A DNA stretch of 52,063 bases from Bacteroidota bacterium (lineage in GTDB: Bacteria; Bacteroidota; Bacteroidia; AKYH767-A; OLB10): positions 1-52,063 of the forward strand of contig JANXSD010000064.1 of the NCBI GenBank assembly GCA_025352785.1, in the 5' to 3' direction. The notes below the pieces were generated by a model that saw nothing but the letters and a program-made list of their open reading frames with translations, did not search any database and was not told the DNA's origin. Position 1 is the first letter of the stretch; every line of letters starts with the position of its first letter. Positions 1 to 52,063 of this stretch are shown here, one piece after another. A program made the translations under genes and the position numbers.

Positions 1-1
1 A

Positions 2-2722
2 GCAATTGATGCTATTGCTTCCGCAAATGGAGGATACATTATAAGCACAGATTATTCTATGAGTTTGTATAAGTTTGATTACGTAGGTGCTTCAGTTTGG
101 TCGAAAGCATTTCAAAATGTTTACTATGGAGGAGGATATCAGCAAGGAAATTTTTCTGGAAGAATGGCCAAACTTACAGGTGGGAGATTTTTATTTACAG
201 GAACAGCATATATATTGAATGGCTCAAATGATGTTTATATAGCTAAACTCGATTCTAATGGTGTTGCATATTCTGCGGCTACACCTGTTGTTACCGCTGG
301 AGGACCTACAACTTTTTGTCAAGGAGATAGTGTACTATTAACTGTACCTAATGGTTATACTACTTATCAGTGGATAAAGTCAACATCTACAGGAGTAAAA
401 ACATATTATACAAGTAATTCAAATACACTTTATGCAAAAGATAATGGTGGTTATATTTGCGTCATGACCAAGGCAAATGGGACAAGAGTAACACCATTTT
501 TCACTGTTACAGTTAATCCTATCCCGACGAATAATGTTACTCAAACTGGATCATCATCTTTTTGTGGAGCTGCTGGACAATCAACTACACTAACAACTAC
601 AGCAGGTTATACTTCTTATCAATGGAAATTAGGAGGAGTTTCGATTGCTGGTGCTACAACAAATACTTATGTTGCTAATTCATCAGGAAGCTTTACAGTT
701 TCAATTACAAATGGATGTGGAACTGTTACGTCAACTCCGAATACATTAAATGCAAATAATCCAACTATCTGCAACATATCATGTCCTGAATGTTTTTTAG
801 CACCTTGTCATCCAAGTAGCATTATAGTTGCAACTGATAATGGTTCTGGGACAACGTATCAGTGGTATAGTGGGACGACTCTTGTACAATCATCCACGAA
901 TAATACGTATAATCCATCCATAGGATCGTATACATGTATTGCTACAAATGCTTGCGGCACCGCCACATCACCATTAGTGACAGTAGGGTCTTATAATAAT
1001 ATCCCATACAACACCATTCAATCGTCTGGACTAACATTTGGATGTGGAACAAGTAATTCTGTAATACTTACAGCTCCAAACACCTCCTCTCCCTCATTTC
1101 AATGGTATTTTAACTCAAATATTATAAATGGAGCAACTAGTAGTACCTATACCGCATTAACAGCTGGAGATTATTCCGTTTACTTTAAAAACAATTCTTC
1201 TTTTTGTCCCTTTTCAATGTCTGATATCTTAACCTTTTCTCCAAGCGCCGATATACTTGCAACGATTTCAGCGCCATCAGGAACAAGTGCTTGTACAGGT
1301 ACATTACCATTAACAGTAAATGTGAGTGGTGCTGGCGTTACTTACCACTGGTATTTTAATAACAATACAATTGGATTATCGACAGGAACTTATCAGGCAT
1401 CAGCTTCAGGCTCTTATTATTGCCAAGTTTATCGACCATCTTGTGGTTATCAAAATACAAACGCAATAACATTGGATTTTGGTAGTCCAGTATTTTCAAC
1501 TCCTGTCGTAAATTTTAATTTGTGTCAAGGAGGAATTAAGAATATTTATTTATATACCAGCAATGTCAACTACACATATCAATGGAAATTGAATGGCGCA
1601 ATAATTTCTGGTGCAAACGCCTATAATTATAACACTATTCAACCAGGAACTTTTACGTGTGAAGTAAGTAATGCTTGTTCAACAATTATTTCATCACCAA
1701 TTATCGTTACCCAAGTCGCCTTACCAATTCCCGTTATTTCTGCTTTAGGCAATACAAACCTTTGTCCAAGTCAAACTTGCGCATTAACTACTCCGTTAAT
1801 TAATGGAAGTTATTATTATTGGAAGAACGGAGTTTCATACGCACTATCAGGAACGAATCAAAATAATTATACTTCAAATACATTAGGAAGTTATACCGTT
1901 ACTGTTACTGATCCGAATGGTTGTACTGGGATTTCGGCACCATTACTAATAACATCGACAACAATTCCAATTGCATCGTTAAATGCTAATGACTACCCTT
2001 TGATTTGTTATGGTTCTCCATTGCTATTAAAGGGAACATCAAGCAACAATGCAAACTATATTTGGTATCGGAATAATGTCATAATACCAAGTGCTATCGA
2101 TTCATTTTACATCACAACAAGTTCAGGTAATTTTAATTATTTAGTTACGAATGTTTGTGGTACAGCAAATTCCGGAAGTATTAAAATACTAGCGAATTCA
2201 AAACCGATTGCAACGATAAATGCATTAAGCAACACTACTTTTTGTAATGGTGATAGTGTCATTCTTCAAGCATCTATAGCAACGGGAAACACCTATTCAT
2301 GGTTTAAATACAATGCTATAATCAATAACGCATTGAACGATGATTACACAGCAAAATTAGCTGGAAACTATTTTACGAGAGTAACAAACAAATATGGTTG
2401 TTACAAACAAAGTAATATTATTTCTGTAACCGTTCCCTGCAGAGCTAGTGATGACATGGAACTAAACGAATCTAATCTGAATACAATTCGAGTATATCCG
2501 AATCCATCTAATGATGTAGTTTATTTTGAAATTCCGAAATCATCAGCTAAAAAAAATTTTCAAGTATTAGTTTTTGATGCGCAAGGTCGTTTAGTTTCTG
2601 TTACGCTCAGATTAGTCAGTGATGGCTTATGGATGATAAATAACTTAGATGCTGGCATGTATATTCTGAAAGTTAATGATGATATAACAAGTGTTTCACG
2701 TTCGTTTGTTGTGATAAAATAA
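2..2722 (+). CDS. T9SS type A sorting domain protein with Ig-like repeats, 5' truncated by window edge
   Basis: This is the C-terminal 907 or so residues of a secreted protein. The reading frame is open to the first base of the window, so the first internal ATG at 59 is not the real start. The opening residues (AIASANGGYIISTDYS) resemble the 'GGYI' repeats of secreted Bacteroidota proteins. Next come about eight or nine Ig-like modules of 80-90 residues, each with a Cys near its start, a 'YQW' or 'Y.W' strand and a 'G.Y.C' or 'G.Y.V' strand. The last 80 residues form a T9SS type A sorting domain (RVYPNPSNDVVYFE, then LDAGMYILKV), which sends the protein across the outer membrane. No catalytic motif is visible, so adhesion or matrix binding is only inferred. 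A short AT-rich gap separates it from the PhnA-family gene. Confidence 0.85.
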   Translation, partial: AIDAIASANGGYIISTDYSMSLYKFDYVGASVWSKAFQNVYYGGGYQQGNFSGRMAKLTGGRFLFTGTAYILNGSNDVYIAKLDSNGVAYSAATPVVTAGGPTTFCQGDSVLLTVPNGYTTYQWIKSTSTGVKTYYTSNSNTLYAKDNGGYICVMTKANGTRVTPFFTVTVNPIPTNNVTQTGSSSFCGAAGQSTTLTTTAGYTSYQWKLGGVSIAGATTNTYVANSSGSFTVSITNGCGTVTSTPNTLNANNPTICNISCPECFLAPCHPSSIIVATDNGSGTTYQWYSGTTLVQSSTNNTYNPSIGSYTCIATNACGTATSPLVTVGSYNNIPYNTIQSSGLTFGCGTSNSVILTAPNTSSPSFQWYFNSNIINGATSSTYTALTAGDYSVYFKNNSSFCPFSMSDILTFSPSADILATISAPSGTSACTGTLPLTVNVSGAGVTYHWYFNNNTIGLSTGTYQASASGSYYCQVYRPSCGYQNTNAITLDFGSPVFSTPVVNFNLCQGGIKNIYLYTSNVNYTYQWKLNGAIISGANAYNYNTIQPGTFTCEVSNACSTIISSPIIVTQVALPIPVISALGNTNLCPSQTCALTTPLINGSYYYWKNGVSYALSGTNQNNYTSNTLGSYTVTVTDPNGCTGISAPLLITSTTIPIASLNANDYPLICYGSPLLLKGTSSNNANYIWYRNNVIIPSAIDSFYITTSSGNFNYLVTNVCGTANSGSIKILANSKPIATINALSNTTFCNGDSVILQASIATGNTYSWFKYNAIINNALNDDYTAKLAGNYFTRVTNKYGCYKQSNIISVTVPCRASDDMELNESNLNTIRVYPNPSNDVVYFEIPKSSAKKNFQVLVFDAQGRLVSVTLRLVSDGLWMINNLDAGMYILKVNDDITSVSRSFVVIK

Positions 2723-2841
2723 AATACACTCATTAAAATTATTATTTTACAACTTGTTAAAAAGTAATCGCCGTCTTTTTAAGATTCTTTTTAAATTTAT
2801 TTACCTTAATATTTTTATAAATTGCGTCCTTAAAAAATAAA

Positions 2842-3423
2842 ATGTCATTCGAAATAGAATTAAAAGAGCGCAGCGGTAATGTTTGCGAACTTTGTCAATC
2901 CACTAATAATTTAACTCATTATACTGTTTTCTCAGATCGAAGATCACAACTTGATAGCAGTATTTATGTCTGTGAAAAATGCTTGAATCAAATCGAGAAA
3001 AAGGAAGAACTTGACGTGAAGCATTGGTCGTGTTTAAGCAGTAGTATGTGGAGTGAAGTTCCTGTTGTTCAAGTAATGGCGTGGCGGATGTTAAACAGAA
3101 TGAAAAACGAAACATGGGCTGCTGATTTAATTGATCAATTATATTTAGATGATGATAATCTTGAGTGGGCAAAAGCATCAGACGATCATTTAGAATCGGA
3201 TAGTGAAGATATGCATCGTGATTGCAACGGAGTACTTTTAAATACCGGTGATACAATAACCCTTATCAAATCACTTGATGTAAAAGGTTCACAAATCAAT
3301 GCGAAGATTGGAACGGTAGTGAAGAACATCAGAATCGTTGCAAATAATACCGAACAAATTGAAGGCAAAATTGAAGGACAACAAATTGTGATATTAACGA
3401 AGTTTGTAAGGAAATCGAATTAA
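2842..3423 (+). CDS. PhnA-family (YjdM-like) zinc-ribbon protein
   Basis: A 193-residue cytoplasmic protein with an N-terminal zinc ribbon (CELC at about 15-18 and CEKC at about 44-47), a helical middle segment with the WAADLIDQLYLDDD motif, and a C-terminal PhnA SH3-like domain (about 125-193) containing 'DCNGVLLNTGDTITLIKSLDVKGS'-type sequence. This domain order is normal for the long Bacteroidota version of the family. The family name comes from the E. coli phn locus, but there are no phosphonate genes here and the name does not imply phosphonate breakdown. The biochemical role is unknown. The ATG at 2842 gives a complete zinc ribbon, and no upstream in-frame start is needed. The WG-repeat lipoprotein gene starts 40 bp downstream on the same strand. 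Confidence 0.85.
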   Translation: MSFEIELKERSGNVCELCQSTNNLTHYTVFSDRRSQLDSSIYVCEKCLNQIEKKEELDVKHWSCLSSSMWSEVPVVQVMAWRMLNRMKNETWAADLIDQLYLDDDNLEWAKASDDHLESDSEDMHRDCNGVLLNTGDTITLIKSLDVKGSQINAKIGTVVKNIRIVANNTEQIEGKIEGQQIVILTKFVRKSN

Positions 3424-3463
3424 ACGTTATAATCCTTATTTATCTTCAAAACAAATTACTCCT

Positions 3464-4045
3464 ATGAAAAGATATTGCAATTTACATATTCTGTTATCTA
3501 CCCTATTTATTATTTGTTTGTCGTGTTGTAAACAACCGGAAGGCAAAGCAGTCAACAACACTAATAATATTGAACAAAAATACTTAATTAAGGTTTGTGA
3601 CAGTATTACAGATTTGTGCGGATATGCTTATATAAATGGGGATACTGTTATTGGTATTGGGAAATACCAATATTGTTTTACTGATACTTTTCGTAAATAT
3701 GCATTTGTTGTTAAGCAAGATTCCGGAATTGTTGCGATAGATAGAGATGAAAATGTTTTGTATAATGTATTTCTTTTGGATAATGGACCAGATGAAGTAT
3801 CAGAGGGTTTATTTAGAGTAGTTTTAAAGAATAAAATTGGATATGCGGATGCAATTACTGGATCTATAGTTATACAACCACAATTTGATTGTGCCTATCC
3901 ATTTCAAAATGGGCTTGCGCAGGTAAGTACCAATTGTAAAACAAAGAAGGGCATGGAGAATACAACTTGGGAAAGTAATTAATGGAGTTATATTGATATA
4001 ATGGGCAACAAAGTAACGACTCCTAATTTGGACAATCAAAAATGA
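3464..4045 (+). pseudogene. WG-repeat lipoprotein interrupted by an in-frame TAA
   Basis: The ORF begins with a lipoprotein signal (lipobox near LSC-C at residues 19-22) and ends in WG-type beta repeats (YADAITGSIVIQPQFDCAYPF, then NGLAQVS). It stops at a TAA at 3980-3982. The same frame stays open for 20 more codons (WSYIDIMGNKVTTPN..., where a WG repeat 'W-YID--G-KV' is expected) and ends at a TGA at 4043-4045. That TGA overlaps the ATG of the next gene (ATGA). One substitution therefore seems to have split a protein of about 193 residues. A 172-residue product could still be made and lipidated. WG-repeat proteins usually sit on the surface or in the periplasm, and their molecular role is not established. 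An assembly error would give the same picture. Confidence 0.7.
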
Positions 4046-4725
4046 ACAAAAAAGTTGTGACATTCAAAATAAAGAAAGTTAAACAAAAGGAAGAATCAAG
4101 CTTACCAAAACCCAAATTAGACAAGCACGCTATCCCGGTAATTCTCTGAAATCTAATCTCATTAGTAGGTGTATTATTTGGTAATTGGAAAGCAGAGAGT
4201 GCTTTTATTTGTTATGCACTTGAAACTGTTGTTGTCGGTATTTTTAATGTGTTCCGCATGTTGGCAATACATTTCTATGCCTTGCCTCCTTTAAAGGAAT
4301 CCGTAACTTCTGATTTTGTGATGATTTCAACTTTTATTATTATTTATTTTGGTGGTGCATTTCTCGTTTTACAAATTTTCTTTTCCAAAGACGACGATGG
4401 GCTATTTCATGCACTTTATGTTTTATTGAGTCAGTGCACTTTCAATATCGCTTTAGGCGCTTTTATATTGAACAATATCTATAGCATTATAAATGATTTT
4501 ATTCTTCCATGCGAGTATAGAAGGCGTACGATGGGGCAACAAGCTTATGAACCCTTCCCACGAATATTTGTGCAGCAGGCAGTGGTTATGATTGGTGGGG
4601 GGTTTTTCTACGTTTCAGGCAACGGTTATCCTGTTCTTATTGTTTTTGTTGGGGCTAAAATTTATCTTGATCTACTACTAAGAAATTTTCAACCATTCAA
4701 TTCTTTACAAACAAAAACGAAATGA
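4042..4725 (+). pseudogene. DUF6498-like membrane protein with internal TGA
   Basis: Read from the ATG at 4042, the frame gives a 227-codon protein closely similar along its length to the next gene. Shared segments include FICYALETVVVGIFNVFRMLAIH, the 'RTMG-Q--EP--RIF-QQ-VVM' stretch and 'NGYPVLI'. At 4147-4149 a TGA stands where the paralogue has Trp (IILWN), so a TGG-to-TGA change cuts the protein after 35 residues. The remainder from the internal ATG at 4249 lacks the first membrane segment. The start overlaps the end of the WG-repeat frame (ATGA), and the end overlaps the ATG of the paralogue at 4722 (ATGA again). Both point to an ancestral translationally coupled operon. The DUF6498 assignment is by resemblance; function is unknown. 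Confidence 0.65.
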
Positions 4726-5384
4726 AAAGCACTTTACTCTTGCAAGCTGTAAAATTGAACCGTAATTCTATTCCAATTATACTCTGGAATTTATTTCCGG
4801 TGGCGGGTGTATTATTCTTGGGTTGGAAACCTGAAAGCATTTTTATTTGCTATGCACTTGAAACTATTGTCGTAGGCATCTTTAATGTCTTCCGGATGTT
4901 AGCAATACATTACAACGGCATGTTGCCTATTGATGAAACTGATAAAGCAGGTTTGCTTCTGATTCCCTTCTTCCTATTTCATTTTTATATTATTGTTTAT
5001 GTTCAATTGAGTTTTTTCTTTTCGGGTAGCGATTTAAATAATGTGTTTGTAGCGCTTTCTGCTATTTTGCAAGAACGAACCTACAATTTGGCTCTTGGGG
5101 CATTTGTATTTAAAAATATTTACGAATTTCTAAATGATTTTATTTTAAACAATCTTTATAAACAACGTGCTATGGGGTATCAAATGATGGAACCCTACTC
5201 GCGTATTTTTTTTCAGCAACCCGTGGTTATGTTAGGTGGATTTATGCTAATGTTGACTGAAAATGGATATCCGGTGCTAATAATTTTTGTAGCATTGAAA
5301 ATGTTTGCTGATCTTGTTCCGATGAATATTAAAATAAGTAAATACACTTACGGAAATATGGTACAACAAAAACCAAACGAATAA
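4722..5384 (+). CDS. DUF6498-like integral membrane protein (intact tandem paralogue)
   Basis: A 220-residue protein with about four or five hydrophobic membrane segments (around residues 18-35, 40-60, 80-105, 115-140 and 170-205). It is a tandem duplicate of the gene just upstream, sharing WN(L)..VGVLF-like and 'CYALETIVVGIFNVFRMLAIH' sequence in the first two membrane segments. The start ATG overlaps the upstream stop (ATGA), which suggests translational coupling. It resembles Bacteroidota proteins annotated DUF6498. No substrate or catalytic residues can be named. Unlike its neighbour it is complete, so it may be the functional copy. Confidence 0.75.
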   Translation: MKSTLLLQAVKLNRNSIPIILWNLFPVAGVLFLGWKPESIFICYALETIVVGIFNVFRMLAIHYNGMLPIDETDKAGLLLIPFFLFHFYIIVYVQLSFFFSGSDLNNVFVALSAILQERTYNLALGAFVFKNIYEFLNDFILNNLYKQRAMGYQMMEPYSRIFFQQPVVMLGGFMLMLTENGYPVLIIFVALKMFADLVPMNIKISKYTYGNMVQQKPNE

Positions 5385-5467
5385 TTATCCTCGGATTATC
5401 TTTTAAAAAAAGCAATACTTATTTGGGTATTTTATTATATACGTAATTTGGTTTTTTTAAAACCAAA

Positions 5468-5774
5468 ATGGCCATAGGAAGTGGATGAATATTTTTGTAT
5501 TTTGGACTTGGAAATAGTTTCCTATCACAAACGCCGGAAGGCCAAGGTTACTTAAATAAATCCATAGCGTTGAGTGCCGCTTTGTCCCTTCCAATTATTA
5601 CAAAAAGAACATTCTGAATGCGTATTGAAACGGGGTTGGATTATTCATACAATACTCAAAATAATTTACAGGCTATGCCAAAAGCTTTTCATGTAATTGG
5701 CGAAACGTCTAGTATTATTGCTTCAATTTAAATTTAAATTGACAGATAAAATCACCAATGTACGTGAAAAATAA
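5468..5774 (+). pseudogene. Remnant of a secreted/outer-membrane protein
   Basis: From the ATG at 5468 one frame reads a beta-barrel-like sequence (FGLGNSFLSQTPEGQGYLNK, later RIETGLDYSYNTQNN and HVIGETSSIIAS) but has TGA codons at 5486 and 5615 and ends at 5729. A +1 frame continues the sense with QFKFKLTDKITNVREK and a stop at 5772-5774. The alternating polar/hydrophobic pattern and Gly/Tyr content look like the C-terminal strands of a Bacteroidota outer-membrane porin-type protein. The two stops and a frameshift say it is dead. The family cannot be named. The rest of the 5385-5927 gap holds the hairpin described next and no other gene. Confidence 0.45.
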
Positions 5775-5796
5775 AATCAATTAATTTCTTTATTCA

Positions 5797-5827
5797 AAAT
5801 ACCCCGAAGCGCTGCTTCGGGGTATTT
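5797..5827. terminator. Strong GC-rich hairpin
   Basis: Perfect 14-bp stem AAATACCCCGAAGC / GCTTCGGGGTATTT with a 3-nt loop. Because of the flanking A and T runs it can work as an intrinsic terminator in either direction. It sits between the end of the plus-strand remnant and the convergent minus-strand leucine-rich T9SS gene. Confidence 0.75.
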
Positions 5828-5927
5828 GTATTACTCTACTCTTATAGTTTATTTCAAAGACAATTTTTTGAATAGTACAATAGTTTTTTTGTGAAATAAT
5901 GTAAGTGAAATTTAGGAAGATATGTTA

Positions 5928-6894
5928 TTATTCTTTTACAACTTTCCCTGAAAATAAAACATTTTCATGTTCGTCAAATACTCTTAATAAATAAATTCCG
6001 GCTTTATTTTCACTCAAATTAATTTCAGTATTTATAATTCCTTGTGTTGATTTCTTCTTTAAGATTTCTGATTGGTATACAATTTCGCCAAGAACATTAT
6101 ATTTTTTTACAATTTTAATTCCATCATCTTGGGGAAGCGTTAATGTAAGATATCCAGTTGTAGGGTTCGGTGCAACGATTACTCCGTATGAAAGAGGATC
6201 GTTTGATGCAATGCTAGTTGCAGATACAAAATCACTAACAGCAGTATTGGTTACAACGGGGGTATTAAAATCAAAATAGATAAAAGCTTTATTAAGTATT
6301 TGTGTTCCTATAATTAGCGAAGAATTTAAGGAAAGGTCTATCGAAGTTAATAACGTATTATTTTGACAATTTATTATGTTTAGATTTGGAACAACGCTTA
6401 AGTTTAAATTTAGTAAATTAGTACTACTACAAGCTACAGAATACAATGAAGGGAGGGCAGGAAAAATAACAGAAGTTAATGGATTATTACTGAAATCAAT
6501 ATCATGGAGAAAAGAATTATTGGTTAAATTTAAACCAGTAAAATTTTTTATTAGAACAATCCACAGTCTTAAGTTGTGTATTACTAGTTAAATCTAAACT
6601 TGGAATTTGATTATAGCTACAATCTAAACCAGTAATATTTGTAAAATGAGCTATATCTAAACTAAAATTAACAGATGAAATAGGTGCTGTTAATCCACTC
6701 ACATTAATAACACCCGTATACGCTGCGGCTTCCCCCAAATCATCAATGTGAAGTGGATCGGCATCAAAATTAATAGCAGGATTTGCAAGCATGGCAGCTT
6801 CAAATTGCGGATCATTAAAAATAATATTTGTAGCTTTTAATGTATTTATAGATACACATAGAAATACGACAATTATAAGATTGTATTTTTTCAT
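5928..6894 (-). pseudogene. Leucine-rich-repeat T9SS protein with a homopolymer frameshift
   Basis: The start at 6894 gives a signal peptide (MKKYNLIIVVFLCVSINTLKA) followed by 'NFDADPLHIDDLGEAAAYTG'-type sequence and leucine-rich repeats with the LDCSYNQI/DCSN pattern. Within a six-A run (plus strand around 6541-6548) the frame is lost and stops at 6517. Removing one A restores NKNFTGLNLTNNS and joins perfectly to the second frame, which continues the repeats and ends at 5928 with a T9SS type A domain (APNPTTGYLTLTLP ... LSENKAGIYLLRV). The intact product would be about 321 residues. The linker 'IYFDFNTPVVTNTA' is typical of Bacteroidota secreted proteins. A single-base homopolymer indel may be a real mutation, slippage, or a sequencing error. 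Confidence 0.75.
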
Positions 6895-7238
6895 TTTAGA
6901 TGGCTCAAGTTTTAAGTCGTTTCATTTTTATCGGGTGCGACTGAGAATTAGAAATTTAATAACTGATAAGCAATAATATAAATTATCTACTTATTTTCAC
7001 ACTCCAATCCAGTCTGCTTACGAATGCAACAAATCGTAAAAGTCAATAAAGGTTTCTCTTTAAAGTTAGAAGTAGTAATGAGGTCTTTTTAATAACGCCA
7101 AAAATATAAAAATAATTTAATTTTCAAGGAAACTCAAAAAAATATTATTTGGTAAAAAAGATAAAATTAAAAAACGGAATAATGGTGACAAAAATCAAAA
7201 AACATATCAAGACAGAATAAAGCCTCACAACTGTCATA
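6895..7238. other. Intergenic, no gene seen
   Basis: This AT-rich 344-bp stretch upstream of the leucine-rich gene and downstream of the TIGR01777 gene has only short open frames and no recognisable coding fragment. It should carry the promoter of the leucine-rich gene, but I found no convincing TAnnTTTG match. Confidence 0.5.
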
Positions 7239-8165
7239 TTATAGGATTTTAATATTAGCTAAATCGAATAATACTACTTTCTTTAAAATATTTCCCAACG
7301 CCCCTTCTAATCTCGGATACTTAAAAGTATAACCCGACGCAAGTAACTTCTCCGGCACTACCCAACGGCTTTTTAATAGGAGTTCGGTTTCGGTATTTAT
7401 AATTATTGCACCGAAATTAAGAAGCCAAGTTGGAGAGGATAAACCAAATTTTATTTTCATTTCTTTTCGTAGCGTTTGCATTAATGTTTTGTTATTAACA
7501 GGATTTGGTGCGGAGCAATTAAAAACGCCTTGCAGTTCTTTATGTGTTTGTAAAAATAAAACAATATTAAATAAATCTTCAATGTGAATCCAACTAAACA
7601 TTTGTTTACCGCTTCCTTGTTTTCCTCCTAAGCCAAACTTTACAAGATTAATAAAGGGTTTCATTACGCCACCATCTTTGCCCAATACAATTGCTATGCG
7701 CAAAGCAACTTGCCGGGTATGTGGCAGTTGAAAAGAGAAAAATGATTCTTCCCATTTTATTGCTACATCCACCGAAAAACCTTTACCTATTTCTCCTGTG
7801 CTCTCAGTCATTGGTCTGTCTTCTGCATGACGGTAAATAGTTGCGGTGCTTGAGTTAATCCAAAGTTTAGGTGGGTTCTTGCATTTTAATATTGCTTCAC
7901 CAAGTGCTTTCGTAGTTTTTGTTCTCGATAATAATATTTCAGCTTTGTTCTTTTCATTGTATCGGCAGTCAACCGATTTTCCGGCAAGGTTAATCAACAT
8001 TTCTGCATCTTCAAGCGCATAAATTATTCCTGCGGTATCTTGCCATTGAATATTTTCTTTATTCCGCGAAATGAAAATTATCTGATAACCTAAATTTACA
8101 AATTGTTTACTCAAATGTTCTCCGATAAATCCTGTCCCACCTGCAATGATTATTTTTTTACTCAT
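7239..8165 (-). CDS. TIGR01777-family epimerase-like NAD(P)-binding protein
   Basis: A 308-residue protein of the extended short-chain dehydrogenase superfamily, cytoplasmic. The N-terminus has a Rossmann dinucleotide-binding loop (GGTGFIG, residues 9-15). Family signatures include 'LINLAGKSVDCRY' near residue 60, 'LWINSSTATIYRH' near 110, 'GGKQGSGKQMFSWIHIEDL' near 180 and 'GVFNCSAPNPVNN' near 210. The C-terminal DUF1731 region (about 255-300) has 'ELLLKSRWVVPEKLLASGYTF'. Length and layout match E. coli YfcH and its relatives, whose substrate is unknown. The last dozen residues (KKVVLFDLANIKIL) look longer than usual. It is the downstream member of a minus-strand pair with the membrane protein at 8258-9469, 92 bp apart. 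Confidence 0.9.
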   Translation of the reverse strand: MSKKIIIAGGTGFIGEHLSKQFVNLGYQIIFISRNKENIQWQDTAGIIYALEDAEMLINLAGKSVDCRYNEKNKAEILLSRTKTTKALGEAILKCKNPPKLWINSSTATIYRHAEDRPMTESTGEIGKGFSVDVAIKWEESFFSFQLPHTRQVALRIAIVLGKDGGVMKPFINLVKFGLGGKQGSGKQMFSWIHIEDLFNIVLFLQTHKELQGVFNCSAPNPVNNKTLMQTLRKEMKIKFGLSSPTWLLNFGAIIINTETELLLKSRWVVPEKLLASGYTFKYPRLEGALGNILKKVVLFDLANIKIL

Positions 8166-8257
8166 AACTTTTTACATTTAAAATTATTATTGTAGATGTC
8201 ATTTTTTTTGTGGCGAAAAAATAATATTCAAGTAATAATAAAATTTCATCGAAAATT

Positions 8258-9469
8258 TTAACCACCGCATTTACAAATTTTTTCCACACATCCTAATTGG
8301 ATATCCTTGGAAGGAATTTCGAATTGTTTTATGCGAGCATTGATTTTTGTTTTTTCTTCTTCGCTAAATGTTATTAATTCCATAATATTATTAATCTCAG
8401 ATACAATTTTATGGCTGTCGTATTCATAACATTTTTCTTGAAGAATATCATAAATTATTATATCTCTGATATCATTTAGTTCTTTGGAAAACTCTTTATC
8501 GGCTAAAAGAGCAATCTGGATTTTATTTAAAATTTCTAATTCAATTCCATCCCCAAGTAAACTTGCTCCTGCATAATCACTTGTTTGGTTGATCCATTTT
8601 GGCATTGAGAAAAACTTTTCTTCACCATACGTTAATTGCATGATATCTATAAAAGCATCATCACACTTTTCGGAAGTCATTTTGGCGACTATTTTAAATG
8701 AAGCTAAATCAGGATTTATAAGTACTGCATCACCTTCATAGTGTTCGAAATGAATTCCCGAAACGATTTTATTTATTGGTTCGTAATCTTGGATCGAATC
8801 TAAGTTTCTACTTTGCTGTGCGGTTAAGCTATCTGCTAAGCCGGAATATATAGTATCGATATTGCTATAAACCAAATGCAAATCATGTGCTGTAACTATA
8901 TATTCAACCCTCTTTAAATGTTCTGTTATTTGATTTATCTGCGTATGACTAAAGTAATTCTCTAAAGGCTGCAGTCTTAACGCGTCTTTAATTGCAAATT
9001 GCCTATTTTCATACTTCTTAACTTGATACATCCCTGTAATTACTAAACATATAATAAGGATAGGATTGATCAGAATCATACCTGCATTTTTCCAAAAAGT
9101 AATTCCTTCCGGTAATTTTTTTTGTACCCTATCAAGAAAAATTAATTGAATGAAGCTACACAAGACGAATAAAAATATAATAGGCAAATCAAACATTCGA
9201 TTTTCTGTATCCCAAAGCGCAAAAAAGGCATAAAGCCATAAAACTGAAATGATACTTGCTAAAATTAAAATAATAAAATGTCGCATAAAACCCGTCGTAT
9301 TTATAAAAAAATAAATAAGCCGTTTCCCGCTTATCGCAATTCCAATTGTCAATGGCAAACTCCAAACCATGAAAAAAAAAGTGTCACAATTAAAAACCAT
9401 TAAAAAAAAGGCGGAGCATGCAAGATGAATTACAGCACTTAGGATACTTATTAAAATTCGTTTTAGCAT
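8258..9469 (-). CDS. Membrane protein of unknown function
   Basis: A 403-residue protein I do not recognise. Residues 1-155 hold about five hydrophobic helices (roughly 5-27, 30-52, 64-86, 94-112 and 131-151). The rest is a soluble, mostly helical domain with many acidic residues and a Cys-rich tail (CVEKICKCGG). The Cys pair near the C-terminus could bind metal or form a disulfide, but this is only inference. It lies upstream of the TIGR01777 gene on the same strand. The ATG at 9469 places the first membrane helix right at the N-terminus, as expected. Confidence 0.6.
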   Translation of the reverse strand: MLKRILISILSAVIHLACSAFFLMVFNCDTFFFMVWSLPLTIGIAISGKRLIYFFINTTGFMRHFIILILASIISVLWLYAFFALWDTENRMFDLPIIFLFVLCSFIQLIFLDRVQKKLPEGITFWKNAGMILINPILIICLVITGMYQVKKYENRQFAIKDALRLQPLENYFSHTQINQITEHLKRVEYIVTAHDLHLVYSNIDTIYSGLADSLTAQQSRNLDSIQDYEPINKIVSGIHFEHYEGDAVLINPDLASFKIVAKMTSEKCDDAFIDIMQLTYGEEKFFSMPKWINQTSDYAGASLLGDGIELEILNKIQIALLADKEFSKELNDIRDIIIYDILQEKCYEYDSHKIVSEINNIMELITFSEEEKTKINARIKQFEIPSKDIQLGCVEKICKCGG

Positions 9470-9541
9470 ATAACTATTTTTGCAAATACTACATTATAAA
9501 GATAACAAAAATACCCTGCCTTCCATTGCACATTTGTTAAT

Positions 9542-9575
9542 TGTCATGATGAAACACGTAGACTTCATCATGACA
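9542..9575. repeat. 11-bp perfect inverted repeat with 12-nt loop
   Basis: Arms TGTCATGATGA and TCATCATGACA surround a loop containing ACGTAGACTT. The sequence ACGTAGACTT recurs just after the right arm (around 9582-9591), followed by a short T run. It lies in the 321-bp gap between the membrane-protein start (9469) and the small ORF at 9791. It could be a terminator for a minus-strand transcript or an operator. There is no further support for either. Confidence 0.5.
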
Positions 9576-9609
9576 GAAAGTACGTAGACTTTTTTAATAT
9601 AGATCAGAT

Positions 9610-9699
9610 TTAACGTTGTTTTATTTCCTTCAAACCTCTCTCATCATCATTCGAAATGTCACCTTCCCGGGTCGTTTTGAAATAATTTTCGTAAGGCAT
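9610..9699 (-). pseudogene. Possible coding remnant, 29 codons
   Basis: From the ATG at 9699 the frame reads MPYENYFKTTREGDISNDDE and ends KEIKQR. Its hydrophilic, protein-like composition is unusual for random AT-rich intergenic DNA, and the frame is open a few codons further upstream. It could be a tiny gene or the 3' scrap of one lost upstream. I cannot assign a family. This is a weak call, recorded because the rest of 9470-9790 holds nothing else besides the inverted repeat. Confidence 0.25.
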
Positions 9700-9790
9700 T
9701 GCATCTTCATTCCCGAAAGTGAAAAAATATCAAATCAGCTAAAGGATGTTCGGATATTCAATGAGTAAATAAGATTAAAGGAGTTGCAAA

Positions 9791-9988
9791 TCAAGAAATA
9801 ATAACATCCCGTTGTTTTAATATGGCTCTATTCTTCTCTTTATACTCATCAGATAAAAAAGATTTCTCTATCCAATTGAATGCTATATTTCTGTTCCCAA
9901 TTACTCTTTTAAAAACGCCATCAATTTGCTTTTCATTTAATTCCAACACTTTTCCAAGGTGCCGCGCTTGATCGGAAAGGGAAGGCAT
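9791..9988 (-). CDS. Small hypothetical protein
   Basis: A 65-residue, charged, predicted helical protein (MPSLSDQARHLGKVLELNEK...). The composition (Lys, Arg, Glu-rich with regularly spaced Leu/Ile) is compatible with a folded helical peptide, but I recognise no family. It is divergent from the response regulator gene at 10078, with an 89-bp gap that would hold both promoters. It may be a real small gene or a remnant, and coding status is uncertain. Confidence 0.35.
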   Translation of the reverse strand: MPSLSDQARHLGKVLELNEKQIDGVFKRVIGNRNIAFNWIEKSFLSDEYKEKNRAILKQRDVIIS

Positions 9989-10077
9989 GATTTTATAGAT
10001 ATCATTTATTCAATGGTTTTATGCTAAACTCACTTCATAACATGAAAGCCTTGTCAATCCTGTAATTCCCTTAAGAA

Positions 10078-10419
10078 ATGCCAAACAAAAAAAAAGTATT
10101 GCTCGTAGATGATGATGAGGATTTCGGAAAACTGATGATAAAATTACTCAAAAATGAGAATGTCGAATTGTTAGTTGCGCGCACCCTTACAGAAGGAATG
10201 ATGATACTCGAAAAGGAACTTCCTGAATATGTTTTCCTTGACAATATGCTCCCTGATGGTGCAGGTTGGTCGAAAACGGAATTCATTTTACATAATTATC
10301 CGAAAATTCATTTGAACCTTTTAAGTGCGCTTAATGTCCCAAAAACTTCCGCATCTACCTTTCGCATTATTGAAAAACCCCTGAGCCTGCAGGAATTGTT
10401 ATCGTGCCTTAACTATTAA
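10078..10419 (+). CDS. Receiver-only response regulator
   Basis: A 113-residue stand-alone receiver (REC) domain with no output domain. Visible landmarks are the acidic triad (DDD at 11-13), the phospho-acceptor Asp55 in YVFLDNMLPDG, Ser83 in LLSAL (the conserved Thr/Ser) and Lys100 in IIEKP. All residues needed for phosphorylation are present. It would accept phosphate from a histidine kinase and act by protein contact. No kinase is adjacent. It sits 80 bp upstream of the cyclic glucan synthase on the same strand, so it may be co-transcribed and involved in control of glucan synthesis. That is inference from position only. Confidence 0.85.
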   Translation: MPNKKKVLLVDDDEDFGKLMIKLLKNENVELLVARTLTEGMMILEKELPEYVFLDNMLPDGAGWSKTEFILHNYPKIHLNLLSALNVPKTSASTFRIIEKPLSLQELLSCLNY

Positions 10420-10499
10420 TGATTATATGCTGTAGGACTTCATTGGTTTCCTTGCAGAACGTTTTTCAATAAAAATTATAACATCATTACAGATTTCTT

Positions 10500-13400
10500 A
10501 TGAAGGCAGCTACCAGTACTCTTGAAGATTTGTTATCCCCTTTGAGGCAATATTTTCTTAAAGACACCTTCGTGCGTAGTGATATCAACAACGCACCTCC
10601 ATTAAGAGCGGAGCTTTTAACCATTGAGCAAATGGGATTTCTTGCCAAAGACCTTGCAAAAAGACATGAGATAAATAAGAAAAAAACTCCCGAATTTTTA
10701 TTAAAAAGATTGGCTGATAACGAAGAAGTATTGATTCGTGTAACCGATCTTTTACAGGATGCCGTAAAAGAAAAAAATCCAATTGCTCCCGCAGGTGAAT
10801 GGCTGCTTGATAATTTTTATTTGATTGAAGAACAGATAATGATTGCAAAAAGGCATTTTCCAAAAGGATACAGTAAAGGACTTCCCAAACTTGGATCTAA
10901 AAACGGACCTTCAGAAGGTTTTCCACGTGTGTATGATATTGCAATAGAAATAATTTCGCATAGCGATGGGCATTTAGACATTCATACGCTTAATCGTTTT
11001 ATTGAGGATTATCAAAAGATAAGTGAACTCACATTAGGTGAATTGTGGGCAATACCGATTATGCTGAGGATTTCATTAATTGAAAATCTCAGACGTGTTG
11101 CAGCAAGAATTGCGATTGACCGTATTGATGCTAACCTTGCTCAGTATTGGGCTGACCGGATAATTAAAACTGCTGAAAAATATCCAAAGAATCTTGTGTT
11201 AACAATGGCCGATCTCGCCAGAACTGACCCTCCCATGGTAAGCGCTTTTATTGCGGAGTATTCAAGAAAACTTCAGTGGAAAGGATTTAATGTAACCCTA
11301 CCTATATCCTGGCTAGAACAACATCTGAACGAAACTGGTGACACTATTAATGAAATGGTGCTTGCCGAAAATCAAAAACAGGCTGCCGACCAAGTTTCGA
11401 TGACAAACAGTATAAACAGTTTGCGTTTTCTAGTAAAAACAGATTGGCGCGACTTTGTGGAAGCAATGAGTCATGTGGAGCATACTTTAAGAAATGATGC
11501 AGAACTCGTTTATGCAAAAATGGATTTTCATACACGCGACCATTACAGACATGCAATTGAAAAGATTGCTAAAGATGGTAAGCTTAAAGAAAATGATGTT
11601 GCCAAAATTGTTATTGGACTCGCAAAGGAAAATATAGAAAAAAACAGTATAGATAAACATACATGGCATGTAGGTTATTATTTAATTGGGGATGGCTTAC
11701 CAATCACTGAAAAGATTTTAAAAACGCAATTATCCGTATTGCAATCTCTCAGGCAGTTTTCTTTTCGCAATGCGCATAAATTATATGTATTCTCCGCTTT
11801 ACTCCTTACTACTATTATAAGTGCGTTCCTTATTTTAAAAGCACATAACGATGAATTAAGAATAGGCATATTTGTTTCTATCTCTGTCTTAAGCCTTTTA
11901 GCGGCAAGTAATTTTGCAATAGCCATTATTAACTGGATAGCAACATTAAGGATTGGCCCCAAGCCATTACCTAAAATGGATTTTTCAACAGGTATTCCGA
12001 AAGACTCGTGTACGATAGTTGTTATTCCTGCAATGATAACAAGCATAAGCCAGGTAAATAAACTGGTAGAAGATCTTGAGGTAAGATTTCTCGCTAACCG
12101 TGATCCTAATTTATTCTTTGGACTTTTAACTGATGTAAAGGACGCAACACAAGAAGTTTTACCTGATGATGAAATTATAGTTACACATACTAAACAAAAA
12201 ATAATTGAGCTGAATATAAAATACCGTAAGCATTCAAATGACATCTTTTTTCTTTTTCATCGCCCACGCAGATGGAATCCTGTGGACAAAAAATGGATGG
12301 GCTACGAACGCAAGCGCGGAAAGCTTGGTGAGTTGAACAGCTTGCTTCGTGGCGGAGCGAAAAATTGTTTTTCAATCATAGTAGGTAATGAGAAAGTTTA
12401 TCGTGCTGTAAAATATGTAATCACATTAGATACCGATACGCAACTTCCACGGGGTGCTGCATGGAAATTAATTGGCTTGATGGCTCACCCGCTCAATCTT
12501 CCTGTTTATGACGAGAAGAAAAAAAGAATTGTAAAAGGATATGGAATTATACAACCACGCATAGCAATAAGTTTACAAGGATCAAAGCGCTCGCTTTATA
12601 CACGTATGCATGAGAATGATTCAGGCATTGATCCTTATACAAGACTAACTTCTGACTTATACCATGATATATTTAGCGAAGGATCATTTATTGGTAAAGG
12701 AATCTATGAAGTTGACACATTTGAAAAAGTATTGAATAACCGCTTTCCGGAAAACAGGATATTGAGTCATGATTTATTGGAAGGCAGTTATGTTCGATGC
12801 GGATTTGCAAGTGATGTATTGTTATATGAAGAGTATCCATCACAATACAGTACGGATAGCAGCAGGCGGCACAGGTGGATTAGGGGCGACTGGCAAATAG
12901 GAAACTGGTTTTTACCGTGGGTTCCTGATGCAAAAGGGAAGCTGCAAAGCAATGCCATTAGCGCATTATCGCGCTGGAAAATATTTGATAATTTAAGACG
13001 CAGCCTTATCCCTATTGCTTTTTTATTAATTCTTATTCTATGTTGGACAGTTTTACATTCATTATTTTTTTGGACACTTTTGATAATTGCTATCGTAATC
13101 ATTCCTTCGCTTAGCATATCCGTTTGGGATTTAATAAATAAACCAAAAGAGATTAGTCTTCTTCAACATTTTAAAAATGTTTTTCAAAATACTTTTACTA
13201 ACATTCTCCAGGCTTTATTCATGCTGGTGTGTTTGCCATTTGAAGCATACATAAGTATAGATGCAATTTTCAGAACCTTTTGGAGAATAATAATATCGCA
13301 TAAAAATATGCTTGAATGGAATCCATCAGGCTTTGCTAAAAAGAAGAATGAAAATTTATTTACTCTTTATGGGTCAATGTGGTTTGCGCCGTTCATAAGT

Positions 13401-16400
13401 GTAGTGCTGATTTTTCTTCTTATAAATTATTCCCCTTTAGCATTTTTTGAGGCAACTCCATTCCTGATTCTCTGGATATTATCTCCGGCAATAGTGTATT
13501 GGGTGAGTCGTCCGCGCCCGGTTTTCAGAACAAAAATAACGGATGATCAAAGAAAATATCTTAGAGAATTATCAAGAAAAACATGGTCATTTTTTGAAAC
13601 ACATGTCAATGAAGAAAATAATTGGTTACCGATTGACAATCTACAGCAGTATCCCATAACGATTATCGCACACCGTACTTCTCCTACTAATATTGGTTTG
13701 TCATTACTTGCAAATGTTGCAGCCACTGACTTTGGATATATTTCGATTGCGCAGTTACTTAATCGCACATCTAAAACTTTTCAAACGCTGAATAAACTCG
13801 AAAGATATTCAGGGCACTTTTTTAACTGGTATGACACGCAATCATTAGTACCGCTGCATCCCAAATATATTTCAACCGTTGACAGTGGAAATTTAGCAGG
13901 TCACTTACTTACACTGCGCCAAGGGCTTTTTGAAATCTTGAATCAAAAAATAATTAGAGAAAATCTGTGGGATGGCATTTTTGATACCATTAGAATAATT
14001 GCAAAGAAAATATCAGGAGAAGATCAAACATTGTTTAGTGATTTTCAATTTTTTTTTGAGACCGAAAAGTTATCTCGACCTGCCAATTTGAATGAATTAA
14101 AAAACAGTCTTGAAAAAATTTATGTTCACCTAACTGAATTGTTAAATGAAATGAAATCCAGAAAGGCGGGGCTGAATAATGATAAATTAAATTCAAATGC
14201 GGAAGTGTTTGAATGGTTGAATTTATTGGAGAAACAAATGAATGATTGTCTTCAGGAGATTAAACTATTGAGCCCATGGACAAAATATAATTCAGTGCCT
14301 GAAAAATTCACAGGCTTAAAAATTTTTCAAAAAAATCTTTCATTGAAAGAACTTGCACGAATGGATATTGACTTGCGTGAAGAGTTAGCATCTTTCCACA
14401 GCAAAGACAAAACTAATGAAGAGCATCAATGGCTTTCTGATTTTGAACTATCAATTAATGCAGCAAGCGTTTTAGCAAAAGAACGTATTTCCGTTATTCA
14501 TGAGCTTGCTTCGCAATGTTCAGACTTTGCGAATATGGAGTATAATTTTCTTTATGATAAAACGCAACATTTACTTGCTATAGGTTATAACGCTGATGAA
14601 GATCATCGCGATAGCGGATACTACGATTTACTTGCTTCTGAAGCACGCTTAGGTTTATTTGTTGCTATTGCACATGGAAAAATTTCGCAGGATAGTTGGT
14701 TTTCTCTGGGACGAAGGCTTACTATCGCTGATAGCACTCAGGTGTTAATTTCATGGAGTGGTTCTATGTTTGAATACCTCATGCCTAATCTAGTGATGCC
14801 GCTTTATGAAAACACCTTGTTGGATAATAGCTGCAAAGGGGCTGTAAAAAAACATATCGAATATGGCAGGGAGCAAGGCGTACCATGGGGCATTTCAGAA
14901 TCATGTTACAATATGGTGGATGCACATCTTAGTTATCAGTATCGTGCATTTGGTGTTCCTGAATTGGGTTTCAAACGCGGGCTTGGTCTTGATCTTGTTA
15001 TTGCTCCTTATGCATCTGTGATGGCGCTCATGATTGATCCCGCTGCTGCATGCAGGAATCTTGAGAAATTAACTGCAAGTGGATATGAAGGTAGATATGG
15101 ATTTTTTGAATCAGTTGATTATACTCCATCACGATTACCACGAGCTAAAACACCTGCTTTGATCCAATCTTTTATGGCACATCACCACGGAATGAGTTTG
15201 CTTTCACTCGATTTCCTGCTCTGCGATCAGCCAATGCAAAAACGTTTTGAATCTGATGAAAATTTACAGACTGCACTTTTATTGCTGCAGGAAAGAGTTC
15301 CCAAAGCAACAGGTTTCTATACTCCTACTTTGGGTACTGAAGAAATAATTCACACTGTTCTAAATTCAGATATGCGTGTTATTAATTCTCCTAACACATT
15401 CCAACCTGAAATTCAATTGCTTTCCAATGGTACTTTTCATGTAATGGTTACTAACGCAGGCGGAGGTTACAGCCGGTGGAGAGATGTTGCACTCACAAGA
15501 TGGAAAGAAGATACCACTTGCGACAACTGGGGATCTTTTTGTTATATCCGTGATCGCCATGCGGGTGAATTCTGGTCAACAACACATCAGCCAACATTAA
15601 AAGAAACTTCACATTATGAAGCTATATTTTCACAGGGTCGCATAGAATTTCGCAGAACAGATAATGAGATTGAATTGCATACTGAAATTGTTGTTTCTCC
15701 TGAAGATAATGTAGAAATAAGAAGAGTACATATCAAGAATCATTCACGCTCACCACGAAGTATTGAAATTACAAGTTACGGTGAAGTGGTTATTGCAATA
15801 CCAATAAGTGATGAATCACATCCAGCATTCAGTAACTTATTTGTTCAGACAGAAATAATACCAAATCAACACACAATTTTATGTACCAGGCGTCCGCGTT
15901 CCAAAGATGAAACTCCGCCACACATGTTTCATTTAATGAAGCTTGCCAAGGGTGATGCTGATCATATTTCTTATGAAACGGATCGTGATAAATTTATCGG
16001 CAGGGGCAATAGCATTGTAAGTCCAAAAGCAATGCACCAGATAGAAGCGCTATCTAATTCGCAAGGTTCAGTCCTTGATCCGATCGTTTCTATTCAATAT
16101 AGAATAACAATTGATGAAGAGAAGACTTCGGTTATTGATATCGTTACAGGCATTGCTGAAAATCGAAGCGAATGTCAAAACTTAATAGACAAATATCAGG
16201 ATCGCAATTTCAGAAATCGTGCTTTCGAATTATCCTGGACCTACAGCGAAGTTGTTTTAAGGCAAATTAATGCAACAGAAGCTGATGCACAACTTTACGG
16301 ACGGTTAGCGAGTTCTGTTCTTTATATAAATCCTGCGCTGCGTGCTAACAAAGATGTAATAATTAAAAATTACAAGGGACAATCTTCATTATGGAGTTAT

Positions 16401-19232
16401 TCAATATCAGGGGATATACCTATTGTGTTGCTGCTGATTTCTGACAACACTAACATGGTGCTTTTAAAACAAATGTTGCAGGCGCGCGCTTACTGGCAGT
16501 TTAAAGGGCTGATAATTGATCTTGTTATTATCAACGAGGATTACAGTGGTTACCGGAATGATTTACAGGATCAGATTCAAAGTCTTATCACAGCAGGAAC
16601 AGGAAACAATCCGAAAGATAAACAGGGTGGAGTTTTTGTGCGAATGGCTGACCAGATTAGCAATGAAGACAAAATTTTAATTCAAACAGTTGCACGAGTG
16701 ATAATTTCAGATTCATTCGGAACGCTTGCGGATCAATTAGAAAGAAGATTTAATGTTACGCCTATTATTCCTTACCTAGTTCAAGGCAAACAACATGAAT
16801 CAGAAATTAAAAACACACCAGATAACCGTGGACTGCAATTTTATAATGGCATAGGCGGATTTTCTACAGATGGAACGGAGTATATAATTAACACATCTGA
16901 TAAAAAAATTACTCCGCTTCCATGGATAAATGTTTTAGCAAATCCAAACTTTGGAACGATAGCATCTGAAAGCGGAACTTCCTACACTTGGTCAGAAAAT
17001 GCACATGAATTCAGACTTACACCCTGGAACAATGATCCTGTTACCGGCAGTTGCGGTGAAGCATTTTATATTCGTGATGAAGAGAGCGGATATTATTGGT
17101 CGCCTATGCCATATCCTGCAAAAGGTAAATCAAACTATGTAACAAGACATGGATTTGGCTATAGTGTTTTTGAATGTGAAGAAGATGGAATTTATTCTGA
17201 GGCAACAATTTTTGTTGATCGCGATGCGCAGATAAAATTTACTTCAATAAAAATCAGCAACCGTTCAGATCGCGCAAGAACGCTTACGGTTACAGGATAT
17301 GTGGAATGGGTGCTTGACAGCTTGCGCACTAAATCAGCTATGCACATTGTAACTGAATTTAATGCTGAACAACGTACACTCATCACGCGCAATCCTTACA
17401 ATTCAGAATTTCCTAGCCGCGTGGCTTTTTTTGATGTGGATAATATCAAATACAATTTCACAACAGACCGAAATGAATTTATAGGACGTAACAGAACACT
17501 TCAAAAACCTGATGCCATGAAGCGATTGCGTCTTGCCGGAAAACATGGTGCCGGACTCGATCCATGCACTGCTATTCAACTTCCAGTTATGCTACTGGTT
17601 GATGAAGAACGAGAACTGGTTTTTAAAATGGGAGCAGCTCCAGACCTGGAACATGCATACCAATTGATCAATCGTTTTCGAAATAAAAATGCTGTTAAAG
17701 ATTCGCTAAAAAATGTTCGTGATTACTGGCAACAAACATTAGGTGCCGTGCAAATAAAAACGCCTGATCAATCACTTAATATTTTATCTAATGGCTGGTT
17801 GCTTTACCAGTTAATTGTTTGTAGGCTTTGGGGACGAAGCGGATTCTATCAATCAGGCGGAGCCTTCGGATTCAGAGATCAGTTGCAGGATGTAATTGCA
17901 GTGATGCATGTACAACCTGACTTAACACGCGAACAAATTCTGTTGGCTGCATCACGACAATTTAAAGAAGGCGATGTGCAACATTGGTGGCATCCACCGC
18001 AAAACAGGGGTGTAAGAACACGATGCTCTGATGATCTTTTGTGGTTAGCATATACTACCTCTCATTATCTTAATTATACACATGACTATGGTGTATTAGA
18101 AAATCTTATTCCCTTTATTGAAGGTCGTTTGCTAAATGTACATGAAGAATCTTATTATGATCTTCCCATAATTTCTCAACAAAGAACCTCCTTGTATGAC
18201 CATTGCAAACGTGCTATTGTGAAAGCACTTCAGCTCGGTGTTCACGGGTTGCCCCTTATGGGATCAGGTGACTGGAATGATGGGATGAACATGGTGGGAA
18301 TTGAAGGTAAAGGTGAAAGTGTTTGGCTTGCATTTTTTCTTTATGATATTCTGAAACGATTTGAACCAATCGCGCAAAAAATGAATGACGAAGAATTTGT
18401 GAAATTATGCAGGAAACAATCTGAAGAGTTAAAACTTAATATTAATAAAACTTCATGGGATGGAGAGTGGTACAGACGCGCGTATTTTGATGACGGTGCT
18501 GTATTAGGTTCCGCAACCAACAGCGAATGTAAAATTGATTCAATATCACAAAGCTGGGCTGTATTATCAGGCGCTGGTGAATCAGAGCGCTCTTACAAAG
18601 CGATGGAATCTGCTTACAAATATTTAGTAGACAAAAAACATTCTCTAATTAAACTTTTAGAACCACCTTTCAATAATTCTGACTTTGAACCCGGTTACAT
18701 TAAAGGATATGTACCCGGTGTTCGTGAGAATGGCGGACAATATTCACACGCTGCAATATGGATAGTAATGGCAGCTGCTAAATTGAATAATCATTCAAGA
18801 GCCTATGAATTATTAAATATGATCAACCCCATCAATCACGGTAAAACTGCTGAAGATGTTGCAGTATATAAAGCGGAACCTTATGTTATAGCAGCAGATG
18901 TTTATGGTGTGTCACCTCATGAAGGTCGTGGAGGATGGACGTGGTACACCGGTTCGTCAAGTTGGATGTACCAAGCGATCATCACATCCATACTGGGATT
19001 GACGCGCGAAGGAGAATCGCTGCAAATGAATCCTTGTGTTCCTGCAGAATGGAAATTATATGAAATTAATTATCGCTACAAAAAAACAAACTACCATATA
19101 ACAGTGCAATTAGTGGATGATAAAAATGAAAGCGGTGTTGTGATAGATGGTTATGCTCAATCAGAAAATAGTATTCAATTGGTGGACGATGAAGTTGAAC
19201 ATACGGTTATAGTTAAGGCTAAGATGGCTTGA
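10500..19232 (+). CDS. ndvB: Cyclic beta-1,2-glucan synthase (NdvB/ChvB/Cgs type)
   Basis: A 2910-residue inner-membrane enzyme with the full domain order of the family; proteobacterial Cgs/NdvB proteins are about 2800-2900 residues. The family polymerises UDP-glucose into beta-1,2-glucan, controls chain length and cyclises the product. Membrane segments are seen near 428-447, 453-480, 835-877, 901-921 and 960-1002. Between them is a GT84 glycosyltransferase domain with a DxD motif (ITLDTDTQLPRG, about 640) and an RxHRW motif (SSRRHRWIRGDWQ, about 786). A glycoamylase-like region (about 1330-1570) carries VPWGISESCYN and GFFESVDYTPSRLP. Two GH94 carbohydrate-binding regions follow (about 1600-1900 and 2100-2380), then a GH94 phosphorylase-like domain with GSGDWNDGMNMVG near 2587, which controls chain length in the Brucella enzyme. 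The gene is intact. No exporter (NdvA-like ABC) is in the window. Cyclic glucans serve osmo-adaptation and host interaction in Proteobacteria; the role here is unknown. Confidence 0.93.
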   Translation: MKAATSTLEDLLSPLRQYFLKDTFVRSDINNAPPLRAELLTIEQMGFLAKDLAKRHEINKKKTPEFLLKRLADNEEVLIRVTDLLQDAVKEKNPIAPAGEWLLDNFYLIEEQIMIAKRHFPKGYSKGLPKLGSKNGPSEGFPRVYDIAIEIISHSDGHLDIHTLNRFIEDYQKISELTLGELWAIPIMLRISLIENLRRVAARIAIDRIDANLAQYWADRIIKTAEKYPKNLVLTMADLARTDPPMVSAFIAEYSRKLQWKGFNVTLPISWLEQHLNETGDTINEMVLAENQKQAADQVSMTNSINSLRFLVKTDWRDFVEAMSHVEHTLRNDAELVYAKMDFHTRDHYRHAIEKIAKDGKLKENDVAKIVIGLAKENIEKNSIDKHTWHVGYYLIGDGLPITEKILKTQLSVLQSLRQFSFRNAHKLYVFSALLLTTIISAFLILKAHNDELRIGIFVSISVLSLLAASNFAIAIINWIATLRIGPKPLPKMDFSTGIPKDSCTIVVIPAMITSISQVNKLVEDLEVRFLANRDPNLFFGLLTDVKDATQEVLPDDEIIVTHTKQKIIELNIKYRKHSNDIFFLFHRPRRWNPVDKKWMGYERKRGKLGELNSLLRGGAKNCFSIIVGNEKVYRAVKYVITLDTDTQLPRGAAWKLIGLMAHPLNLPVYDEKKKRIVKGYGIIQPRIAISLQGSKRSLYTRMHENDSGIDPYTRLTSDLYHDIFSEGSFIGKGIYEVDTFEKVLNNRFPENRILSHDLLEGSYVRCGFASDVLLYEEYPSQYSTDSSRRHRWIRGDWQIGNWFLPWVPDAKGKLQSNAISALSRWKIFDNLRRSLIPIAFLLILILCWTVLHSLFFWTLLIIAIVIIPSLSISVWDLINKPKEISLLQHFKNVFQNTFTNILQALFMLVCLPFEAYISIDAIFRTFWRIIISHKNMLEWNPSGFAKKKNENLFTLYGSMWFAPFISVVLIFLLINYSPLAFFEATPFLILWILSPAIVYWVSRPRPVFRTKITDDQRKYLRELSRKTWSFFETHVNEENNWLPIDNLQQYPITIIAHRTSPTNIGLSLLANVAATDFGYISIAQLLNRTSKTFQTLNKLERYSGHFFNWYDTQSLVPLHPKYISTVDSGNLAGHLLTLRQGLFEILNQKIIRENLWDGIFDTIRIIAKKISGEDQTLFSDFQFFFETEKLSRPANLNELKNSLEKIYVHLTELLNEMKSRKAGLNNDKLNSNAEVFEWLNLLEKQMNDCLQEIKLLSPWTKYNSVPEKFTGLKIFQKNLSLKELARMDIDLREELASFHSKDKTNEEHQWLSDFELSINAASVLAKERISVIHELASQCSDFANMEYNFLYDKTQHLLAIGYNADEDHRDSGYYDLLASEARLGLFVAIAHGKISQDSWFSLGRRLTIADSTQVLISWSGSMFEYLMPNLVMPLYENTLLDNSCKGAVKKHIEYGREQGVPWGISESCYNMVDAHLSYQYRAFGVPELGFKRGLGLDLVIAPYASVMALMIDPAAACRNLEKLTASGYEGRYGFFESVDYTPSRLPRAKTPALIQSFMAHHHGMSLLSLDFLLCDQPMQKRFESDENLQTALLLLQERVPKATGFYTPTLGTEEIIHTVLNSDMRVINSPNTFQPEIQLLSNGTFHVMVTNAGGGYSRWRDVALTRWKEDTTCDNWGSFCYIRDRHAGEFWSTTHQPTLKETSHYEAIFSQGRIEFRRTDNEIELHTEIVVSPEDNVEIRRVHIKNHSRSPRSIEITSYGEVVIAIPISDESHPAFSNLFVQTEIIPNQHTILCTRRPRSKDETPPHMFHLMKLAKGDADHISYETDRDKFIGRGNSIVSPKAMHQIEALSNSQGSVLDPIVSIQYRITIDEEKTSVIDIVTGIAENRSECQNLIDKYQDRNFRNRAFELSWTYSEVVLRQINATEADAQLYGRLASSVLYINPALRANKDVIIKNYKGQSSLWSYSISGDIPIVLLLISDNTNMVLLKQMLQARAYWQFKGLIIDLVIINEDYSGYRNDLQDQIQSLITAGTGNNPKDKQGGVFVRMADQISNEDKILIQTVARVIISDSFGTLADQLERRFNVTPIIPYLVQGKQHESEIKNTPDNRGLQFYNGIGGFSTDGTEYIINTSDKKITPLPWINVLANPNFGTIASESGTSYTWSENAHEFRLTPWNNDPVTGSCGEAFYIRDEESGYYWSPMPYPAKGKSNYVTRHGFGYSVFECEEDGIYSEATIFVDRDAQIKFTSIKISNRSDRARTLTVTGYVEWVLDSLRTKSAMHIVTEFNAEQRTLITRNPYNSEFPSRVAFFDVDNIKYNFTTDRNEFIGRNRTLQKPDAMKRLRLAGKHGAGLDPCTAIQLPVMLLVDEERELVFKMGAAPDLEHAYQLINRFRNKNAVKDSLKNVRDYWQQTLGAVQIKTPDQSLNILSNGWLLYQLIVCRLWGRSGFYQSGGAFGFRDQLQDVIAVMHVQPDLTREQILLAASRQFKEGDVQHWWHPPQNRGVRTRCSDDLLWLAYTTSHYLNYTHDYGVLENLIPFIEGRLLNVHEESYYDLPIISQQRTSLYDHCKRAIVKALQLGVHGLPLMGSGDWNDGMNMVGIEGKGESVWLAFFLYDILKRFEPIAQKMNDEEFVKLCRKQSEELKLNINKTSWDGEWYRRAYFDDGAVLGSATNSECKIDSISQSWAVLSGAGESERSYKAMESAYKYLVDKKHSLIKLLEPPFNNSDFEPGYIKGYVPGVRENGGQYSHAAIWIVMAAAKLNNHSRAYELLNMINPINHGKTAEDVAVYKAEPYVIAADVYGVSPHEGRGGWTWYTGSSSWMYQAIITSILGLTREGESLQMNPCVPAEWKLYEINYRYKKTNYHITVQLVDDKNESGVVIDGYAQSENSIQLVDDEVEHTVIVKAKMA

Positions 19233-19486
19233 CTATAATGATCAGATACTCGTAGAGATTCGTGATTAAAAAAACGAATACACACATGCACTTTTATCTC
19301 GTTCCGATTTTGTTAGTTGTTAGCATAGTTGGAACGAAAAATCCGCCTTAATTAGTTTGACATTATTGATATAAAAAGTATCAATTCTTTTCACAGTAAG
19401 GAATGTGATATTTGTTATTGCTGATGCTCTTTTAGCAAGAATTAATTACAATTTAAATCGAAGATTTAATCAAATAAAAGCACGAC
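19233..19486. other. Intergenic, no gene seen
   Basis: The stretch between the glucan synthase stop and the inverted-repeat element has only short frames. A loose hairpin (CGTTCC ... GGAACG around 19300-19335) could end the glucan synthase transcript, but it lacks a clear T tract. Confidence 0.4.
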
Positions 19487-19489
19487 TAA

Positions 19490-19650
19490 TACCATCTGCC
19501 AATATGTTTTAGTCTAATCTTCTTGTCCTTTTTCATCAATACTTCTTAAAAAAATAGTTTCGTAGGCAAAGGCCATGCAACGATTTTTTAAAATCGTCTT
19601 GATAAAAAATTACATCGCATCTTTGGACTAAAACATATTGGCAATTGGTA
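19490..19650 (-). mobile_element. MITE-like inverted-repeat element, copy 1
   Basis: A 161-bp non-coding element bounded by imperfect terminal inverted repeats of about 29 bp (outer ends TACCA ... TGGTA; inner conserved part CCAATATGTTTTAGTC), flanked on both sides by TAA (19487-19489 and 19651-19653). Its reverse complement matches the element at 42053-42215 along nearly its whole length (by eye about 90%). The core contains a short palindrome around CGATTTTTTAAAATCG. It encodes no protein, so it would move using a transposase supplied elsewhere. The terminal repeats do not match those of the IS1634-family element 180 bp away, so that element is not its obvious helper. Strand is set opposite to copy 2. 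Confidence 0.8.
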
Positions 19651-19681
19651 TAATTTTTTGGCTTCAGTCTATTATCGAAAA

Positions 19682-19822
19682 ATGAATGCTAGTCATTTAT
19701 TATATTTTTGGTGTAATAAAAATAAGGACTTCTTAAAGGATGATTATATAAAACCAGAAGATTGGATAATGGATTTCAATCTTCCGGTTCATTATTATTT
19801 GAAAAAATTACCAACCCACTAA
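19682..19822 (+). pseudogene. Orphan 3' gene fragment between the MITE and the IS
   Basis: A 46-codon frame from the ATG at 19682 reads MNASHLLYFWCNKNKDFLKD, then DYIKPEDWIMDFNLPVHYYL. The composition (aromatics, Trp, acidic residues) looks like genuine protein. The frame is open upstream into the right end of the MITE-like element (FLASVYYRK). It is most likely the C-terminal end of a gene whose 5' part was removed or separated when the mobile DNA arrived. Its family is unknown. It ends nine bases before the left end of the insertion sequence. Confidence 0.35.
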
Positions 19823-19830
19823 TCCAGTCA

Positions 19831-21457
19831 CTGAGTTCTGACATTTAGTGCGGTAGCAGTTTCCACTTTTTCACCAATTTAGCAAGTGGACTTTCCATAA
19901 TGTCATTAGTAGGCGATCTGAAAGTGAAAGTTTCTTTAGTTAATCTATCCTGTATATGTGTTTCAGTAATATTCCAGATAAGAAATCGAATATCGCGTAA
20001 GGATAATTTTGTTTCTAGTTCTAAATATTTTTCAATGATTAAAGCAACGAAGCAGATTAATACATGTGATCGTATTGCCATTTCCTTACGATGAAAGATG
20101 GGCCTAGTTTCCAAGTCGCTTTTACTCATACGAAAAGATTGTTCAACTCGCCAAAGATTATGATAATGTGATATGACTTTTTCATTGGATAAACTCTCCT
20201 TTGGGATATCAGTGCAGTATCCTTTTATTCCCAATAGAAGTTTTCGTTTTTCAATCAATGGTTTGTTTAATTCTACTTTTTCTTTGGAGATTCTTTTTAC
20301 AAACGTTACTGTTTTCCCAGTTGATTGCTCCGCAACCAATTCCTCAGCTTTTTTAATCATCTTATTTAAATCATGCAGTTCCTTTTTGTATCGCTTGTCA
20401 GAAAATTCACAAACTAAATCGCCATGCAAAGATGGAAAACGGGAACATGCACCATTTTTATTCTCTAAAACGGCATGAGCTTTTTTCACCAAATCTAGAT
20501 TGGCATTGACCAATCTAGCGCCAACAATATAGTAGATGTTTTTAGCCCTGAGCTCTGTCAATCTTTCTTCCGACAACATAGCGGCATCAGCTACTACGAT
20601 AGGTTTTACGTCTTTGTGTTCTTTCATAAAGTTCTCAAGAACTGGCAACATCGTCTTTCCTTCAAATGTATTACCAGGAAAAACTTCACAAACCAAAGGA
20701 AAACCAGATTGTGTTACCAATAATCCTACAACGATTTGAGGCTGTTGAGATTTATTATCTTTTGAAAAGCCCGGTATACGCAATTCATCTGATTTAAAGG
20801 TCTCAAAATAAAGGGTAGTCACATCATACAGCACAAAATAGAACGGCTCTTTAAATTTCTCTACCGCTATTTTGTAGGCATATTGCTCAATTAAAGATTT
20901 TTGTTTTATTAACTTGGGAATGTTGCGGTAAATACGTTGTGAGTATGAAATCCCAAAATAATGTGAAAGCAATTCTACTGTTCTTAGTTTGGATGCTGGT
21001 TCAATAAGACGCATGATAACTAAATCAAGCAGTAATGGATCTAGACTTAATAAACCGCATTCATTTATGCAACACATTAAAAATTGTCTGGCAAACTGAT
21101 GGGATATGCCAATACATTCACCCCGATCTACAAATAAGATTTTTTGCTGTGGTTCAATAAATAGTGATCCCTGTTTAGTTTGGTTCTTAATCCATTCTTT
21201 AGCCTTCTCAACTAGTACAGAAACTGCTAATGCATCTTTACTGCTACCAAGATGCTTCATGATTTTTGACTTGTGCCCCTGATATATTACTACCTGTATA
21301 GCAATGGAGCCAGAACCAGTACGTACTTTTCTAATAGAAAACATACCGAAAAATAGTGATTAGTGCGGTAAAAACAAAAAAAATAAACTATAAATTTCAA
21401 CAGTTCAATGACTTGCAAATTAAAAAATCCTTGTTTTTTTCAAATGTCAGAACTCAG
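19831..21457 (-). mobile_element. Complete IS1634-family insertion sequence
   Basis: A 1627-bp element bounded by perfect 16-bp terminal inverted repeats CTGAGTTCTGACATTT (19831-19846) and AAATGTCAGAACTCAG (21442-21457). A single intact transposase gene fills it, and its stop codon overlaps the left repeat. The flanking bases (GTCA on the left, GAAA on the right) do not form a target duplication. The sequence outside the right end is a T9SS sorting-domain fragment, while that outside the left end is unrelated. An adjacent deletion or recombination between copies probably followed insertion. Confidence 0.88.
19845..21344 (-). CDS. IS1634-family transposase
   Basis: A 499-residue transposase of the IS4 superfamily (DDE type). 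The N-terminus (MFSIRKVRTGSGSIAIQVVIYQG) is characteristic of the IS1634 group. Candidate catalytic acidic residues lie in LYDVTTLYFET (about 169) and in PIVVADAAMLSEERL (about 250); the terminal Glu is likely in the region YHNLWRVEQSFRMSKSDLETRPIFH (about 410-430), where the family has its YREK-like signature. Full length with no stops suggests recent or continuing activity. It cuts and joins at the 16-bp terminal repeats of its own element. About 97 bp separates the start from the right terminal repeat and should hold the promoter. Confidence 0.9.
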   Translation of the reverse strand: MFSIRKVRTGSGSIAIQVVIYQGHKSKIMKHLGSSKDALAVSVLVEKAKEWIKNQTKQGSLFIEPQQKILFVDRGECIGISHQFARQFLMCCINECGLLSLDPLLLDLVIMRLIEPASKLRTVELLSHYFGISYSQRIYRNIPKLIKQKSLIEQYAYKIAVEKFKEPFYFVLYDVTTLYFETFKSDELRIPGFSKDNKSQQPQIVVGLLVTQSGFPLVCEVFPGNTFEGKTMLPVLENFMKEHKDVKPIVVADAAMLSEERLTELRAKNIYYIVGARLVNANLDLVKKAHAVLENKNGACSRFPSLHGDLVCEFSDKRYKKELHDLNKMIKKAEELVAEQSTGKTVTFVKRISKEKVELNKPLIEKRKLLLGIKGYCTDIPKESLSNEKVISHYHNLWRVEQSFRMSKSDLETRPIFHRKEMAIRSHVLICFVALIIEKYLELETKLSLRDIRFLIWNITETHIQDRLTKETFTFRSPTNDIMESPLAKLVKKWKLLPH

Positions 21458-21590
21458 GAAAGATAAATACCAGCTGTAAGTTCAGATTGATCAAGTGTAA
21501 CCTGATTTCGGACGCAATTTTTCTTGAATAATAATTTTACCTAGCAGATCAAAAAGAGAAAGTTGTCCTTTCGCACCATTTAGTACCGTT
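21458..21590 (-). pseudogene. T9SS sorting-domain fragment cut by the IS
   Basis: Read on the minus strand, the sequence gives NGAKGQLSLFDLLGKIIIQE and, after a frameshift, VTLDQSELTAGIYLS, which then runs straight into the right inverted repeat of the IS. This is the middle and end of a T9SS type A sorting domain. The final strand expected after AGIYL is missing and is not found beyond the left end of the IS. The fragment is therefore dead both by frameshift and by truncation. The remaining bases to 21786 are AT-rich and show no gene. Confidence 0.6.
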
Positions 21591-21786
21591 CGACACAACC
21601 ACTATTCCTTATGATTTAATAACTATAACCAATCCCTTACTTCTTTTAAAAAGTCATTTTTACATCGTAAAAAAAAGAAGGGAAACGCACTTTTTTATCA
21701 AGATTACGAGGAGTAGAAAAAGAGCTTTATAAAAATATTGATTTCAAAAACAATAATTAAATACAAGCATATTTTTAATAACTCCC

Positions 21787-23274
21787 CTATTGTTTTACAA
21801 TTTTCGCAGCAAATAATTTATTCCCTGAAATAAATTGCACTAAATAAACGCCAACTGACAAATTCGACACGTCCATATCTACTTCTTTTTGATGAGATGA
21901 GGATTGCTTAATTATTTCATGCCCTAATAAATCGGAAAGGATTAGTTGTCCTGTTAACTCGTTGGTCAATATAGTAAAGCTATTACTAGTTGGGTTTGGA
22001 TAAACTTTTAATGGGGTGTTTAATATGAGTTCAAATACCCCTGTATTCACGCCACAACTTCCATCTAAGCAGCCATTGCTATCCAGCTTAACAATCCATG
22101 AATCCTGATTTAAGTGAATAGAATCCCATGCCGTACCACAAACAATAAAACCATGATCATACGTTTCCTGAAAATCGGTGAAATAACTATAGTCTCGTGA
22201 GCGCATATAAAAATGCTCCCAAAGTTTATTTCCGCTACTATCCATTTTTGCTATCCATGCAATAGGGTTGCCGGCCAATGTGCTGTCGTTCTTATTTCCA
22301 ACAATCACAATTCCCCCGTCTGATACCTCTTTTGGCAAGAAAAACTCTTTCCACTCAGGTGAATTATATATGTTCCTCCATTTAATATTTAAGCTACTAT
22401 CTAATCTGGCAACATAAAATGGATTAACCGCATCTGTATTATTAATCACAGTATCTAGAGCTGCACCTAATAAATAATCAGTTGCTCCATACTTATAAAG
22501 ATTTCCTGCACCACCACTATTCATGGCCCCCTGAGTAAATGCTTTTGTGGCAATTAAATTTCCAAACAAATCATATATAACTACAAATGGGTGATGCCAG
22601 AAATTTATATCTGCTTGCGATCCACTAATCAACAATTGGTGTTTTGAATTTTCAATAACATGATAGGCCTGTTCATCTACACTTGCTCCATACGTTCGTT
22701 CCCAAAGTAAATTACCACTCGAATCTGTTTTTACAATCCAAAAATCATTATTAATAGTAGGTGAGTATTTTGTATGGATACCAATAAATACAAAGCCACT
22801 GTCAGATGTTTGAATACAATCATAAAAAGTGTGGGTCGAGGTATCGCCAAAAAGTTTTACAAACTGGGTATCTCCAACTGCATTGTATTTTACTGCCATG
22901 CCCCTACCTTTATCAAAAGTTGAAGCAAAACCACCACCGAAAACCCAGCCCCCATCAACTGTTTGTTTCAACGAACCACTAAATCCAACATAACATTGAG
23001 CTCCAACAAATCCAAAAATCTTTTGAAAATTAACCGAACCATCTGTGTTCAGTTTATTACATTCCATCCAATAGGTGTTGGTTGAGTAATCATCCCCGGA
23101 AGTAATATATATATATCCACTGTCTTGTGTCTGATGAACACTATAGGGCAATTCAGTATAATAATTTATGTGATATAAGGTATCAAAATTTTGTTGTGCG
23201 GTACAAAAAAATGATAATAAGCAGGCACTGAGTATCAATGCCTGCCTAAGAATATTAATATTCAACTGTTTCAT
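21787..23274 (-). CDS. T9SS type A sorting domain protein with 'GGYI' beta-propeller-like repeats
   Basis: A complete 495-residue secreted protein. It has a Sec signal peptide (LILSACLLSFFCTAQ, residues about 12-26) and then five or six repeats of about 50-60 residues carrying motifs such as QTxDSGYIYI, TVDGGWVFGGG, TSDSGFVFIG and TYDHGFIVCGT, alternating with SGN-LLWERTYG-type strands. This pattern is typical of secreted Bacteroidota beta-propeller-like proteins. The last 80 residues are a T9SS type A sorting domain (KVYPNPTSNSFTI ... LSVGVYLVQF). No catalytic residues are evident. One base separates it from the upstream T9SS fragment (TAAAATG), so it may be transcribed with the IS66-derived ORF. 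The window's first gene opens with a similar repeat. Confidence 0.85.
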   Translation of the reverse strand: MKQLNINILRQALILSACLLSFFCTAQQNFDTLYHINYYTELPYSVHQTQDSGYIYITSGDDYSTNTYWMECNKLNTDGSVNFQKIFGFVGAQCYVGFSGSLKQTVDGGWVFGGGFASTFDKGRGMAVKYNAVGDTQFVKLFGDTSTHTFYDCIQTSDSGFVFIGIHTKYSPTINNDFWIVKTDSSGNLLWERTYGASVDEQAYHVIENSKHQLLISGSQADINFWHHPFVVIYDLFGNLIATKAFTQGAMNSGGAGNLYKYGATDYLLGAALDTVINNTDAVNPFYVARLDSSLNIKWRNIYNSPEWKEFFLPKEVSDGGIVIVGNKNDSTLAGNPIAWIAKMDSSGNKLWEHFYMRSRDYSYFTDFQETYDHGFIVCGTAWDSIHLNQDSWIVKLDSNGCLDGSCGVNTGVFELILNTPLKVYPNPTSNSFTILTNELTGQLILSDLLGHEIIKQSSSHQKEVDMDVSNLSVGVYLVQFISGNKLFAAKIVKQ

Positions 23275-23275
23275 T

Positions 23276-23653
23276 TTAGTGTACCACCACTAAGGGTACC
23301 GATTTTAAACGGATATTACCATCCATTAATTGCAAGTAATAAATACCCTGTTGTAAAACTGAAGTTGAAATAACCTGTATGTTTATTTCCTGACTTAAGT
23401 TCAGCATATTGATTTTTTTACCGGTTATATCTGTAATAACAAGGTTCGGATTTGTTGCGGGCGATGAGAATTCGTAGGTAATACCAACCTCTTCATTTGC
23501 CGGATTCGGGCTTGCTTTTAAAACAGCTTCGTTAGTAAAGGTAAAGTAATTTGTAATTACAAACTTTGGTTTTTTTGGTATTGTCTTTTGTCCGCTTTCA
23601 TCCCGATAAACAGGTATAACAGGAATACTTTCTGTATTATCTAAGATATTCAT
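23276..23653 (-). pseudogene. T9SS sorting-domain ORF without signal peptide
   Basis: A 125-residue ORF whose last 80 residues are a T9SS type A domain (KASPNPANEEVGITYEF ... LQQGIYYLQL). The N-terminal 40 residues are hydrophilic (IPVIPVYRDESGQKTIPKKP), with no signal peptide, so the product could not reach the periplasm and use the sorting domain. Its ATG overlaps the stop of the IS66 transposase fragment (TAATG). The likeliest reading is the 3' end of a larger secreted-protein gene whose 5' part was replaced by the IS66 element. Confidence 0.6.
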
Positions 23654-24183
23654 TACATTTTTTGCTTGTGTTGCGGACGGGCCAAACTAGCTAAAAAAGA
23701 AAGCGAGTTCAAAACATTCTGAGAGTTTTTAATAGTAGTATCAATTACTGAACGCAGAACTGCAAAGCGTTGCGCACCTGCATACACTTTAAACTGGTTG
23801 GATACTTTCATTTTCACTTTTGCATTTCTGATAGCTCGCTCTGAAGCATTATTGTCAGGAGGCACTTTTAGGTGATGCAAAAAAGTGAAGATGGATTGGC
23901 GATTTTTGTTAAGTCGTTTGATAAAAGCTTGTACTTTTTTGTTTTTTGTGTCAAGGTCGGTTTTTAAAAGCGAGTCGAGTTGAGTTTCTAAAAATTTCAC
24001 TCGTTCATCTTCATTCAAATAATCATTGGGTTGAAGTTGATTTTTAAGTTCAATGGCCTGAAGTAAGAGTTGTTTCATTTGCAAAGACCATTGGCAATTA
24101 AACGCATCTATAAAATTGTTGAGTTCGCGCTGCAGGTGAGCCGTATCAAAAGACAATATTGCAAAGTGGTATGTGAAAAGCAC
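23653..24183 (-). pseudogene. C-terminal fragment of an IS66-family transposase
   Basis: From about residue 14 the 176-residue frame matches the C-terminal third of IS66 transposases: AHLQRELNNFIDAFNCQW, then LKVPPDNNASERAIRNAKVK and QRFAVLRSVIDTTIKNSQN. Asn-Asn-x-x-Glu-Arg contains the last catalytic Glu of the DDE triad; the two earlier Asp residues and the zinc-finger N-terminus are missing. The first dozen residues (from a GTG at 24183) belong to unrelated DNA. The join lies near 24140. No IS66 accessory genes (tnpA/tnpB) are nearby, so this is an inactive relic. Confidence 0.8.
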
Positions 24184-24418
24184 TTACTTTCCTAATTGGA
24201 TATGGAAATTCAAAATTGGTGAATCAGTTCCACAAACAACCGTTGCAGGAGAATATTGGAATTTAGAAGACCGAAAGTTTACTACAGTAGAAAAATTAGA
24301 TGCTGAGGATTGGTTTAAGCCACTACCGGATGACAACAGAGCAGATAGGCAAATGTATGAGCAGTGTTTTTATTCTGACAGTTACGGCTATGCAGTTAGC
24401 TTATTGTGGTTTGATTAA
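24143..24418 (+). pseudogene. 5'-truncated ORF of unknown function abutting the IS66 relic
   Basis: The open frame reads VSKDNIAKWYVKSTYFPNWI and onward to SLLWFD before a TAA at 24416-24418. The only start-like codon is a GTG at 24173, and coding-like sequence extends upstream of it to the junction with the IS66 fragment. It appears to be the C-terminal 90 residues of a gene cut by the element. It is rich in Trp, Tyr and acidic residues. I cannot name a family. Between 24419 and the tRNA terminator there is no other gene. Confidence 0.4.
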
Positions 24419-24553
24419 TTATTTTGGAATTCTCCTATTGGTCGGACTTTCCTCTCCACCCTTTTTAAACTTTAGAAGCAATTCCTATATTTTACTACAG
24501 CCACTCAAAAAACCAAAAAAACCCCTTTTGTATGCAAATACTATGCAAATGAA

Positions 24554-24579
24554 AAAGGGATTCTTCTCAGAATCCCTTT
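24554..24579 (-). terminator. Intrinsic terminator after tRNA-Asn
   Basis: 10-bp stem AAAGGGATTC / GAATCCCTTT with a 6-nt loop. On the minus strand it is followed by a T-rich tail (CTTTTTC). It lies 18 bases beyond the 3' end of the tRNA. Confidence 0.75.
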
Positions 24580-24597
24580 AACTAATTGATTACTACG

Positions 24598-24671
24598 CTC
24601 CCTCTCCTGGACTCGAACCAGGGACCCCATGATTAACAGTCATGTGCTCTAACCAGCTGAGCTAAGAAGGA
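24598..24671 (-). tRNA. tRNA-Asn (GUU)
   Basis: A 74-nt cloverleaf on the minus strand. The acceptor stem is TCCTTCT / AGAGGGA with one G-U pair, the D arm is GCTC..GAGC, the anticodon stem is CATGA/TCATG with loop CTGTTAA (anticodon GTT), and the T arm is CCTGG-TTCGAGT-CCAGG. The discriminator base is G and CCA is not encoded. No IS or integrase is joined to its 3' end, so there is no sign that it serves as an integration site here. Confidence 0.95.
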
Positions 24672-24857
24672 ATAACCTTCTCTTTGCTTTTTACAAGGAG
24701 AAGATTGTCCAACGAACTCAAGCCGCCATGATTATGCTTTCGCTTAAATCACGACTAAAACACGTGTAGGGATCAAAAAGAGAAGAACATTTTGCTTATT
24801 ACTCTTCCGATTCACAAAATCCCTGCTTTTCAACAAGCTTTTTATTGTATCGGGCTG

Positions 24858-24865
24858 CAAAAGTA
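24858..24865 (-). promoter_or_regulatory. -7 box TACTTTTG, likely promoter for tRNA-Asn
   Basis: On the minus strand TACTTTTG followed by CAGCC fits the Bacteroidota TAnnTTTG consensus. The predicted start lies about 180 nt upstream of the tRNA, implying a long 5' leader removed by processing. No gene other than the tRNA lies downstream on this strand before the terminator. Confidence 0.5.
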
Positions 24866-24888
24866 AGATAACAGAACGGATTTACAAA

Positions 24889-24896
24889 TACCTTTG
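24889..24896 (+). promoter_or_regulatory. -7 box TACCTTTG for the PfkB kinase gene
   Basis: Exact TAnnTTTG match 25 bases upstream of the ATG at 24922, giving a leader of about 20 nt. It is back to back with the minus-strand box at 24858-24865, only 23 bases apart. I saw no clear -33 TTG element. Confidence 0.55.
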
Positions 24897-24921
24897 CAAG
24901 GAAAAATTAGAAAATCACCTC

Positions 24922-25845
24922 ATGAGTCTTCTTGTAATTGGTACGGTCGCCTTTGATGCCATCGAAACCCCCTTCGGTAAAACGGATAAAATAATTGGCG
25001 GAGCAGCTACTTATGCCTCAATATCAGCCTCTTATTTCAAAAAAGATATTAATCTTGTATCAGTCGTTGGGGAAGATTTCCCATCTGAAATGATCAAAAC
25101 GTTTGAAGAAAAAGGTATCCATACAGATGGACTTCAAATAAAAAAAGGGGAAAAAACATTCTTTTGGTCGGGGAAATACCATGAAGACATGAATTCACGC
25201 GACACAATCGATACCCAACTGAACGTTTTAAGTACTTTCGATCCGATTATTCCAGAAGCATTTCAAGATTGTGAGTTCCTTATGCTTGGCAACCTAATGC
25301 CTAGTATTCAGATGATGGTCATTAATCGAATGAAAACTCGTCCAAAACTTATTGTGATGGATACTATGAATTTTTGGATGGAAATTGCAATGGATGACCT
25401 TCTAAAAACAATTAGCATGGTAGACGTACTTACCATAAATGATGCAGAAGCGCGCCAACTTACTGGAGATTATTCCCTTGTTAAAGCGGCGAGAAAAATC
25501 CTTAAAATGGGGCCAAAATATTTGATCATTAAAAAAGGAGAACATGGCGCACTTTTATTCCATGAAGATCAAGTTTTCTTTGCTCCAGCTTTACCATTAG
25601 AAGATGTTTTTGATCCAACAGGTGCAGGAGATACTTTCGCTGGTGGATTTATTGGTTACCTAAGTAGTGTTCGTGATATCTCTTTCGAAAGCATGAAACG
25701 TGGTGTTATCTATGGGTCCGCAATGGCATCTTTTTGTGTAGAGAAATTTGGTTTAGAAAGAGTAATGAACTTAACGGATAAAGAAGTTGAAGAACGTGTG
25801 CTAGAATTTGTTGACCTCGTACAATTTGATATTACATTAGAATAA
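24922..25845 (+). CDS. PfkB-family sugar/nucleoside kinase
   Basis: A 307-residue cytoplasmic kinase of the ribokinase (PfkB) fold. Near the N-terminus are the substrate-side GGAATYAS motif (about 26-33) and VSVVGEDFP (about 47-55). The second PfkB signature DPTGAGDTFAGG is at about 231-242, with catalytic base Asp237 in GAGD. It transfers phosphate from ATP to a hydroxymethyl group of a sugar or nucleoside; the substrate cannot be told from sequence. Related Bacteroidota proteins are often annotated as sugar kinase or adenosine kinase-like. It has its own promoter and is followed within 20 bases by a strong terminator, so it is probably monocistronic. Confidence 0.9.
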   Translation: MSLLVIGTVAFDAIETPFGKTDKIIGGAATYASISASYFKKDINLVSVVGEDFPSEMIKTFEEKGIHTDGLQIKKGEKTFFWSGKYHEDMNSRDTIDTQLNVLSTFDPIIPEAFQDCEFLMLGNLMPSIQMMVINRMKTRPKLIVMDTMNFWMEIAMDDLLKTISMVDVLTINDAEARQLTGDYSLVKAARKILKMGPKYLIIKKGEHGALLFHEDQVFFAPALPLEDVFDPTGAGDTFAGGFIGYLSSVRDISFESMKRGVIYGSAMASFCVEKFGLERVMNLTDKEVEERVLEFVDLVQFDITLE

Positions 25846-25864
25846 TATTTAATTTTTGTTACAC

Positions 25865-25896
25865 ACAAAAGGCGATCTGTTAGGATCGCCTTTTGT
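25865..25896 (+). terminator. Intrinsic terminator after PfkB kinase
   Basis: 13-bp perfect stem ACAAAAGGCGATC / GATCGCCTTTTGT with a 6-nt loop (25878-25883), followed by TATTTATTT. It starts about 20 bases after the kinase stop and can also serve the convergent superoxide dismutase gene. Confidence 0.85.
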
Positions 25897-25972
25897 ATTT
25901 ATTTATACAATTTTACAAATTAATACCTTGAAGTCTGAAACGAGTTAACGAGTTTCTGAATTACATAATACT

Positions 25973-26686
25973 TCATAATCTTTTACTTACTTCATCCCAG
26001 TTTATTACATTCCAAAATGCTGCAATATAATCGGCACGCTTGTTTTGATATTTTAAATAATAAGCATGTTCCCAAACATCTAAACAAAGTATGGGTGTAC
26101 CTTTAATTTCTGCAATATCCATTAAAGGATTATCTTGATTTGGTGTTGATGAAATTTGTAATTTCCCGTCTTTATCTTTTATCAACCAAGCCCATCCTGA
26201 ACCAAATCGTGTTTTCCCCGCCTCTGAAATTTTTGTTTTAAAAGATTCCAAACTACCGAATGTTCCGTTGATTGCATCTGCAACTTTTCCTGTTGGTACA
26301 CCTCCTCCATTTGGTTTCATCATCTGCCAAAACATGGTATGATTATAATGACCACCACCGTTGTTACGAACAGCTGTAGGCAACGTTGAAACTATCGCTA
26401 ATATTTTTTCGAGTAATGACTCTGTAATTTTATTTTCAGTTACTGCTTTATTTAAATTATCAACGTAAGCTTTATGATGGCGATCATGATGTATCTCCAT
26501 TGTCATTGCATCGATATGAGGCTCTAAAGCATTAAAGGCATAAGGCAATGGAGCTAATGAAAATAGTTGCCCTTCATTCAATAATTCTTTCGCTAAAACA
26601 AATTTAGTTCCGCTTAATACAATTGCTCCCGCAGTTGCAAGACTTGCCGTTCGAAGAAATGATCTTCTGTTGTGTTCGTTGTTCAT
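25973..26686 (-). CDS. Fe/Mn superoxide dismutase with twin-arginine-like signal
   Basis: A 237-residue iron/manganese superoxide dismutase converting superoxide to hydrogen peroxide and oxygen. Metal ligands by alignment with known family members are His66 (MEIHHDRHH), His116 ([10 protein letters not shown]), Asp203 and His207 (DVWEHAYY). Gln184 in TPNQDNP is at the position of the outer-sphere Gln of manganese enzymes, so Mn or cambialistic use is more likely than Fe only. The first 35 residues precede the usual start of the domain and contain [20 protein letters not shown], a twin-arginine-type signal. Export of a folded, metal-loaded enzyme to the periplasm is inferred. It lies 40 bp downstream of the biotin carrier gene on the same strand, possibly co-transcribed. 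Confidence 0.93.
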
Positions 26687-26726
26687 TGTTTTAGTTTATT
26701 ATCTTAAAAAGTTAGATCAGCATTTA

Positions 26727-27227
26727 TTAACTCAAGTGAATCAGCAATTCATTCTTATCTACTGCTTGTCCTTTATTCACCACTATTTTATTAATTGTTA
26801 CATCAACAATAGCCTTCAATGTATTTTCCATTTTCATTGCTTCTAAAATTAACAACGTCTCCCCTTTCTTAACTACTTGACCGACCTTTACAGGAATGTC
26901 AACAACAAGTCCTGGCATTGGTGCTTTAAGATCTGCTATTTTTTGTGATATAGTAGTATCTAATCCCAGTTCATGTAATAAATCATCGTATCGATCACGC
27001 AACTGAACATCGAATGACTTACCGTTAATTCTTATAAGATGTGTTTTTGTAATTTTATTAGATTCTAAAACTTCAATATTATATGATTTATCATTGAGTA
27101 AAACATGGTAAGTACCGGGCTTCAACTTTTTTAAATCAAATGCCATCTCTTCTCCATTAACAAAATGAGTGTTGCTTTTATTCTCTAAGTGAATGCTACT
27201 ACCATTATTAACTGTTGCCTTTATCAT
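26727..27227 (-). CDS. Biotin carboxyl carrier protein of an acyl-CoA carboxylase
   Basis: A 166-residue protein with a C-terminal biotinyl domain (about 100-166): PMPGLVVDIPVKVGQVVKKG, then EAMKMEN, whose Lys (about 132) is the biotinylation site. The first 95 residues form a small beta-rich domain seen in Bacteroidota carriers of the propionyl-CoA/methylmalonyl-CoA carboxylase type. The carrier moves carboxybiotin between a biotin carboxylase and a carboxyltransferase, neither of which is in the window. The frame could start at a GTG at 27230, but ATG at 27227 is preferred because it sits 4 bases after a TACTTTTG promoter box. A B12-binding mutase subunit is encoded 4 kb away, fitting methylmalonyl-CoA metabolism (inference). 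Confidence 0.87.
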   Translation of the reverse strand: MIKATVNNGSSIHLENKSNTHFVNGEEMAFDLKKLKPGTYHVLLNDKSYNIEVLESNKITKTHLIRINGKSFDVQLRDRYDDLLHELGLDTTISQKIADLKAPMPGLVVDIPVKVGQVVKKGETLLILEAMKMENTLKAIVDVTINKIVVNKGQAVDKNELLIHLS

Positions 27228-27231
27228 CACA

Positions 27232-27239
27232 CAAAAGTA
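27232..27239 (-). promoter_or_regulatory. -7 box TACTTTTG of the biotin carrier gene
   Basis: Exact TAnnTTTG match on the minus strand ending 4 bases before the ATG at 27227. With normal spacing the transcript would begin at or next to the start codon, giving a leaderless mRNA. Confidence 0.55.
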
Positions 27240-27341
27240 ACGGAAAATCTTTATTTTTAGATGAATATTGTGCCGTTTAAATCCAACATTGCTACGTTGA
27301 AAAGTATATCAAAATTTCTTCCCATGAAACAGCTCAACTTA

Positions 27342-27349
27342 TACCTTTG
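27342..27349 (+). promoter_or_regulatory. -7 box TACCTTTG of the large histidine kinase gene
   Basis: Exact TAnnTTTG match ending 7 bases before the ATG at 27357, so the transcript would have almost no leader. It is divergent from the box at 27232-27239, about 100 bp away. No clear -33 element was seen. Confidence 0.5.
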
Positions 27350-27356
27350 AAATGAT

Positions 27357-30300
27357 ATGCACTTTCGACTACGTATTTTATGGCTCTTCGCCATTGCACT
27401 TCTTGCCATTGGTTCTGCTTCATTTATAAGAGACCGACAAGAGCGTCATGCTCTACGATTTGCACAATTAGCTGAACAGTCACAAGCAATATTACAGAGG
27501 CGAATTCTCGAATTGAATGCGGTAATGTTACAACTCGAGCCGGCACTATCGAAATCGTGGATGACAGAACGTATTCTGGCTTCAAAACTCAACTCAATAA
27601 AGATTCCCACTGGAAGTAGGTATTACCTATTTGATGATGGCGTAATTCACTTTTGGTCTGACAATAAAACACAATTAGATTCAACAATCGTTACTCAATT
27701 AAAGTCGGGCGAAATAAATTTTATTAGCAATGGATGGTACTACGTATTGTTGCGCAAATACCATACGAGAATTTTAGTAGGCATTATACCCATTCAACAA
27801 CAATATGTACTTCAAAATAAATATTTAGTTAATTCATTTAATTCAGAATTATCCCTTCCTGATGATACAAAATTAATAATCAAAGCAGCCACGGGTACTT
27901 GGGCAATTACTGATAATCAAAATCACTATTTGTTTTCACTTTCATTTTCGCCTGACTTAAATACAATTCCTTCGTCAAGCGCCGTACCAATACTATATTG
28001 CATAGGAGTATTTCTGCTTTTACTATTAGCACTAGATATGCTGATTCATTTTGGCAAGTCAAAATCAAAACTTGGATTTTTATTATTACTAATTTTACTG
28101 GTAATTCGTTATGTTATGGTTCGATATCACTTTCCATCTGCAATATATGAAAGTGATTTATTTAGTCCTAAGTATTATGCAAGTTCCTTTTCACTTAATT
28201 CTCTTGGTGATTTACTATTAACAGCATCTATGTTTTGCTTGTTTGTTATTTTTTTATATAATTATTACAACAATCAAGAATTAAAAATTAAATCTACAAG
28301 TACTGGAAAATGGTCATTGATGGTAGTCGGCATCTTTATGTCAACATTTCTTTTCTCTGTTTTAATAAATTATTTATTAAGTGGATTAATTATCAACTCC
28401 CAAATTTCTTTTAATATTGCCAATGTATTTGAGTTGGATGGCTATAGTTTAGTTGGCATGTTGGTGATAGGAATTTTACTACTAACACTTTATTTGATGT
28501 GTGATAGTGGAGTGCAATTTATTAGAAAAACCAATTTTGGATTTAGTCATATAAGCATACTTTTCCTTTTGTCGCAAGGAATATTTTTGACTACGCTCTT
28601 ATTATTACGAGACACAGAACTTTTTAGTGCGTATGGAGTTAGTGCCTTTCTATTAACAAATTCATTAATACTTTTCATTAGTTATATCCGTGGAACTGAT
28701 CGGAGATTATTTTCCTTTTCAAGGACTATTTTGGTGATTCTAGGATTCTCGATATACGCAGCACAAATAATTTATTCATTTAATATCACAAAAGAGCGGG
28801 AAAAACGAGAGATATATGCAGCCAAACTTGAAAATGAACAAGATATAGTAGCCGAATATTTATTCGAAGATATTGAAACCAGAATTCAAGCTGATCCTAC
28901 GTTACAAAATTTTTTTAAAATATCTCCGCAAACAATTATTTCAAATCCTTCATTGCTAGATGAACTCAATCAAAAATTAGTACGTCAATATTTTCATGGA
29001 TATTTAAGTCGATATGAAATTAGTTTAAAATATTTTACAAACAATGATATTCCAATTAATAAAGTAGGTGACCCTAGTTGGAATATAGATGAAATTGATA
29101 AAAACATAAAAGAAATTGCTAGGCCAACTTATAGCCATAATTTTTATTTCGTACCAAATTCTTCTGGCAGAATATCTTATCTCGGAAAAATTAATATTGA
29201 GGAAGGGAACAAGTTAATGGGGAAAATTATTATTGAATTAAACTCTCGCTTTACTCGGGAAGAAAACGGGTTTCCGGAATTATTATTAAGCAACAAAGTT
29301 GTATCACAACGCAATGTAAGTAACTACTCTTACGCTCGTTATCAGCAAGGAAATTTGATTTCACAAAATGGCAATTACAACTATTATCTTACCGAGGCAC
29401 CTTATGAAGAATATTTTAGAGGGCTCAATGGAATGCGATTTACAACATTCGAAAACCACTCACATTTATTTTATCGATTTGGTAAATCCGGATTAATTAT
29501 CGTAAGCATGCCTTCACAAGGAATGTTAGTTTTTATAACATTGTTCTCTTACATATTTACTTGTTTTAGTTTACTCTTTCTAATCATATACCTTTTTGTT
29601 AGATGGATTCGTAGTGGATTCCACTTAGAAGTAAATTTCAAAAGTAGAATTCAATTAACCGTTGTTTCTATTGTGGTTGCTACCCTTGTTTTGATTGGCG
29701 CGTCAACTGTAACCTACATCTATAATAATTATGTTCAAGCTCAAAACACACATATCAAGGAAAAAATAAATAATGTTTTAGTGCTTGTTCAAAATGAATT
29801 AAATAATAGAAATAACTTAGGAAAACTTTTGAGTGATGATCTCGTTTATTCATTTTCACAATTATCAAGTACCTTAGCTGTTGATTTCAATATTTATTCT
29901 ATTACTGGGATGTTACTCTATTCATCTCAATCAAAAATTTATGAACAAGAATTAATAGCCCCATTAATTAACAGAGAAGCTTTTCAACGGCTAACAACAA
30001 ACCAGAAAGCGTTATTTATTCAAACGGAAAACATCGGTAAACTTTCTTACATTGCCGCTTATGAACCCATCCGCAATAGCGAAAATAAAATCATAGGTTA
30101 CTTAAATCTTCCTTACTTTGCACGTGAAACAGAGTTGAAACATGATATTAGTACTTTTCTTGTTGCGTTAATAAATATTTATGTACTTCTTTTTAGTGTT
30201 GCTATTTTGCTTGCATTTATTATTTCCAATCGCATTACTGAACCATTGCGTATCATTCAACAAAGTATTAAGCGAACAAAATTGGGGACTGTAAACGAAC

Positions 30301-31076
30301 CCATCAAGTGGAAGCAAAAAGATGAAATTGGTGCTTTAATTAATGAATATAACCGAATGCTTTTAGAGCTTCAAAATAGTGCTGAACTTTTGGCGAAGTC
30401 AGAGAGAGAGAGTGCGTGGAGAGAAATGGCAAAACAAGTTGCACATGAAATTAAAAACCCACTGACACCTATGAAGCTAGGCGTCCAACATTTGCAACGC
30501 GCATGGATGGATGATCGTCCGAATAAAGATGAAATGTTACAACGCATTTGTACAACTCTTATCGAACAAATTGATACCTTATCAAACATCGCTACTGAGT
30601 TTAGTAATTTTGCAAAAATGCCTAAGCCCGAATATACCAGTGTAGATTTATCATCTATATTAGAAAGAACAGTTGACTTATATAATCAAACAGAAAAAGT
30701 TGAAATTGTATTTCCAAAATTAGGAGATACACTTTATGTTACTGCCGATAAAGATCAACTACTAAGAATCTTTTCAAATCTTTTTAAAAATGCTGTTCAA
30801 GCTATTCCACAAAATAAAGAAGGAAAGATAAATATTGATGTAACATCGGAAATTAACCACTATAAAATCGCAATTCAAGATAATGGGGATGGTATCTCCA
30901 ATGATCAAATTGACAAAATTTTTGATCCAAATTTTACCACTAAAACTGGTGGTACAGGACTTGGATTAGCGATGGTAAAAAACATGTTAGAAGCAATGGG
31001 AGGATCTATTTCTTTCGTAACAGAAGCAGGAATAGGAACTACTTTTTTTGTGGTTCTGTTGAAAAACAATAAATAA
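27357..31076 (+). CDS. Large NtrY-like membrane histidine kinase
   Basis: A 1239-residue sensor kinase. It has an N-terminal membrane anchor (about 6-22), an extracytoplasmic segment to about 210, and a block of roughly eight membrane helices between 212 and 475. A second extracytoplasmic sensory region (about 480-720) is followed by a helix near 725-748, another at 768-790, a third sensory segment and a helix near 940-960. A HAMP domain follows (about 962-1012). The HisKA helix has WREMAKQVAHEIKNPLTPM with phospho-acceptor His near 1029. The HATPase domain shows the N box (FSNLFKNAVQA), DNGDGIS (about 1174) and GGTGLGLAMVKNMLEAMGG (about 1198). The H-box HEIKNPLTPMKL is typical of NtrY. No response regulator is adjacent, so its partner and signal are unknown. 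Confidence 0.88.
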   Translation: MHFRLRILWLFAIALLAIGSASFIRDRQERHALRFAQLAEQSQAILQRRILELNAVMLQLEPALSKSWMTERILASKLNSIKIPTGSRYYLFDDGVIHFWSDNKTQLDSTIVTQLKSGEINFISNGWYYVLLRKYHTRILVGIIPIQQQYVLQNKYLVNSFNSELSLPDDTKLIIKAATGTWAITDNQNHYLFSLSFSPDLNTIPSSSAVPILYCIGVFLLLLLALDMLIHFGKSKSKLGFLLLLILLVIRYVMVRYHFPSAIYESDLFSPKYYASSFSLNSLGDLLLTASMFCLFVIFLYNYYNNQELKIKSTSTGKWSLMVVGIFMSTFLFSVLINYLLSGLIINSQISFNIANVFELDGYSLVGMLVIGILLLTLYLMCDSGVQFIRKTNFGFSHISILFLLSQGIFLTTLLLLRDTELFSAYGVSAFLLTNSLILFISYIRGTDRRLFSFSRTILVILGFSIYAAQIIYSFNITKEREKREIYAAKLENEQDIVAEYLFEDIETRIQADPTLQNFFKISPQTIISNPSLLDELNQKLVRQYFHGYLSRYEISLKYFTNNDIPINKVGDPSWNIDEIDKNIKEIARPTYSHNFYFVPNSSGRISYLGKINIEEGNKLMGKIIIELNSRFTREENGFPELLLSNKVVSQRNVSNYSYARYQQGNLISQNGNYNYYLTEAPYEEYFRGLNGMRFTTFENHSHLFYRFGKSGLIIVSMPSQGMLVFITLFSYIFTCFSLLFLIIYLFVRWIRSGFHLEVNFKSRIQLTVVSIVVATLVLIGASTVTYIYNNYVQAQNTHIKEKINNVLVLVQNELNNRNNLGKLLSDDLVYSFSQLSSTLAVDFNIYSITGMLLYSSQSKIYEQELIAPLINREAFQRLTTNQKALFIQTENIGKLSYIAAYEPIRNSENKIIGYLNLPYFARETELKHDISTFLVALINIYVLLFSVAILLAFIISNRITEPLRIIQQSIKRTKLGTVNEPIKWKQKDEIGALINEYNRMLLELQNSAELLAKSERESAWREMAKQVAHEIKNPLTPMKLGVQHLQRAWMDDRPNKDEMLQRICTTLIEQIDTLSNIATEFSNFAKMPKPEYTSVDLSSILERTVDLYNQTEKVEIVFPKLGDTLYVTADKDQLLRIFSNLFKNAVQAIPQNKEGKINIDVTSEINHYKIAIQDNGDGISNDQIDKIFDPNFTTKTGGTGLGLAMVKNMLEAMGGSISFVTEAGIGTTFFVVLLKNNK

Positions 31077-31175
31077 ATTTATTGTTTCCATTTGTATTAT
31101 CTAATTTTAGTAGGTTTTATCTTGCTATTCTTTATTTTAAAGACTTCGCTTCATTAATTTTTCCATTTTTGTACT

Positions 31176-31583
31176 ATGAATCGCCCTATTAGAGTTCTCA
31201 TTGCAAAAGTTGGCCTAGATGGTCATGACCGTGGTGCTAAAGTAATCGCTTCATTCCTCCGTGATGCCGGAATGGAAGTGATTTATACTGGCTTACGCCA
31301 AACACCAGAAATGGTTGTAAACGCGGCATTGCAAGAGGATGTAGATGTTATCGGAGTAAGTATCCTTTCAGGTGCACACATGACCGTATTCCCTCGCATT
31401 CTTGAGATGATGAAGGCAAAAAAATTAGACGACATCTTACTTACTGGCGGTGGAATTATCCCCGACAGTGATATGAAAAAACTGCAAGCCTTAGGTTGCG
31501 GACAATTATTTCCTCCAGGAACAGATACCAAAGTAATTATCGCTTACATCACACAATGGGTTGAAGCAAATCGTAATTTTTAA
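31176..31583 (+). CDS. Stand-alone cobalamin-binding subunit of an acyl-CoA mutase
   Basis: A 135-residue B12-binding domain matching the C-terminal domain of methylmalonyl-CoA mutase. The DxHxxG motif (LDGHDRG, His17 as lower cobalt ligand), the SILSGAH segment (about 63-69) and GGGIIP (about 91-96) are all present. Small subunits of this kind pair with a separate catalytic subunit, as in isobutyryl-CoA or 2-hydroxyisobutyryl-CoA mutases and some methylmalonyl-CoA mutases. No large subunit is in the window. It is followed 20 bp downstream by an enoyl-CoA hydratase, which suggests a shared role in acyl-CoA degradation. Specificity cannot be set from this domain alone. Confidence 0.88.
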
Positions 31584-31602
31584 AAACTATTCCCCCATAC
31601 AC

Positions 31603-32382
31603 ATGACCTATCAAAACATTCTTACCGAAAATAATAATGGTATTCTAACAATCACGATTAATCGTCCTGATAAATTGAATGCATTAAATAAACAAACCAT
31701 TGCAGAAGTTGGTCAAGCATTTGCTGCAGCAGAAAAAGATGAAAGTGTACGTGCACTTATACTTACGGGTTCAGGAACTAAAGCATTTATTGCTGGTGCT
31801 GATATCAGCGAATTTGCCGCTTACACAACGGAAGAAGCCAAAGAATTATCCGCACATGGACATGCCGTTTTTAATGCTGTTGAGAAATGTCCGAAGCCAG
31901 TAATTGCCGCGATAAATGGTTTTGCATTGGGTGGAGGTTGTGAACTTGCGATGGCGTGCCACATGCGTGTTGCTTCGGAAAATGCAAAGTTTGGACAACC
32001 AGAAGTAAAGCTTGGTTTAATACCGGGTTATGGCGGTACACAACGATTACCACAATTAATTGGGAAAGCGAAAGCAATGGAATTATTGATGAGTGCAGAC
32101 ATGATTGACGCACAAGAAGCATATCGTTTACACCTAGTAAATTATGTCGTACCGCAAGATCAACTATTGGATAAGTGCCGAGAGATACTAACTAAAATAA
32201 TGGCACAAGCTCCAATAGCTGTAAGCGAAATAATCAATACTGTGAACGCTTATTACGATAAAAATCAAGATGGTTTTCAACTTGAAATTAATCAATTTGG
32301 CAGATGTTTTTCTACAGAAGATTTTGAAGAAGGGGCAACTGCATTCTTAGAAAAAAGAAAAGCTGATTTTAAATCAAAATAA
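31603..32382 (+). CDS. Enoyl-CoA hydratase (crotonase family)
   Basis: A 259-residue crotonase-fold protein that hydrates 2-enoyl-CoA to 3-hydroxyacyl-CoA. Both catalytic Glu residues are present: Glu114 in GGGCELAMAC and Glu134 in FGQPEVKLGLIPGYGGTQ. Oxyanion-hole segments are AFIAGADISEF (about 61-71) and NGFALGGG (about 105-112). The ATG at 31603 is preferred over an in-frame TTG at 31561, because the TTG lies inside the upstream gene and would add 14 non-homologous residues. It forms a short operon with the B12 subunit upstream and the acylphosphatase downstream (TAATG overlap). Confidence 0.92.
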   Translation: MTYQNILTENNNGILTITINRPDKLNALNKQTIAEVGQAFAAAEKDESVRALILTGSGTKAFIAGADISEFAAYTTEEAKELSAHGHAVFNAVEKCPKPVIAAINGFALGGGCELAMACHMRVASENAKFGQPEVKLGLIPGYGGTQRLPQLIGKAKAMELLMSADMIDAQEAYRLHLVNYVVPQDQLLDKCREILTKIMAQAPIAVSEIINTVNAYYDKNQDGFQLEINQFGRCFSTEDFEEGATAFLEKRKADFKSK

Positions 32383-32672
32383 TGATTTCTGAGATTAGAA
32401 ACAGTTGCATTAGGATGATTGTGTTTGGAAAAGTACAAGGCGTATTTTTTAGAAAACATACACAACAAAAAGCAATTGAATTAAACATTATTGGATTTGT
32501 TAAAAATCAAAGTGATCAATCAGTTTTGATAAATGCTTGCGGCGAAAAAGAGAATCTAGATACATTTATTGACTGGTGTAAACATGGACCTCCGAGAGCC
32601 AATGTATCCCATTTTGAATTGAATGTAGTTATCTTAGATAGAAGCTTTATCTCCTTTACAATTTTAAAATAA
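32382..32672 (+). CDS. Acylphosphatase
   Basis: A 96-residue acylphosphatase, which hydrolyses carboxyl-phosphate bonds in small acyl phosphates. Catalytic Arg24 lies in GKVQGVFFRKHT and Asn42 in GFVKNQSD, the two residues that define the active site. The usual glycine-rich segment around 50-55 is slightly changed (LINACGEKENL). The last 25 residues (NVVILDRSFISFTILK) complete the ferredoxin-like fold. The start ATG shares one base with the hydratase stop, so translation is probably coupled. A terminator follows within 25 bases. Confidence 0.9.
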   Translation: MISEIRNSCIRMIVFGKVQGVFFRKHTQQKAIELNIIGFVKNQSDQSVLINACGEKENLDTFIDWCKHGPPRANVSHFELNVVILDRSFISFTILK

Positions 32673-32693
32673 TTTTACTATTTGTATCAATAA

Positions 32694-32731
32694 AAAACTC
32701 GTCTGCAAATTATTCCTTACAGACGAGTTTT
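32694..32731. terminator. Bidirectional intrinsic terminator
   Basis: 12-bp perfect stem AAAACTCGTCTG / CAGACGAGTTTT with a 14-nt loop. A and T runs on both sides let it end both the plus-strand acyl-CoA operon and the convergent minus-strand giant T9SS gene. Confidence 0.85.
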
Positions 32732-32755
32732 AAAAAATGATTATCAATCCATAAA

Positions 32756-35700
32756 TTAGTGTGTAATAATTACTCTTTGAAGTTTAGTATTTACATTCAC
32801 ATTATTCTCTTTAGCGATCATTCGAACAAAATAAACTCCAGCTTGTAACTGCGAAACATCAATTTGTTTTTCTGTTGCTTGTAATGTTGTTTGTAGAATA
32901 GTTTTTCCATTCAAGTCCAATAACTCCACTAACATTCCTTGATCGATATTTAAACTACCATCAGCATTTTTAAATTGAATCGATAATACATCACCAACAG
33001 GATTTGGATAAATCACAAAATTAATATCAGTATTATTTTGTGTGTTCGTAATTTGAGAATCATCAATTCTTACACTAGATGAATTAACAGTAATTGTGTA
33101 ATCTTCTACCTCTCCAAAATTAAAAGTTCCACATGGAGTTGGTATTGCGCCATATCGCATCGCTACTCTCATTCTTGTTGTGCCATTTAATGCAGAAGCC
33201 GGGACATTTATAGATCCAAATCGAGGGAAGAAACTTGATCCAATTGGGGCGAATACCAACTCACCTGGATCATTAAAATCACCATCTTGATTCCAATCAA
33301 TCCAAACACGCGTATACAAACATCGGATAGAACAGGAGGAATATCCAGGAGTGATGGCAACACTGTATGCGTTACCTTTCGTTAACGTTGTAGATGTAGT
33401 TAAGAAATTTGCATAACCACCATTCCATCCACTTGTATTGCTAATACTGTTCAGTCTTACTTTATAAATGTAGCCTTTGTTTTTACTTAAACCATTAGCA
33501 TTACAATAAGAACCACCACAATGTGAAACCGTTACTGTTGCAGATGCAGATGAAGTACAGCCTCCAGCTGAAGTAATTGTAACTGTGTAAGAAGTATTCG
33601 TTGTTGGACCCACATTAATAGATTGCGTTGTTGCACCTGTGCTCCATGCAAAAGTATTTCCTGTTGATGCAAGCAATGTAGTAGCGCTTCCTAAACAAAC
33701 GGAAGTATTGCCAGAAATACTAGCCGTAACATTTGCAGTAACCGTTACAACTGTAACTAAAGAAGTAGCGGAACACCCACTTGCATTCTTAACAGTTACA
33801 CTATAATTTCCATTCGCTGTTGCAGATATTGCTTGCGTTGTTGCACCTGTACTCCACACATAAGATGTAGCTGCACTTGAAGTAAGTGTTACACTACCAC
33901 CTTGACAGAATGTTGTTGCTCCACCAGCAGTGATTGTTGGTGTTGATGGCAATGCATTTACAGTAACTGTTGTTGTCCCTGATGTTCCAGTACAATTATT
34001 CGCATTTGTTACAGTAACAGAAAAATTTCCATTTGTATTCGCAGTAATTGCTTGCGTTGTTGCACCTGTACTCCATAAATAATTTATTCCTGATGATGCA
34101 GTTAAAATTACACTTCCCCCCTGACAGAATGTTGTTGATCCATTTGTTGAAATAGTTGGCGTACATCCACCACAATTTGCTACTGAAATATTTTGTGTTG
34201 CACTTGCTGAACATCCATTTGCATTGGTAAAAGAATACGAAATTACAAACGTTCCAACGCCTGCTGTTGCTGGATTAAATTGTCCACCACTCACTCCTGT
34301 TCCGCTATACGTTCCACCCGCTGGTGATCCACCTGACAAAGCGAATGCAGCATCAGTAGTACATTTAGAAGCTAATGCTGATAAGCTAACAATTGGATTT
34401 GCATTTACGGTAACAGTTGTTGTTGCTGAAGTTGCAGAACATCCGTTTGCATTCGTTACGGTAACAGAAAAACTTCCATTCGCTGTTGCAGAGATTGCTT
34501 GCGTTGTTGCACCTGTACTCCACACATAAGATGTAGCTGCACTTGAAGTAAGCGTTACACTTCCACCTTGACAGAATGTTGTTGCTCCACCAGATATAAT
34601 TGTTGGTGTTGATGGCAATGCATTTACGGTAACTGATGTAGTTGCTGAAGTTGCAGAACATCCTGCAGCATTCGCAATAGTAACAGAATAATTTCCATTT
34701 GTTGTTGCTGATATTGCTTGCGTTGTAGCACCTGTACTCCATAAATAGGTTGCTGCTGAACTTGATGTTAAGGTTACATTTCCACCTTGACAGAATGTTG
34801 TTGCCCCGCCAGCTGTAATTGTTGGAACTGCTGGCAATGAAAAAGTAGTAGATGCCGATGCATTATTACACGATCCGGATGCGCCAAAAGAATAGACTTT
34901 AGCTGTATATGTTCCAATACCTAGTCCTGAAAAAATAACGGAATTATTTCCAGTTAATGGTACGCCAGAGGCTACGCCACCTTTATATAATTGAACAGAA
35001 TAGGGCGCAAGTCCTCCCGAAAGATTGTAAGTAATATTTCCTTGACATCCCGTAGTTTGCGATGAAGCACCAACAACAATTGAAGATAAACAACGCTCGG
35101 TATATGATGCAGTAAGTTGATACGCTCCAAATGTTGCATAAGAGGAAGAAATTTTGAGATAATATTTCCCTACCGATAATCCACTCATGCTAATTGTATT
35201 TGTTAATGCATGAACCTGACCAGTATAAATTGGAGCTAAGGTAGTATCGGAAAATAAATCATAATTAATGTATGGAAGATCCGTATTGAAATGATTTTGT
35301 TCTACATCAAGTTGTAAATTCATTGTTCCATTGCCATCATAACCAATTTTCCACCAATCTTGAGGATCTGTAATTAAATTATAATAGAAATAAATATGTC
35401 CACCTGTAGGTGTATTTGCAGGTAACAAAGTTCCTTGTGTAGCAACATCATTATTTGCTGTGTTTTCTGCAAGAAAATTCATTGGCTCTAATACATTTGA
35501 TAATGTATATGGAGCAAATTCATTTCCATAATAGGTTCTAATGCGAATAAAATAAGTGCCCGCACCAAGATTATTTAGTGTTTGTGTTAAAGTTGAAGTT
35601 GTATAATTATCAGCTAAAACTGTAATGCCATCGTGATCAAATAAAGTAGCGAAAACATTTTGTCCGTTGAGTGAATTAATTGTCCAACTAAATTTTCCAT

Positions 35701-37345
35701 CTACAGGTAAAGTTACGGAATAGAAATCAAAAGTATCTCTAGCTAAATTATAGTAATAATTGATGTGCCCACTTGCATTGGAATTAATAGGCAATAGTAA
35801 AGCTGTTGCAGGACTACCATTTGATTCAATATCATTATTAGATGCTGAATTAAATGTTGCCTTAAGTGCATACGGCGCCCATTCATTATTGTAGTAATTT
35901 TTTATTTGGATATAATAAGTTCCAGCAGCTAATCCATTGATGGAATAGGTGGCGGATGTAGTCGTATAAGATCCTGTTAGATACGTTACCCCATCGTTAT
36001 CATAAAGTAAAGCATATACATTTTGATTATTTAACGAATAAATATTAACGTTTAACTGGCCATCAGCAGTAGTTGTAACTTTATACCAATCTTCAAGATC
36101 ATCATTACCATTATAATAGTAACCAATATGACCCGTTACGGAATCGTTTAAATTTAAATTTAATGCTTGTGCTCTAGTTCCATTTGGTTCTGCGTCGTTT
36201 GGAACAGTAGTTACTTGAGTAACTCGAATGGAATATGGAGCCCATTCCGCATTACTATAATAGTTTATGATACGAATATAATATGTCCCTGCAGCCAATC
36301 CATCTCTCGAATATATTGCAGATGTTGTAGTATATGATCCTGTTAGTACCGTCACGCCATCTCCGTCAAACAACTGTGCATACACATTCTGATTATTAAA
36401 AACATTTAAGCTTATATTAATTTGACCATCTAAGGTTGTTGTAAATTTATACCAATCAAGTGTATCACGTAAAGTATAATCATTATAACCAACATGCCCA
36501 TTAATGGAATCATTAATATTAATAACTTTTGCTTGAGCTGGACTATCATTTGCTGATCCTGTTTCTGCAGTATTTATTGGAAGAACGAGATTATTTTTTA
36601 ATGCATAAGGCGAAAATTCAGAATCAAAATAATTTCTGATTCGAATATAATAAACGCCAGGCGCTAATCCATCTTTCGAATACGTCGCATTTGTTGTTGT
36701 ATAACTACCTACCAGTAAGGTAACACCATCGGATGCAAATAATTCTGCATATACATTTTGACTATTCAAGGAATAAATAGTGAAATCTATTCTACCATCT
36801 AAAGTGGTTGTGATTTTCCACCAATCTGTTAAATCATCATAACTATTGTGGAAATATCCGATATGACCCGTTACAGAATCATTAACCGCAAAAGTATTAG
36901 CTTGCGTAAAAACATCATTCGGTTCATTTTCGTTAGGAACAGGTACCGCAGTAAATGTTGGTACAAAATTATACGTAGTAGATTCAGAAATGAAATAAGC
37001 AATAAATCGTACATAATAATTTCCCTTCGCTAATCCATCAACATTTAAAACTGAATTGCTTCCACTAGTGTAAGCCGAAGCAAATTGTTGAACACCCAAT
37101 GTATCATAAATTTGACAGTAAACATTACTTCCATTGAGCGATGACCACGTCAACGTAAGTTTCCCATCGCTAGGGGTTATAATTCGCCACCAATCCTCAT
37201 CATAATTCAGATCTGCGGTCCCACTTCCCGTGGCTCCTAAAGTAATTAGATTTGATTGGTTCCAAACATTGTTTGGTTCCGTCTCTGCTCTCGCTATATT
37301 CAAGACGAACATAAAAAACAGGAATAGTGTAGTAATTTTTTTCAT
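32756..37345 (-). CDS. Giant secreted repeat protein: PPC-like, Ig-like, GEVED and T9SS domains
   Basis: A 1529-residue secreted protein. It has a signal peptide (FLFFMFVLNIARA, to about residue 20). About six tandem PPC-like (pre-peptidase C-terminal) repeats of about 115 residues follow (20-770), each with DWWKITT or DWYKFTT, a 'Q.F..DGVT.L' strand and 'GLAxGTYYIRI.NYY'. A unique SprB-like segment (about 775-860) leads to Ig-like modules of about 74 residues (about 860-1260) with FCQGGSVTLTSS and W-STGATTQAI. Next is a GEVED domain (about 1270-1430, with WIDWNQDGDFNDPGELVF and NFGEVEDYTITV) and a T9SS type A sorting domain (VIYPNPVGDVLSIQF ... LQAGVYFVRM). No protease domain is present although PPC modules often accompany proteases. 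A role as an adhesin or matrix protein is inferred. It is divergent from the TPR histidine kinase gene, with a repeat operator between them. Confidence 0.9.
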   Translation of the reverse strand: MKKITTLFLFFMFVLNIARAETEPNNVWNQSNLITLGATGSGTADLNYDEDWWRIITPSDGKLTLTWSSLNGSNVYCQIYDTLGVQQFASAYTSGSNSVLNVDGLAKGNYYVRFIAYFISESTTYNFVPTFTAVPVPNENEPNDVFTQANTFAVNDSVTGHIGYFHNSYDDLTDWWKITTTLDGRIDFTIYSLNSQNVYAELFASDGVTLLVGSYTTTNATYSKDGLAPGVYYIRIRNYFDSEFSPYALKNNLVLPINTAETGSANDSPAQAKVININDSINGHVGYNDYTLRDTLDWYKFTTTLDGQINISLNVFNNQNVYAQLFDGDGVTVLTGSYTTTSAIYSRDGLAAGTYYIRIINYYSNAEWAPYSIRVTQVTTVPNDAEPNGTRAQALNLNLNDSVTGHIGYYYNGNDDLEDWYKVTTTADGQLNVNIYSLNNQNVYALLYDNDGVTYLTGSYTTTSATYSINGLAAGTYYIQIKNYYNNEWAPYALKATFNSASNNDIESNGSPATALLLPINSNASGHINYYYNLARDTFDFYSVTLPVDGKFSWTINSLNGQNVFATLFDHDGITVLADNYTTSTLTQTLNNLGAGTYFIRIRTYYGNEFAPYTLSNVLEPMNFLAENTANNDVATQGTLLPANTPTGGHIYFYYNLITDPQDWWKIGYDGNGTMNLQLDVEQNHFNTDLPYINYDLFSDTTLAPIYTGQVHALTNTISMSGLSVGKYYLKISSSYATFGAYQLTASYTERCLSSIVVGASSQTTGCQGNITYNLSGGLAPYSVQLYKGGVASGVPLTGNNSVIFSGLGIGTYTAKVYSFGASGSCNNASASTTFSLPAVPTITAGGATTFCQGGNVTLTSSSAATYLWSTGATTQAISATTNGNYSVTIANAAGCSATSATTSVTVNALPSTPTIISGGATTFCQGGSVTLTSSAATSYVWSTGATTQAISATANGSFSVTVTNANGCSATSATTTVTVNANPIVSLSALASKCTTDAAFALSGGSPAGGTYSGTGVSGGQFNPATAGVGTFVISYSFTNANGCSASATQNISVANCGGCTPTISTNGSTTFCQGGSVILTASSGINYLWSTGATTQAITANTNGNFSVTVTNANNCTGTSGTTTVTVNALPSTPTITAGGATTFCQGGSVTLTSSAATSYVWSTGATTQAISATANGNYSVTVKNASGCSATSLVTVVTVTANVTASISGNTSVCLGSATTLLASTGNTFAWSTGATTQSINVGPTTNTSYTVTITSAGGCTSSASATVTVSHCGGSYCNANGLSKNKGYIYKVRLNSISNTSGWNGGYANFLTTSTTLTKGNAYSVAITPGYSSCSIRCLYTRVWIDWNQDGDFNDPGELVFAPIGSSFFPRFGSINVPASALNGTTRMRVAMRYGAIPTPCGTFNFGEVEDYTITVNSSSVRIDDSQITNTQNNTDINFVIYPNPVGDVLSIQFKNADGSLNIDQGMLVELLDLNGKTILQTTLQATEKQIDVSQLQAGVYFVRMIAKENNVNVNTKLQRVIITH
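33830..34820. repeat. Near-identical DNA repeats encoding Ig-like modules
   Basis: Within the giant T9SS gene, blocks of about 220 bp recur with very little change. The marker GACAGAATGTTGTTG appears near 33904, 34123, 34571 and 34790, each preceded by a conserved block containing GCTTGCGTTGTTGCACCTGT. Conservation at the DNA level, including third positions, points to recent duplication or gene conversion. The 446-bp interval in the middle contains a different inserted domain (SPAGGTYSGTGV). Confidence 0.75.
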
Positions 37346-37497
37346 TTTATTTATGGTTTGATAATTTCAATGTTAAATGACTTGCTAAGAAAAGTATCGT
37401 TTTAAATAGTTACTCGATTCAATCTAATAATTGATCGACTTCTCAATTTTTGTTAGCATTACAAAGGTTTTAGCTTTTTTGCTTCTTGTAAATACCT

Positions 37498-37533
37498 AAT
37501 TTGTAGTAGTGCACTACTCAATTTGTAGTAGTG
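37498..37533. promoter_or_regulatory. Candidate operator: direct repeats two helical turns apart
   Basis: AATTTGTAGTAGTG occurs at 37498-37511 and again at 37520-37533, 22 bases start to start. Between and across them, GTAGTAGTG and CACTACT make palindromes (AGTAGTGCACTACT at 37505-37518). This is the only such pattern in the 277-bp space between the giant T9SS gene (minus) and the TPR kinase gene (plus). The geometry suits a dimeric regulator such as a NarL-type protein, which is encoded just downstream. Confidence 0.5.
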
Positions 37534-37622
37534 ATTTTGAAGTATGAAAAAATTATTGGATATTTATACTAATTAAGAAAGTAAACTTTATCGCAAATAA
37601 AATAAGGGAGAACCCTGATGTT

Positions 37623-39551
37623 ATGCATTTAAAAAATACGCTAAGAATAGTATTGCTGTTATTAGGAATTGGAACATTATCTGTTAAAACGAATGCTCAA
37701 ACACATCAGGTTGATAGTCTTCGGAATAAACTAATACTTAATCCTCCCGATAAAGAGAAACACACTATTTTATTAGCTCTTTGTGGACAATATTTTTCGC
37801 TTTCATCGGATAGTTTATTGCACTACATTGAATTAGGAAAAAAAATTATTTTTAAGGGCACTGAAGAAGATTATCGAATGCAACTTTTCTACTGCAGTTA
37901 TTTATCAAAAAATGGAGAAACAGAAAAAACTATAGCAATTGCAGACAGTTTATTAAAGGAAAGTAATCATTTAAAATCACCTCAAAAAATACAAATACAA
38001 ATTCGATTTATTCGTTGCAGTGCTTTGATCAGAAACAACCAAAGTAAAGAAGCTATTGAACTAGCCTATTTAATACTTCAAGATGCTGAATCAATTAAAG
38101 ATACTTTATCGGTAATTAAAGCGTATACTTTATTAGGTTGGGCGAATATGGAAATTGGGCAATATGAAGATGCTATTAGATTTTTAAACAGAGGATATCA
38201 CTACAGCACTAATGAAAATATTATAGGATTTGGATCGAACTTATTTAACAATCTCGCATCTAGTTATGGAAATGTAAATAAATATGATTCTGCTTTTTAT
38301 TTTATTGCTTTAGGATTGAAATCCAGTCGTGAAAAGGAAAACTTAACAAGTTTAGCAAATGCACTAAACATTCAGGCAGATTTATATCTTAAAAAAGAAA
38401 AATTTGCTTTAGCAGAGAAAGATTTAAAAGAAGCATTGGAAGTTAGAAAAAAAATTGGCGATATACTCTATTTAGTTGCTGATATGGCGCAGCTTTCATC
38501 ATTTTATGCTTATATCAATCAGCCTGAGAAAGGAATAGAGGTAGCTAGAAATGGAATTGTATTAGCGAAACAAATCAACAATACCTCAAAATTAATTTAT
38601 CTGTATTCCGCTTTAGCTGAAAACCTAAAAAAGACGAATAGAATAAGAGAATATGCCAATTCTTTAGACACCATTATAAATTTAAAAGATACGTTGTATC
38701 GAAACAATTCAGAGGAAGCAATAGCTAGGATAGGAGCAAAATTTGAATTGCAAAAAAAAGAAAATATAATTATTAGGCAAGAATACGAATTAACACGAAG
38801 CAGATATTTTCGAATAGGCACTGTTATCTTTTTTATATTAAGTGCCATGTTAATTCTTCTCCTGTATCGAAATTATCAGTTAGTACAAAAAAGAAAATTA
38901 GAAGCAATAATGGCGGAACAAAAGAAACTTTCTGTTGAAGCAATCATAGTTGCAGAAGAAAACGAACGAAAAAGAATTGCCGCAGATTTGCATGACAACT
39001 TAGGATCTTATGCTGCTGCCATAACTTCCAATGTGAAATATTTAAAGGAGGGGATTTTAAATAAAGAAGCAATCATTACTCAACTTGATGAAAATGCTCG
39101 AAGTATGGTTACTCAATTAAGTGACACTATTTGGGTTCTTAAAAATGAGAATTTACTTTTCACACAGCTTGCCGATCGTTATAAAGTTTGGATGCTTCGT
39201 CTAATGCAAAATTATCCAGATATAAAATATAATTATTCAGAGAACATTGCGGAAGATGTAGAATTCGCACCGTCGAAAATCTTAAATATTTTTCTTATAC
39301 TTAAAGAATGTATTAACAATGTATTAAAACATAGCAACAGTACAGATGTGATTATTACGTTTACTAGTGATAAAACTTGGCAAATTGTAATTGAAGATAA
39401 CGGCATTGGTTTCGACTTCGATAAAACAAAAAAAGGTAATGGGATGGAAAATATTATGGATCGTGCTCATGCCTCTGGATGGAATGTTGAGTGGCGCTCC
39501 GTTGTCCCACATGGAACTTGTGTATTTATTTCTGGTAATACTACAAAGTAA
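37623..39551 (+). CDS. TPR-containing sensor histidine kinase (HisKA_3 / NarX-like)
   Basis: A 642-residue kinase. It has a Sec signal peptide ending near NAQ (residue 26) and a periplasmic region of five or six tetratricopeptide repeats (about 30-385), for example LLGWANMEIGQYEDAIRFLNRGY. One membrane helix follows (about 394-414) and then a short coiled coil. The dimerisation/phospho-acceptor segment AEENERKRIAADLHDNLGSY has the HisKA_3 signature LHDxLG (His near 455), and the HATPase domain shows KECINNVLKHS (about 560), IEDNGIGFDF (about 589) and GNGMENI (about 605). The frame starts at ATG 37623; an ATG five bases upstream is out of frame. It is transcribed with the NarL-type regulator 54 bp downstream, its expected partner. 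The periplasmic TPRs suggest it senses a protein or peptide. Confidence 0.9.
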   Translation: MHLKNTLRIVLLLLGIGTLSVKTNAQTHQVDSLRNKLILNPPDKEKHTILLALCGQYFSLSSDSLLHYIELGKKIIFKGTEEDYRMQLFYCSYLSKNGETEKTIAIADSLLKESNHLKSPQKIQIQIRFIRCSALIRNNQSKEAIELAYLILQDAESIKDTLSVIKAYTLLGWANMEIGQYEDAIRFLNRGYHYSTNENIIGFGSNLFNNLASSYGNVNKYDSAFYFIALGLKSSREKENLTSLANALNIQADLYLKKEKFALAEKDLKEALEVRKKIGDILYLVADMAQLSSFYAYINQPEKGIEVARNGIVLAKQINNTSKLIYLYSALAENLKKTNRIREYANSLDTIINLKDTLYRNNSEEAIARIGAKFELQKKENIIIRQEYELTRSRYFRIGTVIFFILSAMLILLLYRNYQLVQKRKLEAIMAEQKKLSVEAIIVAEENERKRIAADLHDNLGSYAAAITSNVKYLKEGILNKEAIITQLDENARSMVTQLSDTIWVLKNENLLFTQLADRYKVWMLRLMQNYPDIKYNYSENIAEDVEFAPSKILNIFLILKECINNVLKHSNSTDVIITFTSDKTWQIVIEDNGIGFDFDKTKKGNGMENIMDRAHASGWNVEWRSVVPHGTCVFISGNTTK

Positions 39552-39605
39552 GTATTTTATCTGAAAATTAAACTGTTCACTTTTACATTATAAGTAATTT
39601 CAAAT

Positions 39606-40274
39606 ATGAAAATAGCCCTAGTTGATGATAATCCTATTAATCATAGGAGTTTTTTGCAAAAGGTAATTCCTTTTCCAGATTTGCAATTATCAGTAAGTGC
39701 TTTTAGTGGTCATGAATTCCTAGAGAAGCTGAAGGGATTACCACTGCATCAATTGCCACTCGTTGTTTTTATGGATATAGAAATGCCGGGATTGAATGGC
39801 ATTGATACCATTAAATTAGCAAAATCAATTTATCCTTCTATCTTTTTTGTGGTGCTTACTGTTTTTGAAGATGATGATACCATATTTGAAGCGATACAAG
39901 CAGGCGCATGTGGTTATCTGCTAAAGCATGAAAGTCATCTCAGCATACGCGAAGCAATTACAGAAATTTTAGAATATGGTGGAGCACCAATGAGTCCTGC
40001 CATTGCTAGAAAAACCTTGAAATTACTTGGACAAAGAAAAAATGAGGATACTCAAATAAACCCATCAATAATCGATACTTTAATATCAGAACGAGAAAAG
40101 GAAGTACTATTACATTTAGTGAACGGTTATGATGCCAAAAGAATTGCTGAGATTACCGAAATAAGTACACTAACAGTTCGAAAACATATTGCGAATATTT
40201 ACACTAAGTTGCATGTGAATTCGAAAGCTCAAATCATTTCGATGGCTCATAAAAACAATTGGATAAAAGGTTGA
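39606..40274 (+). CDS. NarL/FixJ-type response regulator with LuxR HTH
   Basis: A 222-residue transcription regulator. The receiver domain (1-125) has the acidic pair DD at 7-8, phospho-acceptor Asp57 in VVFMDIEMPG, Thr in VVLTVFED (about 84) and Lys in GYLLKHES (about 109). A LuxR-type helix-turn-helix occupies about 155-220 (SEREKEVLLHLVNGYDAKRI, then TVRKHIANIYTKL). It should be phosphorylated by the TPR kinase just upstream and bind DNA as a dimer. The repeat operator at 37498-37533, upstream of its own operon and of the divergent giant T9SS gene, is the obvious candidate target, though this is inference. No sigma-factor or further regulator gene is nearby. Confidence 0.92.
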   Translation: MKIALVDDNPINHRSFLQKVIPFPDLQLSVSAFSGHEFLEKLKGLPLHQLPLVVFMDIEMPGLNGIDTIKLAKSIYPSIFFVVLTVFEDDDTIFEAIQAGACGYLLKHESHLSIREAITEILEYGGAPMSPAIARKTLKLLGQRKNEDTQINPSIIDTLISEREKEVLLHLVNGYDAKRIAEITEISTLTVRKHIANIYTKLHVNSKAQIISMAHKNNWIKG

Positions 40275-40306
40275 TCGCGATTCCTTCACTTCTTTTCATA
40301 AACTAT

Positions 40307-40350
40307 TAGTTTCGATTCAAGGCATTTTGTAGTTTCGCAGAAGTTTCGCA
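40307..40350 (+). promoter_or_regulatory. Promoter region of flippase gene with TAGTTTCG repeats
   Basis: TAGTTTCG occurs at 40307-40314 and 40330-40337, and AGTTTCGCA recurs at 40331-40339 and 40342-40350, 11 bases apart. The box at 40330 is one base off the TAnnTTTG consensus and would start transcription about 20 nt before the TTG start codon. The repeats may also be regulatory. Confidence 0.35.
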
Positions 40351-40359
40351 AAGCATCCC

Positions 40360-41865
40360 TTGAGCCAGATAAAAAAATTAGCAGGTCAAACAGCCGTATA
40401 CGGATTAAGCAGCATCGTAGGCCGACTACTAAATTATTTATTAGTTCCCTTTTATACAAGAATTTTCTTGCCTGCCGAATATGGTGTTGTTTCTGAATAT
40501 TATGCCTACGTCACTTTCTTAATGATTCTTTACACTTTCGGAATGGAAACTGCATTTTTCCATTTCTCTACTAAAACTGGTGATCGTGATAAAGTTTTTG
40601 GAAATGGCCTAATCACATTAATTATAACAAGTTCTATTATTTCAGGAATTCTTATTCTCTTCTCCCATGCAATTGCAAATAGATTGGGGTATCCAAATCA
40701 TCCCGAATATATTGTATGGTTTGCGTTAATATTAGCTTTTGATGGATTAACAGCATTGCCCTTTGCACGGTTACGACAATTAGGGAAAGCAAAATTATTC
40801 GCTGGATTAAAAATGCTAAATATTATTTTAAATATTGGATTCAATGTATTTTTCCTATCTATTTTACCTGAAATTGCAAAACATCATCCTGACTCATGGA
40901 TGCTATTTTGTTATAATCCTACGGTTGGTGTTGGTTACGTATTTCTAGCAAATTTAATTTCAAGTAGTATTACGTTACTTCTCTTATTGCCTGATTTCAA
41001 GAATATAAAATTTCCTTTAGATAAAGAATTATTGAAAGCAATGATCATCTATTCTTTCCCAATTCTTATTGCTGGATTTGCTGGTATGATTAATGAAACA
41101 CTTGATCGTGCCATATTAAAATATCTAGTAACAGATAAGGTTACTGCAATGCAACAATTAGGAATTTACAGCGCATGTTATAAACTCAGTATTTTGATGA
41201 CGCTCTTTGTACAAACTTTTCGATATGCCGCTGAACCGTTTTTCTTTGCACAACAACATAAAGAGAATGCGAAGCAACTTTATGCGAATGTGATGAATTA
41301 CTTCGTATTGATTTGTAGTATAATATTCCTTGGAGTGATGCTATACATCGATGTAGTAAAAATATTTATCGGTCATAAATATTATAGCGGATTACATGTG
41401 GTACCCATTTTATTAATTGCAAATCTTTGCTTGGGGATTTATTTAAACCTTAGCTTATGGTATAAGTTAACAGGCCAAACTCGATATGGTGCTTGGCTTT
41501 CTGTATATGGTGCGATCATAACCATACTATTCAACCTATGGTTAATACCTAAAATGGGATATACTGGGGCAGCATGGGCAACTTTAATTTGCTATGCTAG
41601 TATGATGATTTTTTCCTATCTACTTGGACAAAAAATTTTTCCAGTTCCTTATGAACTAAAAAAAATAGCGCTGTTTGTTGGTGCCGCTATTTTTGTTTGG
41701 GGACTAAGTATTCTATTGAGAAAATTTACTCCCGATATTCCAAATTATTATTATTCACTAAACACTCTCTTGTTCTTAATTTACATTGGTGTAATGTGGA
41801 AAATTATGAAAGGAGATAAAAACTTTTCTTTACCATTTTTTAAGAAGCAAAAAGAGCATTCTTAA
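40360..41865 (+). CDS. Oligosaccharide/lipid-linked flippase (Wzx-like polysaccharide biosynthesis protein)
   Basis: A 501-residue polytopic membrane protein with about 12-14 hydrophobic helices across its length. The N-terminal sequence LAGQTAVYGLSSIVGRLLNYLLVPFYTRI is the typical opening of the polysaccharide biosynthesis/MATE-like (MOP) superfamily. These proteins flip undecaprenyl-linked sugar units across the inner membrane. The start codon is TTG (40360): an in-frame TAG lies about 30 bases upstream, no ATG occurs before residue 50, and later starts would delete the conserved first helix. No glycosyltransferase or polymerase is adjacent, so the glycan it serves is unknown. It follows the two-component pair by 85 bp but seems to have its own promoter. 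Confidence 0.88.
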   Translation: MSQIKKLAGQTAVYGLSSIVGRLLNYLLVPFYTRIFLPAEYGVVSEYYAYVTFLMILYTFGMETAFFHFSTKTGDRDKVFGNGLITLIITSSIISGILILFSHAIANRLGYPNHPEYIVWFALILAFDGLTALPFARLRQLGKAKLFAGLKMLNIILNIGFNVFFLSILPEIAKHHPDSWMLFCYNPTVGVGYVFLANLISSSITLLLLLPDFKNIKFPLDKELLKAMIIYSFPILIAGFAGMINETLDRAILKYLVTDKVTAMQQLGIYSACYKLSILMTLFVQTFRYAAEPFFFAQQHKENAKQLYANVMNYFVLICSIIFLGVMLYIDVVKIFIGHKYYSGLHVVPILLIANLCLGIYLNLSLWYKLTGQTRYGAWLSVYGAIITILFNLWLIPKMGYTGAAWATLICYASMMIFSYLLGQKIFPVPYELKKIALFVGAAIFVWGLSILLRKFTPDIPNYYYSLNTLLFLIYIGVMWKIMKGDKNFSLPFFKKQKEHS

Positions 41866-42052
41866 TAATGTATACTATTTTTTTGCTCATGACTTAGTTT
41901 CAAAATCAATTTAGTTTTCATTCCTCGTTTTCCAATATAAGGAACGATTCATTTTGGCATTTTTATGCATTATTTGTTAGATGAAAAATATTTTTTTTGT
42001 CGAAAACCCAAAAAATAGAAATTGTATTTGAATTTATATTTATGTGATTTTA

Positions 42053-42215
42053 TACCAATTGCCAATATGATTTAGTCCAAAGATGTGATGTAATTTTTTT
42101 ATCAAGACGATTTAAAAAAATCGTTGCATAGCCTTTGCCTACGGAACTATTTTTTTTAAGAAGTATTGATGAAAAAGGACAAGTAGATTGGACTAAAACA
42201 TATTGGTAGTTGGTA
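42053..42215 (+). mobile_element. MITE-like inverted-repeat element, copy 2
   Basis: A 163-bp non-coding element with imperfect terminal inverted repeats (26 of 29 positions match), ends TACCA ... TGGTA, flanked by TTA on both sides (42050-42052 and 42216-42218). It is the inverted counterpart of the copy at 19490-19650 and nearly identical through the core. It ends ten bases before the stop codon of the minus-strand gene at 42226, so it may also end or alter that transcript. The rest of 41866-42225 holds no gene. Confidence 0.8.
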
Positions 42216-42225
42216 TTACATAATA

Positions 42226-42804
42226 TTATGGAGGCATTGGTCCTACATAATTCAAACAAGGAATATCATTGGTAACAAAACATCTGTGATGAAAATTAAA
42301 ATCTAAATCAGAAATATTTTTATTTTTTACTTCTAATAAATAGTAAGGGTTACTCCACCATTCTTTTATGCAATTCGTATCAACTTGTTGATTTATTGTA
42401 GTGTAATTACTAATATTAATTTCTTTAAGTTGTTCTTCTAAAATTATGGAGTAAATTCCATTAGGAAGTCGAATGGTATAATTTCCATCCTTATCAGTAT
42501 TAAAACTTTTTAAGAATTTAAGATTTAAACTATTAGTTTTCCCTCTTCTAATATAGAATTTTTTATTAGGGTAAGCGATTGGAATTGCTATTTTGTCAAG
42601 CATTTCTTGTGATGGTCTTGCACCTCCACAATAGGAACTAGTTTGGGTTACTTGGCCCGAAATCAAATACGTTTGTCTTTGTGATTTGGAATGTTCTCTA
42701 ACACTATTTTGTGGTTGTTTAGCGTTATTTTGAGCCGCTATTTGAGGAGCAAAAATTGTAGAAATAACGAATAAAATGGTGAATAATATGTTTTGTTTTC
42801 TCAT
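42226..42804 (-). CDS. Secreted carboxypeptidase-regulatory-like domain protein
   Basis: A 192-residue exported protein. The ATG at 42804 (MRKQNILFTILFVISTIFAP) gives a clean signal peptide; the ATG at 42825 would add seven polar residues before it. After cleavage near AAQ come the strand YLISGQVTQTSSYCGGARPS, a carboxypeptidase-regulatory-like beta-sandwich (FNTDKDGNYTIRLPNGIYSII, about 105-125) and a conserved tail with CIKEWWSNPYYLLEV and HHRCFVTNDIPCLNYVGPMPP. The Cys pairs and the WW..P and C.NY.GP.PP motifs recur in a small Bacteroidota family of unknown function. There is no T9SS domain or lipobox, so it should stay in the periplasm. Confidence 0.75.
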   Translation of the reverse strand: MRKQNILFTILFVISTIFAPQIAAQNNAKQPQNSVREHSKSQRQTYLISGQVTQTSSYCGGARPSQEMLDKIAIPIAYPNKKFYIRRGKTNSLNLKFLKSFNTDKDGNYTIRLPNGIYSIILEEQLKEINISNYTTINQQVDTNCIKEWWSNPYYLLEVKNKNISDLDFNFHHRCFVTNDIPCLNYVGPMPP

Positions 42805-42900
42805 ACTAATTTTTCCGTTTACCAAATAGTAAAAATTGAAAGTTAATTAATGCCTATTACTTAAGAGTGTAAATTAAAATAATTAATTGCTCGAAACTAA

Positions 42901-42943
42901 TTTTAACGAAGAAACCTCACAGTGTGAGGTTTCTTCGTTAAAA
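42901..42943. terminator. 20-bp perfect hairpin
   Basis: TTTTAACGAAGAAACCTCAC and its exact complement GTGAGGTTTCTTCGTTAAAA are separated by AGT. It lies between the end of the metallopeptidase gene (stop at 42962) and the upstream side of the secreted protein gene. The stem is very stable, but no T tract follows on either strand, so termination is probable rather than certain. Confidence 0.6.
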
Positions 42944-42961
42944 AATAATGAGAAATAAGAA

Positions 42962-45900
42962 TTATTTTGCAAGGATTACTTTTCGCGTCTCACTTGAATT
43001 TTTACCACTTACATTAATAAAGTAAATTCCAGAATTATAATTTCTACAATCAATATTTAAGCTGCTATTGGAATTCATTGTCCTACTCTGTAAAAGTTGT
43101 CCTAAGTTATTCGTGATTTTTACGATGTATATTTCATTCGCATTTCCATTAACATTTACAGTAAATAAATCATTAGCAGGGTTTGGATAAATAGATATAT
43201 CACTAATAATTGTATGAGCTGAAATTCCACTAACAGTATTCGTGCAAATTTGTAATCCCCATCCATCCAATGAGCCACCATCTTGATTAGCACCATCTGC
43301 AACTGTCAACGTCCATATCCCTGAAGGATTTTGACCATTAAAAGTAGATAAAGGCATTTGTGGTTGGTATGTTCCGCCGCCTATTGGTGGACAAGGCAAA
43401 GCTCCTGAAGGAGCACTGTCATCAAAGTTACAATCGAAATTGTCTTCATTATTACATATCCCACCAAACAATGTAATTATAGTTCCTTGCGGACTTCTTA
43501 ACTTAAATGTCAAATCATTTATATAGGTATGCGTTCCAACTAGTCCAACAAGATTTACATCAGCAATTGTTCCTGTTATAGTTGGAATTTGTAGTGTTGA
43601 CGTGATAGTTGGTGTACCAGTTGCAGAAATAAGTATTGGAACATTCGCACTCGTTAATGATTGACAAGTACCTGTAGTAAACGACCATGCATTCGAATAA
43701 AGAGATGTTCCACAAATAGAGTACGCTCTAACTCTCCAGTAATAAGTTGTTGAATTTAATAAGGATGATACTAAAAAAGTATTGGTAGTAGACGCAACAT
43801 TATTTGCAATAATATTTGTAAAGGCAGAATCAGTAGCAACGTCAACCTCATAAATAATACCAGGAGTACTGTTTGCATTCCAAGCTAAATTTAACGGTGA
43901 ACTTATTCCTATTGCACCATTCAGCGGACTAGATAAAGAAGCTACTGATGGATTAGGATCAGAAACGGACAAGGTAACGCTTGTTGATTTTGTTACTGAA
44001 GCAGAGGTCCCCGTAATTTGAATGGTATACGTTCCAGGAGTTGCAGTATTTAATCCTGAAAGAACCATCTGAACCGCAGTGCTGTCGTTTATTGCCGTTG
44101 CAGGAGAAAAGGTGACGGAACTTCCTACTGGGATTCCAAAAGCGGAGAAAGTTGTTGTATCACTAAAATTTAAATAGGTATTATAAACAAAATTATATGT
44201 CGTATCAGAACTACCACAAATACTAATATTCGCATTATTAAAATTCATAACAAACTCCGAAGAAACGATTGTAATAATATTACTATTTAATGCATAAAAA
44301 ATATTCCCTGCACCACGAACCATTATCCTTCCTTTAGTAGTTGTTGCTCCACTTGCTGGAACAACAATATTCGCGCTTCCATTATTTGGAACATTTGATG
44401 CGAGAATAAATGGATAAGTATAACCGCTATCTAAAGACAAATAAATAGTTACATTAGCTGTATTTACTGCACCTGAGTTTGTTCCAGCCACATTCCATGT
44501 AATAATTTCTGAAGCGCCCGCATTCCACATTGAAGGCGTATTTTGTGAAGTCACAACAAAGGGTCCTGAATTATTAACTGTTACTTTCATCACATCGCCA
44601 GATGTTTGACCTCCTAACACATCATTGTCACGAACAAGAAAGGAGAAATTTAAAATACGAGCTACAGATGGAGTTACCTCCCACGTAGGTGTAAGATTAT
44701 TTGCAACAACACTTGCAAGATTCGGCATATAGCGAATGGGTGTTGAAGTTGGTCGTAGAACATTATACAATGGACCAACAGTATATGTCGACATTGGTGC
44801 TCCGTTTCCTGGGCTTTGTGCTGGATCGTTTTCACTCCAGTTATACGTTAATGATGCTGTTCCATCGGGATCAGTTGCTGAACCTTCTAAAATAAATGCA
44901 GTTCCTTTTGGAATCACATAATCACTTCCTGCATCTGCTAAAGGAGGTTGATCAGTTAAAGATGTAACTACTGCACAAGTACTATTTCCTCCTGCATGAA
45001 TATTGGACGATATCTCATCAATATTTATAAAATTAAAATCATCATTACTATGTGCTTGAGTATTTGTAGGACAGATTCCAGCATAGCCCATAATTGAAGT
45101 ACCACTTGCGGGCTCAACTTCCGAAGTATTATTTCCGCTTCTGCTACAGGTATTCATAGTATGGTAGCCACCAAACTGATGACCCATTTCATGAGCAACA
45201 TAATCAATATCGAATGCATCACCTGTTGGATTTGAACTTCCTGTTTCACCTCTACCTTTATGTGTTCCTGTTTGTGAGGTACTTAAACATACACATCCAA
45301 TACATCCTGCATTTCCTCCGCCAGAAGTGTTAAAGTTATGGCCGATATCATAATTTGCAACTCCTACACGTGCATCAATTGTTTGTGCTGTTTTTGTATT
45401 GAATTCTGTTGACCAAGGATCAGCAGAAGTACTTCCGAAAAAAATAATGGTATCATTATTTGGAATAAACTGTAAAGTAATGGCTAAATCTCGCTCGTAA
45501 ATTCCATTTACCCGGTTAATAGTAAGTACCATTTGCGCCAGGATATCCGCTTTCTCTGTACCTGGTGTTGTTGCAAAAATATTTCCATACTCTGCATTAC
45601 AAGATTGTGCCAAACGAAATGTTCTTAATGTTTGGTCGTTCGTGTTTGCCATTATATTAATAGAAGGTCCCTTTAGCGAAGGTAAATTTTCTATATCGTT
45701 TGTGAAACATTCGAAATTTTGTGGTGTACCTTTTAATGATTCTTTATCATAAACGATGTAGTAATTTAAATCCTTTGTATATGGATCGATATAATTTGTA
45801 CTTGCTTTTCCTGATAAGGTAAAGGTGTTTAATCCAAATGGTGTAATACTAAAACGCATGGTAGCGGTTGGATCGTCAATGCCCTGTGCACAATACGTTT

Positions 45901-46237
45901 TTATCAGTGGATATTTCGCCGATAAATCTGGATGCATAATTGGGGAATCCCATACTCGATATTTTTCCATCACTCCACTCGCTGTTGGGAATTCAACAAT
46001 TACTTGGCTTGATTGCAGGCCTCTTACAGGTACATTTTTCAAAATATTTTTTAAGGAACTCAAATTTAATTGATAATAAAATGCAGAAGTGGGGAAACTA
46101 TTTCTACGCATTTTGGGAGAAGATTCTAAAGATTCTTTTGTTACTAATCGCCAAAGAGAATTGGAATTATTTTGTGCATTAACAGTACTAGAGAATACAA
46201 TGAAACACAGGAGAATTAATTGTAGATTTTTTTTCAT
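42962..46237 (-). CDS. Reprolysin-type zinc metallopeptidase with P domain and T9SS sorting domain
   Basis: A 1091-residue secreted protease. A signal peptide (to about residue 21) is followed by a propeptide (about 25-210). The metzincin catalytic domain (about 210-430) has the zinc site HEMGHQFGGYH: His349, Glu350 (general base), His353 and His359, with a Met-turn at SIMGYA (about 384). A PKD/cadherin-like segment follows (TDQPPLADAGSDYVIPKG, about 435-560), then Ig/FN3-like modules (about 565-860; LAWNANSTPGIIYEVDVA is FN3-like). A proprotein-convertase P domain (about 865-1000; TYINDLTFKLRSPQGTIITL and GSLDGWGLQICT) precedes the T9SS type A domain (SIYPNPANDLFTVNV ... YNSGIYFINV). All catalytic residues are present. 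It should be secreted to the surface or medium to degrade proteins. Confidence 0.92.
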   Translation of the reverse strand: MKKNLQLILLCFIVFSSTVNAQNNSNSLWRLVTKESLESSPKMRRNSFPTSAFYYQLNLSSLKNILKNVPVRGLQSSQVIVEFPTASGVMEKYRVWDSPIMHPDLSAKYPLIKTYCAQGIDDPTATMRFSITPFGLNTFTLSGKASTNYIDPYTKDLNYYIVYDKESLKGTPQNFECFTNDIENLPSLKGPSINIMANTNDQTLRTFRLAQSCNAEYGNIFATTPGTEKADILAQMVLTINRVNGIYERDLAITLQFIPNNDTIIFFGSTSADPWSTEFNTKTAQTIDARVGVANYDIGHNFNTSGGGNAGCIGCVCLSTSQTGTHKGRGETGSSNPTGDAFDIDYVAHEMGHQFGGYHTMNTCSRSGNNTSEVEPASGTSIMGYAGICPTNTQAHSNDDFNFINIDEISSNIHAGGNSTCAVVTSLTDQPPLADAGSDYVIPKGTAFILEGSATDPDGTASLTYNWSENDPAQSPGNGAPMSTYTVGPLYNVLRPTSTPIRYMPNLASVVANNLTPTWEVTPSVARILNFSFLVRDNDVLGGQTSGDVMKVTVNNSGPFVVTSQNTPSMWNAGASEIITWNVAGTNSGAVNTANVTIYLSLDSGYTYPFILASNVPNNGSANIVVPASGATTTKGRIMVRGAGNIFYALNSNIITIVSSEFVMNFNNANISICGSSDTTYNFVYNTYLNFSDTTTFSAFGIPVGSSVTFSPATAINDSTAVQMVLSGLNTATPGTYTIQITGTSASVTKSTSVTLSVSDPNPSVASLSSPLNGAIGISSPLNLAWNANSTPGIIYEVDVATDSAFTNIIANNVASTTNTFLVSSLLNSTTYYWRVRAYSICGTSLYSNAWSFTTGTCQSLTSANVPILISATGTPTITSTLQIPTITGTIADVNLVGLVGTHTYINDLTFKLRSPQGTIITLFGGICNNEDNFDCNFDDSAPSGALPCPPIGGGTYQPQMPLSTFNGQNPSGIWTLTVADGANQDGGSLDGWGLQICTNTVSGISAHTIISDISIYPNPANDLFTVNVNGNANEIYIVKITNNLGQLLQSRTMNSNSSLNIDCRNYNSGIYFINVSGKNSSETRKVILAK

Positions 46238-46390
46238 TAGTGAAGGTTTGTGTTTTGAGAATACAAGTTTAAGAAATTATTACAATATCAAAGACCTGAT
46301 TATGGCTATTAGCTATAAAGTTTACATAAAAGAGCGAATAGTAGCGTTTTTCCAATTAATGATTTTATAATGGAAGGTTCACCCTTTTTT

Positions 46391-46543
46391 ATACAAAATG
46401 CATAGATGATTTAATCCAAAAGTGCATAAAGATTTAATCACTAAGGCATTAAAAAACCGTTGCCTTACCTTGCCTAGGAAAGTATATTTTAAAGAAGTAT
46501 TGATAAAAAAACGAACAAGAATATTGGATGAAATGAAATGTAT
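46391..46543 (+). mobile_element. Degenerate MITE-like element, copy 3 (same orientation as copy 2)
   Basis: This stretch aligns with copy 2 over most of its length: ATGATTTAATCCAAA on the left, AAAAAACCGTTGCCTTACCTTGCCTA..., TTTAAAGAAGTATTGAT in the middle, and ATATTGGAT near the right end. Many substitutions and the loss of clear terminal repeats show it is older. It lies in the 422-bp gap between the metallopeptidase start and the stop of the MopE-type gene. Apart from this element and the terminator below, the gap has no gene. Confidence 0.5.
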
Positions 46544-46606
46544 TTTTAATATTAATATGTAATAGTTAATGATGAAATATTCACCTTGAACTATTAGAAA
46601 ATAAAA

Positions 46607-46639
46607 AACCCTGATTATCTTATTCAAATAATCAGGGTT
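46607..46639 (-). terminator. Intrinsic terminator of the MopE-type giant gene
   Basis: 12-bp perfect stem AACCCTGATTAT / ATAATCAGGGTT with a 9-nt loop. On the minus strand it is followed by TTTTTATTTTC. It begins 20 bases after the stop codon at 46660. Confidence 0.85.
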
Positions 46640-46659
46640 AAAAATTTTCAAACTATTTA

Positions 46660-49600
46660 TTAATGTGCGAAATCGTACGATGTAATTGTGCTGAATGTAA
46701 CAGGAACTTTACTCCATGTTTCAATGGCATTACGATGTTTAACAACAATATAATAGCTTCCATTTAAAATTGCAGAACTAAATGTTAGTTGCAACGATCC
46801 ATTCACCTTTAATACTTTAGTGTCAGTTTCAACTAAACCATTAGGAGAAACTGCATCATGTAGTTCTACAACAACGCTATCAACTTCTTGCATGAGTGGA
46901 TCTGTACTTATTCCTGCATTCACAAGTGCTGGTGTCATCGTTCCACCAGAAGTATAAAATCCTTGAATAAATAGTGTTAAATTCAATGTTACATTCGAAT
47001 TACATCCTTCGTCAATTTGTCCATTACAATTATCATCCACTCCGTTTCCACAAACTTCCGTAACGCCTGGATTGATTGCAAAAACAGCATCATTACAATC
47101 TGTATTATTTAAAGAGGTATGCAATGGTTGAACGCAATATAGTGTACCACTTGCTGATGATGATCCATAAGTATCATTATCAGCATCGGTGTAATATAAA
47201 GTTCCGCCAGTAATTGAAGGATCTGCATCATCAATAAGTCCATCGCAATCATCATCGACACCATTACAAACTTCTTGAGCTCCTGGATTTACTGCAAATG
47301 CTCCATCATTACAATCCGTATTATTTGTTGAGGTATGTAATGGTTGAAAACAAAACAATGCGCCTGTAGCACTACTCGCACCATAACTATCATTATCAGC
47401 ATCTGTGTAATAGGTTACTCTTCCAAGTACAGAAGGATCTGCGTCATCAATAAATCCATCACAATCATCATCAATGGTGTTACAAATTTCTTGGGCTCCT
47501 GGATTAATACCAAATGCACCATCATTACAATCCGTATGATTTAAAGAAGTATGTAATGGTTGAACACAATGTAAAGAACCCGGATCCACATTGGATCCAT
47601 AAGTATCATCATCACCATCTGCATAATATAAAATCGCTGTTTGAGTAAAGCCAACGGTATAGGAAGCTTGCGCCGAACAATTATTTAAATCAGTAACGGT
47701 TACCGTATAGTTACCTGGCATCAATCCATTTACTTGTGCAGTTTGTGCACCATTATTCCACAAATAAGTATAAGGGGATGTTCCACCAGATCCTCCAACT
47801 TTTAAAACTCCATCAGCAACATTCGAACAACTTGCGGATGTATTTGTTATCAGAGAAATTGCTAATGCTGTAGGTTGCGTAATAGCGCTACTAAAGTTTG
47901 CAGTACATCCATTACAAGAAGTAACAGTTAATGAGTACGTGTTCGGAGCCAGATTACTTATTGCAGATGTTGTTGCACCATTACTCCAACTATAGTTAAA
48001 TCCTGTAGTTGAATTTAGTAAACCATTGCCATTTACTGATGGTGTATTTCCTGCTATAAATCCCGTCATTAATACTGATGTAAATGTTCGTGGCGAAACA
48101 AAAGACCCTGTACCAGGATTAAAAGTTCCTGCAGCAGTTATCGCTAAATTTTCTGTTGCAGCATTTGCAACTACTGTACTTGTTGATTGAATTTTTCCTC
48201 CAGAATAAATATCATTTACTGGAAGTTGGTATCCTGCAGCACCTGCCGAAACAACTGCACTTCCTAAAGTAGTACCTACTAACCAAGCATCTATTGGAAC
48301 AGTAGAACTTGTAACTGTAGTTAAGTTTTGAGAGAATATTGCTACGCCATCCGCACTTGCACCACCGTTACCAACAACACCTCCAGCATTTAAAGTTCCA
48401 AAAACATCACCCCCTGTGGTTCCTGTATTAATAGCACGCAAACGATTAGTAGTAGGAGTCATTAAACTTCCACCTACATAATAAACCTGACCAGCTATCG
48501 CTGTACCAGTGGTGATATTAAATCCATACGTTGTTGCACCCCCCGCAACCCATCCTGCAGTAGTTCCGGTTCCATTATTTGCAAATACAACTGAGTAGGG
48601 AGTTGTTGCAAAATTAATATTTCTTGTTGCTAAAAGTTCAACGAATTCATTAGCATTATCATTTCCTAATGGATTAGGAACAAATCGTGAAATCACTAAT
48701 CCTGGTCCATTGGTACAGGCATTGGTTGCAGTAGTAGTTATCGCTCCATTTGATGCGCCAAAGCAAGAAACATTCGTTGTTGCTAAAGTAACTACAGGAA
48801 GCGCAGAAGCGACAAGTGTTTTATTTGCAGATTTCGAACATCCATTGGAATTGGTAACTGTTACTGTATATGTTCCTCCTGCGTTTACCGATATGGTTTG
48901 ACTTACTGCAGAAGTTGACCATAAATAAGAGCTATATCCTGCGCCAGCATCGAGTGTTGTATTGCTTCCAGTACAAACGCTAGATGAACCTGAAATGGTA
49001 ACTGTAGGTAGAGGATTTATAGTTACAGTAACTGTTGCAGAGTTGGTACATGATGCCGCACCTGTAATGGTTACAGTATATGTTCCAGCGGTAGTAACAT
49101 TTATTGTTTGTGTTAAAGCACCTGTTGACCATTGATAATTTGTATAACCACCATAAGCGATTCCAGTTCCAGCATCTAATGTTGTTGATCCACCAGCACA
49201 AAAACTGGTTGCTCCACTAATGATAACTGGAGGTAAAGGCGCAACTAAATTATTGTTATCATCACAATCAGTACCATTTAAAACATAACCGAAAGGAGGA
49301 GAACATGCAGAAATTGTTACATTACTATTTCCGTAACTATCAGCATCAAAATCTTGATAATATGTTAAAAATGTAAGGCCATCATCAATAGTACCATTAC
49401 AATTATCATCTATGTTATTACAAATTTCAGTAGCACCTGGATGTATTGCAGCACCTCCTGAAAGATTATCATTACAATCTAAATTATTAGTAACATATCC
49501 TGATGGTATTGTATTTATTGTGCTAGTAACAAAACTTGCTGGGTTTCCATAAGTATCACCATCTACATCAGCGAAGAATGTAAAGACTGTACATCCCTCA

Positions 49601-52062
49601 TCAATTGTTCCATTACAGTTATCATCAAATCCATTACACAATTCTGTAGCTCCTGGATTTACTGCCGCTACCTGATCATTACAATCTGTATTATTACTTA
49701 CGTATCCAAACGGCGCAGTACATGCTAGTGTTGTTGATGCATTGTTACCATAAGCATCATTATCAAAATCTTCGTAGAAAGTTAATTTAACACCTTCATC
49801 AATTAAACCGTCACAATCATCATCATACGTATTACAAACTTCAATAGCGGATGGATTAACTGCAGCATTAAAATCATCACAATCGGTAGAATTACTAATA
49901 TATCCAGCAACTCCAGCTGCGATGGAAGAGCAATAAACATTTGTATTCGTAACATCACCAAATCCATCACCATCAACATCCGCATAAAAAGTTGTTCCTG
50001 ATGTGAAAGTTATATTCGCTCCGTTATTAGTCCCTGTTATTGGAGGTGAAGAACTTATTACACGAATACGATATCCTGTTCCTACTGGTTGTCCCGGAGG
50101 AATTAAACCAGCAATAGTTGTTGAATTTGCAGAGGTGGCAACGGTTCCAATATTAATTGGCGAAGCAAAACTTCCGCTTGCATTTGATAATTGTGCTGTA
50201 AAAACATTGGTAGAATTATAGGGATATACAGATGGATTAAATGTAACAGTAACAGAAGTATTAAAATTCCCATCAACACAATAGGTTAAAGGCGAAATCG
50301 CATTTGTACTGATGGTATTTAATATCGGACAAACAAATGATGCATCCGTTGAACTTATTACAAGTGGTGTTGTTCCTCCTGTAGGATTAACTGTGTTTAC
50401 CGAACCTGTTGGCCAAGTACCATTCGCAGAGGTTGCAGAACAACCTTCCACAGCTGCAGTAGCAACGTTTCTTTGTTCGATACAACGAATTCCATTTGGT
50501 AATGCTACTGGAATGTAAGCACCCCATGAACCATTCACTCCATCAACAGGTGTTGCAGCGGGCGCTGTATACCATGTTGTGAAGTTTGTTGCAATACCAT
50601 CGTTCTCTAACCATGTTCCATAAATCGGACGACCCGTTGCAGCTGTATTATCGTAAAGGAAAACCATATTTTCTGGAGTTCCACTTGAGGTTCCTCTGAT
50701 TGCTTGCCCACCATTTACTCCAGTGGCAGGATTAATCATTATAAAAGTATTGGTTGTATGAACAGATTGAACTAAAGTTGTATCTCCTGCTCCATTATTT
50801 AATTGCACATAGAAATAATTTAATTTTCCTGCCGTGAATGTTGCATTGCCTGTTGGTGACATTGCAAACCATCCCGTATAACTTCCTGTTGCGCTTGTTA
50901 CTAATTCAGCATATCTTCCGGTAGCAACAAATTCATCACCACCCATTAAAGTTCCATTCACACCACCCATACTTTTAGTTGAAGTTTGTCCAACGATGTA
51001 GCCATTAGCCCCAGAAGAATTATTAATTGCAAAAAAGTTTCCTGCTGTTGTTCCGGTAGTAGTAGTTGTTAATTCTGAAGCTCCCGTAAAATATCGATAC
51101 GTCGAATTTGGAATTAAATTATTTAATGTTAATCGACAAACATATTGCAAACGATTTCCTGCTGTAGTTCCGTTTACTGCATACTGTGGAAGTATAACTT
51201 CAGCAACAGTTGGCATTGGAGAAATCAACAATGCACCACCCACTTTTGTTGGATCCGTTCCTGCAACTATTCCTTGTGAAAATTGCACAGTACTCGCTAA
51301 TGAATTTGATATAACATGAATGGTGCGTCCAACAACTGCGCTAGAAGAAACATCAATTGTCACTAAAACAAATCCTGTTGTGCCTACTAATATTGGTTGC
51401 GAAAATCCATTAAATGTTATTGTGCCTCCTGATGAAACAACTGCTTGCGCAGATCCTAATTGAACAGCACCAGCTAATGAACTACTTATATTATACCACA
51501 ACTTAAAACTACTCGCATCTAAATCAGAAGTTAAATAGGATCCTGCAGTTGTAATTGATAAACTTGTTAAATCAGTATTATTTGTTGTTGTCACTAATGA
51601 TATTTTGTAAAGTATAGCATTTGGTGTTGGAAAATTTACAATGCCATTTGTTAAACTTGTAACAGCAACAGTTACTGTTGGAGTAACTGCAGCAAATGAA
51701 TGCGTGTTACCTGCGGCAACAGGAAAACCAGTAGGAGTACCTACACTAAAATTAATATTTCCAGCGGGAGTTGCAGCGATATTAATATTTCGCGCTCCTG
51801 CATTGTAAGCAACATCAGCAGTTACTAAAATATATCTTGTTCCAATAGGAAATGATTGCGTTAAACCAGTAAGAGAAATATTTCCTCCAGATGCAACTAT
51901 TGCTTGTGATGTTCCAATTTGCGTAGCTCCTGCTAAATCGTTTGTAGCATTTATCCAGAATTTAAATCCATTTACTTGTAAGTCGCTAGTTAAATAAGTA
52001 CCTGCAGTAATAAATGTTAAACTATTTAAAGTTGCTGATGCATTTCCAACAACTACTTGTAC
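46660..52062 (-). CDS. Giant secreted repeat protein (MopE-like metal-binding, Ig-like, lamin-tail), 5' truncated by window edge
   Basis: The frame is open from the stop at 46660 to the right edge of the window (about 1800 residues seen). A GTG at 51594 is only an internal codon. N- to C-terminal the visible part has tandem repeats of about 155 residues (TAGTYLTSDL, FKLWYN, LAGA-Q-G--QA-V-SGG); a unique region; four MopE-like repeats (ADVDGDGFGD ... DCDD ... DDDCDGLIDE); two Ig-like modules (YQWSTGALTQTINV); a SprB-like segment and a lamin-tail-like region (VISRFVPNPLGNDNANEFVELL); another SprB module; and three more MopE repeats. The ending (NGSYYIVVKHRNAIETWSKVPVTF) usually precedes a longer C-terminal module in related proteins, but here the chain stops at SYDFAH with no recognisable T9SS domain. 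MopE-type repeats are acidic and Cys-rich and likely bind calcium or other metals. Confidence 0.85.
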   Translation of the reverse strand, partial: VQVVVGNASATLNSLTFITAGTYLTSDLQVNGFKFWINATNDLAGATQIGTSQAIVASGGNISLTGLTQSFPIGTRYILVTADVAYNAGARNINIAATPAGNINFSVGTPTGFPVAAGNTHSFAAVTPTVTVAVTSLTNGIVNFPTPNAILYKISLVTTTNNTDLTSLSITTAGSYLTSDLDASSFKLWYNISSSLAGAVQLGSAQAVVSSGGTITFNGFSQPILVGTTGFVLVTIDVSSSAVVGRTIHVISNSLASTVQFSQGIVAGTDPTKVGGALLISPMPTVAEVILPQYAVNGTTAGNRLQYVCRLTLNNLIPNSTYRYFTGASELTTTTTGTTAGNFFAINNSSGANGYIVGQTSTKSMGGVNGTLMGGDEFVATGRYAELVTSATGSYTGWFAMSPTGNATFTAGKLNYFYVQLNNGAGDTTLVQSVHTTNTFIMINPATGVNGGQAIRGTSSGTPENMVFLYDNTAATGRPIYGTWLENDGIATNFTTWYTAPAATPVDGVNGSWGAYIPVALPNGIRCIEQRNVATAAVEGCSATSANGTWPTGSVNTVNPTGGTTPLVISSTDASFVCPILNTISTNAISPLTYCVDGNFNTSVTVTFNPSVYPYNSTNVFTAQLSNASGSFASPINIGTVATSANSTTIAGLIPPGQPVGTGYRIRVISSSPPITGTNNGANITFTSGTTFYADVDGDGFGDVTNTNVYCSSIAAGVAGYISNSTDCDDFNAAVNPSAIEVCNTYDDDCDGLIDEGVKLTFYEDFDNDAYGNNASTTLACTAPFGYVSNNTDCNDQVAAVNPGATELCNGFDDNCNGTIDEGCTVFTFFADVDGDTYGNPASFVTSTINTIPSGYVTNNLDCNDNLSGGAAIHPGATEICNNIDDNCNGTIDDGLTFLTYYQDFDADSYGNSNVTISACSPPFGYVLNGTDCDDNNNLVAPLPPVIISGATSFCAGGSTTLDAGTGIAYGGYTNYQWSTGALTQTINVTTAGTYTVTITGAASCTNSATVTVTINPLPTVTISGSSSVCTGSNTTLDAGAGYSSYLWSTSAVSQTISVNAGGTYTVTVTNSNGCSKSANKTLVASALPVVTLATTNVSCFGASNGAITTTATNACTNGPGLVISRFVPNPLGNDNANEFVELLATRNINFATTPYSVVFANNGTGTTAGWVAGGATTYGFNITTGTAIAGQVYYVGGSLMTPTTNRLRAINTGTTGGDVFGTLNAGGVVGNGGASADGVAIFSQNLTTVTSSTVPIDAWLVGTTLGSAVVSAGAAGYQLPVNDIYSGGKIQSTSTVVANAATENLAITAAGTFNPGTGSFVSPRTFTSVLMTGFIAGNTPSVNGNGLLNSTTGFNYSWSNGATTSAISNLAPNTYSLTVTSCNGCTANFSSAITQPTALAISLITNTSASCSNVADGVLKVGGSGGTSPYTYLWNNGAQTAQVNGLMPGNYTVTVTDLNNCSAQASYTVGFTQTAILYYADGDDDTYGSNVDPGSLHCVQPLHTSLNHTDCNDGAFGINPGAQEICNTIDDDCDGFIDDADPSVLGRVTYYTDADNDSYGASSATGALFCFQPLHTSTNNTDCNDGAFAVNPGAQEVCNGVDDDCDGLIDDADPSITGGTLYYTDADNDTYGSSSASGTLYCVQPLHTSLNNTDCNDAVFAINPGVTEVCGNGVDDNCNGQIDEGCNSNVTLNLTLFIQGFYTSGGTMTPALVNAGISTDPLMQEVDSVVVELHDAVSPNGLVETDTKVLKVNGSLQLTFSSAILNGSYYIVVKHRNAIETWSKVPVTFSTITSYDFAH
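46990..47640. repeat. DNA-level tandem repeats encoding MopE-like motifs
   Basis: Three copies of about 230 bp, each with near-identical blocks such as CATCATTACAATC(C/T)GTAT and GTATG(C/T)AATGGTTGAA, recur at about 47085, 47310 and 47530. They encode the YTDADND-YG ... DCND ... PGAQEVCN--DDDCDG-ID units. A second, more diverged cluster of four units lies at about 49250-50000. Confidence 0.7.
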
Positions 52063-52063
52063 A

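Follow-up and report, generated by a model that had tools for sequence, protein, structure and literature searches.

Direct repeats between a T9SS surface-protein gene and a TPR kinase-NarL pair look like parts of conserved operators of a self-adjusting switch in Bacteroidota

The described system that is closest in design to the locus reported here is FimS-FimR of Porphyromonas gingivalis. It consists of a sensor kinase with periplasmic TPRs, of which eight are predicted, and a response regulator, and it positively controls a surface adhesive structure in a member of the Bacteroidota (PMC11053733, PMC5706477). FimR is described as working via the first gene of the fim cluster (PMC5706477/PMC11053733), and the signal of FimS is given as unknown (PMC11053733). 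In Escherichia coli, the preferred site of NarL is two inverted heptamers spaced by 2 bp (7-2-7), bound by a dimer, and 7-2-7 sites from which NarL activates transcription are centered at -40/-49 for napF and at -38/-47 for yeaR (PMC4549865). A further precedent is PorX-PorY/SigP, a case of two-component control tied to type IX secretion (PMC7712824). In the open-licence literature we found neither a regulator of this kind acting on individual T9SS cargo genes nor a description of the operator presented below.

The locus analyzed here has in common with FimS-FimR a predicted periplasmic TPR sensor with a partner regulator and the apparent control of a surface structure, and the FimS model aligns with the kinase of this locus over residues 159-597. 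The kinase scores 34.1 bits, however, against a FimS equivalog cut-off of 600, and whereas FimR acts through the first gene of its cluster, candidate sites are located here directly before the genes of the T9SS protein, the kinase, and the regulator. With NarX-NarL/NarP of E. coli the locus shares a GerE-type regulator, inverted heptamers spaced by 2 bp, and sites near -43 (PMC4549865). The heptamers are different, TACTCAA and TACTACA, the sensor carries TPRs instead of sensing nitrate, and the regulator, at 79.6 bits, stays below the NarL cut-off of 250. As in the case of PorX-PorY/SigP, two-component control appears tied to type IX secretion, but PorXY-SigP is described as regulating T9SS component proteins, whereas the predicted target here is an exported protein, and the regulator reaches 28.3 bits against a PorX cut-off of 300.

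The window, by which we mean the whole stretch of 52,063 nucleotides that was analyzed, is part of a genome of 3.46 Mb. An earlier note, made from the sequence without database searches, had described a divergent gap of 277 bp, which we confirmed at 37346-37622 between the minus-strand ORF of 1529 aa and the plus-strand ORF of 642 aa. Its protein assignments also hold in Pfam, namely a Por_Secre_tail/GEVED/PPC protein, a TPR-HisKA_3 kinase, and a Response_reg-GerE regulator (Table 1). The 1529-aa protein has a signal peptide, PPC/EPN repeats, Ig-like and GEVED domains, and a T9SS type A C-terminal domain (Pfam, NCBIfam), with scores above cut-off for both PF18962 (88.7 bits) and TIGR04183 (69.4 bits). 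Two more very long ORFs are present in the window, at 10500-19232 (2910 aa) and at 46660-52062 (1800 aa, open at the window edge).

Based on Pfam and hydropathy, the kinase is composed of an N-terminal signal/TM segment, TPRs, a TM segment at about residues 396-414, and HisKA_3 and HATPase_c domains. HisKA_3 scores 25.3 bits (cut-off 24), and HATPase_c scores 25.2 bits, slightly below its cut-off of 26.4. In an AlphaFold2 model built from nine sequences (mean pLDDT 80.8, pTM 0.55), residues 28-359 are predicted to form a helical TPR superhelix, followed by a single long helix across the membrane, and the best Foldseek matches of the model are TPR proteins. This topology suggests that the TPR domain sits in the periplasm, between signal/TM1 and TM2. 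The regulator contains Response_reg (REC, 55.1 bits) and GerE (56.6 bits) domains, and its relatives with a solved structure include VraR and NarL. His457 of the kinase and Asp57 of the regulator are invariant in all nine aligned sequences. Kinase and regulator are a two-component system of the NarL/HisKA_3 class.

Table 1. Genes, candidate operator sites, and putative promoter elements at the locus (window coordinates)
Feature	Position	Strand	Remarks
Secreted surface protein, 1529 aa	32756-37345	-	Pfam, NCBIfam
Putative -7 box, surface-protein promoter	37462-37469	-	AACCTTTG; score 5/6; 21 nt from site 1
Candidate operator site 1	37491-37510	+	AATACCTAATTTGTAGTAGT; 23.7 bits, matrix trained without the window
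Candidate operator site 2	37513-37532	+	ACTACTCAATTTGTAGTAGT; 22.3 bits; 22 bp downstream of site 1
Putative -7 box, kinase promoter	37559-37566	+	GATATTTA; score 5/6; 26 nt from site 2
Sensor kinase, 642 aa	37623-39551	+	Pfam, hydropathy, alignment, predicted structure
Candidate operator site 3	39537-39556	-	AATACTTACTTTGTAGTATT; 24.0 bits; overlaps kinase stop codon
Putative -7 box, regulator's own promoter	39578-39585	+	CACTTTTA; score 5/6; 21 nt from site 3
NarL/LuxR-family response regulator, 222 aa	39606-40274	+	Asp57; helix ISTLTVRKHIANIYT

The two exact 14-bp repeats AATTTGTAGTAGTG pointed out earlier are present in the gap at 37498-37511 and 37520-37533, 22 bp apart from start to start. 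The real unit is a dyad of 20 bp, AATACT-N8-AGTATT, and each 14-bp repeat is the right part of one such dyad. Its core, TACTCAA-TT-TGTAGTA, comprises two inverted heptamers with a 2-bp spacer, the layout of NarL sites, and site 2 as well as many orthologous sites consist of two inverted heptamers 2 bp apart. The perfect 14-bp palindrome AGTAGTGCACTACT in the gap is weaker evidence by itself, given that a palindrome of at least 14 bp occurred in 49 of 1000 shuffles. We identified a third copy of the dyad, absent from the earlier note, at the kinase/regulator junction (site 3). A weight matrix was derived from 17 sites at the loci of six relatives, excluding the window; apart from the three sites, the next-best scores in the window were at most 16.2 bits, close to shuffle level. 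In a matrix-free search for dyads common to gap and junction, the window only equalled its best shuffle (22.5), so that this search is not evidence for the window; 22 of 64 loci, including one distant locus (L098), beat all 20 shuffles.

It is hardly credible that the repeats are chance products or leftovers of a mobile element. Sites 2 and 3 do flank the kinase gene in opposite orientation, as would suit a mobile element, but none of five scanned window proteins is a transposase, dinucleotide shuffling of the gap yielded an exact 14-bp direct repeat in only 3 of 5000 trials, and the sites are conserved in many loci at matching places.

Across the genome, the degenerate pattern AMTACYYAMTTTGTAGTAKT has three exact matches, all at this locus. 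When up to three mismatches were allowed, there were 17 matches (three of the inexact ones with 2 mismatches and eleven with 3) compared to 22 for the reversed control. The 14-bp repeat was discarded as a search unit in favor of the 20-bp dyad because it showed no enrichment, with 92 matches at up to two mismatches versus 96 for the reversed control. In this whole-genome search with AMTACYYAMTTTGTAGTAKT we found no other T9SS gene with the site, because the only exact matches are the three at the locus.

For a comparison across relatives, the kinase was searched in 100 relatives (mostly yielding paralog matches), in GTDB contigs (the best 80 of 412), and in 395 Bacteroidia genomes. The resulting set of 59 orthologous loci comprises the window, L014, L015, L016, L018, and L042-L095. 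Four loci that had turned up twice entered the count once, L096 was excluded as truncated, and a few genomes are represented by two loci. Upstream of the kinase, 29 of the 59 loci have a site that reaches 17 bits; such a site is present at the kinase/regulator junction in 26 loci and in both places in 21. Subtracting the six loci used for training gives 23, 21, and 16 of 53. In 25 of the 59 loci no site reaches 17 bits in either place, some of these loci being truncated or carrying variant sites. At seven more distant TPR-kinase loci (L097-L103, from the 25 loci L097-L121), no site in gap or junction reaches 14 bits; a 14.6-bit match at L100 is 2 kb off.

The earlier note had stated that its proposal would fail if the repeats were not conserved in relatives that keep the gene order. 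In such relatives the dyad is conserved, and the tandem arrangement is not: the pair spaced by 22 bp is common to the window and only one other genome (that of L043, which is also the genome of L013). The kinase ortholog at L043 has an in-frame TGA near its N terminus, reflecting either a broken gene or an assembly error. The junction site begins 14 nt before the end of the kinase gene in 19 of 25 cases, with the stop codon inside the site. In the remaining six it is displaced, with a position past the stop codon in L043, L052, L072, and L079. The site is therefore kept as DNA, and not on account of the last residues of the kinase. L049 (3593-8267) has two tandem TPR kinase genes followed by one regulator gene, with a junction site (7530, minus strand) on the second only, and L127 (G310) has a strong kinase ortholog with no site in the fetched stretch and no adjoining VRKH-type regulator.

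Promoters of Bacteroidota contain a -7 box of consensus TANNTTTG, with the first T at -12 (PMC6847099). We scored boxes as TANNTTT followed by G or A over six informative positions, a scoring chosen after viewing the same loci, and compared their distances from sites of at least 14 bits, leaving out the window, with 2000 rotations. Measured from the AATACT end of the site, matches peak at a distance of 21 nt both for boxes pointing towards the regulator (mean 4.21 of 6 over 28 sites, 0 of 2000 rotations) and for boxes pointing towards the divergent gene (mean 4.03 over 33 sites, 0 of 2000 rotations). Boxes pointing towards the kinase peak at 26 nt from the other end of the site (33 sites, mean 3.0, 7 of 2000 rotations). 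The seven minus-oriented gap sites had no shared -7 spacing, the best distance being 46 nt (22 of 2000 rotations).

The three putative boxes of the window (Table 1) all lack the first T, and an alternative kinase box, TATTTATA, at 28 nt from site 2, scores equal to GATATTTA. By arithmetic, these spacings center the sites near -43.5 for the surface protein and the regulator and near -48.5 for the kinase. A scan of the gap for E. coli sigma-70 promoters and terminators found nothing. One site is flanked on both sides by boxes scoring 5 to 6 in six of 20 one-site loci (L048, L050, L051, L056, L088, and L094). In five of seven two-site loci (L059, L064, L065, L095, and the window), the distal site goes with the box on the divergent side and the proximal site with the kinase box.

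These positions bear on two alternatives. The regulator might bind the same sites and mainly repress, resulting in negative autoregulation with the surface protein shut off. At E. coli frdA, NarL acts as a repressor, and its sites there include a 7-2-7 site close to the start of transcription (PMC4549865); in addition, site 3 lies inside a transcribed gene. We consider repression unlikely, since the sites are just upstream of predicted -7 boxes, as at the NarL-activated napF and yeaR, and not over the start, and since activation is what has been described for FimS-FimR, the closest known system (PMC11053733, PMC5706477). Alternatively, the dyad could act as RNA, in an attenuator or stem-loop, consistent with its palindromic sequence and with the location of site 3 within the kinase transcript. 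This is very improbable, as the gap sites lie upstream of the predicted promoters and should thus not be transcribed from them, and the single Rfam match with E up to 1 scored far below the gathering score. From the position of the sites, we infer activation by the regulator.

A recognition helix of the regulator could be read at 52 loci. In the main class, xLT[VI]RKH, the canonical site is present in 31 of 34 loci. The exceptions are L044, where the site precedes a secreted-protein gene of the same gene row, L049, where it is at the junction of the second kinase and the regulator, and L074, which lacks its upstream end. The class PNTVKKH has TACTCCA-NN-TGGATA in five of seven loci, a site found in none of the other 52 loci, and the class xHT[VI]RKH has a TAACGCA-type site in three of five. 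Among loci with other helices, the canonical site is present in two of six (L072 and L076). The patterns for the variant sites were written after most of those loci had been viewed. Fisher values for the association of helix and site (1e-8, 8e-6, and 5e-4) are overstated because the helix classes are clades, and the covariation therefore corresponds to few evolutionary events.

The exact 18-bp site occurs in six of 395 Bacteroidia genomes, with none for the control. Exact sites in G193 and G397, both inside long open frames, were taken as chance and rejected as real sites. It is conceivable that a DNA-binding protein other than the adjoining regulator uses the dyad, given that some genomes have sites away from any kinase gene. 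This is improbable, because site and recognition helix of the adjoining regulator vary together, because the site recurs at the kinase/regulator junction in the 26 loci mentioned above, and because the exact 18-bp site is present in four of seven genomes with a kinase ortholog of more than 300 bits compared to two of 388 other Bacteroidia.

In many relatives, the site precedes genes of secreted or surface proteins as well as the kinase and regulator genes themselves. In all of the eight closest loci (L013-L020, 29-46% identity), the divergent partner has a signal-like start and an EPN-type motif. The T9SS domain was found on the four full-length close-relative partners that were scanned (L219, L222, L223, and L224), and the partial L225 scored below cut-off; one close-relative partner aligns with the 1529-aa protein of the window at 39% identity over 1113 positions. 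The partner at L220 is broken into a short frame. A site reaching 14 bits precedes the kinase in 28 loci. In 22 of these, a divergent ORF starts there, and 20 of the 22 ORFs carry a signal peptide or a lipobox according to a simple rule, that of L053 being a doubtful short ORF. Divergent partners are not all T9SS proteins: among ten scanned, one has the tail (L060), and the rest include two large lipoproteins, an efflux-type outer-membrane protein, a Fib_succ_major protein, a lipocalin-like protein, and three without family. Scans found no T9SS domain on the partner of L052 or on the giant protein of L228, which is followed by an RHS-repeat protein with the tail, and the partner of L227 has a CHU_C domain. 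In L044 and L081, the secreted-protein gene is upstream of the kinase in the same direction, and the site is before that gene.

We also searched a looser pattern in 30 genomes, which had been chosen for carrying the kinase and mostly also the site, and obtained 84 matches, known loci included, compared to 21 for the control. Nine exact matches were away from the selected kinase locus. Four of them precede genes of T9SS or giant secreted proteins (G004, G011, G437, and G441), two are at a second kinase/regulator junction, and the remaining ones are before a small putative lipoprotein, before an FHA-trypsin protein, and, in one case, without assignment. In G426, the operon divergent from the kinase is a homolog (48% and 51%) of the giant-protein operon found in G437 and G441. 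Sites before other T9SS genes, which the earlier note had proposed to look for, are thus found in some other genomes, and this genome contains no further exact match.

At L228, L230, and L231, a two-gene operon encoding a secreted protein of 2.9-3.0 kaa and a protein of 1.9 kaa has the site, whether it is beside the kinase or not; according to the scan of L228, the 1.9-kaa protein has RHS repeats and a T9SS tail. At L199 and L216, the site is about 115 bp upstream of the gene of an FHA-domain, trypsin-like protein, an unexpected common target. No clear target could be assigned to the sites at G441:C6 and L215, and a site at L218 is within a long open frame; all three were set aside. In the genome of the named isolate Terrimonas ferruginea DSM 30193, the site is present at two kinase loci, one of them with a regulator found beside it, and further sites precede envelope genes.

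In conclusion, the locus looks like a self-adjusting switch for cell-surface proteins, in which the repeats would be part of conserved, likely landing sites for the adjoining regulator. That this DNA controls both the two-component genes and the divergent gene, as the earlier note suggested, is well supported by conservation, spacing, helix covariation, and other gene orders. The single site it envisaged is replaced by a pair of sites in the gap, each at the distance usual for one of the two promoters, and the third site at the kinase/regulator junction. Judging from sequence comparisons, this is probably a module under positive autoregulation that serves a T9SS-exported surface protein, and whose regulator would bind three sites and activate three promoters. 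The TPR kinase would phosphorylate the regulator, dimers of the phosphorylated regulator are predicted to bind sites 1-3, and the bound dimers, near -43.5 or -48.5 of Bacteroidota-type promoters, may activate the promoters of the surface protein, the kinase, and the regulator. Here we infer regulator binding, activation over repression, and the sensed signal.

A wider reading is tentative, and we think it rather unlikely to hold in full: a family of TPR-kinase/NarL systems across Chitinophagaceae and related Bacteroidota would be dedicated to genes of secreted and surface proteins, with an operator code that follows the recognition helix, and the kinase would monitor its own T9SS cargo in the periplasm, forming a feedback loop on surface display. 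The earlier note had likewise suggested that the system could sense the state of secreted repeat proteins. A defined operator with a fixed promoter spacing makes targets predictable from sequence. The operator also lends itself to a reporter with which to search for the signal, also in the isolate T. ferruginea DSM 30193.
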